Shown: piece by piece, positions 1-64,000 of the stretch
How the letters are laid out: every line of letters starts with the position of its first letter
Position numbering within the stretch: the first letter of the stretch is position 1
NCBI RefSeq assembly: GCF_900113225.1
Contig: NZ_FOZE01000002.1
Coordinates: 1,240,001 to 1,304,000 of the forward strand
Direction of reading: 5' to 3'
Origin: Mitsuaria sp. PDC51
GTDB lineage: Bacteria; Pseudomonadota; Gammaproteobacteria; Burkholderiales; Burkholderiaceae_C
Length of the DNA: 64,000 nt
Notes under the pieces: model-generated
What the model was told of the DNA's origin: nothing
Database searches by the model: none
Seen by the model: only the letters and a program-made list of their open reading frames with translations
Program-made: the position numbers and the translations under genes

Positions 1-1
1 A

Positions 2-487
2 CTGACCGACCCCAAGGGTCGCCAGGGCTACGACGCGCATGTCGGCGAACGCGGCGTGAAGCTGTCCGGCGGCCAGCGCCAGCGGATCGCGATCGCGCGG
101 GTGATGCTGAAGGACGCGCCGATCCTGCTGCTCGACGAGGCGACCAGCGCGCTGGACTCGGAGGTCGAATCGGCGATCCAGCGCAGCCTGTACCGGCTGA
201 TGGAAGGCAAGACGGTGGTGGCGATCGCGCACCGGCTGTCGACCATCGCGGCCATGGACCGGCTGATCGTGATGGACCAGGGCCGCATCGTCGAGCAGGG
301 CGACCATGCGTCGCTGCTGGCGCAGGGCGGCCTGTACGCCAAGCTGTGGGCGCATCAGAGCGGCGGCTTCCTGGTCGAGGACGGCCTGGACGAGGACGGC
401 CAGGGCGATGCGAAGCGCCGGCCCGCTGGCGGCCAGGCGCGCGAGGACGCCGACGACCGCGACGTCGTGCATGACGAGGCGGAATGA
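2..487 (+). CDS. Exporter-type ABC transporter ATP-binding protein, C-terminal part (5' truncated by window edge)
   Basis: Only the last part of the nucleotide-binding domain is present; the gene starts left of the window. The frame opens directly at the edge and reads into the ABC signature LSGGQRQR, a Walker B block [12 protein letters not shown] and an H-loop AHRLST, so this half of the ATPase is intact. The LDEATSALD and AHRLS wording is typical of exporters of the MsbA/multidrug type, where this domain follows a six-helix membrane domain on the same chain. The last 45 residues or so are an acidic, Arg-rich tail with no recognisable fold. Substrate cannot be inferred. No terminator is obvious after the stop. 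Confidence 0.85.
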
Positions 488-793
488 CGACGGATGCCGG
501 CAGCGGGCGCTGTCGCTCGAACAGGGCGGGCGGCATGGCGCGTTCGGCTCAAGGCGCGGAGGCGCTTGCGCACCACGCCGGCGATGATTCGTTTGGCCTC
601 AATGGATTCACCGAAAGCCCGCGCTAACTTATCCATCGTCGGAGGGACGCCGCACGCCACCCGTTCAAGGGGTTGGTCGGGGTTTCCGGTCGGTGCCTTG
701 TATGAAACACTGCGGTCGCAGGTCGGACGGGAGCGCCGATCCGCTTGAGCGTCCGCCCCTTCCTGGGGCCCGTGCACCACGAAAGCTGAGCTT
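488..793. other. 306-bp intergenic region, no gene seen
   Basis: This gap separates the ABC gene from the Tat-signal gene of the HprK-related cassette, so the cassette promoter should lie here. I find no open frame with a recognisable product, no RNA gene and no convincing promoter boxes. The stretch just before the next start is only moderately purine-rich and has no strong Shine-Dalgarno. Confidence 0.4.
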
Positions 794-1468
794 ATGGACA
801 ACAGCAGCGACACCCACCAGCAGCCCTCGGCCACCCCGGCAACCGCCGCGGGCACCGTCGTCTCGCAGCGCCGCCGTCGTTTCATCCAGGCGGGCGTGGT
901 GCCAGTGGGCCTGACGCTGGCCAGCCGGCCGGCGATGGCCTGGCACTGCAACACCACCTCGGCCTGGGGCTCGGCGATCCTGCGCAACGGCGGCGCCAGC
1001 GTGCAGGCCCGCGCCGATGCCGCGGTGATCAACAACACCGAGTGCTGGTACATCGCCAACTGGAAGGACAACACCGGCCGGTCCCTGGTGCGCGGCGGCA
1101 ACGCCCCCTGGAACTACGTGATCGCCCAGTGGTATTCCGGCAAGTCGCTCACCTACGCGCGCAACAACCTGACCGTGGCCAAGCTGTTCCCGGCCGGGTT
1201 GAAGAACGTCAGCGGCACCGCCAATGTCTACAACCTGCTGAAGAACGACTCGGCGGGCTACGGCACGATGATGATCGTCGCGCGTCTGAACACCCTGTTC
1301 GCCGGCAACAAGGTCAACCAGTGCGTGCTCTCGGCCACCGGCCAGGACATGCTGCTGCAGATGGCCTCGCAGGGCCCCGGCATCTTCAAGCCGGCCAACT
1401 CCACCGGCGCGGCCTGGACGCAGGCCGACTTCAAGAACTACCTGTACAGCAACTGGCTCGTGGCCTGA
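794..1468 (+). CDS. Tat-exported protein of unknown function, first gene of the HprK-related cassette
   Basis: A 224-residue protein with a twin-arginine signal: SQRRRRFIQAG at residues 24-34, a hydrophobic stretch, and a likely cleavage after SRPAMA (residue 49) giving a mature N-terminus WHC. The mature part is about 175 residues, rich in Asn, Ser, Trp and Tyr, with cysteines near positions 52 and 84 and another near 180, and no transmembrane helix. I do not recognise the fold. Its stop overlaps the ATG of the PqqD-like gene (TGATG), so the two are translationally coupled. Tat export implies it folds, or binds a cofactor or is modified, in the cytoplasm. Position first in a kinase/PqqD/nucleotidyltransferase cassette makes it a candidate substrate; that is inference only. 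Confidence 0.75.
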   Translation: MDNSSDTHQQPSATPATAAGTVVSQRRRRFIQAGVVPVGLTLASRPAMAWHCNTTSAWGSAILRNGGASVQARADAAVINNTECWYIANWKDNTGRSLVRGGNAPWNYVIAQWYSGKSLTYARNNLTVAKLFPAGLKNVSGTANVYNLLKNDSAGYGTMMIVARLNTLFAGNKVNQCVLSATGQDMLLQMASQGPGIFKPANSTGAAWTQADFKNYLYSNWLVA

Positions 1469-1785
1469 TGGCCGGAGCCGCCTGGCACTGCAGGCCCTCG
1501 CTCAACGACGTGCTGCTCGCCTGGGAGGGCGAACAGCACGCGGTCTATTTCGACCCTGACACCGGGGACACCCACCTGATCGCCGCGCTCGGCGCGCAGC
1601 TGGCCGAATGGCTGGCCGCCGGGCCGCTGGACCGCGACCAGCTGCTGCAACGCCTGGCCCGCGACATCGACTGGGACGAGCCGCCCACGCCCGAGGCGTT
1701 GGCCGAGCTGCTGGACCTGCACCTGCGCCGGCTGGCCGAGATCCACCTGCTGGCCGAAGGCCCGGTGGAGGAGCCGGCCGCTTGA
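1468..1785 (+). CDS. PqqD-like protein of an HprK-related (HPr-rel-A type) system
   Basis: A 105-residue protein with the layout of PqqD-type peptide chaperones. An N-terminal beta-rich part (AVYFDPDTGDTHLIAALG, about residues 24-41) corresponds to the block where PqqD family members show a value that is present or absent, and a C-terminal helical part follows with repeated LLDLHLRRLAE-type helices. PqqD proteins deliver ribosomal peptides to modifying enzymes in PQQ and RiPP pathways. Small PqqD relatives sit beside HprK-related kinases in many Proteobacteria. The gene overlaps its upstream neighbour by one base, and its stop codon overlaps the TTG start of the kinase, so all three are probably made in fixed ratio. 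Its partner peptide or protein is not known. Confidence 0.7.
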   Translation: MAGAAWHCRPSLNDVLLAWEGEQHAVYFDPDTGDTHLIAALGAQLAEWLAAGPLDRDQLLQRLARDIDWDEPPTPEALAELLDLHLRRLAEIHLLAEGPVEEPAA

Positions 1786-2696
1786 GACTGCAGGACGTCG
1801 GCACCGCCGGGCTGCGGGCCCGGATGCGCGACGGCGGCGTGACGCTGCGGCTGTCGCCGTTCACCGTGCGCGTGCGCTCCGACATCCCACACCTGGCCGC
1901 CGACGTGGCGACCATGTACCGCGACTTCGAAGTCGCCGGCGATGACGAATTCGTCGACTTCCACGTCGCCGTGCTGCGCAGTCCCCACTGGCTGAGCCGG
2001 CTGCAGGGCCGGGCCGAATTCTGGTTCGACGGCCAGCGCTCCTTCACGCCGCTGCCCGCCGCGCAGGCGCTGGCGATGCTGGAGTGGGGCATCAACTGGT
2101 GCATCGCCGCCCATGCCCACCAGTACCTGCTGATCCATGCGGCGGTGCTGGAGCGCGGCGGCCGCGCGCTGCTGATGCCGGCGCCGCCGGGTTCCGGCAA
2201 GAGCACCCTGTGCGCGGCGCTGGCGCATCGCGGCTGGCGGCTGCTGTCGGACGAACTGGGGCTGCTGGACATGAGCACCGGCCTGGTCCACGGCATGGCG
2301 CGGCCGATCAACCTGAAGAACGCCTCGATCCCGTTGATCCGCGCCTTCGCGCCGGAGGCGGTGTTCAGCGCCTCCATGCCCAACACCGCCAAGGGCACGG
2401 TCGCGCTGGTGCGGGCGCCGCAGGACGCGATCGACGCACGGCTCGCGCCGGCCCGCCCGGCCTGGGTCGTGCTGCCCGCGTGGCGCGCCGACGCGGCCGC
2501 GCAGCTCGTCCCGGTGGAGCGCGCCCGCGCCTTCATGGACCTGGCGGAGCAGTCCTTCAACTACGACGTCCACGGCCTGGCCGGCTTCCAGGCACTGGGG
2601 AGACTGGCCGACAGCTGCGGCTGCCATCGCTTCGAGTACAGCCGGCTCGACGAGGCCCTGGCCTGCTTCGACGCGCTCGAGGAGTCCGCGCCATGA
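1782..2696 (+). CDS. HprK-related kinase A (HPr-rel-A type)
   Basis: A 304-residue protein resembling the catalytic half of HPr kinase/phosphorylase. The P-loop PAPPGSGKST lies at about residues 134-142, and a second nucleotide-site block LLSDELGLLD begins near residue 154, matching the acidic motif after the P-loop in HprK. There is no N-terminal HprK sensor domain. I start it at TTG 1782, not at in-frame codons inside the PqqD gene, because GGAGGAG sits about 9 nt upstream and the TTGA overlap matches the coupling seen along the cassette. Members of this family are known by association with PqqD and nucleotidyltransferase genes; their substrate is unsettled. HprK-like kinases in some lasso-peptide clusters phosphorylate a peptide, so a protein or peptide Ser/Thr target is plausible here. 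Confidence 0.8.
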   Translation: MRLQDVGTAGLRARMRDGGVTLRLSPFTVRVRSDIPHLAADVATMYRDFEVAGDDEFVDFHVAVLRSPHWLSRLQGRAEFWFDGQRSFTPLPAAQALAMLEWGINWCIAAHAHQYLLIHAAVLERGGRALLMPAPPGSGKSTLCAALAHRGWRLLSDELGLLDMSTGLVHGMARPINLKNASIPLIRAFAPEAVFSASMPNTAKGTVALVRAPQDAIDARLAPARPAWVVLPAWRADAAAQLVPVERARAFMDLAEQSFNYDVHGLAGFQALGRLADSCGCHRFEYSRLDEALACFDALEESAP

Positions 2697-3814
2697 GCGC
2701 CCGGCGCGACGATCGCCGCCGCCCGCTGCTCATCCGCGTGCTGCTGCAGCCCGCGGTCGCGGCCGGCTTGAGCCTGACCGAGTGGGACCTGCTGCTGCGA
2801 CAGGCGCGGCGCTCCAACCTGGCCGGCCGGCTGGCCGAGCAGATGGAAACCGGCGGCTGGCTGGACACGCTGCCGCTGCCCGTGCAGCCCCACCTGCGCT
2901 CGGCGCTGCTGCTGTCGCGGCGGCAGGTGCAGATGCTGCGGCGCGAGGTCGAACTGCTGCGGCAGACGCTGGCCGAGCTGCCTGGCCCGCTGATCCTGCT
3001 CAAGGGCGCCGCCTATGCGCTGGGCGGGCATGCGCCCGCACCGGGCCGGCTGTTCAGCGACATCGACCTGCTGATCCCGCCCGAGCAGCTGCCGCGCTGC
3101 GAGACGACGCTGCTGGTGCACGGCTGGGATTTCGACGACGGCCTGGACGCCTACGACCAGCGCTACTACCGCGAGTGGATGCACGAGCTGCCGCCGCTGC
3201 ACCACAAGCGCCGCGGCACCTCGCTGGACGTGCACCACACGCTGCTGCCGCCGACGGCGCGAACGCCGCTGGACAGCCGCGCGCTGTTCGACGCGCCGCG
3301 CCCGCTGCCCGGGCTCGCTGGCGTCTTCGTGCTGCCGCCGGAAGACATGCTGCTGCACAGCGCCGCGCACCTGTTCCACGAGGGCGAACTGCCCAACGGG
3401 CTGCGCGACCTGTTCGATCTCGATGCGCTGCTGCGCGAGTTCGGCGCGATCGAGGGCTTCTGGCCGCGGCTGGCGGCACGCGCGCGGCGCATCGGCCTGA
3501 CGCGGCCGCTGTGGCTGGCGCTGCGCTACACGCGGCAGCTGCTGGACACGCCTTACCCGGACACGCTGCTGGATGAACTGGAGCCGCCGCCGGGACCGCT
3601 GGCGCTGCGGTTGCTGGATGCCTGTTACCGGCGCCTGCTGCGGCCGGGCCATGACAGCTGCCGCCTGCCGGGCCATGCGATGGCGGAGGTCGCGTTGTAT
3701 GTGCGCTCGCACTGGCTGCGCATGCCGGCCGGGCTGTTGGCGCGGCATCTGGCGCGCAAGGCATGGTCGCGGATGACAACTGCCCCCGAAGTGCCCAAGG
3801 TCGAGACGCCTTAG
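2693..3814 (+). CDS. Nucleotidyltransferase-family protein of the HprK-related cassette
   Basis: A 373-residue protein with a nucleotidyltransferase core. LILLKGAAYALGG (about residues 101-113) is followed by RLFSDIDLLIP, whose two aspartates (about D123 and D125) are the expected metal ligands; HLF and DLFDLDALL segments downstream fit the helical part of the NTP_transf_5 group. The ATG overlaps the kinase stop (ATGA), completing a four-gene translationally coupled run. Such proteins recur next to HprK-related kinases and PqqD proteins and also in some lasso-peptide clusters with kinase homologues, which suggests it adds a nucleotide to the phosphorylated product or a sugar. The precise reaction is unknown. 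The C-terminal 60 residues are Arg-rich. Confidence 0.75.
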   Translation: MSARRDDRRRPLLIRVLLQPAVAAGLSLTEWDLLLRQARRSNLAGRLAEQMETGGWLDTLPLPVQPHLRSALLLSRRQVQMLRREVELLRQTLAELPGPLILLKGAAYALGGHAPAPGRLFSDIDLLIPPEQLPRCETTLLVHGWDFDDGLDAYDQRYYREWMHELPPLHHKRRGTSLDVHHTLLPPTARTPLDSRALFDAPRPLPGLAGVFVLPPEDMLLHSAAHLFHEGELPNGLRDLFDLDALLREFGAIEGFWPRLAARARRIGLTRPLWLALRYTRQLLDTPYPDTLLDELEPPPGPLALRLLDACYRRLLRPGHDSCRLPGHAMAEVALYVRSHWLRMPAGLLARHLARKAWSRMTTAPEVPKVETP

Positions 3815-3829
3815 GCCTTCGAAGACCCC

Positions 3830-3872
3830 CCTCACCCCTCCCTCTCCCCCTGAAGGGGGCGAGGGGGAACAT
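3830..3872. repeat. C-rich/G-rich inverted repeat after the HprK-related cassette
   Basis: A run of CCCCTCACCCCTCCC followed by CCCTCTCCCCCTGAAGGGGG and GCGAGGGGG can fold into a long GC-only hairpin with a tight GA loop. It lies just after the nucleotidyltransferase stop and before pssA. The wording resembles the larger repeat at 27543-27700, so it is probably a copy of an intergenic palindromic element family that may also end transcription. No T-tract follows. Confidence 0.55.
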
Positions 3873-3936
3873 GCCGCCCGGGGGCGGGCGCGGCCTTTGC
3901 CGCGAGGCCAAGGGCCTTCGCTTATGCTCGCTCCCC

Positions 3937-4554
3937 ATGAACCGACCCAAGCCTTTCTCCATGATCCGCGAGTTCCATCTGGCGGACTGGTTCACCCTGG
4001 GCAACGCCTTCTGCGGCGTGGGCGCCCTGTTCTCGGTGATGACCTTCCTGCAGACCGGGCTGACGCAGCACCTGTACTACGCCTGCGCGCTGATCCCGGC
4101 CGCGCTGGTCTTCGACGTGCTGGACGGCCGCATCGCGCGCTGGCGCCAGAAGAGCTCCGCGATGGGGCGTGAACTGGACTCGCTGGCCGACGTGATCTCC
4201 TTCGGCGTCGCCCCGGCCGTGATCGCCTATGGCTGTGGCATGCAGGGCCTGTGGGACCGCATCGTGCTGGGCTTCTTCGTGGCCAGCGGCGTGTCGCGCC
4301 TGGCGCGCTACAACATCACCGCCGAAAGCCTGTCCGCGGGCAGCGACAAGGTTGCCTACTTCGAGGGCACGCCCATCCCCACGTCGTTGCTGCTGGTGAT
4401 CGTGCTGTGGATTGCCGCCTGGCAGGGCGCGATCGGCGACGCGTTGTGGTTCGGCGCCATCAAGCTGGGCGGCTTCACCCTGCATCCGCTGGTGCTGCTG
4501 TTCGCGGTCTCCGGCTCGCTGATGATCAGCCGCATCCGCATCCCGAAGCTGTGA
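3937..4554 (+). CDS. pssA: CDP-diacylglycerol--serine O-phosphatidyltransferase
   Basis: A 205-residue polytopic membrane protein that makes phosphatidylserine from CDP-diacylglycerol and serine, the precursor of phosphatidylethanolamine. It carries the full CDP-alcohol phosphatidyltransferase signature D-G-x2-A-R-x8-G-x3-D-x3-D, beginning at DGRIAR and ending at LDSLAD. About five hydrophobic helices follow or flank it. Length and motif spacing fit the small, integral class II PssA. The ATG at 3937 is chosen; a second ATG (MIREFHLADW) eight codons later is also possible. It is a single gene here with its own terminator-like hairpin downstream. The family also contains phosphatidylcholine synthases and phosphatidylglycerophosphate synthases, but the N-terminal context favours PssA. 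Confidence 0.85.
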   Translation: MNRPKPFSMIREFHLADWFTLGNAFCGVGALFSVMTFLQTGLTQHLYYACALIPAALVFDVLDGRIARWRQKSSAMGRELDSLADVISFGVAPAVIAYGCGMQGLWDRIVLGFFVASGVSRLARYNITAESLSAGSDKVAYFEGTPIPTSLLLVIVLWIAAWQGAIGDALWFGAIKLGGFTLHPLVLLFAVSGSLMISRIRIPKL

Positions 4555-4610
4555 GCTGGCGCTGAGCGCCGACGCGCTTGGACGTGCGTCCAGCGCTGGG
4601 CCCGATGACG

Positions 4611-4641
4611 ACAAAGGCCGCCCGAGGGCGGCCTTTTGTCA
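4611..4641. terminator. Bidirectional rho-independent terminator between pssA and the S41 protease gene
   Basis: GACAAAGGCCGCC and GGCGGCCTTTTGTC form a 13-bp stem with a CGAG loop and one bulged base. T-rich flanks occur on both strands, so it can serve pssA (plus) and the convergent protease gene (minus). Confidence 0.75.
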
Positions 4642-4750
4642 TGGCGCTCGCGCGTGGGACATCGACGGCGAATCAGGACGGGCCCGGCGGGAGGCCGAAT
4701 CGGAATGGGCGCCCCTGTGCTGCGCCCCAACGCGCCGCCTCAGGGCCGCC

Positions 4751-6397
4751 TCAGGGCCGCCCGCCCAGGATGCGGTTGCTGCGCGCGGCCAGCTTCTTGA
4801 ACTGCAGCGCCACGGCATCCTCGCCGCCGGCGCGCGTCGCCGTCGCGCGTGCCAGGCCCGTGCCGGAGGCGCTCGCCGCCGGGCAGCTGCCGTTGGCGCG
4901 GTATTGCAGCGCCGCGGCCAGCATCGCCTCGTTGGCGTCACCCAGCGCGTGCTCGAAGTCGTCCGCCACCGCGCAGCCCTTCACGCCGGTGGCGCCGCTG
5001 CCCGCGGGCACGAAGCCGTCCGCGTAGTCGCCGAAGCCCTTGTTGTTGACGCCAACGAATTCGATCGGGAAGTAGCTGTAGCCGCAGTTGTCCTTGGCCG
5101 TGAAGCCATAGGGCTTGCCGCAGGTGGTGCCGCCCACCAGCACGACCTCCACGTCCACGCCGCGCAGGCTGTTGATCAGCGCCTCGCTGGCCGAGCAGGT
5201 GCCCGACTGCGCCAGCACGAACACGCGCCGCAGGTTCAGCGCCGGCAGCGGCTGCCGCGAGCTGCAACGGCCGTCCGCCGTCATCAGGCAGGACTGGTCG
5301 TAGAACGGCGTCTTCGAACCCTCGCTGTTGGTCTCCGCGCTGCGGCGGCTGTTGTAGCGCAGGTGCTCGAAGGTCTTGCCGGAAGTCGCCGCGCTGCCCG
5401 CGATCATGTAGGCCAGCTCGCTGGCGATGAACAGGTAGCCGCCGCCGTTGTAGCGGAGGTCGACGATCAGGTCGGACACCCCCTGGCCGCGGAAGTCCTG
5501 CATCGCGGCGATCAGCTGCGCTTCCGCCGGAAGGATGTGGTCGTTGAAAACCAGGTAACCGACCTTGCCGCCATCGGCCGCGGTCAGCACCTGCCGGGTC
5601 GGCACCGGCGTCTTGGTGACGTTGGCGGCGACCAGCGTGAGGTCGCGGCTCACGCCGGAATTGGCGGTCAGCACGAAGCGGTGGCTCGCGCCGGCGGTGT
5701 CGGGGAACAACGCGCCGTTGAGGGTCTTGACGCCCGCCGCGTCGTTGACATCGGCCGCCGCGCCGTCGGCGCTCACCAGCGTGTCGCCGCGGCGCACGCC
5801 GGCGCGATCGGCGGCGCTGCCCGGTTCGACGAACGCGACGCGCAGGCCGCGCGGCGGCGTCGCCGACTTCATCCGCCATTCGATCCCGTAGCCGAGCTCG
5901 ACGCCGCCCTGCGACAGCGCGTTCCACTCGCGGGTGCTCATCATGAAGCTGAACTGGTCCTTGCGTTTGCCGCTGGCGGTGGTCGCCGGCGAGCGCAGGT
6001 CGTCGAAGTAGTTGTCCAGCGCGGTCTCGACATCGCTGCCGCTGTAGCGCGGGGCCGAGGCATCGATCGACGGCACGTCCTCGCGCCACAGGTAGGCCTC
6101 GTCGAAGTAGGCGCGGATCCAGTTCTTCTCGGTCGCCAGCGAGCCGCTGCGCTGACTGGCCTCCGGGTTGCCCGGCGCGCATTGCTGGGCGTAGGCGGCG
6201 CTGGGCTGGAGCACCGCGCCGGTGTTGCCGCCGTTGCCCGTGCCACCGCCACCGACGGTGCCGCCACCGGTCTCGCCGCTGCCCACCACCGGCGTGCCGC
6301 TGCTTCCCCCACCGCCGCCGCATGCGCTCAGCAGCATCGCCCCGACGGCGCCAGCCACGGCCAGGCGCGTCACCCGCCACATCGCGGATCGATTCAT
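4751..6397 (-). CDS. S41-family (C-terminal processing type) peptidase lipoprotein with PDZ domain
   Basis: A 548-residue protein with a lipoprotein signal (MLLSAC lipobox near residue 27) and a Gly/Ser/Thr-rich linker, so it should be anchored at the outer membrane. A PDZ domain is visible at roughly residues 185-260 (RGLRVAFVEPGSAADRAGV). The S41 catalytic core follows, with VDLRYNGGGYL for oxyanion support and GTCSASE around residue 402 holding the nucleophilic serine; GGTTCGKPYGF supplies the candidate lysine. Such proteases degrade misfolded or tagged envelope proteins. The frame stays open far upstream, but the ATG at 6397 is the only start that places the lipobox correctly. Ser/Cys-rich segments near the active site (QSCLMTADGRC) suggest disulfides. 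The target is unknown. Confidence 0.85.
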   Translation of the reverse strand: MNRSAMWRVTRLAVAGAVGAMLLSACGGGGGSSGTPVVGSGETGGGTVGGGGTGNGGNTGAVLQPSAAYAQQCAPGNPEASQRSGSLATEKNWIRAYFDEAYLWREDVPSIDASAPRYSGSDVETALDNYFDDLRSPATTASGKRKDQFSFMMSTREWNALSQGGVELGYGIEWRMKSATPPRGLRVAFVEPGSAADRAGVRRGDTLVSADGAAADVNDAAGVKTLNGALFPDTAGASHRFVLTANSGVSRDLTLVAANVTKTPVPTRQVLTAADGGKVGYLVFNDHILPAEAQLIAAMQDFRGQGVSDLIVDLRYNGGGYLFIASELAYMIAGSAATSGKTFEHLRYNSRRSAETNSEGSKTPFYDQSCLMTADGRCSSRQPLPALNLRRVFVLAQSGTCSASEALINSLRGVDVEVVLVGGTTCGKPYGFTAKDNCGYSYFPIEFVGVNNKGFGDYADGFVPAGSGATGVKGCAVADDFEHALGDANEAMLAAALQYRANGSCPAASASGTGLARATATRAGGEDAVALQFKKLAARSNRILGGRP

Positions 6398-6516
6398 GTC
6401 AACTCCCTCGCGGGACGGTGTCCCGTTGTTGTCGGTATCGCGGGCGCCCCCTTTTGGAAGGCGTCCGCCAGCGTCGAGGGCGGAGTTATAGCGGGAAACC
6501 GGCGGCGTACAGCCGC

Positions 6517-6840
6517 TCAAATGGGCGGTTCTGCTCTCAAAGTGACCAAAGACGCCCCCTCGCCACTGGCGAAGATCCGCCACCCGAACCAAGTCGGCGG
6601 CGCGGGCAGCTCGAAGACCTGGCCGGGCTCGAGCCAATGGTCGTCGGCGCAGCCGGCGCGGGTGATCCAGGCGCGGCCGCCGAAGACCCGCAGGCGCACC
6701 GGCCGGCGCAGGCGCAGCGTGACGGGCCGGCCGTCGGTCGGCAGCACGATCGCGTCCAGGCCGGGCGCGGGTGGGACAAAGGCCGGCGCGGGCGAGAGCC
6801 GGGGCCGGAACAGCGGAGGGAGGAGGCGCAGCGGTTGCAT
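6517..6840 (-). CDS. DUF2917 domain protein
   Basis: A 107-residue protein whose second half matches the DUF2917 pattern: LRVFGGRAWITRAG, then DHWLEPGQVFELP, with closely spaced beta strands as in a small cupin-like barrel. The start at 6840 (MQPLRLLPP) is preferred over codons further upstream because the domain begins soon after and the longer version has an Arg-rich, low-complexity head. It lies divergently from a MocR-type regulator gene; this DUF2917/MocR pairing recurs in Burkholderiales. The function is unknown. Confidence 0.7.
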   Translation of the reverse strand: MQPLRLLPPLFRPRLSPAPAFVPPAPGLDAIVLPTDGRPVTLRLRRPVRLRVFGGRAWITRAGCADDHWLEPGQVFELPAPPTWFGWRIFASGEGASLVTLRAEPPI

Positions 6841-6992
6841 GGCCCAACGATAGGAAGCGGCTGTGCGGCGCTCCATCCACAGCGGCCGACCGATGCGGCG
6901 CATACAGCGCGCGCACGACCGTGACCTGTGCTGGCCGGCTTGCCGCTGATCTGTATTGGTCATTGCCAACCCGGAACACACAGAATCGACGC

Positions 6993-8444
6993 ATGGACGC
7001 GCCGCTGCTACCGCTGTATATGCAACTCGCCGACCGCATGGCCCGGTCGATCCGGGCGGGCACGCTGAAACGCGGCGAGCGGCTGCCCTCGGTGCGGGAG
7101 CTGGCCGGCCAGCACGGCGTGTCGCTGTCGACGGCGGTGCAGGCCTACCGCTGGCTGGAGGATGCCCGGCTGATCGAGGCCCGGCCGCGCTCCGGCTACT
7201 TCGTCGCCGCGCGGCCGCCGCGCCTGCCGGAGCCGCGGGTCTCCCGGCCCGACACCGCCTCGCGCATGGTGCAGCTGGACCAGCTCGGCGTGCAGGTGAT
7301 GGCGCTGTCGCAGGATCCCGGCTTCATCTCCTTCGGCGCCGCCTGCCCGGGTCCGGAACTCTTCGACCAGGACCGCGTGCGGCGCGCGATGGCCCGCGCC
7401 GTGATGCGCCATCGCGAGCTGCTGTGCACCTACCCGATCGGCCCCGGCATGGAGGAGGCCCGACGCGCGGTGGCCCGCCATGCGCTCGGGCTGGGCTGCG
7501 TGCTGGACCCGGACGAGGTGGTCATCACCAACAGCTGCATCGAGGCGATCAGCCTGTGCCTGCGCGCCGTCTGCAAGCCCGGCGACGTGGTGGCGCTGGA
7601 ATCGCCGACCTATTACGGCTTCCTGGAGATCCTGCAGAGCCTGCACCTGCGCGCGCTGGAGATCCCGACGCATCCGCGTCACGGCATGTCGCTGGACGCG
7701 CTGCAGCTGGCCTTCGAGACGCAGCAGGTCAAGGCCGTGCTGACGGTGCCGACGCTGTCCAACCCGCTGGGCGCCTGCCTGCCGGTGCCCGAGCGGCGGC
7801 GCCTGGCCGCGATGCTGGCGCGGCACGACGTCGCGCTGATCGAGGACGTGCTCTACAACGACCTGTCCGAGCAGGAGGACAAGCGCCGCGCGGTGAAGTC
7901 CTTCGACACGACCGGGCACGTGATGATCTGCGGCTCCTTCTCGAAGACGATCGCGCCGGGGCTGCGGCTGGGCTGGGTCGAGGCGGGCCGCTGGGGCCGG
8001 GTGTTGCGGCAGACCAAGGCGGTGCAGTCGGGCGCGCAGACCAGCGTGCTGGAGCTGGCGCTGGCCGACCTGCTGACGCAGGCCGGCAGCGGCGCGGCGC
8101 TGCGGCATCTGCGCGCGACCATCGCCGCCCGCGTCGACGAGGCGCGCCAGCTGATCGCCGAGAGCTTCCCCAAGGGCACGCGGGTGTCGGACCCCGCGGG
8201 CGGCTTCATCCTGTGGGTGGAACTGCCGGAGGCGCTCGACTCGGCGCAGCTCTATGAAGCGTGCCTGGCCGAGCACATCGTCATCGCGCCGGGGATGATG
8301 TTCTCGGCGAGCCCGCGCTTCCGGAACTGCGTGCGGCTGGGCGTCGGCGGCAAGTGGGGCCCCGAGCATCCGCGCGCGCTGCGCCGCATCGGCGCGCTGG
8401 CCAAGCAGCTGCTGATGAGCCCGCCGGACGAGCTGGCCGCGTAG
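6993..8444 (+). CDS. MocR-type (GntR-HTH plus aminotransferase-like) transcriptional regulator
   Basis: A 483-residue two-domain regulator. Residues 1-75 form a GntR winged helix (LPSVRELAGQHGVSLSTAVQ and LIEARPRSGYFVA). From about residue 110 it is a fold-type I aminotransferase-like domain with the PLP lysine in SFSKTIAPGLRLGW and the expected NPLG segment. Proteins of this class bind PLP and control amino-acid, vitamin B6 or GABA metabolism rather than transaminating. The divergent neighbour is a DUF2917 gene, which it may regulate from the 150-bp gap. No typical pdxST or gabT target is in the window, so the effector pathway cannot be named. Confidence 0.85.
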   Translation: MDAPLLPLYMQLADRMARSIRAGTLKRGERLPSVRELAGQHGVSLSTAVQAYRWLEDARLIEARPRSGYFVAARPPRLPEPRVSRPDTASRMVQLDQLGVQVMALSQDPGFISFGAACPGPELFDQDRVRRAMARAVMRHRELLCTYPIGPGMEEARRAVARHALGLGCVLDPDEVVITNSCIEAISLCLRAVCKPGDVVALESPTYYGFLEILQSLHLRALEIPTHPRHGMSLDALQLAFETQQVKAVLTVPTLSNPLGACLPVPERRRLAAMLARHDVALIEDVLYNDLSEQEDKRRAVKSFDTTGHVMICGSFSKTIAPGLRLGWVEAGRWGRVLRQTKAVQSGAQTSVLELALADLLTQAGSGAALRHLRATIAARVDEARQLIAESFPKGTRVSDPAGGFILWVELPEALDSAQLYEACLAEHIVIAPGMMFSASPRFRNCVRLGVGGKWGPEHPRALRRIGALAKQLLMSPPDELAA

Positions 8445-8471
8445 GCCGCGCGCCGGCGGCGCTCCGCGCGC

Positions 8472-9689
8472 TCAGCCCTGCAGCCACTCGTCGTCCGCGT
8501 CCAGGCCCTTGGGCGCCTTGAGCCGCGTCATCGCGGCCTCGTCGTCGAGCAGGCGCCAGCGCCACCAGTCGGTGCTGATCGACTTGATCAGCGCCGCGTG
8601 ATGCGCGGCCAGCCGCTCCGGCGCGCGTTCACGCGGACGCCCGAGCAGCCGCTGTCCGAAGCCGGCGCCGCGCTCGCCAGCGCCGCCCAGGCTCATGTGA
8701 TCGGCGCCCTCCAGCCACAGCTGGGCCTTGGCGCCGGCCGGCAGCGCGTCGTAGACGGCGCGGCGGTAGCGACCGTCGCGCTCCGGGCCGAGCGGATTGC
8801 CGTCGAGGCTGCCGGTCAGGCACAGCATCGGGCGGGTGATGCCCTTGATGCCGCCGGCGCCATGCCCCACCGAGGGGCTGAACGCCGCGAAGGCCTTGAA
8901 GTGCGATTCCGACAGGTCCGGCGCGCCGCGCACCTGGTAGTCGCGGCCGGCGACCGCCAGCGTGGTCTGCGCGCCGAAGGAATGCCCGGCCATGCCCAGC
9001 GCCTCCGGTCGCACCCGCGACCAGGGGCCGTTGCGGTCCTGCCGCAGCTTGAGCAGCTGCTCGACGGCGAACTGCACGTCATGGGCGCGCTCGACCAGTT
9101 GCTCGGCGGTGGCGGCGGCCTTGACCGCGGGCAACCCGCCGCGCCAGATCGCGCGGTCGCTGCCGGCATGCTGCAGATGCAGCGTCGCGACGCCGGCCTC
9201 GGCCCAGGCCTGCGCCCACTCGGTGCCGCCGTCGAGGCTGCCGCCCAGTCCGTGCGAGAACACCACCAGCGCGACCGCACCGTCGCCCTCGGGCAGGCGC
9301 AGGCGCCAGGGAATGTCGCGCAGGCGGGACCGGTCGTGCCAGCGGCCTTCGGTCACGCCGGCCTCGGCCTGGGCTTCCGCCTTCGCCTCGCCCTCAGGTG
9401 CGGCCCGGGCCGGCCAGGCGCCGAGCGCCGCGGAGGTCGCACCCAGGGTCAGCGCCGAAGCGCGCCGCAGCAGCGCGCGCCGGGTCGGGTCAGCATCACG
9501 GCGGAACTGGGGGGACGGCCAGGTCAGCGACCGCGCCAGCGGTTGGGTGAACGTCTCGTCGAGCGGCTGGGTGAACGTCTCGTCGAGCGGCTGGGTGAGC
9601 GTGTCGTCGAGCGGCTGGATGTGCAGTTCGTTGAGCGGCTCGTTGAGCGATTGGACCTGACAGCGGGCGTGAGGTGGGGCGATGGGCAT
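8472..9689 (-). CDS. Alpha/beta hydrolase with repeat-extended N-terminus and Tat-like signal
   Basis: A 405-residue protein. Residues from about 120 onward are an alpha/beta hydrolase fold: VVFSHGLGGS (oxyanion loop), GHSFGAQTT (nucleophile elbow) and a late EGADHMSLG histidine, as in dienelactone/PET-hydrolase-like esterases. A Tat-like signal RRALLRRASALTLGA ending WPARAAP sits at residues 68-97. Before it is an unusual 60-residue head made of repeated QPLDETFT units encoded by a 24-bp DNA repeat. No in-frame ATG, GTG or TTG lies between the repeats and the Tat motif that I can find, so the long form seems to be the only one. It is convergent with the MocR gene with almost no gap. Substrate unknown. 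Confidence 0.75.
   Translation of the reverse strand: MPIAPPHARCQVQSLNEPLNELHIQPLDDTLTQPLDETFTQPLDETFTQPLARSLTWPSPQFRRDADPTRRALLRRASALTLGATSAALGAWPARAAPEGEAKAEAQAEAGVTEGRWHDRSRLRDIPWRLRLPEGDGAVALVVFSHGLGGSLDGGTEWAQAWAEAGVATLHLQHAGSDRAIWRGGLPAVKAAATAEQLVERAHDVQFAVEQLLKLRQDRNGPWSRVRPEALGMAGHSFGAQTTLAVAGRDYQVRGAPDLSESHFKAFAAFSPSVGHGAGGIKGITRPMLCLTGSLDGNPLGPERDGRYRRAVYDALPAGAKAQLWLEGADHMSLGGAGERGAGFGQRLLGRPRERAPERLAAHHAALIKSISTDWWRWRLLDDEAAMTRLKAPKGLDADDEWLQG
9541..9654. repeat. 24-bp minisatellite inside the alpha/beta hydrolase gene
   Basis: Four 24-bp units start at 9541, 9565, 9589 and 9613, with a partial fifth to about 9654. The first two differ at a single base; later copies drift. The period is a multiple of three, so copy-number change keeps the frame and only alters the number of QPLDETFT-type units before the Tat signal. 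Confidence 0.85.
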
Positions 9690-9765
9690 CCGTCGATTCT
9701 GCAGAGGCCGGCGCCGATGGCACCGACTTTTACCGGCCTCGGGGACGACGGCACGGGGGCCGCCG

Positions 9766-10749
9766 TCATGCCGACGAGGCGGGCAGATGCCGTTCCCGGG
9801 CCGGTGGCACCGGCTTGAGGCGCAGCGCCCAGCAGACGCCGCCGACCAGCAGCACCACGCCGGCGACGCCCATCAGCGGCGGCCACGCGCCGCGGTGCAC
9901 CTGGGCGTAGACCAGCGCGGCCAGCGTCTCGAAGACGATGAGCTGGCCCACCAGCGTCGTGGGCAGGCGCTGGCTGGCCTCGTTCCAGCACAGCGTGCCG
10001 AGCCAGGACGCGAACAGCCCGACCGCCATCATCAGTCCGACATAGGGCCACAGGCGCGGCCCGGTGGGGAAGTCGAAGCCGGCGGGCAGCAGCGGCAGGC
10101 CGGCGCCGTCGGCGACCGCGAGCACCAGGAAGGCCAGCGCCGCCATCGGCAGCGTCACCAGCCCCTGGGCGGTGGCCCAGGCGCGGGGGCTGCGGTCGGC
10201 ATGGGCGCGCAGCCAGTCGGCATTGCGGATCGGGTACCAGGTCCAGCAGGCCAGCGCGATCAGCGCCAGGCCGGCGCCCTGCAGGTAGCGGCCCAGCGCC
10301 TGCGGGGCCAGCGCCGCCTGCTCGACCTGGTTGACGCAGCCGATGCCCAGCGCGATCAGCAGCAGCGCCGGCGCCAGGTCGCGCCAGCGGTAGTGGCCGT
10401 CGCGCGCCGCGTTGCGGTGGTTGGAGCAGACCGCGATCACCACCGGCAGCGTGCCGATGATCATCGTGGGCAGCGGCCCGCCGGCGCGCTGGATCGCGGC
10501 GGCCAGCGTCAGGTAGTAGAGGAAGTTGCCGATCGCGCTGAGCTTGACCGCGTCCGTCCAGTCGGCCCGCGTCAGGCGCCGCAGCTCGCGCCAGTCGATC
10601 AAGGCCAGCGGCAGCGCCAGCAGCCCGAAAGCCAGGTAGCGGCCGGCCATCAGCATGGCGGCGGGGTAGTCGGGCAGCAGCAGCGGCGTGACGAAGACCA
10701 GGCCCCACATGAGGCCGGCGGCGAGCGCGAACAGGAATCCGGACAGCAT
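9766..10749 (-). CDS. EamA/DMT-family transporter
   Basis: A 327-residue protein with about ten hydrophobic helices in two related halves, each resembling an EamA domain (first half GLMWGLVFVTPLLL and GNFLYYLTLAAAI, second half GLFASWLGTLCWNEA). Such carriers usually export amino acids or other metabolites. The gene follows an AraC-type regulator by about 20 bp on the same strand, which implies one operon. The C-terminal tail is short and basic. Substrate cannot be told from sequence. Confidence 0.8.
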   Translation of the reverse strand: MLSGFLFALAAGLMWGLVFVTPLLLPDYPAAMLMAGRYLAFGLLALPLALIDWRELRRLTRADWTDAVKLSAIGNFLYYLTLAAAIQRAGGPLPTMIIGTLPVVIAVCSNHRNAARDGHYRWRDLAPALLLIALGIGCVNQVEQAALAPQALGRYLQGAGLALIALACWTWYPIRNADWLRAHADRSPRAWATAQGLVTLPMAALAFLVLAVADGAGLPLLPAGFDFPTGPRLWPYVGLMMAVGLFASWLGTLCWNEASQRLPTTLVGQLIVFETLAALVYAQVHRGAWPPLMGVAGVVLLVGGVCWALRLKPVPPARERHLPASSA

Positions 10750-10770
10750 GCGGCGCAGTGTCGCGCCGCG

Positions 10771-11598
10771 TCAGGCCCGGCGTCTTGTACCGAGTTGCTG
10801 TTGGTAGCGCGCCGGGGTGAGGCCGTAGCGGCGCGCGAAGCTGCGCGTCAGGTGCGCCTGGTCGGTCAGCCCGACGGCGGCCGCGATCTGCGCCGGCGCA
10901 TGGCCGGCGGCGAGCTGGCGTTTGGCCTCGTTGAGCCGCAGCGCCATCAGCGCCTGCTGCGGCGTCGCATGGTGCTGCGCCTTGAAGCTGCGCAGGAAAT
11001 GGAAGGGGCTGAGCCCGGCGACGGCGGCCAGCCGGGCGGTGTCCAGCGACTCGTCCAGGTGGGCCCGCATGTGCTCGATCACCGGCGCGAAACGCGGCGC
11101 CGCGCCCTCGGGCCGCACCGGCGCGCGATGGGCGTGGCGGCTCAGTCCCTGGACCAGCTCGAGCAGCGCGCTGTCGAAGGCCAGCGGCTCGCGGGCGCGC
11201 CACAGCGCGGCGATCAGCGCCGCGGCCTGCGTCGCGGCCGCCGCGTCGTGCGCCACCGCGGCGTCGAAGCGCCAGGCGGGACCGCCGTACAGCTCGGAGA
11301 GCAGCTGCTCGTCGAGGTAGACCATGCGGTAGCCCCAGGCATCGGCGGTGGCGGCCTCGCCGGTGTGGATGTCCTCGGGATTCATCAGCATCAGCGTGGC
11401 GCGCGGCGCGAGGTGCTCGCCGCCGCGCCAGCGGAAGCGGCCCACGCCGTCCGTGATCGCGCCCAGGCCGTAGGCCTCGTGCGTGTGCGGCTCGAAGCTG
11501 TGCCGCAGGATGTGGGCGTGGTAGAGCTCCACGCCCGCGCGGTGCGCGGGGCGACGGTACTGGGCCCGATCCTCGGGATGCTCGAACGCCGTGGGCAT
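10771..11598 (-). CDS. AraC-family transcriptional regulator upstream of the DMT transporter
   Basis: A 275-residue regulator with an N-terminal cupin-like effector domain (HSFEPHTHEAYGLG, a metal- or ligand-binding His pattern) and a C-terminal double helix-turn-helix: LAAVAGLSPFHFLRSFK and IAAAVGLTDQAHLTRSFARRYG. This layout is that of AraC regulators of amino-acid or drug exporters. It is the promoter-proximal gene of a pair with the DMT transporter, so it probably controls the transporter and itself. Effector unknown. Confidence 0.85.
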   Translation of the reverse strand: MPTAFEHPEDRAQYRRPAHRAGVELYHAHILRHSFEPHTHEAYGLGAITDGVGRFRWRGGEHLAPRATLMLMNPEDIHTGEAATADAWGYRMVYLDEQLLSELYGGPAWRFDAAVAHDAAAATQAAALIAALWRAREPLAFDSALLELVQGLSRHAHRAPVRPEGAAPRFAPVIEHMRAHLDESLDTARLAAVAGLSPFHFLRSFKAQHHATPQQALMALRLNEAKRQLAAGHAPAQIAAAVGLTDQAHLTRSFARRYGLTPARYQQQLGTRRRA

Positions 11599-11627
11599 GG
11601 GCGGGAGTCTATGCCCGGCCCGCCGGT

Positions 11628-12692
11628 TCAGAGCAGCCCGGGCGTCATCCCGGTCCAGCGCTTGAACGAGCGCCGGAAGTTGCTCTTGTCGTGGAAGCCC
11701 AGCGTGCGCGCCACCGCCTCGCCGCGCTGGCCGCGCAGCAGCATCAGGTAGAGCGCCGCGTGCGCGCGGACCTGGTCGAGCTGCGCCTGGTGATGGGTGC
11801 CGAGCTGGGCCAGCTGCCGCTTCAGCGTGGCGGGGCTGACGCCGAAGCGCTGCGCGCTGCGCTCCAGCGACGGATCGCCGCCGACCTCGCCCAGCAGGTG
11901 GTCGTAGAGCACGGCGAGCTGCCCGCGCCAGGCGGCCTGCGGATCGGCGCCCTGCCCCAGCGCGCCGAGCGCCATCGCCGCGCGGCCGGCCGCCGCCGCC
12001 GGCCAGGGATCGACGGCCGCCGACAGCGGCAGCCGCATCGCGTCGACCTGGCAGCCGAAGTGCAGCGCCGGGCCGAGGTAGGCCGCGTGCCGCGACAGCT
12101 CACGCGGCCGCGTGCGGTTGAAGCTGAAGCGCCAGGGCAGCGACCGGCCGCCGCCCAGCCACTGCGCCATCGCGACGACCGCGCTCATCTGCATGTCCAC
12201 CAGCAGCGGCTGCAGGCTGGGCGGCGCGCCGCAGGCCTCGGTCCAGACCAGCAGCAACTCGTCGGCGCTTTCCACCAGCCGCGGCGTCAGCAGCGGCGAC
12301 AGCCGCGCGGGCCAGTCGCACAGCACGCGCAGCGCCTGGCGCAGGTCGCCAGCCTGCTGCAGCGCCTGGCTGGCCAGGCCGTAATGGCCCGGGAGGCTCA
12401 ACTGGCCGACGACGAAACCCACGTCGCCCGCCAGCGGCTGCAAGGCAGCCAACATGGACAGCAGTTGGCGCGCGGACAGCGCCTGGCCCGGCACCACGCC
12501 GCAGCGGCCCAGCCACTCGGCCGGATCGATGCCGCGGCTGCGGGCGAACTCGGCCAGCAGCGCGCCCTGGTAGGCCCAGGGGATGAAGGCGTGGTCGGCG
12601 CCATAGGCGGTCGCGGCGCGCGCCGGCAGCGCCTGGCGCAGCGCGGAAAGCGCGTCGTCGGGCTCGGGCGCCGCGCGGGTGGGCGCGCTCAC
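11628..12692 (-). CDS. AraC-family regulator with arabinose-binding-like N-terminus
   Basis: A 354-residue protein of the OruR/ArgR-like AraC group. The N-terminal 200 residues match the Arabinose_bd type (GHYGLASQALQQAGDLRQAL and a following beta-rich segment). The C-terminal HTH pair is FGVSPATLKRQLAQLG and LGFHDKSNFRRSFKRWTG. I place the start at GTG 12692 because it overlaps the stop of the upstream GGDEF-like gene (GTGA); the frame remains open beyond it, but that part is Arg/Ala-rich shadow of the neighbour. Translational coupling to a membrane GGDEF-like protein is unusual for this family and suggests shared function. The regulated genes are not evident. Confidence 0.8.
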   Translation of the reverse strand: MSAPTRAAPEPDDALSALRQALPARAATAYGADHAFIPWAYQGALLAEFARSRGIDPAEWLGRCGVVPGQALSARQLLSMLAALQPLAGDVGFVVGQLSLPGHYGLASQALQQAGDLRQALRVLCDWPARLSPLLTPRLVESADELLLVWTEACGAPPSLQPLLVDMQMSAVVAMAQWLGGGRSLPWRFSFNRTRPRELSRHAAYLGPALHFGCQVDAMRLPLSAAVDPWPAAAAGRAAMALGALGQGADPQAAWRGQLAVLYDHLLGEVGGDPSLERSAQRFGVSPATLKRQLAQLGTHHQAQLDQVRAHAALYLMLLRGQRGEAVARTLGFHDKSNFRRSFKRWTGMTPGLL

Positions 12693-13585
12693 CGCAGCCG
12701 CTCCAGCAGGCGCAGCAGTTGCGCCTCGCCGTCTTCGTCGGGATCCAGCGTCGCGCTGGCCATGCGGGCGCCGAGCCGCGCCCGGGTGCGCCCGTCCGCG
12801 CAGGGATGCACATGCGCGGACAGCGCCGCCAGCAGGTCGCCCGGCAGCGCCGAGTCCGCATTCGGCAGCAGCGCGACGAAACGGTCCGCCGCGTAGCGGC
12901 ACAGCAGGTCGCCCTCGCGCAGCTGCAGCAGCAGCAAGGGCCCGGTGGCCTGCAGCAGCCGTTCCGACTCCGCCAGCCCATGCTGGCGCGCCAGCGCGGG
13001 CAGGTCCTGCCAGCCCAGCATCACCAGCGTCGTGGGCACGGCGGGCGCGCGCCGCAGGCGCTCGATCTGCGCGAGCAGGTAGGCGCCGTCGCCCAGCTGC
13101 GTCAGCCCGTCGATCTGCGCGTGTTCCCGGTAGCCGCGCTCACGGCCGGCGCGCAGCGCGTTCAGCGCCAGCTGTTCCTGCCGCCACAGGTGCAATCCGA
13201 AGGTCAGCCCGGTCATGCCGACGACGTGGCAGGTGGATTCCATCCCCATCAGCAGCGTGAACGCGCGCGGGAACTTCCAGAACTCGTCCATCAGGTCCGC
13301 CCAGCCGCCCAGCAGCATCCCCGCCAGCCCCAGGCACAGCCAGGTGGTGACGCGGCCGGCGGGCCGGCTCGCGCGCAGCTGCACCAGCCACAGCGCCAGC
13401 ATCGCCACGATCAGCGATTCGCTGAGGATGTCGACCCAGCGCCACTGCGCCAGCGGCTTGGCGACGGCCCAGTAGCCGAAGGACCAGGTGACGGCCGCCA
13501 TCGCCAGCAGCAGCCCATGGCCGAAATGGCGCGAGCCCGCGACCGGCGCGAGCACCAGCGGCGGACGCGGCAGCACGACTTTCAT
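12689..13585 (-). CDS. Membrane protein with degenerate GGDEF domain
   Basis: A 298-residue protein. Four to five hydrophobic segments cover about residues 20-140. A GGDEF-like domain follows, recognisable from HAQIDGLTQLGDGAYLL (the D-x-L-T-x-L opening) and its later strands. The active-site loop reads CRYAADRFVALLP at about residues 229-241, where active diguanylate cyclases have R-x-G-G-D-E-F. Both glycines are alanines and the glutamate is arginine, so catalysis should be lost; it may bind GTP or signal by protein contact. It lies upstream of, and overlaps, an AraC regulator gene. A 188-bp divergent region separates it from the TonB-receptor gene. Confidence 0.75.
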   Translation of the reverse strand: MKVVLPRPPLVLAPVAGSRHFGHGLLLAMAAVTWSFGYWAVAKPLAQWRWVDILSESLIVAMLALWLVQLRASRPAGRVTTWLCLGLAGMLLGGWADLMDEFWKFPRAFTLLMGMESTCHVVGMTGLTFGLHLWRQEQLALNALRAGRERGYREHAQIDGLTQLGDGAYLLAQIERLRRAPAVPTTLVMLGWQDLPALARQHGLAESERLLQATGPLLLLQLREGDLLCRYAADRFVALLPNADSALPGDLLAALSAHVHPCADGRTRARLGARMASATLDPDEDGEAQLLRLLERLR

Positions 13586-13608
13586 GGCGCGCGATGCTAG
13601 GCAGCGTT

Positions 13609-13627
13609 TGTGACAGTCGCCGTCACA
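13609..13627. promoter_or_regulatory. Inverted repeat TGTGAC-N7-GTCACA, candidate operator
   Basis: A perfect 6-bp dyad separated by 7 bp in the 188-bp divergent region between the GGDEF-like gene and the TonB-receptor gene. Position and symmetry suit a dimeric regulator. The TGTGA half-sites are 9 bp apart, not the 6 bp of canonical CRP sites, so I do not call it CRP. Confidence 0.4.
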
Positions 13628-13773
13628 CGCGGCGCCGGGGGTCGGATCGGCTCACGCGCCGGGCCTGGCGGAGCCGTCCGGGCCGCGGCGCGTCGAGAAT
13701 CCCACGCTGTCACGGACCCGCCATCCCGGCTTCCTAACGTGCGCCGCCATCCGTGACTCACCGACCTCCTCCC

Positions 13774-16368
13774 ATGCGCACGCCGCCCCGCCCGACGCTC
13801 CTCGCCCTGTGCCTGTCCAGCCTCTTCGCCGCCGCGCCCGGCTGGGCGCAGCAGGCCGCCGACACCCGTCCCGACACGCGCCCTGAGGCCGCCGCCGACC
13901 TCCGCAAGGACGCCCGCGCGGACGCGCCCGCCACCAAGGACGCGAAGGCCGACGCCCGCAAGCTCGACACCGTCGTGACGGTGGGCCAGGCGGCGGCGCT
14001 GCGCTCCGCGCTGGACAAGCAGTCCGCGGCGCCCGGCATCGTCAACATCGTGCACGCCGACGGCATCGGCCAGCTGCCCGACAACAACGCCGCCGAGGCG
14101 CTGGCCCGCATGCCGGGCGTGTCGGTGGAGCGCGACCAGGGCGAAGGCCGCTTCATCCGGGTCCGCGGCCTGGGCCCGGACTACAACGCGGTCAACATCA
14201 ACGGCGCGCTCACACCCGCTTCCGAGTCCGACCGCCGCGCCCCCGGCCTGGACCTGGTGCCGGCCGGCCTGATCCGCTCGCTGGAGGTGCAGAAGACGCT
14301 GACGCCGGACCAGGACGCCAACTCGCTGGGCGGCACGGTGACGGTGCGCACGCTCAGCGCCTTCGACCAGCCCGGCCGGCTGTTCACGATGGAACTGGGC
14401 GCCAACCACGACGCCAACGCCGGCAGGACCCGGCCGCGCGGCTCGGTCGCCTTCGCCGACCGTTTCGCCGGCGGCACGCTGGGCGTGGCGCTGGCGCTGT
14501 CGGCCGACCAGCGCCGCTTCGCCAGCGACAACGTCGAGACCGGCGGCGACTGGGACGGCGACAAGCTGGCCAGCTTCGAGCTGCGCCGCTACACCATCAC
14601 CCGCGAGCGCGTCGGCGCGGCGCTGAACCTGGACTTCAAGCCGGACGAGGCCTCGCTGGTCTACCTGCGCAGCTTCAGCAGCCGCTTCACCGACCAGGAG
14701 CAGCGCCAGTCGATCGCGATCGAGTTCGACGAGCCGCTGGCGCCCGGCGAGACCGGCGACGGCACCGTCAGCCGCGGCCTGAAGGCGCGGCGCGAGATCA
14801 ACAAGTCCAGCGCCGTGGTGCTGGGCAGCGAGCTCAGCCGCGGCGACTGGAAGTTCCGGGCCGAGGCCGGTGCCGGCCGCGCCAGCGAGGACAAGCCCGA
14901 CACGCTGGCCTCGTCCTCCTTCACCGCGGACTTCTCCGGCCTGGGCTACACCGACACCGTCCGGCCGATGCCCACGGCGGTGGCCGGGCTGGGCGACGCC
15001 TCGCGATACGCCTTCAACAAGGCCAAGGTGGAGCAGAGCAGCGCCACCGACCGGGTGCGCCACCTGAAGGCCGACGTGCAGCGCGAGTTCGACCTGGGCG
15101 GCTGGGACCTCGACCTCAAGACCGGCCTGAAGGCGATGCGCCGCGACAAGGACAACGCGCAGGAGACCTATGCGCCCAGCGCCAAGGTGCTGAAGAAGGC
15201 GCCGTACAACGTCCCCTCGGCGCAGCTGGGGCTGGGCCAGTTCGTCGGCGGCGGCGAGGTCGACTACCCGTGGACCGCCTTCGGACCCGGCATCGATGCC
15301 GGCAAGCTGCGCGGCCTGTACGGCGCCTATGACCTGAACGCGTTCCGCGACGCGGTCGACTCGTCGGTCAACGACTACACGATGAAGGAGCGCACCGACG
15401 CCGGTTACCTGCAGGCGACGCTGGAGCGCGGCGGCACGCAGTGGCTGGTCGGCGTGCGCCACGAGCGCGTGCGCTTCACCGCCGACGGCACCGCCTGGAA
15501 GGACGGTGTGCTGAGCGCGATGCACCAGGACACGCGCTCGCGCCACTGGCTGCCGGCGGTGCTGCTGCGCCAGAAGCTCAACGAAGGCCTGGTGCTGCGC
15601 GCGGCGCTGACACACGCGGTGGTGCGGCCGGCCTTCGGCCAGCTGAGCCCGGGCGTGACCGTCGACGGCGACGAGGCCACCGTCGGCAACCCGCTGCTCA
15701 AGCCGCTGCGCGCGCGCAACCTGGACCTCGGCCTGGAGCAGAGACTGGGGCGCGACGGGGTGCTGTCGGCCGCGCTGTTCCACAAGAAGATCCGCGACTT
15801 CGCCTTCCAGACCGACCTGGCCGGCACGCCGGGCTGGGAGGACTTCAGCCATGTCGAGTCCTTCGCCAACGGCGGCGACGCGACGGTGCGCGGGCTGGAG
15901 CTCTCCTGGAGCCAGGCGCTGAGCACGCTGCCGGCGCCGTGGAACGGCCTGGTGATCGGGGCCAACGGCAGCTTCGTGAAGTCGCGCGCGACCATCGGCG
16001 GTCATGACGAGGGCCGCTTCGTCAGCCGGCGCATCGCGCTGCCGAGCCAGTCCGACCGCAGCATCAACCTCAGCCTGGGCTGGGAGTCGCCGGCCTTCGG
16101 CGCGCGCATCGCGCTGAACCACAAGTCGCCCTATCTGCTCGAGGTCGGCGACGTGCTGGACGCGGCGCAGGACCGCAAGGTCGACACGCAGAACCAGATC
16201 GACGCGTCGATGCGCATCCAGCTGACGAAGCAGCTGCAGCTGCAGTTCGAGGCGCTCAACTTGAGCAACGAACGCTATTACGTCTACCAGGGCAGCAAGG
16301 CCTTCAACACCCAGTACGAGCAGTACGGGCGGGCCTACAAGCTCAGCCTGAAGCTGGCGATGTTCTGA
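13774..16368 (+). CDS. TonB-dependent outer-membrane receptor, linked to phytase
   Basis: An 864-residue receptor with a signal peptide ending near GWAQQ. A short low-complexity region follows (residues 35-70, rich in Asp, Ala and Arg), then a plug domain: LDTVVTVGQ, AEALARMPGVSVERDQGEG, IRVRGLGPDYNAVNING and NSLGGTVTVRT. The barrel runs to a C-terminus ending in an aromatic residue (LKLAMF). The plug wording is that of the large Xanthomonas/Caulobacter-type TonB receptor group, which imports plant-derived substrates. The start at ATG 13774 fits the signal peptide. A phytase gene follows 14 bp downstream, so the likely substrate is phytate or a metal/inositol-phosphate product. That assignment is by context. 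Confidence 0.85.
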   Translation: MRTPPRPTLLALCLSSLFAAAPGWAQQAADTRPDTRPEAAADLRKDARADAPATKDAKADARKLDTVVTVGQAAALRSALDKQSAAPGIVNIVHADGIGQLPDNNAAEALARMPGVSVERDQGEGRFIRVRGLGPDYNAVNINGALTPASESDRRAPGLDLVPAGLIRSLEVQKTLTPDQDANSLGGTVTVRTLSAFDQPGRLFTMELGANHDANAGRTRPRGSVAFADRFAGGTLGVALALSADQRRFASDNVETGGDWDGDKLASFELRRYTITRERVGAALNLDFKPDEASLVYLRSFSSRFTDQEQRQSIAIEFDEPLAPGETGDGTVSRGLKARREINKSSAVVLGSELSRGDWKFRAEAGAGRASEDKPDTLASSSFTADFSGLGYTDTVRPMPTAVAGLGDASRYAFNKAKVEQSSATDRVRHLKADVQREFDLGGWDLDLKTGLKAMRRDKDNAQETYAPSAKVLKKAPYNVPSAQLGLGQFVGGGEVDYPWTAFGPGIDAGKLRGLYGAYDLNAFRDAVDSSVNDYTMKERTDAGYLQATLERGGTQWLVGVRHERVRFTADGTAWKDGVLSAMHQDTRSRHWLPAVLLRQKLNEGLVLRAALTHAVVRPAFGQLSPGVTVDGDEATVGNPLLKPLRARNLDLGLEQRLGRDGVLSAALFHKKIRDFAFQTDLAGTPGWEDFSHVESFANGGDATVRGLELSWSQALSTLPAPWNGLVIGANGSFVKSRATIGGHDEGRFVSRRIALPSQSDRSINLSLGWESPAFGARIALNHKSPYLLEVGDVLDAAQDRKVDTQNQIDASMRIQLTKQLQLQFEALNLSNERYYVYQGSKAFNTQYEQYGRAYKLSLKLAMF

Positions 16369-16382
16369 AGGAGCGGCAGGTC

Positions 16383-18206
16383 ATGACGATGAAGACGATG
16401 AGGACGCCCCGCGCCGCTGGGATGACGATCCGCGCGCTCCTGGCGACGGCTGTTGCGGCTGCGGGCGCGTTCGTCCCGATCGCTCAGGCGGGTTCTGGAC
16501 CGGGAACGACAACGGGCACGGCGGCAACGTCGACCGCGCCGGTGCTCGAGCTGGGCAAGAACGGCCTGCGGCTGCTCGACGCCGCGGGCCAGCCGGCGGA
16601 CGAGTTCAGCGTGCGCGCCAAGCGCTGGGATCGACGCCGGCTCGCGGACGGCACGACCGTCGCGCTGCTGCAGGACGCCGACACCGGCGTCCTTCGCCTG
16701 ATCGAGGTGCGGGACCAGCGCCTGCGCGAGCGCGGCCAGTGGGCGGCGCCGGCCATCGACGTCGAGGCGATCTGCCTCTACCTCGAGCCGCGCCAGCAGA
16801 CGCTCCAGGCCTTCCTGCTCGGCAGCGATGGTTTATCGGAGCAATGGCTGCTGACGCCGCCGCCCGCCGACCCGGCCAAGCGCCGCGCAAGCAGCGCAAG
16901 CAGCACGAGCAGCACGAGCAGCACGAGCAGCACGAGCGGCTTGACCGGCACGAGCGGGCTCCAGGGCGCGCGCTCGCCGATGCCGGCCCAGGTACTGCGC
17001 CAGCTGGCGACGATCCCGGACGCCAAGAGCTGCGCGGTGCGCGACGACGAGGCGACGCTGTACATCGCCGAGGCCGACGTAGGCCTGTGGGCCTTCGAGG
17101 CCGACGCCGAGCGCTCGGGCCGCGCGCTGGTCGCACCGGGGCTGGCGCCCAAGGACCTGGCGCTCTGGCTCGAGGCCCGCGCGGCGCGTCCCCGCCCGGT
17201 GGTCCCGGTCGCGGTCCCCTCGGCGCAGACCGAGCCGGTGCGGGGCGGCGGCGACGCCGCGGACGATCCCGCCATCTGGGTCCATCCGACGCAGCCGACA
17301 CGCAGCCGCATCCTGGGCACCGACAAGAAGCGCGGCCTGGCGGTCTACGACCTGCAGGGGCGCGAGACGCAGTTCCTGCCGGTCGGCCGCGTCAACAACG
17401 TCGACCTGCGGCAGCGCCTGCGCCACGACGGCCGCGACTGGGACCTGGCCGTCGCCACGCAGCGCGACCGTCACAGCGTGTTGCTGTTCGGCATCGACGG
17501 CGGCGGCCGCGTGAGCCCCCTGGCCGAGTTGCCGACGGGGCTCGACGAGGTCTACGGCGTCTGCGCCGGACGCAACCCGGCGGGCGGCCTCGACGTGTTC
17601 GTCAACGACAAGGACGGGCGCCTGCTGCAGCTGCGGGTGGCGCGCAGCGCCGGCGCCTGGTCGGCCACGACGGTCGCCACGATGCGGCTGGCCTCGCAGC
17701 CGGAAGGCTGCGTGGTCGACGAGCCGGGCCGGCAGCTCTTCGTCGGCGAGGAGAAGCGCGGGCTGTGGCGCGTCGCGCTGGAAGCGGATGGCCGGCTGGG
17801 CGACGCCGCGCTGATCCTGCCGGTCGGGGAGACGCTGCATGCCGATGTCGAGGGCATGGCGGTGCATCGCAGCGCCCAGGGCGCGTGGCTGGTGGTTTCC
17901 TCCCAGGGCGACGACAGCTACGTGCTGCTCGACGCGGACGCGCCCCATGCGGTCCGGGGACGCTTCCGTGTCGGCCTGAACCCGGCCCGCGGCATCGACG
18001 CGGCATCGGAGACGGACGGACTGGACGTCAGCGCGGCCGCGCTCGGCGGCGAGTACGGCGAGGGGCTGCTCGTCGTCCAGGACGGCCACAAGCGCTGGCC
18101 GATGGGACGGCAGAACTTCAAGCTGGTGCCGTGGCAGGCCGTGATGCGCGCGGTTGAGCCCCCGGCGTCATGTGATGGTTGCCCGGCCTCGCGCGAAGCC
18201 CGATGA
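16383..18206 (+). CDS. Two-domain beta-propeller phytase (3-phytase)
   Basis: A 607-residue secreted protein (signal ending near AQAGS). From about residue 285 it is a complete beta-propeller phytase: GGGDAADDPAIWVHP (about 286-300) opens the domain, and LPTGLDEVYGVC, EGCVVDEPGRQLFVGEE, DVEGMAVH, SSQGDDSY and ETDGLDVS supply the calcium- and phosphate-binding acidic residues. Residues 35-270 look like a partial second propeller: ATLYIAEADVGLWAFE mirrors LFVGEEKRGLWRV in the main domain. Dual-domain phytases of this type are known, with an incomplete N-terminal domain. A Ser/Thr linker encoded by a 9-bp repeat lies within this half. AAGGAG 9 nt before the ATG supports the start. It is in one operon with the TonB receptor and releases phosphate from phytate. 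Confidence 0.85.
   Translation: MTMKTMRTPRAAGMTIRALLATAVAAAGAFVPIAQAGSGPGTTTGTAATSTAPVLELGKNGLRLLDAAGQPADEFSVRAKRWDRRRLADGTTVALLQDADTGVLRLIEVRDQRLRERGQWAAPAIDVEAICLYLEPRQQTLQAFLLGSDGLSEQWLLTPPPADPAKRRASSASSTSSTSSTSSTSGLTGTSGLQGARSPMPAQVLRQLATIPDAKSCAVRDDEATLYIAEADVGLWAFEADAERSGRALVAPGLAPKDLALWLEARAARPRPVVPVAVPSAQTEPVRGGGDAADDPAIWVHPTQPTRSRILGTDKKRGLAVYDLQGRETQFLPVGRVNNVDLRQRLRHDGRDWDLAVATQRDRHSVLLFGIDGGGRVSPLAELPTGLDEVYGVCAGRNPAGGLDVFVNDKDGRLLQLRVARSAGAWSATTVATMRLASQPEGCVVDEPGRQLFVGEEKRGLWRVALEADGRLGDAALILPVGETLHADVEGMAVHRSAQGAWLVVSSQGDDSYVLLDADAPHAVRGRFRVGLNPARGIDAASETDGLDVSAAALGGEYGEGLLVVQDGHKRWPMGRQNFKLVPWQAVMRAVEPPASCDGCPASREAR
16887..16940 (+). repeat. 9-bp minisatellite in the phytase linker
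   Basis: Six 9-bp units (GCAAGCAGC twice, ACGAGCAGC three times, ACGAGCGGC once) encode a run of Ser-Ser-Ala/Thr triplets. The repeat is in frame, so expansion or loss would only change linker length. Confidence 0.8.
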
Positions 18207-18252
18207 TCGCGGCCCTTTCAACCGGGCCCCGGCCCACGCCTCGACTTCGCGC

Positions 18253-18714
18253 ATGTCCTCTGAAATCGTCGTCCGCCCGATCGCCCCGTCCGACCTCGCC
18301 GCCTGGCGTCCGCTCTGGGACGGCTACAACGCCTTCTATGGCCGCGCCGGCGAGACCGCCCTGCCCGAGGCGGTGACGGCCTCGACCTGGGCGCGCTTCT
18401 TCGATGAACGCGAGCCGGTCCACGCCTTCGTCGCCGAGCTCGACGGGCGGCTGGTCGGCCTGACGCATTACCTCTTCCACCGCAGCACGACCCGCATCGA
18501 GGACACCTGCTACCTGCAGGACCTGTTCACCGCCGAGGATGTCCGCGGCCGTGGCGTCGGCCGCGCGCTGATCGCGGCGGTCACCGCGGCGGTGCAGGCG
18601 CGTGGCGGGCATCGCCTCTACTGGCAGACGCACACGACCAACGCGGCCGGGCGCGCGCTGTACGACCGCGTCGCGGAGCACAAGGGCTTCCTGATCTACG
18701 GCCAGGATTTCTGA
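18253..18714 (+). CDS. GNAT-family N-acetyltransferase
   Basis: A 153-residue single-domain GNAT protein. CYLQDLFTAEDVRGRGVGRALI is the beta4/acetyl-CoA binding block, with the pyrophosphate loop RGRGVG, and TNAAGRALYDRV is the typical motif B helix. Residues 1-50 carry the usual N-terminal strand and WDGYNAFYG helix. I place the start at ATG 18253, which begins the domain directly. It stands alone, between the phytase gene and a convergent GGDEF-like gene. The acceptor substrate is unknown; small amines or protein N-termini are typical for this family. Confidence 0.85.
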   Translation: MSSEIVVRPIAPSDLAAWRPLWDGYNAFYGRAGETALPEAVTASTWARFFDEREPVHAFVAELDGRLVGLTHYLFHRSTTRIEDTCYLQDLFTAEDVRGRGVGRALIAAVTAAVQARGGHRLYWQTHTTNAAGRALYDRVAEHKGFLIYGQDF

Positions 18715-18751
18715 GCGGGGCTTCAGAGCGGGGCTTCTGAACGAGCCCGAT

Positions 18752-18769
18752 GGCGGGCAGCGGCCCGCC
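18752..18769. terminator. Possible terminator hairpin between convergent genes
   Basis: GGCGGGC and GCCCGCC form a perfect 7-bp stem with an AGCG loop between the convergent acetyltransferase and GGDEF-like genes. There is no T-tract, so function is uncertain. Just upstream, GAGCGGGGCTTC occurs twice. Confidence 0.35.
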
Positions 18770-18794
18770 GGACGGGTCGAGAGCAGGCGCGCGC

Positions 18795-19412
18795 TCAGCA
18801 GCGGCGCCGGCGCAGGTCCTGGCGGGCGCTCTCGGCCAGGTCGGCGCCGCGCAGGCCGCCCTCCGGGAAGGAGGCCGTGCCCATCTGCAGGCGCACCTGC
18901 AGCATCCGCGTGTCCACGCCGTACGGGCTGTTCAGCGCCGGGGCCAGGCGCTGCTGCACCAGGTGGGCCTCGCGCAGGCCGGCGTCCAGCAGCAGCACGG
19001 CGAAACTGGTCTCGCCCACCTGCAGGACCATGTCGGTCCCGCGCACCCGGCTGCGCAGGCGGCGACCCACCGCCGTCATCAGCTGCGACCGGGCCTCGAG
19101 CGCCGCGCCGCGGTCCGCGGCGCCCTCGCCCTCGACCTCGCTTTCATCGGCGGCTGGCGGCTCGCCGGACGCGGGGGCCGCCAGGGTCGCGTCGTCCCCG
19201 GCATCGGCCGGCGCCGCCTCCAGCCAGAGCACCGACAGGTGACCGCCGTAGCGGCGGCACTGCGTCAGCTGGCGCGAGATCATGAGGCCGAACTCGGCCA
19301 GCGAATCGACGCGGGGCAGCCACAGCGCCGGCGTCTGGCGCGCCGGCTTGGCAGGCGCCGCCTGACCCTCCTCCATGGCGGCGGACGCGACGATGGCGGT
19401 GGACAGGCTCAT
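18795..19412 (-). CDS. Cytoplasmic protein with degenerate GGDEF-like domain
   Basis: A 205-residue protein. A GGDEF-type fold is suggested by ISRQLTQCRRYGGHLSVLWLE, then RSRVRGTDMVLQVGETSFAVLLLD and a final LQVRLQMGTASFPEGG strand/loop that resembles the end of GGDEF domains. At the catalytic position it has VGETSF, so the metal-binding acids are missing. A 45-residue acidic insert (residues about 98-140) breaks the domain after its second strand. I choose ATG 19412 because CTGGAG lies about 9 nt upstream; the frame is open to 19565 with other possible starts (MDRAASAGR). No membrane segment. It is probably a non-catalytic binding or scaffold protein. Confidence 0.6.
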   Translation of the reverse strand: MSLSTAIVASAAMEEGQAAPAKPARQTPALWLPRVDSLAEFGLMISRQLTQCRRYGGHLSVLWLEAAPADAGDDATLAAPASGEPPAADESEVEGEGAADRGAALEARSQLMTAVGRRLRSRVRGTDMVLQVGETSFAVLLLDAGLREAHLVQQRLAPALNSPYGVDTRMLQVRLQMGTASFPEGGLRGADLAESARQDLRRRRC

Positions 19413-19683
19413 GCGCGACAGCTCCAGGTCGAGGACGGATCCATGCCCGCGTGCGGCACCGGGCCGACCCGCGGGGAACGAATGAATGGGGTTGAGGACA
19501 CGACCTGCTGAAGCAGCCCGATCCATGCCGGCCTCCCTTGCCACACTGACCAGCCGTGCCCTCACCTATCTAAAACGGATTCCTCACCGCCCTCCCGACA
19601 TCCGCTCACAAAAATCTGCTGGGTAGAAACCCTTAAATTGATGTCGAGACCCACCGGTTTGCGTCATCCGTCGCCCAGGCTCC

Positions 19684-19711
19684 TGTAACAAGGTCATACA
19701 CCCCCGCTAGA
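19684..19711 (+). promoter_or_regulatory. Candidate promoter of the ECF sigma gene (TGTAAC-N16-GCTAGA)
   Basis: An AAC-type -35-like box TGTAAC at 19684-19689 and GCTAGA at 19706-19711 sit just upstream of the sigma factor ATG at 19722. AAC at -35 is typical of ECF promoters, so autoregulation is possible. The predicted transcript would be almost leaderless, consistent with the lack of a Shine-Dalgarno. This is pattern reading only. Confidence 0.3.
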
Positions 19712-19721
19712 GTTCCGCCTC

Positions 19722-20276
19722 ATGAAGGACATCACCCAACTGCTGCACGAGGCCGGCCAAGGCGACCGGTCCGCCGCCGACCAGGTGGTGGCGCAGCTGT
19801 ACGGCGACCTTCAGCGGCTGGCGCGGCAGCGCATCCGGCAGGCCGGCGAGATGACGCTGCTGGACACCACCGCGCTGGTGCACGAGGCCTGGCTGCGCCT
19901 GGCGGGCGCGCAGGGCCAGACCTTCCCCGACCGGCGCCACTTCCTGGCCTACGCGGCGCGGACCATGCGCCACGTCGTCATCGACCTGGTGCGGGCGCGC
20001 CAGGCCGAGCGCCGCGGCGGCGACCAGCCCGACCTGACGCTCAACACCGCGGTGGTCGAGGGCGCGCCGCAGTCCGACGACCACATCCTGCGCGTGCACG
20101 AGGCGCTGGAGGAGCTCGCCACCATCGACGCGCGGCTGGCGCAGGTGGTGGAGATGCGGTATTTCGGCGGCTTGCTGGAGCAGGAGATCGCGGAGGCGCT
20201 GGGCGTCACCGAGCGGACCATCCAGCGCGACTGGCAGAAGGCGAGAATCCTGCTCTCGATGAGCCTCAAGGACTGA
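19722..20276 (+). CDS. ECF-type RNA polymerase sigma factor, kinase-linked group
   Basis: A 184-residue sigma factor. Region 2 is seen in ALVHEAWLRLAG, RRHFLAYAARTMRHVVID and the following RARQAERRGG; region 4 in VVEMRYFGGLLEQEIAEALG and VTERTIQRDWQKARILL. The wording is that of the TIGR02999-like ECF group that is normally encoded beside Ser/Thr protein kinases rather than anti-sigma factors. Exactly that arrangement holds here: a transmembrane kinase follows 87 bp downstream and no zinc-finger anti-sigma is present. In known examples the kinase activates the sigma factor by phosphorylation of region 2. No Shine-Dalgarno precedes the ATG. Confidence 0.85.
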   Translation: MKDITQLLHEAGQGDRSAADQVVAQLYGDLQRLARQRIRQAGEMTLLDTTALVHEAWLRLAGAQGQTFPDRRHFLAYAARTMRHVVIDLVRARQAERRGGDQPDLTLNTAVVEGAPQSDDHILRVHEALEELATIDARLAQVVEMRYFGGLLEQEIAEALGVTERTIQRDWQKARILLSMSLKD

Positions 20277-20311
20277 CCCCCGGGTCGGCACCGCGCGGTC
20301 CGTCGATACGG

Positions 20312-20363
20312 CGCAAGTCGCCCAAGATGCCCACGACGCCCAAGAATCCCAAGACGCCCGACG
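20312..20363 (+). repeat. 9-bp tandem repeat forming the leader of the kinase gene
   Basis: Units of consensus CCCAAGAYG start at 20312 (variant), 20321, 20330, 20339 and 20348, with a partial one running directly into the kinase ATG at 20364. The repeat replaces the Shine-Dalgarno position, so copy number could affect translation start. Confidence 0.75.
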
Positions 20364-23087
20364 ATGGACGCACTCGATAAACAGCGCTGGATCGCGCTGA
20401 GTCCGCTGCTCGACGAACTGCTCGACCTGGAGGAGCCCGCCCGGGGCCGCCGCCTCGCGGAGATCCGCGCCGGCGACGTCGCGATGGCCGAGCACCTGGA
20501 GGCGCTGCTGGCGCGCGATGCCGCGCTCGACGACGACCGCTTCCTCGAGCAGCCGGCGGCCGAGGTGCTGCAGGGGCCGGTGCCGTCGGCGGTGCCGCCG
20601 CTGGACTTCCGCGGCGAGACGCTCGGGCCCTATGAGCTCGAGCGCGAGCTCGGCCAGGGCGGCATGGGCGCGGTGTGGCTGGCGAGCCGGGCCGACGGCC
20701 GCTTCGAGGGCCAGGTGGCGGTCAAGTTCCTGAAGTCGGGGCTGTTCGGCAAGGGCGACAGCGGCCGCTTCGAGCGCGAGGGGCAGATCCTGGCGCGGCT
20801 GTCGCATCCGAACATCGCGCGGCTGCTGGACGCGGGCGTGCATCACGGGCACCAGCCCTACCTGGTGCTGGAGTATGTGGACGGCCTGCCGATCGACCGC
20901 CACTGCCAGGTCAACGGGCTGGACGTGGAATCGCGGATCAAGCTGTTCCTGGACGTGCTGGCGGCGGTGGCGCATGCGCACCAGCGGCTGATCCTGCATC
21001 GCGACCTCAAGCCCAGCAACATCCTGGTCACGCATGACGGGCAGGTGAAGCTGCTGGACTTCGGCATCGCCAAGCTGCTGGACGACGCGACGCACTCGGG
21101 CGTGGCCACCGAGCTGACGCAGCGGGCCGGCAGCGCGTTCACGCCGCAGTACGCGGCGCCGGAGCAGGTGCAGCAGGCCGACGTCACAACGGCCACCGAC
21201 GTGTACGCGCTGGGCGTGCTGCTGTACCAGATGCTGGGCGGCCGCCATCCGACGGCGGACGACACGCAGACCCACCTGGACCGGCTGCGGGCGGTGGTGG
21301 AGCTGGTGCCCAAGCGGCTGTCGGACGTGGCGAGCGACCAGCTCGACCCGGTGATCGCGCGGCAGGCCAAGCTGCTGCGGGGCGACCTGGACACGATCGT
21401 CGGCAAGGCGCTGAAGAAGAAGCCGTCGGAGCGGTATGCCAACGCGGAGTCGATGGCGGTGGACCTGCGGCACTGGCTGGCGCACGAGCCGATCACGGCG
21501 CGGCCGGACACGCGGCTGTACGTGCTGGGCCGCTTCGTGCGGCGGCACCGCTGGAGCGTCGCGGCGAGCAGCGTGGCGGTGCTGGCGCTGGTGTCGCTGA
21601 CGGGGCTGAGCGTGCTGCAGGCGCGGCGGGCGGAACGCGCGGAACACCAGGCGCAGGAGCGGCGGCAGCAGGCGGAGGACCTGCTGAGCTACATGCTGGG
21701 GGAGTTCGCCGACAAGCTGCGGCCGGTCGGGCGGCTGGAGCTGCTGGACAGCGTGGGGAGCAAGGCGCTGACGTATCTGGCGCAGGATCAGAACGCCACG
21801 CCGATGGAGCGGCTGCAACGCGCCAAGGCCTTGACGGTGATCGGTGAGGTCCGTGTCTCCAAGCGGAATCTCAAGGAGGCGCTGGAGCCGTTGCAGGCGG
21901 CACGCAAGCTGCTCGAGGGCGCCCCGCCCTCGCCCGACCTGACGGGCGAGTGGCGCAAGGCGCAGGGCGCGGCGGCGTTCTGGGTCGGCCATGTCCATTA
22001 CTACGCGCGCGAGCTCGACCGGGCGACCGAGGCCTGGCTCGCCTACCGGGACGCGGAACAGGCCTGGCTGGACGCGCAGCCTCGCAACCGCGAGGCGCTG
22101 ATCGAGCTCTCCTACGCCTACAACAGCCTGGGCACTGCCAAGCTGGAGTTGGCGGACCTGCGCTCGGCGACGGCCTTCTTCCGCAAGTCCATCGAGCTCA
22201 AGAAACAGGGGCTGCAAGAACCCGCGGACGCCGGCAATGCCGCTGCGCGGATGGACCTGGCGGACAGCTTGAGCTGGCTCGGGACGACGCTGCTCTGGCA
22301 GGGGCTGGACCAGGCCGCCGCCCACACCTTCGCGGAAGGCGCGTCGCTGATCGCCGAAGTCCGACGCGACGCGCCGCAGGACGGGTGGGCTTACCGCGAG
22401 GCCATCATGCATCGCTGGAAGGCGGAGGCCCTGGTCAACACCGGTCAGCGCGACGCCGCCATCCGGGATGCCTCCGCCGCCAGGAGCATCCTCGAGACGC
22501 TGGCCGCCAAAGATCCGTCCAATGTCCAATGGCAGATCAACCGGATCCGGATGCAGCTGCTGGACACCGAGGTGCAGGGCAGCCTGCTGCCGCCGCAGGA
22601 ACGCAAGGAACGCCTCCAGACCGTGCGGCGCGCCCTGGACCTGCTCACGAAGGATGCCGAGCGCATCGACGGTCGGGTGCTCGACGCCTGGATGGTCTGG
22701 TCCACCCAGCAGGCACGGTCGCTCAGCCAGGACGGCGACATTGCCGCCGCACAAGCGGTGCTCGCGAACGCGGTGCAGCTGGTGCAGCCGACCCTCGACA
22801 AGCGGCCCCGCGAGGTGCGGATCCTGAGCGGGCTGCTACTCGTCCGGCAGCTGCAGATCGAATTGCTGAAGGGCCGCACCAGCCCGCAGCAGGCACGCGA
22901 GCGACAGGCGGTATGCCAGGATGTTGTTGACAGGATCGAGAAGATGGCCGGCCTGATTCGGGTTCATCAGCAGATCACTCGCGCATGGGTTGATGCCCAA
23001 TCCTGCTTGGGACAGGGAGGACGCGGAGACGTCAGGCAATCTGCCGAGTGGCTCGCGCGGGATCGATCAGGCATCGCTCCGACCTGA
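20364..23087 (+). CDS. Transmembrane Ser/Thr protein kinase with TPR-like extracytoplasmic part
   Basis: A 907-residue kinase. A short helical head (1-80) precedes a Hanks-type kinase domain at about residues 88-370: ELGQGGMGAVW glycine loop, VAVKFLKSG lysine, HRDLKPSN with catalytic Asp at 214, LLDFGIAKLL for metal and YAAPEQV. All catalytic residues are present. One membrane helix follows at about 397-420 (VAASSVAVLALVSLTGLSVL). The remaining 480 residues have repeating Ala/Leu helices such as YAYNSLGTAKLEL and MDLADSLSWLG, consistent with TPR-like units outside the membrane acting as sensor. It sits 87 bp after an ECF sigma gene and upstream of a small orphan gene; the three probably form a signalling cassette. 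No Shine-Dalgarno is visible. Confidence 0.85.
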   Translation: MDALDKQRWIALSPLLDELLDLEEPARGRRLAEIRAGDVAMAEHLEALLARDAALDDDRFLEQPAAEVLQGPVPSAVPPLDFRGETLGPYELERELGQGGMGAVWLASRADGRFEGQVAVKFLKSGLFGKGDSGRFEREGQILARLSHPNIARLLDAGVHHGHQPYLVLEYVDGLPIDRHCQVNGLDVESRIKLFLDVLAAVAHAHQRLILHRDLKPSNILVTHDGQVKLLDFGIAKLLDDATHSGVATELTQRAGSAFTPQYAAPEQVQQADVTTATDVYALGVLLYQMLGGRHPTADDTQTHLDRLRAVVELVPKRLSDVASDQLDPVIARQAKLLRGDLDTIVGKALKKKPSERYANAESMAVDLRHWLAHEPITARPDTRLYVLGRFVRRHRWSVAASSVAVLALVSLTGLSVLQARRAERAEHQAQERRQQAEDLLSYMLGEFADKLRPVGRLELLDSVGSKALTYLAQDQNATPMERLQRAKALTVIGEVRVSKRNLKEALEPLQAARKLLEGAPPSPDLTGEWRKAQGAAAFWVGHVHYYARELDRATEAWLAYRDAEQAWLDAQPRNREALIELSYAYNSLGTAKLELADLRSATAFFRKSIELKKQGLQEPADAGNAAARMDLADSLSWLGTTLLWQGLDQAAAHTFAEGASLIAEVRRDAPQDGWAYREAIMHRWKAEALVNTGQRDAAIRDASAARSILETLAAKDPSNVQWQINRIRMQLLDTEVQGSLLPPQERKERLQTVRRALDLLTKDAERIDGRVLDAWMVWSTQQARSLSQDGDIAAAQAVLANAVQLVQPTLDKRPREVRILSGLLLVRQLQIELLKGRTSPQQARERQAVCQDVVDRIEKMAGLIRVHQQITRAWVDAQSCLGQGGRGDVRQSAEWLARDRSGIAPT

Positions 23088-23118
23088 CCATTACCAAAAC
23101 TGCTCAAGGAGTGATTCG

Positions 23119-23511
23119 ATGACCAACACGTTCTATGTCGCTGCCCAGGTCAGCGCCGATGGCAACTTCGCGGACTGCACGTACTACGCCGACCAGGCGG
23201 GCACCGAGCCCATCGAAGGTTCCACGCTCCACATTCCCCGCGACGCGGGCTCCTGCAACTTCGCGCAGGCCGACAACACCAGCCTGCTGCTGATCGGCGC
23301 CACCTTCAAGACGATCGGCTCCACACCCGGCATGAACGGCAGCAATTTCGCGCCGGCCGATGACGAGAACGTCGTCACCTTCCCGATGCCGACGAACGGC
23401 TCGATCATCACCAAGGGCGTCATCCTGCTCTTCTCCACGCCGGGGCAGGTCGAAAACCTCTACCCGAGCAGCGATCCCCAGGTCCTGAACGACGGCCCGC
23501 TGACCTGCTGA
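23119..23511 (+). CDS. Small orphan protein downstream of the ECF/kinase pair
   Basis: A 130-residue protein I do not recognise. It has no signal peptide, no membrane helix, and low Lys/Arg, with a composition rich in Thr, Ser, Asn, Pro and Gly (beta-rich in appearance: FYVAAQVSADGNF, LLLIGATFKTIG, GVILLFSTPGQVE). Three cysteines are present (CTYY, SCNFAQ and a final C at the last residue). AAGGAG lies 7 nt before the ATG, a much stronger start than those of the sigma and kinase genes, so it should be the most highly translated of the three. It may be a target, ligand or effector of the kinase cassette; the evidence is position only. Confidence 0.65.
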   Translation: MTNTFYVAAQVSADGNFADCTYYADQAGTEPIEGSTLHIPRDAGSCNFAQADNTSLLLIGATFKTIGSTPGMNGSNFAPADDENVVTFPMPTNGSIITKGVILLFSTPGQVENLYPSSDPQVLNDGPLTC

Positions 23512-23532
23512 TCCCGTCGTCCGCGTCGATAC

Positions 23533-23559
23533 GCAAAGGGCCGCATCGCGGCCCTTTGC
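23533..23559. terminator. Bidirectional terminator after the ECF/kinase cassette
   Basis: GCAAAGGGCCGC and GCGGCCCTTTGC form a perfect 12-bp stem with an ATC loop, between the orphan gene and a convergent gene whose stop codon begins immediately after it. T-rich ends appear on both strands. Confidence 0.8.
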
Positions 23560-24168
23560 TCATTCACGGGGCCCGACCAGCGCGGCCGCGGCCTCCTCCC
23601 CCATCACCCGTCCCAACCGGGACGGGTTCACCCGATCCATCACCCGCGCATCGAGCGTGAATTCCTTCTGCTGCGTATAGGCCACCGCGCCGATCCGCGG
23701 CTGGCTGCCGGCCGCCTGCGGACCCAGCAGCCCCAGCACCGGATACACCCGCAGCCGCGCAATCAGCAGCCCCTGCGCGACGTCGGCGAACAGCGCCGTT
23801 TCCAGCACCCGCGTGCAGCCGCGCCGCTGCACCTCGGCGAGCAGCCCTTGCAGGTTGCGCGGCAGGTCGGTCGCCGAAACCGGCAGCACCAGGTTGATCA
23901 CCGGCAGCCCCGCGGCCGCCAGCGGCTCGCGCACGGCAAGGTTGAAGGCGCCGTTGGCCTCGTCCCAGCGACGATTGGCCGCCGGCTGCTCGGGATCGAA
24001 GTTGCGCCCCTGTCCGAACAGCAGCACGCACGGCGCGCCCGACGCGGCGCTCGACGCGGATCCCGCGCCGGCCACGGCGGGCGCCTGCGCCATCGCGGGC
24101 GCGCCCGTCAGGAGCAGGACGGTCAGGGCGGCGATCTGAAACGCCTGTCGGAAGTGCGGTCTCGGCAT
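23560..24168 (-). CDS. Secreted protein of unknown function
   Basis: A 202-residue protein with a clear Sec signal (FQIAALTVLLLTGAPAMAQA, cleavage near residue 30). The mature part starts with an Ala/Ser-rich stretch, then CVLLFGQGRNFDPEQPAANR and alternating strand/helix segments (LPVINLVLPVS, CTRVLETALFADVAQG, LIARLRVYPVLG). Two cysteines may form a disulfide. I do not recognise the family. The start at ATG 24168 is the one that yields the signal peptide; the longer frame is not supported. It is divergent from a lipoprotein gene 63 bp away. Confidence 0.65.
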   Translation of the reverse strand: MPRPHFRQAFQIAALTVLLLTGAPAMAQAPAVAGAGSASSAASGAPCVLLFGQGRNFDPEQPAANRRWDEANGAFNLAVREPLAAAGLPVINLVLPVSATDLPRNLQGLLAEVQRRGCTRVLETALFADVAQGLLIARLRVYPVLGLLGPQAAGSQPRIGAVAYTQQKEFTLDARVMDRVNPSRLGRVMGEEAAAALVGPRE

Positions 24169-24231
24169 GGGGCGGATTGTGCGTCGCCGGGCTCGCCGCA
24201 CAATGGCCGCTTCGTCTGGCAGGAGAGAACG

Positions 24232-24762
24232 ATGCGCGAGTGGACGAGCCTGGGCCCGCTGGGCACGGCAGCGGTGGCGGTGGCGGTGGTCGCAACGGTG
24301 GCGCTGGGCGGCTGCACGACGCTGCTCAAGGACCAGCGCCTGCAGCCCGGCGTCACGACCGGCGCCCAGGTGCAGCAGCTCTACGGCCCGCCGAGCCACG
24401 TCTGGCCCGAGGCCGAGGGCGGCCACACGCTGGAGTACGCCACCCAGCCCTTCGGCCGCACCTGCTACATGGTGCGGCTCGATGCGCAGGACCGCTTCGT
24501 GAGCGCGGTCGACGGCCTCTCGCCGGCGAGCCGCAACCGCATCGTGCCGGGCATGACGCCCGAGCAGGTGAACCGCATCCTCGGCCGCGAGCGCACCCGC
24601 GTGTTCTTCAAGCTCAGCGGCGAGGACGTCTGGGACTGGAACATCGAGCCCGAGATGAACGGCTACCTGCTGCGCTTCAACGTGCACTTCAAGAACGGCG
24701 TGGTGTTCCGCACCTCGCAGAGCGTGGTCTATCCGGACCGGCGGTTCTTCTGGGACGACTGA
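24232..24762 (+). CDS. Lipoprotein with SmpA/OmlA-like repeats
   Basis: A 176-residue lipoprotein (ALGGCTT lipobox around residue 28). Two short segments, LQPGVTTGAQVQQLYGPPS and IVPGMTPEQVNRILGRE, have the helix-turn pattern of the SmpA/OmlA/BamE fold, each followed by beta strands (LEYATQPFG; VWDWNIEP). It may be a two-copy BamE-like envelope lipoprotein. AGGAGAG upstream supports the ATG at 24232. It shares a short divergent region with a secreted orphan. Confidence 0.65.
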   Translation: MREWTSLGPLGTAAVAVAVVATVALGGCTTLLKDQRLQPGVTTGAQVQQLYGPPSHVWPEAEGGHTLEYATQPFGRTCYMVRLDAQDRFVSAVDGLSPASRNRIVPGMTPEQVNRILGRERTRVFFKLSGEDVWDWNIEPEMNGYLLRFNVHFKNGVVFRTSQSVVYPDRRFFWDD

Positions 24763-24908
24763 GGCGTCGGCGCTCGCGGTCTCCTCCCAAAGAGGGAACT
24801 CCACCCGTCGTCTGTGACGGATTCAATACAGCGCCCACACAGCCACAGGACTGACAAGCGCGGCGGCGCACCCGCTCACTACACTCCCCGCCCTGGAGGG
24901 AGAGAAGG

Positions 24909-26885
24909 ATGTCGAACCAATCCGTCGGCTTGGCGCCTCGCGCGCTGGCCATGGTCATCGACGGCGCGCTGATGCTCGCCGCGAGCACGCTGCTGATGTG
25001 GGCCGTCTATGGCGACCCGGTGTCCAAGTGGACCGACCTGCGTCCCGGCACGCTCGCCATCAACTGGCTGTTGCCGCTGATCGTCTGCGTGGTGTTCTGG
25101 AGCTGGCAGGGCGCCACGCCCGGCAAGCTGGTCGCCGGCATCAAGGTCGTTGACGCCCGCAGCGGCAAGCATCCCTCACCGCAGCAGGCCGCCCTGCGCT
25201 GGGCCGGGTACCTCGTATCCGCGATCCCGCTGTTCGCCGGTTTCCTCTGGGCCCGCGTCGACGCCGAGGGCCGCACCTGGCACGACCGCCTCTCCCGCAC
25301 CGCCGTCGAGCGCAGCCGCGAGGCGCCCGCCGACGGCGAAGGCCTGCTCATCGGCTACATCGCCAGCCACTGGCGCGGCGAGCAGAGCCTGGCCCAGAGC
25401 TTCTGGATCAACCACGTCCTGCTGACCTGGCCCGTCGCCGCCGGCGTGCAGGGCCTGGTCGCCTGGCTCGCGACCAAGAGCGAGGGCCTGCAGGGTGTCG
25501 CGATCGCGCTGCTGATCGCCTGGCCGCTGCTGATCGTCATCGAGGTCTGGAGCGCCGTCGGCACCTGGCGCTCGGTGCGCGGCTACGTCGACGCGGGCGG
25601 CTCCTACCTGATCTCCGGCCTGGCGCGACTGTCGCTGCTGGGCTCGTTCCTGCAGATCGCCTTCTCGCTCGCGCTGGGCGTGTTCTCCGAGTTCCCGGAG
25701 CTGTGGAAGCTCGCCCGCGGCATCGATCCGATCGGCAATGTGCGCCTGTCCGTCAGCGCCGACGGCCGCACCATGCAGTTCAATGGTCCGATCGGCGCCG
25801 GCGACGCGCATCGCCTGGGCACGCTGCTGGCGGCCTCGCCGGCGGTGCGGCTGCTCGAGGTCGCCTCGCCCGGCGGCCGCGTCACCGAGGCCGAACGCAT
25901 GGTCGAGCTGATCCGCCAACGCGGCGTCGGCACCCGCGCGATCGGCAACTGCGAAAGCGCCTGCACGCTGGTCTTCCTGGCCGGCAACAAGCGCCAGCTC
26001 ATGCCCGGCGCGCAGCTGGGCTTCCATCGCGCCAGCAGCGGCACCTTCAATCCGGCCTTCGATGAGATCGCCAATCAGGAACTCGCCCGCACCTACCGCC
26101 GCATGGAGCTGCCGGAGGACTTCATCGAGAAGACGCTCAGCACGCCGTCCAGACGCATGTGGTACCCCGCCGCCGAGGACCTGGTGCGCCATTCCCTGAT
26201 CCTGCCGCCGCCGCGCACGCTGGACGTGGCGCTGCCGGAAGGCGACAAGCCCGGCCAGTACGCGCCGCTGGTCGACTACGTCAACGCGCTGCGGGCGAGC
26301 GACGCGTGGTTCCGGCTCGACCAGCGCTTCCCGGGCCTGATCGACGACGCCGCCGGCCGCATGCGCAATGCTCACATGGCGTTGGCGGGATCGGAACACG
26401 CCGTCGCCGGCGCGCAGATCGCGGCCCAGGCGGCGCTCGCACCGAACGTGCGGGAGATGCTGCTGAACGGCTCGCGCGACCTGCGCCGGCGTTATCTGCA
26501 AGTGCTGCGCGCGCAGCTGACCGCGGCGCAGGCGCTGGGGGCGGACACCTGCCAGTCCTGGCTGTCGGGCTCGCCGGTGCCGCGCCGCCTGCTACCGGAG
26601 GAAGCCATGGCCCTTGAGGCGCGTTGGCTGACCGAGTCCGCCGCCGAGACTGCGCCGCTGCGCGCGCGTGCCCCGCAGGCGACGGCGCTGGAACTCGAGG
26701 TCGTGGCCCGGACCGTCGGCACCGCTGCCGCGGGCGCCTTCTCCAAGCTGTGGACGGACGGCGATGCCGGGCCCGCGCCCATCAGCTGCGAGCGCGCCAG
26801 CCTGGTACTCAACCAGCTGCAGCGCAGCACGGCGGTCGCGCCGCGCGAACTGGCGGAACGCGTGGTCTTCCAGAACGTGCGCTGA
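24909..26885 (+). CDS. RDD-domain membrane protein fused to a ClpP-like periplasmic-type domain
   Basis: A 658-residue fusion. Residues 1-140 are an RDD domain (APRALAMVIDGALML with the Arg-Asp-Asp style charges, GATPGKLVAGIKVVD). Residues 150-280 carry further hydrophobic helices. Residues 280-430 resemble ClpP/crotonase-fold proteins of the COG3904 type: VRLLEVASPGGRVTEAERMV and then NCESACTLVFLAG, where the serine after Glu is the expected nucleophile, and LGFHRASS supplies a histidine. The C-terminal 200 residues are Ala-rich helices of unknown role. RDD proteins are membrane carriers or adaptors; the fusion to a protease-like fold suggests a membrane protease or an inactive relative. It stands alone. 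The stop is followed by a terminator. Confidence 0.7.
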   Translation: MSNQSVGLAPRALAMVIDGALMLAASTLLMWAVYGDPVSKWTDLRPGTLAINWLLPLIVCVVFWSWQGATPGKLVAGIKVVDARSGKHPSPQQAALRWAGYLVSAIPLFAGFLWARVDAEGRTWHDRLSRTAVERSREAPADGEGLLIGYIASHWRGEQSLAQSFWINHVLLTWPVAAGVQGLVAWLATKSEGLQGVAIALLIAWPLLIVIEVWSAVGTWRSVRGYVDAGGSYLISGLARLSLLGSFLQIAFSLALGVFSEFPELWKLARGIDPIGNVRLSVSADGRTMQFNGPIGAGDAHRLGTLLAASPAVRLLEVASPGGRVTEAERMVELIRQRGVGTRAIGNCESACTLVFLAGNKRQLMPGAQLGFHRASSGTFNPAFDEIANQELARTYRRMELPEDFIEKTLSTPSRRMWYPAAEDLVRHSLILPPPRTLDVALPEGDKPGQYAPLVDYVNALRASDAWFRLDQRFPGLIDDAAGRMRNAHMALAGSEHAVAGAQIAAQAALAPNVREMLLNGSRDLRRRYLQVLRAQLTAAQALGADTCQSWLSGSPVPRRLLPEEAMALEARWLTESAAETAPLRARAPQATALELEVVARTVGTAAAGAFSKLWTDGDAGPAPISCERASLVLNQLQRSTAVAPRELAERVVFQNVR

Positions 26886-26940
26886 CCCAACCGGGCGAGG
26901 CGGTCGGGGCGAGCCTCGCCATCACCGAGCTCTCACCAAC

Positions 26941-26970
26941 GAGAAGGCCCTCCAGCGGAGGGCCTTTTCA
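26941..26970. terminator. Bidirectional terminator between the RDD-ClpP gene and the TerB-like gene
   Basis: GAGAAGGCCCTCC and GGAGGGCCTTTTC form a strong stem with a short AGC loop, followed by T-rich sequence on the plus strand and T's on the minus strand. Confidence 0.75.
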
Positions 26971-27012
26971 TTTCGGGCAGGCGACGCGGCCGGCGCCTCG
27001 GGCGATGCGGAT

Positions 27013-27489
27013 TCAGTCCTCGTCGCCGATTCCGGCGGCCGCCTTCGCCCGCATGCGCGCATGGACGTAGGCGCCTTGCGGGATGTGCAGCAGGTCGGCG
27101 ATGCGCCACATCGTGTGGCGCTCGATGTCGCCGAGTCGGCCGTCGGCATAGGCCACGCCCCACATCAGCTCGAGCAGGCGCAGCTTCTGCGGCATCTCCC
27201 AGCGCTCGTCGATCGGCGAGGTGAAGGCGAACAGGTCGGAGGCCGTGCGCGCGGTGCGCTCGGCTTGCGCGGTCAGCGCATCGGCCTCGTCGTCGGAGAT
27301 GGCGAACAGGGCGGTGAGGGCACGGTGGACCGCGGCGCGCTCGACGCCGGAGAAGTCGGCGTCCGCGCGCATGACTTCGACCAGCAGCACCGCCGCCGCG
27401 AGCGGCAGCGACGGCGTGCCGCCCCGCGAGCGGCCGAACGCGTCATCCGGCGCCAGCGTGTCGAAGAGGTCGATCAGCGACTTGAACAT
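27013..27489 (-). CDS. TerB-like (tellurite-resistance TerB fold) protein
   Basis: A 158-residue all-helical cytoplasmic protein. LPLAAAVLLVEVMRADADFSG, ERAAVHRALTALFAISDDEA and LRLLELMWGVAYADGRLGDIE show the two DxDxxxxxE-like acidic motifs of the TerB fold, which bind metal in TerB. There is no ter operon nearby, so tellurite resistance itself is unlikely. Stand-alone TerB-like genes are common in Proteobacteria and their role is unknown. Confidence 0.75.
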   Translation of the reverse strand: MFKSLIDLFDTLAPDDAFGRSRGGTPSLPLAAAVLLVEVMRADADFSGVERAAVHRALTALFAISDDEADALTAQAERTARTASDLFAFTSPIDERWEMPQKLRLLELMWGVAYADGRLGDIERHTMWRIADLLHIPQGAYVHARMRAKAAAGIGDED

Positions 27490-27542
27490 GGGCCCATGGT
27501 GGCATGGGCGTCGGCGCGGGGCTTACGCCGTGCTTAAGTCGC

Positions 27543-27700
27543 TGGCCCTCACCCCGGCCCTCTCCCGCAAGCGGGAGAGGGAGTTCATTCGTGCGCCGGC
27601 CTGCTTGTCGCGCCCTACCGCTTGCGGGAGAGGGAGTTCATCCGCGCGCCGGCCTGCTTGTCACCCTCTCCCGCTTGCTGCGGGAGAGGGAGGGTGAGGG
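27543..27700. repeat. Palindromic intergenic repeat cluster
   Basis: The block opens with GGCCCTCACCCC and CCCTCTCCCGC, and closes with GCGGGAGAGGG and GGGTGAGGGCC, so the whole can pair as one long hairpin. Between them, the unit GGGAGAGGGAGTTCATTCG plus GCGCCGGCCTGCTTGTC occurs twice with minor changes (near 27573 and 27625). It looks like an intergenic REP-type element with an internal duplication, at the end of the glp operon. Confidence 0.7.
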
Positions 27701-27738
27701 CCAAGCGGCCGACGCCATGCGCGGTTGCGCGGTTGCGC

Positions 27739-29475
<1,737 letters not shown>

Positions 29476-29571
29476 GCTTGTCTCCTGTGTCTGTCGAATC
29501 TCCCCCTCTTGAGGACGAATCGCGGCTCCGGGGGAAGAGGAAGCCGAATTCCTTGAAGCTTCAATGAAGTG

Positions 29572-29880
29572 TCAGCCCTTGCGCAGGATCAGGCCCAGCA
29601 CCAGCATCGACAGGACGAAGCTGATCCACACGCTGGGCTCGGCCTCGAGCTTGAACCACTCGGCCATCTTCGCGCCCAGGCCGACGAAGGCCAGGTTGAT
29701 GTACGCCGCCGTCAGCAGGCCGATGAACAGCCGGTCTCCGCGCGTCGTGCGCATCGGTAGCCAGCCCTTGCGCAGCGTCGTCGGCGACTTGATCTCCCAC
29801 ACCGTCATCCCGATCAGCATCAGCACCACGCAGCTGAAGAAGATCGCGACCGGCGTCGTCCACACCATCCAATCAAACAT
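29572..29880 (-). CDS. glpU: Small membrane protein GlpU (DUF2160)
   Basis: A 102-residue protein with three hydrophobic helices (VAIFFSCVVLMLIGMTVW, LFIGLLTAAYINLAFVGLG, VWISFVLSMLVLGLIL). It matches the DUF2160 small protein located between permease and binding-protein genes in rhizobial glycerol ABC operons. Its role in transport is not known. GGGAGGT lies just upstream of the start. Confidence 0.85.
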   Translation of the reverse strand: MFDWMVWTTPVAIFFSCVVLMLIGMTVWEIKSPTTLRKGWLPMRTTRGDRLFIGLLTAAYINLAFVGLGAKMAEWFKLEAEPSVWISFVLSMLVLGLILRKG

Positions 29881-29892
29881 CGCGGACCTCCC

Positions 29893-30697
29893 TTACACCC
29901 GGCCCATCGCGAAACCCTTCGCGATGTAGTGGCGGACGAACCAGATGACGATGGCGCCCGGCACGATGGTCAGCGTGCCCGCGGCCGCGAGCGTCGACCA
30001 GTCCATGCCGGAAGCGCTCACCGTGCGCGTCATCGTCGCGACGATGGGCTTGGCGTCGACGCTGGTCAGCGTGCGCGCCAGCAGCAGTTCCACCCACGAG
30101 AACATGAAGCAGAAGAACGCCGCCACGCCCACGCCCGCCTTGATCAGCGGCAGGAACACCGTCAGGAAGAAGCGCGGGAAGCTGTAGCCGTCGATGTAGG
30201 CGGTCTCGTCGATCTCGCGCGGGATGCCGCTCATGAAGCCTTCCAGGATCCACACCGCCAGCGGCACGTTGAACAGCAGGTGCGCCAGCGCCACCGCCAG
30301 GTGAGTGTCCATCAGGCCCAGCGTCGTGTAGAGCTGGAAGAACGGCAGCAGGAACACCGCCGGCGGCGTCATCCGGTTGGTCAGCAGCCAGAAGAAGACA
30401 TGCTTGTCGCCGAGGAAGGAGTAGCGGCTGAAGGCGTAGGCCGCCGGCAGCGCCACGCTGATCGAGATCACCGTGTTGATCGCCACGTAGATCAGGCTGT
30501 TGATGTAGCCGCTGTACCAGGACGGATCGGTGAAGATCGTCCGGTAGCTGGCCAGCGAGAAGTGCTGCGGCCACAGGCTGAAGCTGGAGAGGATCTCCTC
30601 GTTCGTCTTGAAGCTCATGTTGACCATCCAGTAGATGGGCAGCAGCGCGAAGAGCAGGTAGGCGATCAGGAAGATCGTGCGCTTGCGGAATCGGCGT

Positions 30698-30705
<8 letters not shown>
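29893..30705 (-). CDS. glpQ: Glycerol ABC transporter permease GlpQ
   Basis: A 270-residue inner-membrane permease with six helices. The ATPase-docking EAA-type loop reads DETAYIDGYSFPRFFLTVFL. It overlaps glpP by 8 bp, and its partner permease is the larger GlpP. Paired with GlpP it forms the channel for glycerol. Confidence 0.9.
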
Positions 30706-32729
<2,024 letters not shown>

Positions 32730-32730
<1 letters not shown>

Positions 32731-33809
32731 CAGCGGCCTCCCCGGCGCTCGGGCGCCCGTGTCAGCAGGCCAGCCGCGTCGAAGACGTGGACATGCGCCG
32801 CGTTGAGGTACAGCGTCAGCGGTGCGCCGAGCTCGAAGTCGTGCACGCCGGTCAGCTGGGCGACGAGCTCGCCGATCTCGGTGCGCGCATGGACGAAGGT
32901 GTCGGAGCCGGAGATCTCGGCGAGCTCGACCTCGCCCTTGATCGCGAGGTCGCCGGGCTGCGCGGTGACGCGCAGCGCATTGGCGCGCACGCCGACGGTG
33001 ACGCCGCCCTGCCCCGGCAGCGCGAGCTCGACGCCCGGCCGCAGCTGCAGCCGGTCGCCCAGGCCCTGCGCGATCACCAGGTTCATCGGTGGATCGCTGA
33101 AGGCGCGCGCGACGCGCAGCGACGCCGGACGGTGGAAGACCTCGGCGGTCGGGCCGTACTGCAGCAGCTCGCCAGCGTCCATCACCGCGGTGTAGCCGCC
33201 GAGCTGGAGCGCCTCGGCCGGCTCGGTGGTCGCGTAGACCACGGTCGACTCGCCGGCGGCGAAGAGCTGGCCGAGCTCCTCGCGCAGTTCCTCGCGCAGC
33301 TTGTAGTCCAGGTTCACCAGCGGCTCGTCCAGCAGCATCAGCGGCGCCTGCTTGGCCAGCGCCCGTGCCAGCGCGACGCGCTGCTGCTGGCCGCCGGAGA
33401 GCTGCGCGGGCAGCTTGTCCAGATGCATCTCGATGTGCAGCTTGGTGGCGAGCTCGTCCACGCGGCGGCGGATCGCGTCGCGATCGAGCTGGCCGCGCGA
33501 AGGGCGCAAACGGAGCGGCGAGGCGATGTTGTCCCGCACCGTCATCGACGGGTAGTTGATGAACTGCTGGTAGACCATCGCCACGTCGCGCTTGCGCACC
33601 GGCCAGCCGGTGACGTCGGTGCCATCGACCATGACGGTGCCCTCGCTGGGCCGGTCCAGGCCCGCCATCAGCCGCATCAGCGTGGTCTTGCCGGCCTGCG
33701 TCGCGCCCAGCAGCACGGTGACCGCGTTCGGCACCAGCCGCAGGTCCATCGGATACAGGTGCTGCTGCGCGCCGACCTTGTGGCTCACGCCCTGCAGGCT
33801 CAGCTCCAT
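32730..33809 (-). CDS. glpS: Glycerol ABC transporter ATP-binding protein GlpS
   Basis: A 359-residue ATPase. Walker A is LLGATQAGKTTLMR, the signature LSGGQQQRVALAR is canonical, and Walker B is LMLLDEPLVNLDYK. The H-loop position reads YATTEPAEAL, so the switch histidine is replaced by threonine (T195). The C-terminal part resembles the MalK/UgpC OB fold. It follows glpD by about 180 bp, in which I see no gene; an internal promoter is possible. Confidence 0.85.
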
Positions 33810-33988
33810 GAGCTCGGCTCCATCGTTGTCTCTCTGTGCATGTCGTTGTCGTTTCGTCGCGCCTCGCGGCGTTTCCCGGCGCTGGCGGGCGCCGGTCGGC
33901 GCGCCGTTGCGCTTTATGGCGCGGGTGGCTCCCGTTGTCGCTCCCCGCGAACCCGCAGTCCCGACGGGCCACGGGGCGCGGGGTCAGG

Positions 33989-35638
33989 TCATGCGGCGGC
34001 GGCCGGCGGCTTGGCCCAGAGGTGCTCGCGCTCGGCGAACCACTGGACCACCGCCATCCGCTGCGCCTCGGTGTAATGCAGTCCCAGCTTGGAGCGCCGC
34101 CACAGCACGTCGTCCGCCGCGCGCGCCCATTCCTCGCGGACCAGGTATTCGAGTTCCGCCTGGTGCAGGCCCGGGGCAATCTCCGGGCCGAGGTCCTCCA
34201 GTCGCTCCGCGCCGCCGAGCACCCGGCCGACGCGCGCGCCATACGCCCGCGCCAGGCGCCGCGCCAGCGACGGCGGCAGCCACGGGTGGCGCTGGCCGAT
34301 CGCGGCCAGCAGGCGCTGGAAATCGGTGTCGGGCCGCTGCGGCGCGCCGATCCAGTCGCGCAGGTCGCCGCCGGGCAGGTGCGCATGTTCGGTCCAGGCG
34401 CGGCGCCGGTCGCCCAGCAGCGCGCCGATCAGGTCGGCGGCATCCTCGGCCAGCTTGCGGAAGGTGGTGATCTTGCCGCCCCACACGCTCAGCAGCGGCG
34501 CGCCGCCGTCGGCGTGGGTCTCCAGCAGGTAGTCGCGCGTGACCGCCGACGGGTCGCCGGAGGCGTCGTCCAGCAGCGGCCGCACGCCGGCGTAGGTCCA
34601 GACCACGTCCGCGGCGCTGACCGGCTCGCGGAAGTAGCGGCTGGCCTGCTCGCAGAGGTAGGCGATCTCGCGCTCCTCGATGCGCGCCTTGCCGAAACCC
34701 GCCAGCGCATCGGGTGCGAGCTCCACGTCGGTCGTGCCGATCAGGGTGAAGTCGTCCTCGTAGGGGATGGCGAAGATGATGCGCTTGTCGGGGTTCTGGA
34801 AGATGTAGGCGTGGTCGTGGGTGAAGCGCTTGCGCACGATGATGTGGCTGCCCTTGACCAGGCGCAGGCTCTTGGTGGCGAGTGCCTCGCCGCGCGCCGG
34901 CGTGGCGACCTCGCGCAGGAAGCCCTCCGCCCACGGCCCGGCCGCGTTGACCAGCGCGCGGGCGCGCACGGTGCGTTCGCCGTCGGCGCAGCGCAGGGTC
35001 ACGATCCAGTGGTCGGCGTGCCGCCGCGCCGCGGTGACCGTCGTGCGGGTATGCAGCACCGCGCCATGCTCGCGCGCGTCCAGCGCGTTCAGCAGCACCA
35101 GGCGGGCGTCGTCGACCCAGCCGTCGGAATAGACGAAGCCCTTCGTGTACGTGGCCTTGAGCGGCTCGCCGTAGGGCGAGCGGCGCAGGTCGACGCCGGT
35201 GGAACCGGGCAGCACCTCGCGGCGCGCCAGGTGGTCGTACAGGAACAGGCCGATGCGGATCATCCAGGCCGGCCGCATCGCGGCGTCGTGCGGCATCACG
35301 AAGCGCAGCGGCCACATGATGTGCGGCGCGCTGCGCAGCAGCACCTCGCGCTCCTGCAGCGCCTTGCGCACCAGCGAGAACTCGTAGTACTCGAGGTAGC
35401 GCAGGCCGCCGTGGATCAGCTTGGTCGACGACGAGGAGGTGTGGGCCGCGAAGTCCGAGGCTTCCGCCAGCACCACCTTCCAGCCCCGGCCGGCCAGGTC
35501 CCGCGCGATGCCCGCGCCATTGATGCCGCCGCCGACGACGAACACGTCGCAGACGTTCGACGCGCTCGGCGCGCCCGGCGCGGCGGGGGCTCCGGGTTCG
35601 GTCGTCGTGGGGCTGGCGGTCATCGGGGCGGGATTCAA
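33989..35638 (-). CDS. glpD: Aerobic glycerol-3-phosphate dehydrogenase
   Basis: A 549-residue membrane-associated flavoenzyme that oxidises glycerol 3-phosphate to DHAP and passes electrons to quinone. The FAD dinucleotide fold is VFVVGGGINGAGIARDL near the N-terminus, followed by SSSTKLIHGGLRYLEYYEF, a hallmark of GlpD. I place the start at TTG 35638 because AGGAGA lies 5-6 nt upstream; ATG 35623 (MTASPTTTEPG) is the alternative, and the frame remains open to 35749 without support. It is first in the glycerol transport operon and divergent from glpR. Confidence 0.9.
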   Translation of the reverse strand: MNPAPMTASPTTTEPGAPAAPGAPSASNVCDVFVVGGGINGAGIARDLAGRGWKVVLAEASDFAAHTSSSSTKLIHGGLRYLEYYEFSLVRKALQEREVLLRSAPHIMWPLRFVMPHDAAMRPAWMIRIGLFLYDHLARREVLPGSTGVDLRRSPYGEPLKATYTKGFVYSDGWVDDARLVLLNALDAREHGAVLHTRTTVTAARRHADHWIVTLRCADGERTVRARALVNAAGPWAEGFLREVATPARGEALATKSLRLVKGSHIIVRKRFTHDHAYIFQNPDKRIIFAIPYEDDFTLIGTTDVELAPDALAGFGKARIEEREIAYLCEQASRYFREPVSAADVVWTYAGVRPLLDDASGDPSAVTRDYLLETHADGGAPLLSVWGGKITTFRKLAEDAADLIGALLGDRRRAWTEHAHLPGGDLRDWIGAPQRPDTDFQRLLAAIGQRHPWLPPSLARRLARAYGARVGRVLGGAERLEDLGPEIAPGLHQAELEYLVREEWARAADDVLWRRSKLGLHYTEAQRMAVVQWFAEREHLWAKPPAAAA

Positions 35639-35797
35639 GCGGGTCTCCTGGGGAACGAATCGACGCGACGGCGGTTCGAAGGCCCTTGCGAAGTTCGCAA
35701 TTCTGTTCTTCTTTTTTCTTTTTAGCGCGAATATGCGCGTTTCAGGCAAGGGTTTACCCGATCATTTGTTCGTTTTGGTTCCTTTAGCCTGCGCGCC
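35639..35797. promoter_or_regulatory. Divergent control region between glpD and glpR
   Basis: An AT-rich island (runs of T around 35701-35723) in an otherwise GC-rich window, as expected for promoters of both transcripts. TTTGTTCGTT at 35765-35774 agrees at 9 of 10 positions with the E. coli GlpR half-site WATKYTCGWW, close to the glpR start. GCGCGAATATGCGCG around 35725-35739 is a partial dyad. Promoter boxes are not certain. Confidence 0.5.
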
Positions 35798-36562
35798 ATG
35801 AATCCCAACCCGCGTCAGAACGACCTGCTGCAAGAGGTGCGCGCCAATGGATCGGTGAGCGTCGAGGCGCTGGCCGAGAAATTCGGCGTCACCCTGCAGA
35901 CCGTGCGCCGCGACGTGCAGCGCCTGGCCGAGGCCGGCCTGGTGCAGCGCTTCCACGGCGGCGTGCGCGTGCCCTCGTCGACCACCGAGAACATCGCCTA
36001 CCGCCAGCGCCAGGCAATGCAGGCCGATGGCAAGGCCCGCATCGCGCGCGCCATCGCGGCGCGCATCCCGGCCGGCTGTTCGCTGATCCTGAACCTGGGC
36101 ACGACGACCGAGGCGGTGGCGCATGCGCTGCTGCGCCACAAGGGCCTGCGGGTCATCACGAACAACCTCAACGTGGCGATGATCCTGAGCGACAACCCGG
36201 ACTGCGAGCTCGTCATGGTGGGCGGCTCGGTGCGTCATCGCGACCGCGGCATCGTCGGCGAGGCGGCGGTCGACTTCATCCGCCAGTTCAAGGTGGACAT
36301 CGGGCTGATCGGCATCTCGGGCATCGAGTCCGACGGCAGCCTGCGCGACTTCGACTACCGCGAGGTGATGGTGGCGCGGACCATCGTCGAGCATTCGCGC
36401 GAGGTGTGGGTGGCGGCCGACGCGACGAAATTCAACCGCCCGGCGATGGCCGAGGTGGCGCGGCTGCCGCAGATCGACGCGCTCTTCACCGACGAGCCAC
36501 CGCCCGAGCCCTTCCCGGCGCTGATGAGCGACGCCGGCGTGGAACTGGTGGTCGCGCCGTAG
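35798..36562 (+). CDS. glpR: DeoR-family repressor of glycerol genes
   Basis: A 254-residue DeoR/GlpR-type regulator. The N-terminal HTH is [20 protein letters not shown], and the C-terminal sugar-phosphate-sensing domain includes [14 protein letters not shown] and [20 protein letters not shown]. It should repress the divergent glpD-STPQUV operon and perhaps its own operon with glpK, using glycerol 3-phosphate as inducer by family knowledge. Position between the two transcripts supports this. Confidence 0.9.
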
Positions 36563-36630
36563 CATCGTGGCGGGCGTCCGCCGCTGCGCCATTCAAGCGC
36601 CGTTCAAGCACACGACCAGCGAGACAAGTC

Positions 36631-38124
<1,494 letters not shown>

Positions 38125-38178
38125 ACCGTCGCGGGGCGCCCCTTTCGCGGGCCCCCGTCCGAGGGGCCGGCGCTCCCT

Positions 38179-38198
38179 CCTCAATGACTGATTTGAGG
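38179..38198. promoter_or_regulatory. Inverted repeat CCTCAA-N8-TTGAGG upstream of vapB-like gene
   Basis: A 6-bp perfect dyad 68 bp before the antitoxin ATG. Antitoxins of this class autorepress through such sites, so it is a candidate operator. It could also be part of a glpK terminator region. Confidence 0.4.
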
Positions 38199-38266
38199 AA
38201 GTGCGGCTCGGGATCGGCATGCCTAGAGTGGCGGGCTTCTTTCGTTGAAACGACAAGGAGTCATCC

Positions 38267-38566
38267 ATGGCCTCTCATTGCGTACGGAGCATCGGACCGG
38301 TCGCCACGATCGGCGAAGGCCTCCAGATCACCCTTCCGCAAGGCGTGCTGGACGCCCTTCGCATCGGCCCGGGCGACCAGGTGGAGTTCTTCCACGTCGC
38401 TCCGGACGAATTCCTTTTCTACGTGGCCACGCGGCCCTTGCCGATCGCAGGAATCGTTCCCACGCGCGTGCGTCGCCCCGTGACGATCGACGAGATGAAT
38501 CACACCTTCGCCTCCATGGAGCGCCAGCGCCGTAAAAGCGCCAAGCGCAAGGAGAAGCGCAAGTGA
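38267..38566 (+). CDS. AbrB/MazE-like antitoxin of a VapBC-type pair
   Basis: A 99-residue protein. Its N-terminal half is an AbrB-type DNA-binding fold (TIGEGLQITLPQGVLDALRIGPGDQVEFF), and its C-terminus is highly basic (RRKSAKRKEKRK) with a toxin-binding helix before it. AAGGAG upstream supports the start. Its stop overlaps the toxin ATG. It should neutralise the PIN toxin and repress the operon. Confidence 0.8.
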   Translation: MASHCVRSIGPVATIGEGLQITLPQGVLDALRIGPGDQVEFFHVAPDEFLFYVATRPLPIAGIVPTRVRRPVTIDEMNHTFASMERQRRKSAKRKEKRK

Positions 38567-39048
38567 TGGTCGGCATCGATACCAACATCCTGGTCCGTTT
38601 CGTCACACGAGACGAACCCGTGCAGTACCGCGCGGCCAAATCGCTGCTCTCCAGCTTCACGCCGCAGGCGCCCGGCTACATCACCGTCCCGACGCTGGTG
38701 GAGCTGGTGTGGGTGCTGAACAAGAGCTGCAAGGTGAAACGCGACGAGGTCGCCCGCGCCTTGATCGAACTGCTGCGGGAGGGCGGACTGGTCTTCGAGC
38801 AGGTCGAGGACGTCATCGACGCCGTCGCGCGATTCCATGTGGGTCGAGCGGACTTCGCGGACTACCTGATCGAGCGACTGGGCCGGACTGCCGGCTGCGG
38901 ATGCACCATGACCTTCGACCGCGATGCCGCCTCATGCGCGGGCATGAAGCTGCTGTCGGAGGACCGGGCTCACAACCCCATCGATGCGCCCGCCCCCAGA
39001 AGCGTGAGCACGCCCAGCACCGCGAAGATCGCCGCCGCGATGGCGTGA
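38566..39048 (+). CDS. PIN-domain ribonuclease toxin (VapC-like)
   Basis: A 160-residue PIN domain. Acidic catalytic residues appear in GIDTNILVRF (D5), TLVELVWVL (Glu), HVGRADFADYLI (Asp) and TFDRDA (Asp). It should cleave RNA when free of its antitoxin. The 3' end overlaps the convergent manganese-exporter gene by 79 bp, and the last 35 residues or so (after SEDRAHNPID), beyond the core PIN fold, lie largely in that overlap. GTG 38563 is a less likely start than ATG 38566. Confidence 0.8.
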   Translation: MVGIDTNILVRFVTRDEPVQYRAAKSLLSSFTPQAPGYITVPTLVELVWVLNKSCKVKRDEVARALIELLREGGLVFEQVEDVIDAVARFHVGRADFADYLIERLGRTAGCGCTMTFDRDAASCAGMKLLSEDRAHNPIDAPAPRSVSTPSTAKIAAAMA

Positions 39049-39548
39049 ACCAGCCGCACCGGCAGCTTGTGCGCAAGCTTGCCACCCACCAGCACCGCCG
39101 GCACGTTGGCGATCATCATCCCCAGCGTCGTGCCCGCCACCACCATCCACAGGTCATTGAAGCGCGCCGCCAGCGCCACCGTCGCGATCTGCGTCTTGTC
39201 CCCCATCTCAGCCAGGAAGAACGCCACGATCGTCGTGCCCAGCACGCCCAGCCGGAACTTGCCGCCGGTTTCCTCCTCCTCGATCTTGTCGGGGATCAGC
39301 GTCCACACCGCCATCGCGATGAAGCCCAGGCCCAGCACCCAGCGCAAGGTCTGCGCGGACACCTGCGTCGTGATCCAGCTGCCGACGGCGCCCGCACAGG
39401 CGTGATTGACCAGCGTCGCGATCAGGATGCCCAGCACGATCGGGCCCGGCTTGCGAAAACGCGCCGCCAGGATGAAGGCCAGCAGTTGGGTCTTGTCGCC
39501 GATCTCGGCGAGGGCCACGAGGCCGGTGGAGATGAGGAAGGCTTCCAT
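38970..39548 (-). CDS. TMEM165/GDT1-family manganese exporter
   Basis: A 192-residue membrane protein of six helices with two inverted halves, each carrying the E-x-G-D-K-T motif of the family: ALAEIGDKTQLLAF near the start and FFLAEMGDKTQIATV in the second half. Bacterial members (MneA type) export Mn2+ and are often controlled by a manganese riboswitch; one is present directly upstream. Its 3' end overlaps the convergent toxin gene. Confidence 0.9.
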   Translation of the reverse strand: MEAFLISTGLVALAEIGDKTQLLAFILAARFRKPGPIVLGILIATLVNHACAGAVGSWITTQVSAQTLRWVLGLGFIAMAVWTLIPDKIEEEETGGKFRLGVLGTTIVAFFLAEMGDKTQIATVALAARFNDLWMVVAGTTLGMMIANVPAVLVGGKLAHKLPVRLVHAIAAAIFAVLGVLTLLGAGASMGL

Positions 39549-39571
39549 GAAGGACTCAGCGGCCGGAACGA

Positions 39572-39680
39572 ACCCATGACCATGCCGCCGCCGGCCGCAG
39601 GTCCGGGGGCATGGTCAAAGGTCTCGCCAGGCTGGGAACCCGCGGGTTCCTGGCTACCTCGCGCCATGAGCCGAAGCTCA
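39572..39680 (-). ncRNA. yybP-ykoY manganese riboswitch
   Basis: On the minus strand the leader reads GAGGTAGCCAGGAACC, a hairpin CCCGCGGG, then CAGCCTGGCGAGACCTTTG and ACCATGCC. The GAGGTAGCC and GCGAGACCTTTGACC blocks are the conserved Mn-binding elements of yybP-ykoY. ACCATGCC then pairs with GGCATGGT across a GC-rich loop, a switchable stem before the exporter start. It lies 24-130 bp upstream of a TMEM165/GDT1 gene, the known partner. Exact ends are approximate. Confidence 0.85.
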
Positions 39681-39738
39681 AGTCTGTTGACGCGGGTCTG
39701 CTGAATCGGCCCGTCGGGCGACGGACGGGGTGCAGCGG

Positions 39739-41148
39739 CTACTCCCCAATGACAGCGCGCATTGTAGTCAGCGCCAGCCCGGGCCAGGCGCGCTGCGCCG
39801 GCGCCGGTGGGCCCGCATCGCCCAGAAGCAGTAATTGCGTGCGGTTGTCGCGCCAACTCGCGGCCATCAGCAGCTGCAGCACCGGCGCGCTGATCGCTCT
39901 CACCCGCTGTGGCCATTGCAGGACCGCCTCCAGCTCCCCCGCCGCCATCGCCTGCGCCAGCAGCGCATCCGGCGCCTCCGCCAGCTGCGCCTGCCAGTCC
40001 CCCAGCGCGAGGGCCTGGGCCAGCGCGAGGTCCTCCGGCGTCACTGGCTCGTCCGCCAGCAGCGGCAGCTGCTCCCGCAAGCGTGCGAGTTGCTCCGGCA
40101 CCGCCGCCACCGGCAGCGTCACGCCCATCCGCCAGCACAGAGCGCCGCCAAGCGATTCGATCTCGCTGTCCCAGGGCCAGGGGAGACGCGCGGCGATCCG
40201 TTGCTGCATCAGCGTGCGCGCGAGTTCGCGCAGGCCCGGCGGCGTGCCGCGCGGCACCGGCGTCTGGACGATCAGCCGGCATCCCTGCCCTTGCGGCAGC
40301 TGCAGGAACTGGGCGACGGCGGCGGCGGGCGTCGCGGTCGCCAGCGCCGGTGCCGGCGCCGGTCCGGCCGGCGCCTTGGGCACCCGCCAGTCGCCCATGA
40401 AGTCCTCGGCCAGACCGCGCGCGGCCTGCAGGCTCAGGTCGCCGGCGAACAGCAGCACCGCGCGTTCCGGTCGCCAGTACTGGCGATGGAAGCCCAGCAC
40501 GTCCTCGCGGCGCAGGCGCTTCAGGCTGGCCGTCGTCTGCACCGGCTGCGCGCGGCCCCAGCACTGCCGCCGTGCCGCCCAGGGCGCGAGCAGCAGCGCA
40601 TCGGCGCGACGCAGCACCAGCGCGTCGAGCGCCCGGCTGCGGATGTGCTCGAGCGCCTCGAAGGCCAGCAAGGGCCGCTGCGTCAGGTCGGCCATCAGGT
40701 TGACCGCGTCGTCGCATTGGTCCGGCAGCGCTTCCAGTGCGAGCTCGCAGGTGGACGGCGTCAGCGCCAGCCGCAGCGGCAGGCCGAGCAGGTCGCCGGC
40801 GTAGGCGATGTCGGCCGATTCCATCTCCTCGCCATCGCGCTTCGCGCCCTGCGCGAGCATCGACAGCGCCACCTCCGCCAGGCCTTCCTTGCCGACCGGA
40901 TCGCGCAGCCAGCCGCCCTCGCCGATCAGGCGGATCGCGGTGCGCGGCGCGCCCGGCACCGGCAGCACGATGACGCGCAGCCCGTTCGGCAGCCTGGCCT
41001 GCTCGATCGCCAGCGGCGGCAGCGCGGTCAGCGGCGGCGCCTCCGGCGGGCGGTCGAAGCCGTCCTGCGCCAGCGCCGGCCAGGCCGTCGAGCCGGACGC
41101 GATCGCGGCGCCCAGCATCAGTCCGCGACGATGCAGGTCGACCGTCAT
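39739..41148 (-). CDS. M16-family metalloprotease-like protein, zinc motif lost (second of pair)
   Basis: A 469-residue M16B-type protein with a Tat-like signal (HRRGLMLGAAIASG). The fold is evident from ARLPNGLRVIVLP, GEGGWLRDPVGKEGLAE and a later FHRQYWRPERAVLLFAGDL, but the HxxEH zinc site is replaced: at the aligned position it reads E92-V-A-L95-S96. It should be non-catalytic. The start overlaps the stop of its partner (ATGA). In active M16 pairs, one partner binds zinc; here neither does. Confidence 0.75.
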   Translation of the reverse strand: MTVDLHRRGLMLGAAIASGSTAWPALAQDGFDRPPEAPPLTALPPLAIEQARLPNGLRVIVLPVPGAPRTAIRLIGEGGWLRDPVGKEGLAEVALSMLAQGAKRDGEEMESADIAYAGDLLGLPLRLALTPSTCELALEALPDQCDDAVNLMADLTQRPLLAFEALEHIRSRALDALVLRRADALLLAPWAARRQCWGRAQPVQTTASLKRLRREDVLGFHRQYWRPERAVLLFAGDLSLQAARGLAEDFMGDWRVPKAPAGPAPAPALATATPAAAVAQFLQLPQGQGCRLIVQTPVPRGTPPGLRELARTLMQQRIAARLPWPWDSEIESLGGALCWRMGVTLPVAAVPEQLARLREQLPLLADEPVTPEDLALAQALALGDWQAQLAEAPDALLAQAMAAGELEAVLQWPQRVRAISAPVLQLLMAASWRDNRTQLLLLGDAGPPAPAQRAWPGLALTTMRAVIGE

Positions 41149-42569
41149 GCCGCGACTCCCGCGGCGGCACCGACATCCGCCAGCAGCGTCAGCACCGGCG
41201 CCTGCACGACCTGGCGGCGCCAGAACTGCTGCACGTCGGCACCGCCGAGCTTGATCCACACCGCCATGTCCTTGGCCGCCGCGCCGGCATCGCCGCGCAC
41301 CGCCCAGGCGGTGCCGAGCGCCCGGGCGAGCCGGTCGGCGGTCCACTCGGCCGACAGCGTTTCGCGCCGCAGCAGGGCCTTGGCCTTGCCGAGTTCCTCG
41401 TCGGTGATCGCCTCGTCGGCCAGCCGCAGCACTTCCTGCTGCAGGGCCTGCGCCAGCGGCGCCGCGGTCTGGCCGTGCGCCGCCAGCGCCTGCGCGACCA
41501 GCAGCCCCGCGTCGCGGTGCGCATCCAGCCGCAGGCTGAGCTGATGCGCCAGCGCCTTTTCGTCGACCAGCGTGTCGGTGAGGCGGCCCGATCGCCCCAA
41601 CCCCAGCAGCGCCTGCGCGAGCTGCCAGGTCGGCAGCGACGGATCGTCGGCGCGCGGCACCTGCCACACCAGCGCGGCCGCCGGCAGCGGCGCCTGCGCC
41701 AGCGACAGCTTGAGCGTCTGGCTCTGGGGACGACGGGATTCGCGCAGCTCGCGCGGCTCGGCCACCGATGCCACCGACGCCGCAGGCGATACGGCGGCGG
41801 GCGGCGTGACCGGCACGGCGGCGGGCCCGGAGGAGGACGAGGCCGGCAGCCCCGACGCCAGCGTTGCCGAGGCGGTCGGCGACACCGCCGGCGCGGCCGT
41901 CAAGGCCGTCACCGCGGACGGTGCCATCGGCGGACGGATCGAGCCGAAGTAGTGCATCACCCAGCGCGCGAGCGCGCCCTCGTCGAACGCGCCGGTCACC
42001 ACCAGCAGCGCGCGGTCGCAGCCGAACCGGGCGGCATGGAAGGCGCGCACGGCATCGATGTCCAGGTCCTTGAGCTGCTCCGGATCGCCGAGCGCGCCGC
42101 GCTGGTACGGATGCGTCAGGTAGCCGTGGCGCTGCACCGCGAGGTCCAGCCGCGCATAGGGATTGAGCAGCGGCTCCTGCACCGCCTGGCGCAGCTGCTG
42201 CCGCGCGCTGGCCAGCGTATCGGGATCCAGGCGGGGATTGCTCATCAGTTCGGCCTCGGCCCACAGCACGCGCTCGAGCTGCGGCGCGGGCACCACCGTC
42301 TGCAGCGCCGCGAAGTCCTCGTCGATCTCGATGCGGGTGCGCCCGCCCGCGCTGGCGATCAGGCGGTGGAACTGGCCCGGCTCCAGGTAGCGGCTGGCGC
42401 CGGCGATCAGCCGCAGCACCAGGTGCGACAGCCCGCTGCGGCCGGTGGGGTCGTCGCGGCCGCCACAGCGATAGACGACGCGCACCGCGACCTGCGAGCC
42501 CGGGACCGGGCGCGCCAGCCAGAGCAGACCGTTGGGCAGCCGTTGCGGCTCGAGGGGCGGGGCACTCAT
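41145..42569 (-). CDS. M16-family metalloprotease-like protein, zinc motif lost (first of pair)
   Basis: A 474-residue M16B-type protein. LPNGLLWLARPVPGSQ and CGGRDDPTGRSGLSH open the fold; the zinc site reads H49-L-V-L52-R53 where HxxEH is expected, so only one of three ligands remains although AEAELM retains the distal glutamate. A Pro/Ala/Ser/Thr-rich insert of about 60 residues (encoded near 41750-41930) separates the two halves. I start it at ATG 42569; ATG codons at 42578 and 42590 are possible. No clear signal peptide is seen with any of these. Confidence 0.75.
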   Translation of the reverse strand: MSAPPLEPQRLPNGLLWLARPVPGSQVAVRVVYRCGGRDDPTGRSGLSHLVLRLIAGASRYLEPGQFHRLIASAGGRTRIEIDEDFAALQTVVPAPQLERVLWAEAELMSNPRLDPDTLASARQQLRQAVQEPLLNPYARLDLAVQRHGYLTHPYQRGALGDPEQLKDLDIDAVRAFHAARFGCDRALLVVTGAFDEGALARWVMHYFGSIRPPMAPSAVTALTAAPAVSPTASATLASGLPASSSSGPAAVPVTPPAAVSPAASVASVAEPRELRESRRPQSQTLKLSLAQAPLPAAALVWQVPRADDPSLPTWQLAQALLGLGRSGRLTDTLVDEKALAHQLSLRLDAHRDAGLLVAQALAAHGQTAAPLAQALQQEVLRLADEAITDEELGKAKALLRRETLSAEWTADRLARALGTAWAVRGDAGAAAKDMAVWIKLGGADVQQFWRRQVVQAPVLTLLADVGAAAGVAA

Positions 42570-42756
42570 GGCCGGCATCCTAGCTGCCAATCCGCTGTCA
42601 GCAGCCGGTCCGCATCATCGGCGCGACATCGTCCTGACGGGCGGCCCACCCGAATCGGGGGCGCCCGGGCGGCGATCCGGGGCATGGGCCGCGCCGCTGC
42701 CCCGCCCAACGGGGACAAGCGCCCCGCTTTCATCGTCACTCCACGGAGGGCTTGCC

Positions 42757-43149
42757 ATGAGCGCCATCAACTTCGCCTACACGATCGTCTACGTCGAGGA
42801 CGTGGGCGCGTCGCTGGACTTCTTCGAACGGGCATTCGGCCTGACGCGCCGTTTCCTGCACGAGTCCGGCGCCTATGGCGAGCTCGAGACCGGCGCCACC
42901 ACCCTGTCCTTCGCGCGCCATGACATCGCGCGCGGCAACCTCGGCCAGGACTACCGCAAGGCCGCGGACGGCGCGCCGCTGGGGATGGAGATCGGGCTGT
43001 CCACGCCGGACGTGCCCGCCGCCTACGCGCGCGCCCTGGCCGCCGGCGCGCAAGGCCTGACCCCGCCGATGACCAAGCCCTGGGGCCAGGTGGTCGCCTA
43101 CCTGCGCTGCCCCGACGGCACCCTGGTCGAGATCTGCACGCCGATCTGA
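42757..43149 (+). CDS. VOC-family (glyoxalase/bleomycin-resistance fold) protein
   Basis: A 130-residue VOC protein of two beta-alpha-beta-beta-beta units: YTIVYVEDVGASLDFFERAFGL and later GMEIGLSTPDVPAAYARALAAG, ending in CPDGTLVEICTP, where the Glu is a typical metal ligand. GGAGGG lies just upstream. Possible roles include aldehyde detoxification or antibiotic binding; specificity cannot be told. It is convergent with the next gene. Confidence 0.85.
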   Translation: MSAINFAYTIVYVEDVGASLDFFERAFGLTRRFLHESGAYGELETGATTLSFARHDIARGNLGQDYRKAADGAPLGMEIGLSTPDVPAAYARALAAGAQGLTPPMTKPWGQVVAYLRCPDGTLVEICTPI

Positions 43150-43156
43150 CCGGCGA

Positions 43157-44464
43157 CTAGGCGTCGTCCCGCGCGCCGGGCCGGGGCTCCACGACGATGC
43201 GCGCATGGCGCTGGAAGGTGAAGTACGCCCAGGCCCAGTCCGCGAAGACGCGGACCCGGTTGCGGAAGCCGATCAGGAAATAGACGTGCACGAACAGCCA
43301 GAACAGCCACGCGGAGAACCCGCTGAACTGGATCGTCCCCAGGTCGGCGACCGCCGCCTTGCGGCCGATGGTCGCGAGGTTGCCGTAGTCGCGATAGCGG
43401 AACGGCGGCTCCGAGCGCCCCTGCAGGCGCGCGAGGATCTGCCGCGCCGCATGCCGGCCGGCCTGCTTCGCGCCGGGGCTGACGCCCGGCACCGGCTTGC
43501 GGCTGCCATCCTTCTCCAGGCTGGTCGCGGCGGCCATGTCGCCGACGACGTAGACCTCCGGATGGCCGGGGATGTTCATCTGCTCGTCGACGATCACCCG
43601 TCCCGCGCGGTCCAGCGGCACGCCCAGCGTGCGCGCCAGCGGCGAGGCGGCGACGCCGGCGGCCCACACCTTGGTGCGGGAGGCGATCCGTTCGCGGGTG
43701 CCGTCGGCGGTCTGGAGGTCCACGCCCTCCTCGTCGATGCCGACGACGCGGCAGCCGGTGCGCACCACCACGCCGATGCGCTCGAGCTGCGCCTGGGCCT
43801 GCGCCGACTGCGCCGGCTTGAAGGCGGCCAGCACCCGGTCGGACCCCTCCACCAGCAGCACCTGGGCGCGGCCCGGGTCGATGCGGCGGAACTCGTCGCG
43901 CAGCGTGTGGCGGGCGATCTCGGCCAGCGTGCCGGCCATCTCCACGCCAGTGGGCCCGCCGCCGATGACGACGAAGTTGAGCCAGGGCGCGCGGTCGGCG
44001 GGATCGGGCAGGGTCTCGGCGCGCTCGAAGGCGCTCAGCAGGCGCGCGCGCAGCTGGAAGGCGTCGGCCAGCGTCTTGAGGCCTGGCGCATGCGCCTGCC
44101 ACTGGTCGTTGCCGAAGTAGCTGTGCGTCGCGCCGGCGGCGGCGATCAGGTGGTCGTAGCGCAGGCGCTGTCCGTCGCCGAGCACGACCTCGCGGGCCTG
44201 GACATCGATGGTGTCGACCTCGGCCATCAGCACCGTGAGGTTGCGCTGGTGGCGTCGCATGTGCCGGATCGGCGACGCGATCGACGGCGCGGTGAGGCCG
44301 GCCGTCGCGACCTGGTACAGCAGCGGCTGGAACAGGTGGTGGTTGCTGCGGTCGATCAAGGTGATGCGGACCGGGGCACCGTCGAGGACCTTGGTGGCCT
44401 CCAGGCCACCGAACCCGCAACCGATGATCACGACATGGGGAAGCGCAACATGTGGGTCAGCCAT
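43157..44464 (-). CDS. NDH-2-type NAD(P)H dehydrogenase (FAD)
   Basis: A 435-residue flavoprotein resembling type-2 NADH:quinone oxidoreductase. The first Rossmann fold is VVIIGCGFGGLEATKVL, with the hallmark HHLFQPLLYQVATAGL. The second, for NAD(P)H, is VVIGGGPTGVEMAGTLAEI. VYVVGDMAA binds FAD and a C-terminal hydrophobic helix (SAWLFWLFVHVYFLIGF) anchors it to the membrane. It should feed electrons to quinone without pumping protons. Start ATG 44464 is preferred over GTG/ATG codons nine residues upstream. Confidence 0.9.
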   Translation of the reverse strand: MADPHVALPHVVIIGCGFGGLEATKVLDGAPVRITLIDRSNHHLFQPLLYQVATAGLTAPSIASPIRHMRRHQRNLTVLMAEVDTIDVQAREVVLGDGQRLRYDHLIAAAGATHSYFGNDQWQAHAPGLKTLADAFQLRARLLSAFERAETLPDPADRAPWLNFVVIGGGPTGVEMAGTLAEIARHTLRDEFRRIDPGRAQVLLVEGSDRVLAAFKPAQSAQAQAQLERIGVVVRTGCRVVGIDEEGVDLQTADGTRERIASRTKVWAAGVAASPLARTLGVPLDRAGRVIVDEQMNIPGHPEVYVVGDMAAATSLEKDGSRKPVPGVSPGAKQAGRHAARQILARLQGRSEPPFRYRDYGNLATIGRKAAVADLGTIQFSGFSAWLFWLFVHVYFLIGFRNRVRVFADWAWAYFTFQRHARIVVEPRPGARDDA

Positions 44465-44526
44465 GCGGCACATCGTAGCGGGGATGACGACTCGGATAGG
44501 TGGGGCCCATCGCTGACAATGGTGGG

Positions 44527-45219
44527 ATGCGCCGCGCCGACCGCCTGTTCCAGATCGTCCAACTCATCCGTGGACGCCGTCTCACGACGGCCGAGTTCCT
44601 GTCCCAGCGGCTGGAGGTCTCGATCCGCACCGTCTATCGCGACGTGGCCGCGCTGCAGCAGCAGGGCGTGCCGATCGATGGCGAGGCGGGCGTCGGTTAT
44701 CGGATGCGGGTCGGCTTCGAGCTGCCGCCGCTGATGTTCAGCGCCGAGGAAGCCCAATCACTGGTCGCCGCGGTGCGGCTGGCCCAGCCGCAGCTCGACG
44801 CCGTGCTCGGGCAGCGCGCCGAGGAGGCGCTCGGCAAGATCTTCGCGGTGCTGCCGGGCTCGGCGCGCGCCGCCGCGGAGAGCCTGACCGTCTACGCGCC
44901 GCAGCGCGGCCTGGACAACGCCACCCGCGAACGCCTGACGCAGCTGCGCCTGGCCACCGAGTCCCGCACCAAGCTGCGGCTGCACTACCTCGACCTGAGC
45001 GAGCAGACCAGCTCCCGCGTCGTGCGGCCGCTGGCCTGCTTCTTCTGGGGACCGGTGTGGACCTTCTCCGCCTGGTGCGAGCTGCGCGAGGACTTCCGCA
45101 GCTTCCGCGTCGACCGGGTGCAGCAGCTGGAACTGCTGGAGGAGCGTTTCCGCGACGAACCGGGCAAGACGCTCGCCGACCTGCAACGGCGCGAGAACGC
45201 GCGCGAGAACTGGGCCTAG
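44527..45219 (+). CDS. YafY-type HTH/WYL transcriptional regulator
   Basis: A 230-residue regulator. The N-terminal HTH_11 is RRADRLFQIVQLIRGRRLTT and VSIRTVYRDVAALQQQG. The C-terminal WYL domain includes LRLHYLDLSEQTSSRVVRPL, FFWGPVWTFSAWCELREDF and RSFRVDRVQQL. WYL domains bind nucleic acid or nucleotide ligands and regulate stress, DNA damage or defence genes. It is divergent from the NDH-2-type gene with a 62-bp gap, so that gene is a likely target. Confidence 0.85.
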   Translation: MRRADRLFQIVQLIRGRRLTTAEFLSQRLEVSIRTVYRDVAALQQQGVPIDGEAGVGYRMRVGFELPPLMFSAEEAQSLVAAVRLAQPQLDAVLGQRAEEALGKIFAVLPGSARAAAESLTVYAPQRGLDNATRERLTQLRLATESRTKLRLHYLDLSEQTSSRVVRPLACFFWGPVWTFSAWCELREDFRSFRVDRVQQLELLEERFRDEPGKTLADLQRRENARENWA

Positions 45220-45258
45220 CAGGCGACGGGCCTGCCGGGCCCGGACGCGACGGGCGCC

Positions 45259-46353
45259 TCAGCGCAGCGCGACGCCCTGCGGCAGCGCCGCGGCGCGCGG
45301 CCGCCAGCGCAGCAGCGGCGCCTCGATCCAGCGATGGAAAGGCACCGCCGCCATGTTGCTCAGCAGCCAGGCCGCCAGCAGCGCCAGCGGCGCGAGCGCG
45401 TCCAGCATCAGGGCCGGGCTCTCGGCGCGGTGCTCGTAGATCGCGTTCACCAGCAGGCAGACCGGGAAGTGCACCAGGAAGAGCGCGTAGGCATGGCGCG
45501 CCAGCGTCTGCACCGGCGCCTGGCCGTGCCGCTGGAACCACGCCGGCAGCGTGCCGCGGTGCCACAGCGCGATGACCGCCGCGGTCAGCGCGGCCACGAC
45601 CAGGCGCTCGCGGAACTCCAGCGCCAGCGCGACAGCCATCAAGCCGCCCAGCGCCAGCAGCCCGGCGCGGCGCGCCCGCGGCGTCCAGCCCTGGCACCAG
45701 CAGAGCAGCACGCCCAGGCCATAGGCGCCGAAGAAGTAGATGGCACAGGCGTCCAGCTCGGCCATCCGGTTGAACTGGAGCAGCGACGCCGCGCACAGGG
45801 CGCCGACCAGCGCCAGCGCGAGCTCCTGGCGTCTGGCGCCGGGCAGCGGCAGGCAGCGCAGGCCCCACATCACCAGCAGCAGCAGCGCGAAGAGCTGGAA
45901 GTCGATCGCCACGTACCAGGCGCCGACGGTGAGCGCCTCGACCGGCAGCAGGTCCTGCAGCAGCAGCGCATGGGCCAGGATCTGCGCCAGTTCCACCTGT
46001 TCCGGCACCAGGTCCGGCAGCAGGGGCGCCACCAGCCAGGAACTCAGCAGCGTCAGCCCGACGGCGGCCATGAACGGCGGCACCAGGCGCCAGTAGCGCT
46101 GGGCCAGCAGCGCCGGCGCCGAGCGCCGCAGCTGCGGCTCCTGCGCCGCGAGCGCCCGCGCGCTCAGGTAGCCGCCCAGCACCAGGAAGACCTGCACGGC
46201 CATGCGCCCGTAGTCGTAGAGCCAGCCGGTCAGCAGCGGGAACAGCCGGTGCATGGCTTCCGCGATCGGTCCGTAGACCGACAGGTGATGCAACACGATC
46301 AGTTGCGCGGCGGTGGCGCGCAGCGCGTCCAGCGGGAACAGGCGAGAGGCCAT
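45259..46353 (-). CDS. Acyltransferase-3 family membrane protein
   Basis: A 364-residue protein of about ten helices. LDALRATAAQLIVLHHLSVYG is the acyltransferase-3 entry with the conserved R and H, followed by FLVLGGYLSARAL; LVHFPVCLLVNAIYEH appears near the end. The family O-acylates sugars of surface polysaccharides or other extracytoplasmic targets. ATG 46353 begins the domain; the longer frame adds an unsupported head. No polysaccharide genes are near. The start is preceded by two copies of GGGAATCG. Confidence 0.8.
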   Translation of the reverse strand: MASRLFPLDALRATAAQLIVLHHLSVYGPIAEAMHRLFPLLTGWLYDYGRMAVQVFLVLGGYLSARALAAQEPQLRRSAPALLAQRYWRLVPPFMAAVGLTLLSSWLVAPLLPDLVPEQVELAQILAHALLLQDLLPVEALTVGAWYVAIDFQLFALLLLVMWGLRCLPLPGARRQELALALVGALCAASLLQFNRMAELDACAIYFFGAYGLGVLLCWCQGWTPRARRAGLLALGGLMAVALALEFRERLVVAALTAAVIALWHRGTLPAWFQRHGQAPVQTLARHAYALFLVHFPVCLLVNAIYEHRAESPALMLDALAPLALLAAWLLSNMAAVPFHRWIEAPLLRWRPRAAALPQGVALR

Positions 46354-46404
46354 CGGGAATCGGGAATCGGCGGAAAGCAGTCGCCGACGAGCCTGGGCCA
46401 CGCT

Positions 46405-46443
46405 CGGCGCAAAAACGAAGCGGCCACCGCAAGGTGGCCGTTG
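46405..46443 (-). terminator. Terminator for the CoxG-like gene
   Basis: On the minus strand, CGGCCACC and GGTGGCCG form a stem around TTGC, then GCTTCGTTTTT follows. It lies downstream of the CoxG-like gene and before the acyltransferase gene. Confidence 0.65.
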
Positions 46444-46609
46444 AGGCGCCAATTCTATAAGGAAATCAACGAGTTACATCGAGTTCGTTTGCATCACGCC
46501 CGGCGCACCGCCGCACGACAGCGGACTCACATCAGGCCAACGCCACGCTCACGCCATGCTCACATTCCGCTCACGACGACCGCCACGTCGCCATGAGGAG
46601 GCCGGGCGC

Positions 46610-47179
46610 TCACCGCTTGGCGCGCGGGCCGCGCGCACGGGGCTTGGGCGGCGGGAACAAGGTGCCGTTGAATATCGCGGCGAACCAGCCCAGGTACCAG
46701 TCGACGAGGCGCTGCGGCCACGGCTTGGGCGGCGCCTTCACCGGCCGCGGGCGGTCGGACGGATGGCGGCGCTCGACGGCGGCGGCGATGCCGGCGAGCC
46801 GCTCGCGCAGCGTCATCAGGCCGGCGACCTTGGTGGGGGTCTCGCGCTCGGCCTGGATCACGAGCGCCACATGCAGCAGCGCGCGGTCCTCGCCCAGCGA
46901 GGCCAGCCGCAGCTGCGCCTGGCCTTCGACCTTGCCGGTGCGAGGGCCGCGGCCGTCGATGCGCAGGCGCAGGCGGCTGGGGACCTCGAGGTCGAGGACG
47001 GTCACGACGCCCTCGAAGCCGGGCAGCGCCAGCGCGTAGGACCGCGGCGCGTCGCCGGCCGCGAGACGGGCGCCGTCGGGCAGGCTGTCGGCGAGCAGGG
47101 CCAGGTCATGCAGCGCGCGCCAGGCCAGGGCCTGGGACACGGGCAGGACCAGATCGTCGTTGAGGGCGAGCGTGGGCAT
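46610..47179 (-). CDS. CoxG-like (SRPBCC-fold) protein
   Basis: A 189-residue protein. LPVSQALAWRALHDLALLADSLPD is the start of the CoxG/SRPBCC fold, and VTVLDLEVPSRLRLRIDGRG and LHVALVIQ are its strands. A Pro/Arg/Lys-rich C-terminal tail with an amphipathic helix (WYLGWFAAIFNGTLF) could bind membrane. CoxG proteins help load molybdenum hydroxylases and anchor them to membranes. Its divergent neighbour is an XdhC/CoxI protein, but no large molybdenum enzyme lies nearby. Confidence 0.7.
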   Translation of the reverse strand: MPTLALNDDLVLPVSQALAWRALHDLALLADSLPDGARLAAGDAPRSYALALPGFEGVVTVLDLEVPSRLRLRIDGRGPRTGKVEGQAQLRLASLGEDRALLHVALVIQAERETPTKVAGLMTLRERLAGIAAAVERRHPSDRPRPVKAPPKPWPQRLVDWYLGWFAAIFNGTLFPPPKPRARGPRAKR

Positions 47180-47245
47180 GCGACGGATTGTGGCCCGCTG
47201 GCCCCGGCCGAGGCAGGCCGCAACGAATTTCGCTATGGTGCGGGG

Positions 47246-48253
47246 ATGGACAACATGGACCTGCAGGTGCTGCGCCAGGTGCAGCAGTGGCTAGACGCCG
47301 ATCAGCGCGTCGTGCTGGGCACGATCACCCGGACCTGGGGCTCGGCGCCACGGCCGGTCGGGTCGATCGTCGCGGTGCGCGCGGACGGATTGATCGCCGG
47401 CTCGGTCTCGGGCGGCTGCATCGAGGACGACCTGGTCGCGAAGATCCGCGAAGGCGCGCTCAGCCTGCGCACGCCGGAGCTGATCCGCTATGGGGTCGGC
47501 GCGGAGGCGGCGCAGCGTTTCGGCCTGCCCTGCGGCGGCACGCTGGAGTTGATGCTGGAGCCGGTGGGATCGCAATCGGCCATCGGCCCGCTGCTGGAGC
47601 GGCTCTCGCGCGGCGAGCGGGTGCTGCGCACGCTGGAGCTGGCCACCGGCGCGGTCACGCTGGCGGAGCCGCCGGCGCATTCGCGCGACGGCGCCGACCG
47701 GCTGGTGCTGAGCGACACGCGGCTGGTGACCCACCACGGGCCGCAGTGGCGGCTGCTGATCATCGGCGCGGGCCAGATGAGCCAGTACCTGGCGCAGATG
47801 GCGCTGGCGCTCGATTACCAGGTGCAGGTCTGCGATCCGCGCGACGACTACCCGTGGACGCTGATCGCGGCGCCCCTGACGCGCGAGATGCCGGATGACG
47901 TCGTCCAGCGGCTGCGGCCGGACGGGCACACGGCGGTGGTCGCGCTGACGCACGATCCGAAGCTGGATGACCTGGCGCTGATGGAGGCGCTGCGCAGCCC
48001 CGCGTTCTATGTCGGCGCGATCGGCTCGCGGGTGAACCAGGCCAAGCGCCGCGCGCGGCTGAAGGAGCACTTCGACCTGAGCGATGCCCAGCTCGACCGC
48101 CTGCACGGCCCGGTGGGCCTGCACATCGGCGCCCGCACGCCGCCCGAGATCGCGCTGGCCATCCTGGCCCACATGACCGCGGAACGCTACGGCGTGCAGG
48201 TCGTCAGCAGCGCCTTGCCGGAGGATCGCGGCGAGGCGGGATGCGTGGTCTAG
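47246..48253 (+). CDS. XdhC/CoxI-family protein
   Basis: A 335-residue molybdenum-cofactor maturation factor. The N-terminal XdhC part carries GSAPRPVGSIVAV, SGGCIEDDLV and LPCGGTLELMLE; the C-terminal NAD-type Rossmann fold is LLIIGAGQMSQYLAQMA, ending in YVGAIGSR and TPPEIALAILAHMTAE. The family binds molybdenum cofactor and assists its sulfuration and insertion into xanthine-dehydrogenase-type enzymes. It is divergent from a CoxG-like gene with a 66-bp gap. Target enzyme not in window. Confidence 0.85.
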   Translation: MDNMDLQVLRQVQQWLDADQRVVLGTITRTWGSAPRPVGSIVAVRADGLIAGSVSGGCIEDDLVAKIREGALSLRTPELIRYGVGAEAAQRFGLPCGGTLELMLEPVGSQSAIGPLLERLSRGERVLRTLELATGAVTLAEPPAHSRDGADRLVLSDTRLVTHHGPQWRLLIIGAGQMSQYLAQMALALDYQVQVCDPRDDYPWTLIAAPLTREMPDDVVQRLRPDGHTAVVALTHDPKLDDLALMEALRSPAFYVGAIGSRVNQAKRRARLKEHFDLSDAQLDRLHGPVGLHIGARTPPEIALAILAHMTAERYGVQVVSSALPEDRGEAGCVV

Positions 48254-48277
48254 CGGCGCACCCCGCGCTCAGCGCGC

Positions 48278-48892
48278 TCAGCGCATGCTGTACCCGCGCC
48301 CGTCCATGCAGGCCTCCACCGCGCGGTTGAACACGCCGGCGTCGTTCATCGCGGTGGGCTGCGAGGTCGCCCAGCGGTTGCAGTCCTGGCGGTCGGCCTC
48401 GGTCTGCGCGGCGGACTGCCCGTGGCGCGGATAGATGATCGGGTCCGGCCGCGGCGGCGCCATCGGGGCCGGCGTCGCGGTGTCGGCGCCGGGCGGCGGC
48501 GCGACCACGACGTAGCCCGGCTCGCCGGTGGCCACCGTGTAATACGCGCCGTTGGCGTAGTAGTAGGGCAGCCCGCCGATGCGCAGCGTCACGTAGGCGC
48601 TGGGCAGGACCGGCACCACGAAGCCGATCGGCGGGGCGATGACGCGGAAGCTCGGGCCCCAGGGCTGGTACCAGACGCCACCGTGGTACCAGTAGCGGTT
48701 GCCGACGAACACCGCGCCGCCCGGCAGGCCGCGGGCCACGTAGCCGGGCGCGGGGTAGTAGTGGTCGTGGTGGTAGCGGCTGTCGAAGCGCAGGCCGATG
48801 TCGACCCGCGCGCCGCCGCCGTGGTGCTGCGCCGAGGCGACGCCGGCGCTCAGCGCCAGCGCGACGGGAATCAACCAACGAAGCTTGCTCAT
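48278..48892 (-). CDS. DUF6515-like secreted protein, Tyr/His/Pro-rich
   Basis: A 204-residue protein with a Sec signal ending VASAQ. The mature part starts His-rich (HHGGG, RYHHDHYYPAPGY) and has tyrosine-rich strands (YWYHGGVWYQPWG; LPYYYANGAYYTVATGEPGY) as in the DUF6515 family. The C-terminal half is Pro-rich, then a helical end with two cysteines (DCNRWA, EACMDGRGYS). It may bind metals; function unknown. Confidence 0.7.
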   Translation of the reverse strand: MSKLRWLIPVALALSAGVASAQHHGGGARVDIGLRFDSRYHHDHYYPAPGYVARGLPGGAVFVGNRYWYHGGVWYQPWGPSFRVIAPPIGFVVPVLPSAYVTLRIGGLPYYYANGAYYTVATGEPGYVVVAPPPGADTATPAPMAPPRPDPIIYPRHGQSAAQTEADRQDCNRWATSQPTAMNDAGVFNRAVEACMDGRGYSMR

Positions 48893-49222
48893 GATCTGCT
48901 CGCGCCGCCGTGCGGCGCCCAGGAAGTCCGGAGGCTTATTGAACGCCGGGCCCTTCGGCCGCGTCTACGGAAGGGCGTTTCGCAGGGGTAAAGATCCATT
49001 GCCCGTGTCGGTCCGTGCACGGTCAGCGCACGAGCCGCGCATGGGACGGAAGCGGGTCGCGCGCGGTGGCGCAACGGTCGCGCGCGACGATCGGCGATGA
49101 TGCGCGCCGCCGGGCATCCGCGACGTCACGACATGACGACACGGCCCTCACGCCCTTCCCACGCGCCGCCGGGCGCACGCCTTTCCCGCGACCTCAGGTC
49201 GCCCCACCTCGACCCCGCCGCC
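48893..49222. other. 330-bp intergenic region, no gene seen
   Basis: Between the divergent DUF6515-like gene and the GST gene. I see GC-rich palindromic fragments (near 48905-48920 CGCCGCCGTGCGGCG) and no convincing coding frame or RNA. Promoters of both neighbours should be here. Confidence 0.4.
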
Positions 49223-49879
49223 ATGATCGAGCTCTACTACTTCCCCAGCAACGCCAGCTTCGCCCCGCACGTGCTCCTACAGGAACTGGGCGTGCCGTTC
49301 CAGCTCCGCCTCGTCGACCGCGACCGCGACGAGCACAAGTCCCCCGAGTTCCTGAAGCTCAATCCCAACGGCCTGCTGCCCGCGCTGCGCGACACGCGCC
49401 AGGGCGAGCTGGTGCTGTTCGAGACCGCCGCCATCCTGCTGCACCTGGCCGACACCCATCCCGAGGCCGGCCTGATGCCGCCGCCGGGCAGCGCCGAGCG
49501 CGCCCATGCCTACAAGTGGCTGATGTGGCTGACCAACACGCTGCAGCCGACCGTCATCACCTACTACTACCCGGACCGCTTCGTCGCCCCGGGCAACGCC
49601 GCCGGCAGCGCCGAGGTCAAAGCCCAGGCGCAGGTGCGCGCCGCGGCGCAGCTGGACCTGCTCGCCGCCGAGTTCGAACGCCACGGCGGTCCGTTCCTGC
49701 TCGGCGAGCGCTATTCGGTGCTGGACCCCTTCGCCTTCATGCTGTGCCGCTGGACGCGCAACTTCAGCCATCCCGCGCGCAACCGCCCCGCCCTCGCCGC
49801 CTTCCTCGAGCGCATGGCGCAGCGCCCGGCGCTGCTGCGCGCGATCGAGACGGAGCAGCTGCCCAAGCCCTGGTTCTGA
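49223..49879 (+). CDS. Glutathione S-transferase family protein
   Basis: A 218-residue protein. The N-terminal thioredoxin-like domain has ELYYFPSNASFAPHVLLQEL, then LNPNGLLPALRD (cis-Pro loop) and LFETAAILLHLADTHP (Glu-Thr/Ser glutathione contact). The C-terminal helical domain includes GERYSVLDPFAFMLCRW. Catalytic Ser is likely S9 or S12. Substrate unknown. Start ATG 49223 begins directly with the fold. Confidence 0.85.
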   Translation: MIELYYFPSNASFAPHVLLQELGVPFQLRLVDRDRDEHKSPEFLKLNPNGLLPALRDTRQGELVLFETAAILLHLADTHPEAGLMPPPGSAERAHAYKWLMWLTNTLQPTVITYYYPDRFVAPGNAAGSAEVKAQAQVRAAAQLDLLAAEFERHGGPFLLGERYSVLDPFAFMLCRWTRNFSHPARNRPALAAFLERMAQRPALLRAIETEQLPKPWF

Positions 49880-49887
49880 CCGCCCGC

Positions 49888-50784
49888 TCAGCGAGGCGGC
49901 AGCGCGCGCAGGTAGTCGTAGAGCCGCTGCGCGATGGCGGCCCGCTCCTCGGCGGACATGCCCTCGGCGAGCGCCGGCATCGTCGTGCCGGGCCGCACCG
50001 CGGCGGGCGCCAGCAGCCAGCGCTGCCAGGCCGCGGCGTCGTAGCCGCGGACGACGACGTCCAGGTCCAGCGGCATCTTGTCGCCGCCGTAGCCGCGGAT
50101 GCGGTGGCAGCTCAGGCAGTGGGTGCGGGCGAGGTCGGCCGCGTCGGCGTACCGGGTGGCCAGGCCATCCGGCAGCAGCGCGCGCGTCGAGGACGGCCCC
50201 ACGCTCACCGACGCCACCTGGTAGGGCCAGAGCGCGCCGCCCTCGGCCTGCAGCGCCTTCGAGGCGCGGTTGTCCCACACGAGGTAATACGGCCCGAGCG
50301 GCACCTGCCGCTCGCCTTGCAGGTGGTTGTCGACCTGGAAGGGCCGGCCATCGGCGCGCGCGTGCACCAGCCACGCGCGATGCTGCGCGAAGCGCTCCAC
50401 CGGAATGCGCGAGACGAAACCGTCCAGCGCGCGGAATTCCAGTTCCTGCCCCGGCGCACGCCAACCCGTGCCAAGCACCGCCGTCAACGCCGCGTCGGCG
50501 GGCACGCCTAGGTAGCGGACCTCGGGCATGCGTCCGTCACGCATCAGGTGCGGCTCGAGCACGGTGACGGTGACAGCGGCCGTCGCCTTGGCCGTGGCCG
50601 CCGCCGTCGCCGGGCCGGACGCGCCGGTTGCCGGCCCGGCGGCCAGTCGCCGCGCGAGCTCCGCCGGTGCCGGCAGGTCCACCGCCAGGGCGGGCATCGC
50701 GATGCAGGTCGCGGCGAGCATCGCCAGCGCCAGCACGGCGGCCCGCGCACCGGGTGCGCCACGTGTGCTCGACACGGACCTCAT
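49888..50784 (-). CDS. c-type cytochrome domain protein
   Basis: A 298-residue protein with a Sec signal ending ALAVD. After an Ala/Thr-rich linker there is a beta-rich domain (residues 80-200). The C-terminus is a cytochrome c fold with heme-binding C223-L-S-C-H227 and an axial Met candidate in TTMPALAEGMSAEE. It is the third gene of an operon with a receiver protein and a penicillin-acylase family enzyme, overlapping the acylase stop by four bases. It should work in the periplasm in electron transfer. The electron partner is unknown. Confidence 0.75.
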   Translation of the reverse strand: MRSVSSTRGAPGARAAVLALAMLAATCIAMPALAVDLPAPAELARRLAAGPATGASGPATAAATAKATAAVTVTVLEPHLMRDGRMPEVRYLGVPADAALTAVLGTGWRAPGQELEFRALDGFVSRIPVERFAQHRAWLVHARADGRPFQVDNHLQGERQVPLGPYYLVWDNRASKALQAEGGALWPYQVASVSVGPSSTRALLPDGLATRYADAADLARTHCLSCHRIRGYGGDKMPLDLDVVVRGYDAAAWQRWLLAPAAVRPGTTMPALAEGMSAEERAAIAQRLYDYLRALPPR

Positions 50785-53192
50785 GGCTTGAGCACCAGCA
50801 GGCCGTTCGAATGCGCGCGCACATCGGCCTCGTCCAACCACTCGCGGCGATAACGGCCCTGGGCCAGCAGCGCGGCCTGGTCGGCGTAATGCGCGTCCGG
50901 CCAGACGCCGCTCTGCCCGACCGGATTGACGCCGAGCGCCTCCTGCGGCCGCGCGAAGTCGATCAACCGGCGCGTCGACGGTCCGTAGACCACCGGCCAC
51001 GGCCCGCTGCCGTTGCGCTGCGCGAAGTTGTTGGGGACTTCATGCCCGCCGGGCACCGGGAACGGACCGACGTTGAAGATCCGGTCCAGCGGCTTCTGTC
51101 GGCCCAGCGGATGCTCGTGCGTCAGCGTGTGCACCGCGTCCCAGCGCCAGGTCCCGCTGTCGGGGCCGAGCGTCGCCTGCAGGTGCGCGACCGTCGCCTT
51201 CCAGGCGCGGCGCACGATGTCGGTCTGCGTCTCGCGCTGCGGCGTCGAGCGGTCGTCCCACCAGGGCGAGTCCGCATCCGCCATCAGCCGCGGCAAGGCG
51301 TGGTCGAGCGCGCGGGTGCGGCGCAGGTTCTCGAACTGCGCCTCGCCGAGCTCATCCTTGAGCGCCGCCCGCAGCAACTCGGCGGTGAACTGCTGGAACA
51401 GCACCGGCGCCACCGCGTCCGCCTTGTAGGCGCCGTTCCAGCGCACCAGCGCCTCGACCAGCGGCTGCTCCTCGACCGAGGCCGATCCGCGCAGCAGCGG
51501 GATGATCGGCCGCAGCACGCGCGGGCCGTAGTCGGTCTGCACGTCCAGCTGCAGCGCCTGGCTGTTGTGGATGTCCCAGCGCTTGCCCTGGCTCAGCAGC
51601 CCGTCCAGGCGCCGGCCGCGCTCGGCCAGGTTGTAGTAGCCCGGCACCGGCGTGTCCCCGGTCGGCTGGAAATTGGCCGACACGATGTAGCCGCGCGCCG
51701 GGTTCTCTTCGTGCGGGTTGGCCGAGAACGGCAGGAAGCCCGGCTTGTCGGCCTCGCCGGTCGCGCCGTCCAGCACGAAGGCCGGATTCACACCCGGCGG
51801 CCGCTGCGGCAGCTTCGCGGCCGCCCACCAGGCGATGTCGCCACTGGCGTTGGCCCACACGATGTTCAGCCCCGGCGCATGCACCAGGCTCGCCGCGTCG
51901 CGCGCGCGGTCCAGCGTGTCGGCGCGGCCCAGCCGGTAGAAGCCGTCGAGCACCGGGTTCTCGGTCTCCAGGAAGGCCCACCACATGGCGACCGGGCGCT
52001 CGCCGCGGTCGCCCGGCAGCGCGTCGTTGACGATGGGCCCGTGCGGCGAGCGGCGCAGCGTCAGCACCTGGTCGGGCTGGCCCTTGACCTTGAGCGTCTC
52101 CTGCCGCGCGGTCATCGCGACCCAGCGGCCCTGGTACCAGACCTCGTTGGCGTTGGCCGGGTTGACCTTCTCGGCGATCAGGTCGACGTCGTCGTTCTGG
52201 AACATCGTCAGGCTCCAGCCGAAACGCCGGTTGTGTCCCAGCAGCGCCGTCGGGTTGAGCGCGAGGTGATGCCCGTAGAGCTCGAACTGCGGCGTGCGCA
52301 GGTGCGCCTCCCACCACACGGCCGGCGCCGAGTACGCGATGTGCGGATCGCCCGCCAGCAGCGGCTTGCCGCTGACGGTGCGGCTGCCCGACACGACCCA
52401 GGCGTTGCTGCCCTCGAACTGCGGCAGCCCGGCCAGCGCCGCCGCCTGGTCGCCGACCGCGGCCAGCCGCGCCAGCATCGGCGCCACGTCGGGGAAGCGC
52501 CCGCGCGGCGCGTCCAGCGCCTGCGGCTCCAGCACGCCGGAGGGATGCCAGTCCAGGTCGAAGATGCGCAGGTAGTCGGGACCGAGCTGGTCCCGCACCG
52601 CGGTCAATGCCGGCTCGGTGCGGAAGGCCGCGGCGAAGCTGTAGGCCAGGTAGCCGGCGATGCTGTAGGTGTCCGCGGCGGTGAACGGGCGCTTGGGGAT
52701 GCCCAGGACCTCGAACTCCAGCGGCGCGGGCCGCGTCGCCTGGTACTGGTTGACGCCGTCCAGGTAGGCATACAGCGCGCGGGTCGCGCCGGGCTGAGCG
52801 GTGATGGCCGCGCTCGCCGCGGCGAGTTCGTCGGCGCGCTGGCGGATGCCGAGCGCGCGGAACAGGCGGTCGGTGTCGACCAGCTTGGGCCCGAGCACCT
52901 CCGCCAGCTCGCCGCGCGCCAGCCGGCGCAGCATCTCCATCTGGAACAGCCGGTCCTGCGCGTGCAGGTAGCCGAGCGCGCGGTAGAGGTCGTCCTCGTT
53001 GCGCGCGTCGATGTGGGGCACGCCCCACTCGTCGTAGCGGACGGTGACCGGCGCGCTCAGGCCGGACAGCTGCAGCTCGCCGTCGCGCTGCGGCAGCTTC
53101 TGGTGGACATGCCAGGCCGCGGCCGCGGCGCCCAGCGCCGCCAGCACGGCGACCGTGAGCGCGCCGCGCTTCAGCCAGCGACCCACGCTCAT
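50781..53192 (-). CDS. Penicillin acylase family (Ntn hydrolase) protein
   Basis: An 803-residue protein of the penicillin/AHL acylase family. An N-terminal hydrophobic helix exports or anchors it. VRYDEWGVPHIDARNEDD and ALGYLHAQDRLFQMEMLRR form the alpha-chain. Self-cleavage should occur before Ser262 in FEGSNAWVVSG, which becomes the N-terminal nucleophile of the beta-chain; AGDPHIAY and the later asparagines fit. Members cleave amide bonds of beta-lactams or acyl-homoserine lactones, so quorum-quenching is possible. Its start overlaps a receiver gene and its stop overlaps a cytochrome gene. Confidence 0.9.
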   Translation of the reverse strand: MSVGRWLKRGALTVAVLAALGAAAAAWHVHQKLPQRDGELQLSGLSAPVTVRYDEWGVPHIDARNEDDLYRALGYLHAQDRLFQMEMLRRLARGELAEVLGPKLVDTDRLFRALGIRQRADELAAASAAITAQPGATRALYAYLDGVNQYQATRPAPLEFEVLGIPKRPFTAADTYSIAGYLAYSFAAAFRTEPALTAVRDQLGPDYLRIFDLDWHPSGVLEPQALDAPRGRFPDVAPMLARLAAVGDQAAALAGLPQFEGSNAWVVSGSRTVSGKPLLAGDPHIAYSAPAVWWEAHLRTPQFELYGHHLALNPTALLGHNRRFGWSLTMFQNDDVDLIAEKVNPANANEVWYQGRWVAMTARQETLKVKGQPDQVLTLRRSPHGPIVNDALPGDRGERPVAMWWAFLETENPVLDGFYRLGRADTLDRARDAASLVHAPGLNIVWANASGDIAWWAAAKLPQRPPGVNPAFVLDGATGEADKPGFLPFSANPHEENPARGYIVSANFQPTGDTPVPGYYNLAERGRRLDGLLSQGKRWDIHNSQALQLDVQTDYGPRVLRPIIPLLRGSASVEEQPLVEALVRWNGAYKADAVAPVLFQQFTAELLRAALKDELGEAQFENLRRTRALDHALPRLMADADSPWWDDRSTPQRETQTDIVRRAWKATVAHLQATLGPDSGTWRWDAVHTLTHEHPLGRQKPLDRIFNVGPFPVPGGHEVPNNFAQRNGSGPWPVVYGPSTRRLIDFARPQEALGVNPVGQSGVWPDAHYADQAALLAQGRYRREWLDEADVRAHSNGLLVLKP

Positions 53193-53800
53193 GAACGGAC
53201 CGGTTGCCGCAGGTGGGACAGCGCCTCGACGCGCTTGATCAGCTCGCGGTCGTTCCAGGGCTTGTGGAACATGCCGTACAGGCCCTGCACCTGGTGCAGC
53301 CGGGCGTGCAGTTCCTCATGGCCGCTGATGGCGATGATGGGCAGGTCCTCGGTCGCCATCGCGCCCTGCACCGCCTTGATCAGCTCGAAGCCGTCCATGT
53401 TGGGCATCTCCAGGTCGGTGATCAGCACGCCGAAGCGGGTCTGGCCGAGCAGCTCCATCGCCTCCACGCCGTCGCGCGCGGCGACCACCTCGTGGCCGGC
53501 CTCGCTGAACAGCTTCAGCAGCTTGGCGCGCACGACCGCCGAGTCGTCGACCACCAGCAGCGGCAGGCGCTCGGGCGAGGCGGCGGTGGCGGGGGACATC
53601 GCGGCGGGCGCCGCGGCGGGGGCCGAGCTGGCGCGGGCGGCCGGGCCGGGCGGCAGGGGACGGGGCGATGGCGGCGGCGCGCCCACGTCGCGATAGTCGC
53701 CACGGCGCACCGTGATGATGATGATCACGATGGCCAGCGGGACCACGATCAGCAGCGGCAACAGGAACGGCTGCAGGGTCTCAGGCAATTCAAACGGCAT
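53189..53800 (-). CDS. Membrane-anchored response-regulator receiver protein
   Basis: A 203-residue protein. One membrane helix (LLPLLIVVPLAIVIIIITV) is at residues 13-32, then a Pro/Ala-rich linker of about 45 residues, then a receiver domain: PLLVVDDSAVVRAKLL, ITDLEMPNMDGFEL (phospho-Asp in TDLEM), AISGHEE (Ser switch) and FHKPW (Lys). All key residues are intact. There is no output domain and no histidine kinase close by. It overlaps the acylase gene start (ATGA). Confidence 0.85.
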   Translation of the reverse strand: MPFELPETLQPFLLPLLIVVPLAIVIIIITVRRGDYRDVGAPPPSPRPLPPGPAARASSAPAAAPAAMSPATAASPERLPLLVVDDSAVVRAKLLKLFSEAGHEVVAARDGVEAMELLGQTRFGVLITDLEMPNMDGFELIKAVQGAMATEDLPIIAISGHEELHARLHQVQGLYGMFHKPWNDRELIKRVEALSHLRQPVRS

Positions 53801-53988
53801 GCGGCTCTCCGACTCCTCCCCAAACCGCGCACGCTACACCGGCCGCAAGACGGCCTGTAGAGGAAAAGCCCTCTCGGTGGACGGCCGGCGCGCGAGCTCC
53901 GACGAGCCGCCGCCCCGCCCCGCCGGCTGATGCGGCTGCGCGACACCGCGCCGCCGCAGCGTCCCTGCATCAGGGGGCTTGCACGGCT

Positions 53989-55500
53989 TCATGCCCAGCT
54001 CAGCGCGGACAGGTCGTTGGCGAACAGCGGCGTGCGGCTCCACAGGCCCTTCAGGCCGGCCCGCGCCACCGTGATCCATTGGGGCTGGTAGAGGAAGGCG
54101 GCGACCGCGTCCTCGGCGACCTGGCGCTGCGCCTGGCCGAAGAGCCGGGTCCGCTCGGCCGGATCGGCGCTGCCCTGCATGCGCTCGTACAGCGCGTTGA
54201 AGGCGGGGCTGCGGTAGCCCCAGTAGTAGTCCGCCCGCGCGAAGTTGCCGAAGTCGTAGGGCTCCACATGCGCGATGACGGTCAGGTCGTAGGCCTTGCT
54301 GCCGTAGACGCTGGACAGCCACTGGGCCCATTCGATCTGCTCGATCCGGGCGGTGATGCCGACCGCCGCCAGCTGCGCCGCGATCAGCTCGCCGCCCTGG
54401 CGCGCGTACGGCACCGGCGGCAGCTTCAGCGACAGGGACAGCCCGGTCGCCTTGGCCTGGGCCAGCAGCGCCTTCGCGGCGGCCGGGTCGTAGGCGTTGA
54501 TCGCGGTGCAGTCGACGTAGCCCGGCGCGTCCGGCGTGACGAAGCTGCCGATCGGCACGCCGTAGCCGTCGGCGCTGGCCTGGATGACGGCCTTGCGGTC
54601 GATCGCCATGGCGATGGCGCGGCGCACGCGGACGTCGCCCAGCGGCGGCCGCTGGTGGTTGATGGCCAGGATGGTCTTGGCGCGCGACGAGGCGGTGATC
54701 ACCTGGAAGCGCCGCGGCTGCGCCTTGAACTGGGACAGCGCCCGGGCCGCGGCCACGCGCGGGAAGGCATCCACGTCGCCAGCCAGCAGCGCGGCGACCT
54801 GCGCGGCCGGTTCGCCGATGAAGCGGAACTGCACCCGCGGGATCCGGATCGAGGCCGCGTCGCGGAAGCCGGGCCAGGCGGCGACGGTGAGGCTGGCGCC
54901 GCGCTGCCACTGGGCGACGCGGTAGGGCCCGGTGCCCACCGGGTTCTGCGCGTTGCCGGCGGCGCTGCCGGGCTCGACGATCACCGCCGTCGCCTGCGCC
55001 AGCAGCGCCGGCAGGTCGGGCTCCGGATGCCTGAGCGTCAGCACCGCGGTCAGCGGATCGGGCGTCGCGATCGCGGCGATGTTCTCGAAGACGCGGCGGT
55101 CCTTGTTGAGGCTGTTCGGCGCGCCCGCGCGCTCGAAGCTGAACTTCACCGCCGTGGCGTCAAAGGGCGCGCCGTTGTGGAAGCGCACGCCCGGGCGCAG
55201 CGTGAAGGTCCAGGTCTTCTGGTCCGCCGAGGCGCTCCAGCGCAGCGCCAGTAGGGGGCGGGCCGAGCCGTCCTCGGCCACCTTGGTCAGCGGCTCCAGC
55301 ACGTTGTAGAGCACGATCTCGCCGATGGCGGCGGCGGCGCCGGCGGTCGGGTCCAGGCCCGGGGGCTCGAGGGTCATGCCCAGCACCAGCGGCCGCCCGC
55401 CGGGCACCTGCGCGAAGGCCGGCAGCGCGGCGCCGAGGCTGGCGCCGACGGCGCCGATCGAGAGCCGGTGGAAACGGCGACGGTCCAGGGAGGTATCCAT
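53989..55500 (-). CDS. Peptide-type ABC transporter substrate-binding protein (SBP_bac_5)
   Basis: A 503-residue periplasmic protein with a Tat signal (DRRRFHRLSIGAVGAS, cleavage near PAFAQ). LGMTLEPPGLDPTAGAAA and the large bilobed domain are those of dipeptide/opine-type binding proteins (DppA family). It closes an operon of two permeases and two ATPases, so the five genes form one importer. Substrate: peptide or related compound; the gene order does not name it. Confidence 0.85.
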   Translation of the reverse strand: MDTSLDRRRFHRLSIGAVGASLGAALPAFAQVPGGRPLVLGMTLEPPGLDPTAGAAAAIGEIVLYNVLEPLTKVAEDGSARPLLALRWSASADQKTWTFTLRPGVRFHNGAPFDATAVKFSFERAGAPNSLNKDRRVFENIAAIATPDPLTAVLTLRHPEPDLPALLAQATAVIVEPGSAAGNAQNPVGTGPYRVAQWQRGASLTVAAWPGFRDAASIRIPRVQFRFIGEPAAQVAALLAGDVDAFPRVAAARALSQFKAQPRRFQVITASSRAKTILAINHQRPPLGDVRVRRAIAMAIDRKAVIQASADGYGVPIGSFVTPDAPGYVDCTAINAYDPAAAKALLAQAKATGLSLSLKLPPVPYARQGGELIAAQLAAVGITARIEQIEWAQWLSSVYGSKAYDLTVIAHVEPYDFGNFARADYYWGYRSPAFNALYERMQGSADPAERTRLFGQAQRQVAEDAVAAFLYQPQWITVARAGLKGLWSRTPLFANDLSALSWA

Positions 55501-55509
55501 GGCCGCGGA

Positions 55510-56298
55510 TCATGCCAAAGCGGCCAGCAGGTCCCGGGTGTAGGGATGCCGGGGATCGCCCAGCACGCGCGCGGCCGGGCCCTGCTCGACCGCTTCGCCG
55601 CCGCGCAGCACCAGCGCGTGGTCGCACAGCACCTCGACCGCCGCGAGGTCGTGGCTGACGATGACCAGGCTGATGCCGTCGCGCCGCTGCAGCTCGCGCA
55701 GCAGCGCCAGGATCTGCGCCTGCACCGAGACGTCCAGCGCGGACAGCGGCTCGTCCGCGACGATCAGCCGGGGGCGCGTCGCCAGCGCCCGCGCGATCGC
55801 CAGGCGCTGGCGCTGGCCGCCGGAGAACTGGTGCGGGAAGCGCAGCGCCGCGTCGGGCTCCAGGCCGACCTCGGCGAGCACCTCCAGCAGCCGCGCCTGA
55901 CGCTCGGCGTCGGTCATCGGCAGCGCGGCGAGCGGCTCCACCACGCTGCGGCCGACGCGCCAGCGCGGATCCAGCGAGCCGTAGGGATCCTGGAACACCA
56001 TCTGCACGCCCGGCCGCAACGCGCGACGCGCGGCGGTGGGCATCGCGTTCACGTCCTGGCCGGACCAGCGCACCCGGCCGTGGCGCGGTCGCTCCAGCGC
56101 CATGAGCAGGCGCGCCAGCGTGCTCTTGCCGGCCCCCGACTCGCCGATGATGCCGAGCGACTCGCCCGCCGGCAGCGTGAACGAGATGTCCTTGAGCACC
56201 GTGCGGCCGCCGTAGCGCTGGCCCAGGTCCTCGACCTCGAGCAGCGGAGCCGCTGGCGAGGACGACGGCGCCGGAGTCCGGCCGATGACCCCGCTCAT
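55510..56298 (-). CDS. Peptide-type ABC transporter ATP-binding protein (DppF-like)
   Basis: A 262-residue ATPase. Walker A IIGESGAGKSTLAR, signature FSGGQRQRLAIAR, Walker B LIVADEPLSALDVS and H-loop IVSHDLA are all intact. The C-terminus ends with HPYTRDLLAA, as in DppF/OppF. Overlaps its upstream partner by four bases. Confidence 0.9.
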   Translation of the reverse strand: MSGVIGRTPAPSSSPAAPLLEVEDLGQRYGGRTVLKDISFTLPAGESLGIIGESGAGKSTLARLLMALERPRHGRVRWSGQDVNAMPTAARRALRPGVQMVFQDPYGSLDPRWRVGRSVVEPLAALPMTDAERQARLLEVLAEVGLEPDAALRFPHQFSGGQRQRLAIARALATRPRLIVADEPLSALDVSVQAQILALLRELQRRDGISLVIVSHDLAAVEVLCDHALVLRGGEAVEQGPAARVLGDPRHPYTRDLLAALA

Positions 56299-57248
56299 GT
56301 CGACACCTCCCAGCAGGCGAGCCGGCCGTCGAAACGAGGCGGCTCCGCGGCGCAGCGGGCGGTCGCCAGCGGGCAGCGCGGCGCGAACGGACAGCCGTCG
56401 CCGAGCTGCGCCAGCGCCGGCACGTTGCCCTTGAGCGGATGCAGCGGCTGGTCCCGCCCGGCGCCCAGCCGCGGCCGCGCCGCCCACAGCGCCTGCGTGT
56501 AGGGATGGCGCGGGTGTGCCAGCAAGTCCGCCGCGACGCCCTGCTCCATCACTCGCCCGCCGTACAGGATCAGCAGGCGATCGACGCGGCGCGCCGTCAG
56601 CGCGAGGTCGTGCGAGATCAGCAGCAGCCCCATGCCGCGCTCGGCGACCAGTTCCCGCAGCAGTTCCAGGACCTGCACGCGCAGCCGCGCATCCAGGGCG
56701 GTGGTCGGCTCGTCGGCGATCAGCAGTTCGGGCTCGGCGGCGAGCGCCATCGCGATCAGCGCCCGCTGCCGCTGGCCGCCGGAGAGCTGGTGCGGATAGG
56801 CGCAGGCCTGCCGCTCCTCGAGGCCGACGCGCGCCAGCAGCGCCAGCGCGCGCTGGCGGGCGCTCGCGCGGTCCGGCGCGAGGCGGTGCAGGCGGATCGG
56901 CTCCATCACCTGCGCCAGCACGCGCTGCAGCGGGTTCAGCGCCGTCAGCGGCTCCTGGAACACCATCGCGACACGGCGGCCGCGCAGGCCGCACCAGTCG
57001 TCCTCGTCGAGCGCGAGCAGCTCGCGGCCGTCCAGGGCGATGCGGCCGGTGGCCCGCGCGCCGTCCGGCAGCAGCCCCATCACGGCCAGCGCCGTCAGCG
57101 TCTTGCCGCTGCCGGACTCGCCGATCAGCGCCAGGCACTCGCCGCGGTCCAGCCTCAGGTCGATGCCGCGCAGCGCATGCAGCGCCGCGCCACCGCGCCC
57201 GGCGAGCCACACCTGCAGGTCGCGGACCTCGAGCAGCGGCGCGCTCAT
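56295..57248 (-). CDS. Peptide-type ABC transporter ATP-binding protein (DppD-like)
   Basis: A 317-residue ATPase. Walker A LIGESGSGKTLTA, signature [13 protein letters not shown], Walker B LLIADEPTTALDA and H-loop LISHDLA. A C-terminal oligopeptide-type extension contains CPFAPRCPLATARC, the cysteine cluster that binds an Fe-S centre in DppD. Overlaps the downstream permease by four bases. Confidence 0.9.
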   Translation of the reverse strand: MSAPLLEVRDLQVWLAGRGGAALHALRGIDLRLDRGECLALIGESGSGKTLTALAVMGLLPDGARATGRIALDGRELLALDEDDWCGLRGRRVAMVFQEPLTALNPLQRVLAQVMEPIRLHRLAPDRASARQRALALLARVGLEERQACAYPHQLSGGQRQRALIAMALAAEPELLIADEPTTALDARLRVQVLELLRELVAERGMGLLLISHDLALTARRVDRLLILYGGRVMEQGVAADLLAHPRHPYTQALWAARPRLGAGRDQPLHPLKGNVPALAQLGDGCPFAPRCPLATARCAAEPPRFDGRLACWEVST

Positions 57249-58114
57249 CGCGGCAGCTCCTTGGGATCGAGGCGGTCGCGCAGGCCGTCGCCCAGCAGGT
57301 TCAGGCCCAGCACCGCCAGCGTGATCGCCAGGCCCGGCGCGAGCGCCAGCTGCGGCGCCTCGAACATCAGCGTCTGGGCCTCGGCGAGCAGCCGTCCCCA
57401 GCTGGCCTGCGGCGGCTGGGCGCCCAGGCCGAGATAGGACAGGCCGGCCTCGGCCAGGATGGCCAGCGCGAAGCTGGTCGTGCCCTGCACGATCAGCAGC
57501 GGCAGCAGCTGCGGCAGCACGTGACGCAGCGTGATCGATGCCCGCCCCTGCCCCGCGACGCGGGCGGCCAGCACGAAGTCGCGCGCCCACCAGCTCTTGG
57601 CGCTGCCATTGACCAGCCGCGCGAAGGACGGCACCGCATGCAGGCCGATCGCCGCCATCGCCACCGTCATGCCAGGCCCCAGCGCCGCCGCCAGCAGGAT
57701 CGCCAGCAACAGCGCGGGAAAGGCGTAGCCCAGGTCGGCGCCGCGCAGGATCAGCGCCTCCACCGCGCCTCGCCGCGCGGCCGCGACCAGCCCGAGCGCG
57801 GTGCCAGTGAGCAGCCCGATGCCGACCGCCACCAGGCCCACCAGCCAGGCACTGCGCGCCCCGGCCATCAGGCGGCTGAGGACGTCGCGGCCGAGCTGGT
57901 CGCAGCCCAGCCAGTGCGCCGGGCTGGGCGCGGCCAGGCGGCGGGCCATGTCGATCTGCTCGGGCGGCCAGGGGGACCAGACCAGCGACAGCAGCGCCGC
58001 CAGCAGCAGCGCGGCGGTCAGCACGGCGCCCGCGACGAAGCCGGCGCGCCTCATGCCCGATTTCAGGCCGGACCTCATGCCGGAGCTCATGCTGTCCTTG
58101 GCACCGTCCTTCAT
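57245..58114 (-). CDS. Peptide-type ABC transporter permease (DppC-like)
   Basis: A 289-residue permease with about six helices. The DppC-type opening HWLGCDQLGRDVLSRLMAG and the docking loop RDFVLAARVAGQGRASITLR are present. A Met/Ser-rich short head (MKDGAKDSMSSGMRSG) precedes the first helix. Overlaps the partner permease by four bases. Confidence 0.9.
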   Translation of the reverse strand: MKDGAKDSMSSGMRSGLKSGMRRAGFVAGAVLTAALLLAALLSLVWSPWPPEQIDMARRLAAPSPAHWLGCDQLGRDVLSRLMAGARSAWLVGLVAVGIGLLTGTALGLVAAARRGAVEALILRGADLGYAFPALLLAILLAAALGPGMTVAMAAIGLHAVPSFARLVNGSAKSWWARDFVLAARVAGQGRASITLRHVLPQLLPLLIVQGTTSFALAILAEAGLSYLGLGAQPPQASWGRLLAEAQTLMFEAPQLALAPGLAITLAVLGLNLLGDGLRDRLDPKELPR

Positions 58115-59097
58115 GCCGCGCCCTCCGCCTCGACGTCGGCCTCGGCCCGCGTGCGCAGCCGGGGATCGATCCAGCCGTGCAGCAGGTCGATCGTGAAATT
58201 CAGCAGCAGCACCAGCGCCGCCAGCCCCATGACGCCGTTGCGCACGACGATCAGGTCGCGGTTGGCGATCGCCTGCGCCATCAGGCGGCCCAGGCCGGGC
58301 AAGGTGAAGACGTTCTCGATGACGATGGTGCCGGCCAGCAGGTTGGCGAACTGCAGCCCGCCCAGCGTCAGCAGCGGGATCGCGGCGTGGCGCAGGCCGT
58401 GCCGCCACAGCGCCGCGCGGCGCGAGAGGCCCTTGGCGCGGGCGCTGCGCATGAAGTCTTCGCGGGCGATGTCCAGCAGCGCGGAGCGCGCGATGCGCGC
58501 CAGGATCGCCGCCTGCACCACCGCCAGCGCCGCCGCCGGCAGCAGCAGCGCGCGCAGGCCCGGCCAGAAGCCGCCGCCGAGGGCCTCGGACCAGCCGGGG
58601 AAGCCGCCGGCGTCGACCCACTGCAGCTTCACCGCGAACAGCAGCACCAGCAGCATGCCCAACCAGAAGCTCGGCACCGCCAGGCCCAGCTGCGTGAGGC
58701 CCATCACCAGGTGGTCGCCCGCGCGCCCGTGCTGGCTGGCGGCCCACCAGCCAGCGCCCAGCGCCAGCACCACCGTCATCGACATCGCCAGCAGCGCCAG
58801 CGGCAGGGTCAGGGCCAGGCGCTCGAGGATCAGGTCGGCGACCGGCGCGCCGTAGGCGTAGGACAGGCCGAGGTCGCCGCGCACCAGGCCGGCCAGCCAG
58901 GCGAGGTATCGGGACCATGCGGGCTGGTCCAGCCCCAGTTGGCGCGCCAGCGCCGCGACCGCTTCGGGCGGTGCCTCGGGTCCCATGATCAATTGGGCGG
59001 CGTTGCCGGGCAGCCATTCCAGCGCGCCGAAGATCAGCGCCGAAGCGGCCAGCAGCGTCAGCAACAGCACCGCCAGGCGCTTGAGCAGGTAATTCAT
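58111..59097 (-). CDS. Peptide-type ABC transporter permease (DppB-like)
   Basis: A 328-residue permease, first gene of the operon. LLKRLAVLLLTLLAASALIF starts the first helix; the docking loop is REDFMRSARAKGLSRRA, and IVIENVFTLPGLGRLMAQAI is typical of DppB. I use ATG 59097; ATG 59112 (MIPPAMN) and further upstream codons are possible. The promoter should lie in the AT-rich gap of 59098-59328. Confidence 0.9.
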   Translation of the reverse strand: MNYLLKRLAVLLLTLLAASALIFGALEWLPGNAAQLIMGPEAPPEAVAALARQLGLDQPAWSRYLAWLAGLVRGDLGLSYAYGAPVADLILERLALTLPLALLAMSMTVVLALGAGWWAASQHGRAGDHLVMGLTQLGLAVPSFWLGMLLVLLFAVKLQWVDAGGFPGWSEALGGGFWPGLRALLLPAAALAVVQAAILARIARSALLDIAREDFMRSARAKGLSRRAALWRHGLRHAAIPLLTLGGLQFANLLAGTIVIENVFTLPGLGRLMAQAIANRDLIVVRNGVMGLAALVLLLNFTIDLLHGWIDPRLRTRAEADVEAEGAA

Positions 59098-59257
59098 CGC
59101 GGGCGGGATCATAGGCGCCGCGTCCGCGACGGCCTTGCCACATACGGGCGGGCGCGACGGCAACTGGCGTGCCCGCCGCGTCGCATTTTTTTACAGTTCC
59201 GTGCGCGGATTTATCAGATCAATGGAAATTTGACGGCGGATCAACGGCTTGGCGAAG

Positions 59258-59274
59258 TGGCCCGGCTTATGCAT
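59258..59274 (+). promoter_or_regulatory. Sigma-54 (RpoN) type promoter of the PEP-CTERM gene
   Basis: TGGCCCGGCTTATGCA has GG and GC elements exactly 10 nt apart and differs from the -24/-12 consensus TGGCACG-N4-TTGCA at two positions. It ends 55 bp before the PEP-CTERM start. In several exosortase-containing bacteria, PEP-CTERM genes are activated by RpoN with the PrsK-PrsR pair, so this fits. Confidence 0.7.
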
Positions 59275-59328
59275 AGGGGAGGCAGGGGAGAACAACAGCC
59301 ACGTGCATCGTCCGGGAAGGGATCGATC

Positions 59329-60048
59329 ATGAAGCCAACAATGATCCATGGGCTCGCCGCCGCCGCGGCTCTCCTCTTCTGCAGCCAGGCGCAGGCCACC
59401 GCGGTGGTGTTCGGCGGCCTCAACGACACCACGACGCTGCTCTACACCAGCACGCTCGACGGCGCCACGCTGTCGGCCACGGTGAAGTTCACGCTGACCA
59501 GCTGGTCCGCGACCAGCGCCACCTTCGCGACCATCGTCACGAACAACTCCTTCGGGCCGGGGCAGAACGCGCTGCTGTCGTTCGGCATCGACGTCGTCAC
59601 GCCGGCACTCCAGGGCGCCACCGCCGGTTCCGGGTGGTCCGCGTCGATCGACGACAACTTCCCGAGCTTCAAGAAGGTCGACCTGTGCGTCTGGGCCGGC
59701 AACAACTGCTCCGGCGGACCGATCGGCGACGGGCTGGGCGAGGGAATGATGTCGTCATTCAACCTCGTCCTCACGGCCGAGGCCGGCGGTGATTTCACGC
59801 AGGGCATCACCTTCACCAGCCCCTACTCCGCGAAGTTCCAGAGCGTGGGCACGCGCGAAGTCTCGGTGGAATTCGCCGGTTGCGTCGCCAGCCAGCCGGG
59901 CTGCGGCGAAGGCGGTGGCGGCGGCTCGGGCGGCGGCGGCGGCGGCAACGTGCCGGAGCCCGACGCGCTGGCGCTGATCGCCATCGCGGCACTCGCCGCC
60001 GGCCTGTCGCGCCGGGTGCTGACACGCCCGCTGCGCCGCGCGTCCTGA
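59329..60048 (+). CDS. PEP-CTERM sorting domain protein
   Basis: A 239-residue exported protein. A Sec signal (GLAAAAALLFCSQAQA) starts it. The mature domain of about 165 residues has alternating strands and three or four cysteines (LCVWAGNNCSG, GCVASQPGC). A Gly-rich spacer (residues 192-206) leads to VPEP at 208-211, a hydrophobic helix (ALALIAIAALAAGL) and a basic end (RRVLTRPLRR): the PEP-CTERM tripartite signal cut by exosortase. No exosortase is in the window, so it acts in trans. AAGGGA lies before the ATG. Role likely in the extracellular matrix or surface. Confidence 0.85.
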   Translation: MKPTMIHGLAAAAALLFCSQAQATAVVFGGLNDTTTLLYTSTLDGATLSATVKFTLTSWSATSATFATIVTNNSFGPGQNALLSFGIDVVTPALQGATAGSGWSASIDDNFPSFKKVDLCVWAGNNCSGGPIGDGLGEGMMSSFNLVLTAEAGGDFTQGITFTSPYSAKFQSVGTREVSVEFAGCVASQPGCGEGGGGGSGGGGGGNVPEPDALALIAIAALAAGLSRRVLTRPLRRAS

Positions 60049-60076
60049 GACCTGGCTCGGCAGGAAGCCCTCGACA

Positions 60077-60103
60077 GAAAGCCCGCTTCGGCGGGCCTTC
60101 TTG
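60077..60103. terminator. Bidirectional terminator between PEP-CTERM and subtilase genes
   Basis: AAAGCCCGC and GCGGGCCTT form a stem around TTCG, followed by CTTGCGTT. The loop UUCG is especially stable. Convergent genes flank it. Confidence 0.7.
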
Positions 60104-60136
60104 CGTTCCGGCGAGCACTCGCGCCGGTCCGCCCAC

Positions 60137-62302
60137 CTACTTCGTGAAGGACGTCGTCGCCACCGCGGTGTTGCCGGCGGCATCCCTCGCGACCGCCTGG
60201 ATCGTGTGCGTGCCAGCCGAGGCCTTCTTCAGGTTCCAGGTGAAGCTCAGGGTGGCGCCGGTGCCGCTCGCCACCTGCGCGCCGTCGACGTAGAGGGTCT
60301 GGCGGATGCCGGCGTCGCCGGCGTTGTCGCTGGCGCGGGTCGAGATCGTCAGCGTGTTGCCGGCGAGCTTGGCATTGGCCGCAGGCGTCGCGATCGCGAT
60401 CTCCGGCGGCTGCGTGTCGACCAGCGCCGCATTGGCCACCGTCAGCGTCACCGCCGCGCTGGTGCCGGCATTGCCGGCCGCGTCGACCGCGGTGGCGGTG
60501 AGCGTCACCGCGCCGTTGGCGACCCGGGTCGAGTCCCAGCTGAAGCCATAGGGTGCCGAGGTGTCCGAGGCGACGACGCTGCCGTTGACCCGCAGGTCCA
60601 CGCGGGCGATGCCCTGGTTGTCGGAGGCGCCGACATCGACCGCGACCAGCCCGTTGACCGTCGCGCCGTTGAGCGGCGCGCTGACCGAGACGGCGGGCGG
60701 CTGGGTATCGGGCGCGGGCGCGCTCAGCACCGCCTGCATCGCCGCGCCGGCGTTGATGCGGCCCCAGCCGAAATACGGATCGCGCCCGGCGGTGCCGAGA
60801 TCGACGGCGGTGGTGAACAGCGCGTTCTGGATCGCGCTGCCGCTGAGCGTCGGCCGGGCCGACATCAGCAGCGCGACGGTGCCGGCCACGACCGGGCTGG
60901 CCAGCGAGGTCCCCCACCAGGCGCCGTAGCTACCGCCGCGCTGGGTGGTCCAGATGTTCTGCCCGGGCGCGGACAGCGCGACGAAGTTGCCGTAGCTCGA
61001 CCAGCTGGTCCTGGCATCGGTCTCGTTGGTGGCGGAGACCGGGATCATGCTGGCCGTGGGCGTGATGCCTTCGTCGATGCCGTTGTTGCCCGCCGCGACC
61101 ACGACCAGCCCGCCCTTGCTGCGCAGGTAGTCGGCAGAGCTCTGCACCGAGACGCTGCCCGCGACGCCGCTGTAGCTGATGTTGGCCACGCGGGCGCCCT
61201 GGTCCGCCGCCCAGCTCAGGCCTTGCGCGACGGTGCTCCAGTAGGCATAGGCATTGGGGTCGGCGATGCGCACCGGCATCAGCTGCGCCTGGCCGGCGAC
61301 GGCCGCGACGCCGATGCCATTGTTCACGGCCGCCGCCGCCGCGCCGGCCACCGCCGTGCCGTGGCCGTGGACATCGCTGGTGTCGGCGTTGCCGTCATAG
61401 AAATTCCAGCCCGGGACCATGCGGCCGGCCAGGTCGGGATGGCTGGCGTCGATGCCGGTGTCCAGGATCGCGATCTTGATGCCGGCGCCCTGGGCGGTGT
61501 CCCAGGCCTGCGGCGCATTGATGCGCACCAGGTGCCACTCGCTGCCCATGTAGGGGTCGTTGGGCGTCATCGCGGGCGACACCCGCATGTCCAGCTCGGC
61601 CGTCTTGAGCTGCGGATGGCGGGCCAGCGTCATCGCCACCGCGGTCTCCGAGGCATTGGGCGGCAGGTCGACGATGGCGACCTGCGTGCGGCCGATGCGA
61701 CGCGCCTTGCCTCCGTGCGGGCCGAGGATCTTCGCCAGCGCCTTGTCGTCCAGGCCCGCCCGCGTCTGCACCAGCAGCCGCTGGCGCGCCCAGCCGTTGG
61801 CCGTGCCGGCCGCGGGCGGCGGCAGCTCGAGCTCCGTCTGCGGGCCGCCGGGCCGGATGCGCAGCGCCTGCGCGAGCGCGTCGAAGGCATCGGGCTTGCG
61901 CCGGCTCAGGCGCGTCAGCACGCGGCCGTCGACAGTCAGGGCGACGCAGGTGTCGCCCTCGCAGAACACCAGGGCGCTGGCCTCGTCGGTCGCCTTCCAC
62001 GACGACAGGTCGAGCCGGTCGCAGAGCAGGTTGCCGATCAGCGCGTGGCGGATCTCGTCGTCGTAGCGGTACTGGCCGTTGACGCCGGCGCGGCTGAGCA
62101 TCACCAGGTCGTCGATGCGCAACTGGTCGATGCGGCGGACGAGCGCCTCGCGCACGGCGGGGCTCAGGTCGGTATAGCGCTCCAGGCCCTGCGATGGCGA
62201 CAGCTCGTTGCGCAGTTGCTCCGGACGCGCGGGCGCGCAAGGCGGCGTCGAAGCCGGCGTGGCCGCGGCGGTGGCAAGGACGAAGGATGCAAGCACGGAC
62301 AT
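60137..62302 (-). CDS. Subtilisin-like serine protease (S8) with C-terminal Ig-like domains
   Basis: A 721-residue secreted protease. Signal-like N-terminus is short (SVLASFVLATAAATPAST). Residues 30-250 form a prodomain. The S8 core carries Asp281 (AILDTGID), His314 (HGHGTAVAG), the oxyanion Asn in VAAGNNGID and Ser466 (GTSLASPVVAG). Two C-terminal Ig-like repeats, each opening with DTQPP and ending in AVDAAGNAG or ARDAAGNTA, lie at about 535-720. GGAGGAG precedes the ATG at 62302; the longer frame has no support. It probably digests extracellular protein. Confidence 0.9.
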   Translation of the reverse strand: MSVLASFVLATAAATPASTPPCAPARPEQLRNELSPSQGLERYTDLSPAVREALVRRIDQLRIDDLVMLSRAGVNGQYRYDDEIRHALIGNLLCDRLDLSSWKATDEASALVFCEGDTCVALTVDGRVLTRLSRRKPDAFDALAQALRIRPGGPQTELELPPPAAGTANGWARQRLLVQTRAGLDDKALAKILGPHGGKARRIGRTQVAIVDLPPNASETAVAMTLARHPQLKTAELDMRVSPAMTPNDPYMGSEWHLVRINAPQAWDTAQGAGIKIAILDTGIDASHPDLAGRMVPGWNFYDGNADTSDVHGHGTAVAGAAAAAVNNGIGVAAVAGQAQLMPVRIADPNAYAYWSTVAQGLSWAADQGARVANISYSGVAGSVSVQSSADYLRSKGGLVVVAAGNNGIDEGITPTASMIPVSATNETDARTSWSSYGNFVALSAPGQNIWTTQRGGSYGAWWGTSLASPVVAGTVALLMSARPTLSGSAIQNALFTTAVDLGTAGRDPYFGWGRINAGAAMQAVLSAPAPDTQPPAVSVSAPLNGATVNGLVAVDVGASDNQGIARVDLRVNGSVVASDTSAPYGFSWDSTRVANGAVTLTATAVDAAGNAGTSAAVTLTVANAALVDTQPPEIAIATPAANAKLAGNTLTISTRASDNAGDAGIRQTLYVDGAQVASGTGATLSFTWNLKKASAGTHTIQAVARDAAGNTAVATTSFTK

Positions 62303-62561
62303 GGCGGTCTCCTCCGCCCCGAGCGGCGGTCCCCGGCCTGCGGAGCCGTCCCTGCGGAGCTCGTTGTCGTCCCCCTGACGGCGGCCGGCGCGTCTGCGCG
62401 CGCACGGTCGGTCTCTCGCAGCAAGGCCCGGGCCAGAACTGCAAGTGGGGACGGCGATTGAGGTTTTTCCGTCGGCCCCGGCGGGACGGCGCGCGAGTGT
62501 CAAATCCGTCGACAGCGCGGAGGCGTCATGGCCTCACGGCCGCGCCGCATTGCCGCCCGCG

Positions 62562-63923
62562 TCAGTGCGCCTGCGCGGCCAGGCGCAGCCGGCGGTGCAC
62601 CGCCCGCGCCTGCGGCACCCAGCCCAGTCGCGCCCAGCGGCGCCACATCAGCAGCCCGCGGATCCATTCGTCCGCCGCATAGGCGATCCACAGGCCGACC
62701 AGGCCCAGCCCGAGCACCTCGCCCAGCAGCCAGCTGCCGCCGGCCAGCACCACCAGCATCGAGCCCGCGCCGACCATCACCGGATACTTCGCGTCGCCGG
62801 CGGCGCGCAGGGCGTTGATGACCACGAGGTTGAAGGTCCGCCCCGGCTCCAGGATCACCGTGATCCACATCAGCACGGCCGCGCTGGCGAGGATGGCCTC
62901 GTCGTGGGTGAACAGCGTCAGCAGCCATGGCGCCGCCGCCGCCGCCGCGCCCGCGACCACCACGCTGATCGCCAGCCCGCGCGCCAGCGCGCGGCGCACC
63001 AGCCGGTGCGCCTCGTGCAGCTGGCCGGCGCCGATCAGGTGGCCGACGACGATCTCCGCCGCGAAGCCGGTCGCCAGGCCGGGCAGCAGCACGAAGTACA
63101 TCAGCTGCGAGGTGTAGCTGTGCGCCGCCAGCGCCGACGCGCCCAGGTGCCCGGCCACGGCGATGCTCACCATGTAGGCCAGGCGGTAGGCGATGTTCTC
63201 GGCCGCGCCGGGCAGGCCGATGTGCAGCACCGCGGCGAGCTCCGCGCGCGGCAGCCGCCACCAGTCGGAGGCGCGCGGGCGCAGGTCCAGGCGCGCGCGC
63301 CACAGCCAGACATGCAGGCCCAGGCCGAAGGCGCGGCTCAGCGCCAGCGCCAGGGCGAAGCCCGGCAGGCCCAGGCGCGGCATCAGCAGCACCGACAGCA
63401 GCAGCTGCGCCACCTGCATCGCCACCAGCACCAGCAGCGTGTCGCGGCTGCGCAGGTGGGCGCGCATGACGCTGGCCATCGAGGCATTCCAGGCGTCCAG
63501 CATCAGCGCCGGCGCCAGCGCCATCAGGAAGGGCTGCGCCAGCGGCAGCACTTCCGCCGGCGCATTCATCAGGCGCAGCAGCGGGCCGGCGAACAGCAGC
63601 GCCATCACCGCGGTGGAGCCGCCCAGCCAGCTGCTGGCGCCGAGCGCGGCGCGCGCGGTCGCGTCCGCCACCGCGCGGCGGCCGCTGCCCAGCGCCTGCG
63701 TGATGACCACGCTGATGCCGGCGCCGATGATGCGGAAGAGGATGAACAGCGTGGCCGCCAGCTGGTTGGCCAGCGCGAAGGCGGCCCCGGCGGGATCGGA
63801 GATCCGGGCCGCCATCATGGTGCCGATCACGCCGACGGCGATGCCCAGGCAGAGCTCGAGGAACAGGGGCCAGGCCAGCGAGAACAGGCGGGGCGACGGC
63901 GGCGTGTGCGAGGGGGACGACAT
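62562..63923 (-). CDS. MATE-family efflux protein
   Basis: A 453-residue membrane protein with twelve hydrophobic helices in two similar halves. The N half contains ALANQLAATLFILFRIIGAG and VVITQALGSGRRAVADA (the conserved QxxGxxR loop); the second half has GLPGAAENIAYRLAYM and VVGHLIGAGQLHEAHR. These match the MATE exporters of drugs or secondary metabolites driven by Na+ or H+. It stands alone near the window edge. Substrate unknown. Confidence 0.9.
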   Translation of the reverse strand: MSSPSHTPPSPRLFSLAWPLFLELCLGIAVGVIGTMMAARISDPAGAAFALANQLAATLFILFRIIGAGISVVITQALGSGRRAVADATARAALGASSWLGGSTAVMALLFAGPLLRLMNAPAEVLPLAQPFLMALAPALMLDAWNASMASVMRAHLRSRDTLLVLVAMQVAQLLLSVLLMPRLGLPGFALALALSRAFGLGLHVWLWRARLDLRPRASDWWRLPRAELAAVLHIGLPGAAENIAYRLAYMVSIAVAGHLGASALAAHSYTSQLMYFVLLPGLATGFAAEIVVGHLIGAGQLHEAHRLVRRALARGLAISVVVAGAAAAAAPWLLTLFTHDEAILASAAVLMWITVILEPGRTFNLVVINALRAAGDAKYPVMVGAGSMLVVLAGGSWLLGEVLGLGLVGLWIAYAADEWIRGLLMWRRWARLGWVPQARAVHRRLRLAAQAH

Positions 63924-64000
63924 GGTGCGGCGGCGGGAGGCGGACGCGCGCCGCCGCTGACAGCGGTGGACACGAGCGCGGGATTCTCTCGTGGCGTCGC

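Follow-up and report, generated by a model that had tools for sequence, protein, structure and literature searches.

The stretch of DNA analysed here (the window) comprises 64,000 nucleotides of Mitsuaria sp. PDC51 and carries a cassette of four genes at positions 794-3814, each overlapping the next (Table 1). They code for an exported-type protein, TatX, a PqqD-like protein, a kinase and a nucleotidyltransferase. The gene order, the coordinates and the overlaps of one to four bases given in an earlier note on this sequence were confirmed, the overlaps being 1, 4 and 4 bases. The PqqD-like protein scores 44.8 bits against TIGR04353 (curated cut-off 35), the kinase 391 bits against TIGR04352 (curated cut-off 200) and the transferase 189.6 bits against PF14907 (gathering cut-off 31.2), which is an uncharacterised nucleotidyltransferase family. 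The kinase and PqqD genes stand side by side and form the pair that NCBI names the HPr-rel-A system. The PqqD-like protein had been described as a carrier, but its NCBIfam name is that of a peptide chaperone. PqqD-type recognition domains bind leader peptides and present them to enzymes, and the B1 protein of lasso peptide systems is of this type. An Rfam scan of window positions 1-6000 gave no match.

Table 1. Features of the cassette, in positions of the window.
Feature	Positions	Strand	Remarks
TatX (Tat-type exported orphan, putative substrate)	794..1468	+	224 aa
Predicted Tat signal peptide, residues 1-49 (RRRRFIQAG ... LTLASRPAMA)	794..940	+	twin-arginine motif, conservation
C52-x3-S56-x3-S60 segment, candidate modification site	947..973	+	S56 codon 959-961, S60 codon 971-973
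PqqD_rel_X (TIGR04353), peptide chaperone/recognition protein	1468..1785	+	1-base overlap with tatX
HprK_rel_A (TIGR04352), HPr-kinase-like P-loop kinase	1782..2696	+	TTG start, 4-base overlap with PqqD gene
Kinase active-site residues H119, P-loop 137-142 with K140, D157-E158	2136..2255	+	23 aligned kinases, PDB 1jb1
NTP_transf_5 (PF14907) nucleotidyltransferase-fold enzyme	2693..3814	+	4-base overlap with kinase gene
Transferase DxD (D123-x-D125)	3059-3067	+	conserved in 71-row alignment

The P-loop of the kinase, noted before as intact, reads GSGKST at residues 137-142 and is conserved, while H119, K140, D157 and E158 are invariant across the aligned kinases. Among solved structures the kinase profile has its best match in HPr kinase/phosphorylase (PDB 1jb1, E = 1.9e-4), whose His, P-loop and Asp-Asp pair line up with H119, the P-loop and D157-E158. 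This alignment covers no more than 61 profile positions in the region of the P-loop and leaves the N-terminal part of the kinase unaligned. The DxD of the transferase, also reported earlier, is conserved as well: among the 71 aligned rows K104 and D125 are present in 71, and D123 and D179 in 70. The score, the DxD and the third Asp together place this enzyme in NTP_transf_5. Profiles of the PqqD protein and the nucleotidyltransferase matched no solved structure.

The signal of the window TatX reads QRRRRFIQAG...ASRPAMA/WHC, where the slash marks the predicted cleavage, and it has the twin-arginine motif, hydrophobic stretch and cleavage site of a Tat signal. R27 and R28 are kept in 78 of 78 aligned TatX proteins, as is the motif RRx[FLMIVWY]; other conserved positions in the same 78 are T41 (63), L42 (67), S44 (67), R45 (47) and P46 (58). 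The curated Tat signal models TIGR01409 and PF10518 did not match the window TatX, also in a whole-genome search, and matched only one of 60 aligned members (E 0.11). Therefore, Tat export is read from the motif and not from a model, and TatX is a predicted Tat substrate on that basis. From the conservation alone it is proposed that this signal peptide may also act as the leader for the PqqD-like protein.

TatX belongs to no Pfam or NCBIfam family. Up to E 10, NCBIfam gives no match for the window protein, and its single Pfam match (E 0.18) is far below the cut-off; in the 78-member alignment three families were each touched by a single member (E up to 0.01). The TatX counterpart in two annotated plasmids is labelled 'hypothetical protein'. 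A search of 72,556 plasmids gave no match to TatX, and a consensus-like relative was likewise absent there. The best match of the TatX profile to solved structures (E 0.022) is unconvincing, and a fold search of the PDB and viral models gave nothing below E 0.001. A Tat domain unique to the cassette was considered and rejected, since a related domain of the TPGFWKNH type is also found in two large ORFs. A further match, G067:C17, is locus L196 (E 8.9e-7).

The aligned TatX proteins have a mean column identity of 14%, and the only invariant positions are the twin arginines and S56, which is residue 7 of the predicted mature protein. In this alignment (A2, n = 78) S56 is found in 78, C52 in 77, S60 in 73 and C84 in 69 proteins. 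In 36 further host-family rows, with the window and a wrong L032 frame left out, the S56 position is occupied by Ser in 30, Thr in 4 and Leu in 1, with one gap; the two proteins with neither Ser nor Thr are L050 and L054. S56 is therefore invariant only within alignment A2. L032 was misplaced by the aligner in the 36-row set, and by eye its segment reads CNTTSAWGS.

A near-constant Ser directly behind the signal suggests that TatX may receive a chemical tag before its export to the surface matrix. It would be an obvious target for the kinase, which the earlier note had already taken to act on TatX, although a conserved Ser could also be structural. The idea that TatX is folded before modification fared less well, the candidate site lying in a short segment behind the signal that is predicted with medium confidence (block mean 77). 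A Tat-like signal followed, at the mature start, by a Ser near a Cys is likewise seen, partly by eye, in two other passenger types. The phylum-level type is without an S-x3-S segment like S56/S60, and matches of the TatX profile at that level are mostly weak. L088 and L050 have the signal with an atypical passenger, which is short in L088.

These data bear on the proposal that TatX is modified on its cysteines (C52, C84) or another side chain, the Ser being kept for folding. The conservation of both cysteines and the occurrence of a Cys near the Ser in all three passenger types speak for it; however, a C52-C84 disulfide formed after export would be a simple reason to keep them, and the HPr-kinase-like enzymes of lasso systems phosphorylate Ser, according to a review consulted in part. 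We regard modification away from S56, on the cysteines or elsewhere, as rather improbable.

The partnership of TatX with the cassette is conserved well outside the genus. In the named loci, which are the best 80 of 344 related loci, a Tat-type protein adjoins the kinase in 79; it lies 5' of PqqD in 78 (L088 among them) and downstream in one more. All 40 host-family loci, a set in which L010 is the window and L007 and L028 duplicate named loci, also have a Tat-type protein near the kinase. The profile count for the named loci is largely circular, because the TatX profile was built from 77 of these 80 and the window, but the figure of 79 was also read from the same loci without the profile. Among 583 neighbour genes a loose Tat detector picked out 59, or 102 when inner starts were allowed, compared with 77 of 77 TatX proteins. 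The profile count lists L077 as downstream because a second kinase frame there scores slightly better; its TatX is found 5' of the kinase at 8001. L014 was at one stage listed without TatX; this was rejected when the gene was found downstream (row L055). The earlier note would have been contradicted by an orphan not conserved beside the cassette in relatives, and the survey shows that it is conserved.

At greater distance the loci become less regular. Both TatX and PqqD are missing from L125 and L185, where kinase and transferase are present; L184 has PqqD and no Tat protein seen upstream; no TatX was seen in the 1.5 kb flanks of L155, L156 and L162; and in L153 TatX is on the other strand. 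In L051, L054, L132 and L186-L191 the profile search gave no PqqD. It might be argued that the genes are plain neighbours with no functional relation, since TatX proteins are little alike in sequence and a few kinase loci are without one. The counts for named and host-family loci are against this, as is the recurrence of the pairing in beta-, gamma- and some alpha-labelled records in varied surroundings. This explanation is very unlikely, its probability being close to nil.

Among the 27 phylum-level loci, 12 gave no transferase, some of these being cut by a contig end, and an obligatory nucleotidyltransferase was therefore rejected. In two of three scanned loci without it a PF13469 sulfotransferase lies directly 3' of the kinase: the downstream genes of L150 and L164 are TPR-sulfotransferases, while that of L142 has TPR repeats only.

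The kinase genomes and the genomes with exosortase XrtA largely coincide: XrtA is present in 35 of 37 kinase genomes, with 39 XrtA genomes among 150 (Fisher p = 2.7e-27, relatedness ignored), a co-occurrence proper to a component of the XrtA/PEP-CTERM system. XrtA/PEP-CTERM genes are nearby in 44 of the 80 named loci (best 80 of 344), a count that leaves out a protease cluster; neighbour-gene clusters were formed by single linkage and each named by one representative. In the genome of the window the cassette and xrtA are on different contigs. Sigma-54-like promoters occur 5' of tatX in 35 of 76 loci, with random windows, the reverse strand and shuffles as controls; the window tatX has a weak match (score 11). 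The TatX product probably works with the XrtA/PEP-CTERM exopolysaccharide system, as a matrix protein. No paper on an exosortase together with an HPr kinase was found in the limited literature set searched.

The tie to exopolysaccharide genes is strong, and it could mean that the three enzymes modify another molecule, such as a small peptide, a glycan or an exopolysaccharide lipid precursor, and that TatX acts on or carries the product outside. The uncharacterised family of the transferase and the loci L125 and L185 agree with this. However, TatX belongs to no enzyme family, and the PqqD family bears the name of a peptide chaperone. Passenger domains vary while the signal and an N-terminal Ser are kept, a pattern that suits a substrate better than an enzyme. 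We consider another target molecule unlikely. The promoters, and the relation of the kinase to the bifunctional HPr kinase/phosphorylase, could also point to reversible regulation, in which kinase and transferase control TatX export or a sigma-54/EPS switch as that enzyme controls HPr. A single substrate encoded with three enzymes resembles biosynthesis instead, and the match to HPr kinase is confined to the surroundings of the P-loop; such a regulatory role is decidedly improbable.

We propose that the four genes form a maturation system dedicated to a single exported protein, TatX, with a candidate chemistry, and give this reading a probability of roughly 0.57. The PqqD-like protein would bind TatX in its N-terminal part, most probably at the Tat signal peptide, and present it to the enzymes. 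The kinase would then phosphorylate the near-constant Ser/Thr hydroxyl, S56 and perhaps S60, which follow the predicted cleavage site by seven to eleven residues. The NTP_transf_5 enzyme may add a second group, hexose or nucleotide, to the phosphate; in some other lineages the TPR-sulfotransferase gene takes its place. Nucleotidylation, suggested in the earlier note, is not supported, the one studied case found described, PsmN, being linked, in the consulted part of the review, to hexose on phospho-Ser. The Tat pathway, judging by the signal, would export the finished TatX and the signal would be removed, so that the modified residue would come to lie close to the new N-terminus. The product would then join the XrtA/PEP-CTERM exopolysaccharide system, as the genomic association indicates. 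The full scheme is put forward more tentatively, at somewhat less than even odds: a Tat signal doubling as PqqD leader, and a kinase with a second enzyme (nucleotidyl/hexosyl- or sulfotransferase) acting on full-size proteins with exchangeable passengers that enter the XrtA-linked matrix, where the phosphate-linked group would sit on a Ser close to what becomes the N-terminus.

The XrtA/PEP-CTERM link, the near-constant Ser and the sulfotransferase replacing the nucleotidyltransferase in some lineages go beyond the earlier note. A substrate and one candidate residue are proposed for an NCBI-named enzyme set with a peptide chaperone, and the target is therefore testable by a single mass measurement. 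If the proposal is correct, RiPP-style tailoring extends to large Tat-exported proteins in many Proteobacteria. Tat export would then gain a use, the export of proteins that have undergone modification in the cytoplasm, and a hitherto unrecognised protein arm would be added to the XrtA/PEP-CTERM exopolysaccharide system of bacteria that form flocs and biofilms.

It is useful to compare the cassette with known systems. As in the HPr-rel-A system, the kinase and PqqD protein pass the curated cut-offs, and their genes are together in most relatives. The family names of that system imply a peptide target, although the search outputs name none, and the exported partner is without a model; no paper naming the system was found in the limited literature set searched. 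The cassette kinase shares the aligned His, P-loop and acidic pair with HPr kinase/phosphorylase (1jb1), but its second acidic residue is Glu and not Asp.

In the consulted part of the review, related HPr-kinase-like enzymes (PadeK, ThcoK, SyanK, PsmK) phosphorylate a Ser of lasso precursors, and PsmN is annotated as a nucleotidyltransferase. Like the cassette, such clusters, as far as described there, have a tailoring kinase and an annotated nucleotidyltransferase by the substrate gene, and a conserved substrate Ser. However, the substrate here is an exported protein of roughly 175 residues with a Tat-type signal and not a short peptide, the Ser is near the mature N-terminus and not the C-terminus, and the kinase has H-K-D-E where the review gives His-Lys-Asp-Asp. 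No lasso B2 protease or C cyclase is among the genes identified around the window. In the limited literature set searched, no paper joined HprK, PqqD, a nucleotidyltransferase and a lasso peptide, and pairings of PqqD, HPr kinase and Tat signal gave lasso papers only, none with a Tat signal in the parts available; a RiPP recognition element and twin-arginine came together there in a single hot-spring paper.

The window TatX differs from the targets of XrtA/PEP-CTERM sorting (Haft et al. 2006, PMC1569441) in its Tat-type N-terminus, and no PEP-CTERM tail is seen by eye; a term search of the main text of that paper, as available, gave no mention of HPr, PqqD or nucleotidyltransferase. The sorting system and the cassette nevertheless occur in the same genomes and often in the same gene cluster, and the pepA gene of Aquincola has, in the consulted part of PMC9850573, a sigma-54-like promoter of the kind found before tatX.

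The genes of the cassette are listed in the table below, and the gene order with overlaps of one to four bases described in the earlier note was reproduced. The first gene codes for the Tat-type exported orphan, here called TatX; no Pfam or NCBIfam family was found above cut-off for the window protein. TIGR04353, the model matched by the second gene, is named in NCBIfam as "HPr-rel-A system PqqD family peptide chaperone", and by curated models the cassette is a member of this system. It is flanked in the window by an ABC transporter upstream and a CDP-alcohol phosphatidyltransferase downstream; a gene related to the latter (neighbour cluster 31) also lies behind the cassette in 6 of 80 named loci. 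The closest named kinase relatives among the matches listed are from Mitsuaria chitosanitabida (85% identity) and a Rubrivivax MAG (77%).

Coordinates of the cassette and of related features (window positions unless a fetched locus, L, or a genome and contig, G:C, is given)
Feature	Location	Strand	Remark
Four-gene cassette	794-3814	+	successive overlaps of 1, 4 and 4 bases
Gene 1, TatX, 224 residues		+	N-terminal twin-arginine signal QRRRRFIQAGVVPVGLTLASRPAMA
Gene 2, PqqD_rel_X (TIGR04353)		+	above curated cut-off
Gene 3, HprK_rel_A (TIGR04352)		+	above curated cut-off
Gene 4, NTP_transf_5 (PF14907)		+	above curated cut-off
CDP-alcohol phosphatidyltransferase gene	3937-4554		behind the cassette
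TPR-repeat sulfotransferase (PF13469)	L150:2-1495	-	directly behind kinase, locus without nucleotidyltransferase
TPR-repeat sulfotransferase (PF13469)	L164:2310-3845	+	directly behind kinase, locus without nucleotidyltransferase
TPGFWKNH-type repeats, L194	G052:C63:1-6000		large open frame away from kinase match
TPGFWKNH-type repeats, L195	G011:C8:272000-280889		large open frame away from kinase match
Two tatX-like stretches in tandem, L197 / L023	G052:C22:65240-66558		ahead of one cassette
Second kinase, Thiobacillus MAG	L077 4703-5815		upstream of tatX; 415 bits vs 412 for the main kinase

Of 150 host-family genomes, 37 contain a member of the kinase family above cut-off. When the window TatX was used as the only query, 14 of the 150 matched at E 0.01; seven of these matches, counting that of the window itself, are strong, and each strong one adjoins the kinase. 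When the DNA beside each kinase was read directly, almost all loci proved to have a Tat-type protein upstream of PqqD, with barely any sequence match among these proteins. In the named loci, which are the best 80 of 344 kinase relatives from GTDB genomes, such a protein lies directly upstream in 78, including L088 with a short atypical passenger (the mature part behind the signal); of the other two, L113 has it downstream and L125 has none. In the survey of relatives that the earlier note proposed, the orphan proved to be conserved beside the cassette: the TatX profile found it in 40/40 host-family loci (a set that includes the window itself and two loci that duplicate named ones), 23/27 phylum-level and 9/20 more distant loci, and in 79/80 named loci, a largely circular count since the named loci served to build the profile. 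Of the phylum-level matches, most are weak (E 1e-11 to 5e-4) and carry a different passenger. In the same order, PqqD was counted in 38/40, 23/27, 13/20 and 78/80 loci and the transferase in 40/40, 15/27, 20/20 and 80/80. A Tat protein was not seen in L125, L155, L156, L162 (contig edge), L184 and L185, and in L153 it is on the opposite strand. A loose Tat detector was positive for 77/77 TatX proteins against 59/583 conserved neighbour genes, or 102/583 with inner starts allowed.

In the reverse test, TatX-profile matches at E 1e-6 or better in the 150 genomes adjoin a kinase, apart from one in G067:C17 and four that fall within two large open frames (G052:C63 and G011:C8). The two frames, of 1295 and 2208 residues, repeat a domain related to that of TatX, and in these two cases the SGxxSGN segment was not seen in the displayed stretches. 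Three host-family genomes, G144:C31 (L016, L046), G116 (L032, L047) and G084 (L019, L051), have two above-cut-off kinase loci each, every one with its own, differing Tat-type protein. L125 and L185 contain kinase and transferase, with neither PqqD nor a Tat-type protein found, and may represent remnants or another kind of arrangement.

Few residues of TatX are retained. In the alignment of 78 proteins the mean column identity is 14% and only Arg27, Arg28 and Ser56 are invariant, the last being the seventh residue behind the predicted cleavage site; Cys52 (77/78), Ser60 and Leu165 (73/78 each), Cys84 (69/78) and Asn166 (68/78) follow. Among 36 host-family proteins outside the alignment, 30 have Ser and four have Thr at the position of Ser56; L054 has Leu there and L050 a gap. 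At the position of Ser60, 31 have Ser. Of 113 proteins, 97 contain the pattern C-x(2,3)-[ST]-x3-S behind the signal (11.6 expected by shuffling), and six of the 16 without it have the form CK-x-PSGF-x-x-SGN. Conservation extends to the end of the signal (Thr41 63/78, Leu42 67/78, Ser44 67/78, Arg45 47/78, Pro46 58/78). An Arg-Pro pair precedes the likely cleavage site in 37 of 78 TatX proteins and, by eye, in none of 12 above-cut-off Tat signals of the host genome. AlphaFold2 models of the window TatX and of L102 both show a mature domain made up mostly of helices, with good prediction from about residue 81 onwards and medium confidence for the Ser segment. No convincing solved counterpart was found for either model, nor a viral one for the window model.

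Other passengers occur at distant loci. In a set of ten from a single genome family (L174-L182 and L184), nine show a second kind of Tat-type protein, which was not seen in L184. It has RPA-x-AQ and then S-x3-C, the Ser four residues ahead of the Cys, right behind the signal. These residues are invariant in eight aligned proteins and were read in the ninth, L182; the TatX profile misses eight of the nine and matches L177. The second type is also present on an annotated Sphingomonas plasmid and the first on a Vibrio plasmid, both labelled hypothetical protein. L183, from a different genome family, has a Tat-like signal and a different passenger, and a third type in phylum-level loci reads, by eye, LQSGAALA(A) or similar, then a Ser near the first Cys. 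That the passenger varies while signal, Ser and nearby Cys stay is what an action of the cassette at these loci would predict, although this is only suggestive since Ser is common in such stretches.

The active sites of both enzymes are conserved. The best solved relative of the kinase profile is HPr kinase/phosphorylase (1jb1, E 1.9e-4), whose His, P-loop and acidic pair align with His119, Lys140 and Asp157-Glu158 of the window kinase. All four residues are invariant in 23 aligned kinases, confirming the intact P-loop noticed earlier; the DxD motif of the transferase likewise holds, as Lys104, Asp123, Asp125 and Asp179 are each kept in 70-71 of 71 rows. The transferase was not found in 12 phylum-level loci, some of which are truncated at a contig edge. 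In three of them the gene that follows the kinase was scanned: two of these genes are the TPR-sulfotransferases of the table, and the third shows only TPR repeats in the part that was fetched.

The cassette is linked to XrtA, the exosortase of the PEP-CTERM exopolysaccharide system. XrtA is above cut-off in 39 of 150 host-family genomes, among them 35 of the 37 with the kinase (Fisher p = 2.7e-27, an optimistic value because related genomes are not independent). The kinase occurs without XrtA in G040 (74% complete) and G067, and XrtA without the kinase in G004, G043, G078 and G142. Seven neighbour clusters, classed as XrtA/PEP-CTERM by their representatives (PrsR, PrsT, export, chain length, tyrosine kinase, ATPase and outer membrane protein), were counted in the fetched flanks: at least one is found in 44 of the 80 named loci and at least two in 28. 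Ahead of tatX, a sigma-54-like promoter scoring at least 13 is found in 35 of 76 loci of the named set; the reverse strand gave 4 and shuffled sequence 1.9. The best match ahead of the window tatX is weak. Floc formation in Aquincola involves a PEP-CTERM gene that is reported to depend on RpoN (PMC9850573).

The gene set, the partnership with TatX, the conserved residues, the active sites and the XrtA link are observed; the most likely reading proposed for them is that the cassette modifies a Tat-exported matrix protein. PqqD would guide kinase and transferase by way of the TatX signal region, which would serve as a leader; the kinase would phosphorylate the Ser behind the signal, this Ser would then be decorated, and the modified protein would be exported by Tat. 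A literature search in a limited collection found no paper on the HPr-rel-A system or its exported partner. As far as tested, on the genes identified around the window, the cassette does not appear to be a lasso cluster. The known system it would work like is the kinase tailoring of lasso peptides: according to a review (PMC9266682), tailoring kinases act through a His-Lys-Asp-Asp motif to phosphorylate the precursor on a conserved C-terminal Ser, and PsmN, an annotated nucleotidyltransferase, is needed for hexose addition to the phosphorylated Ser, for which the review still considers a host enzyme possible.
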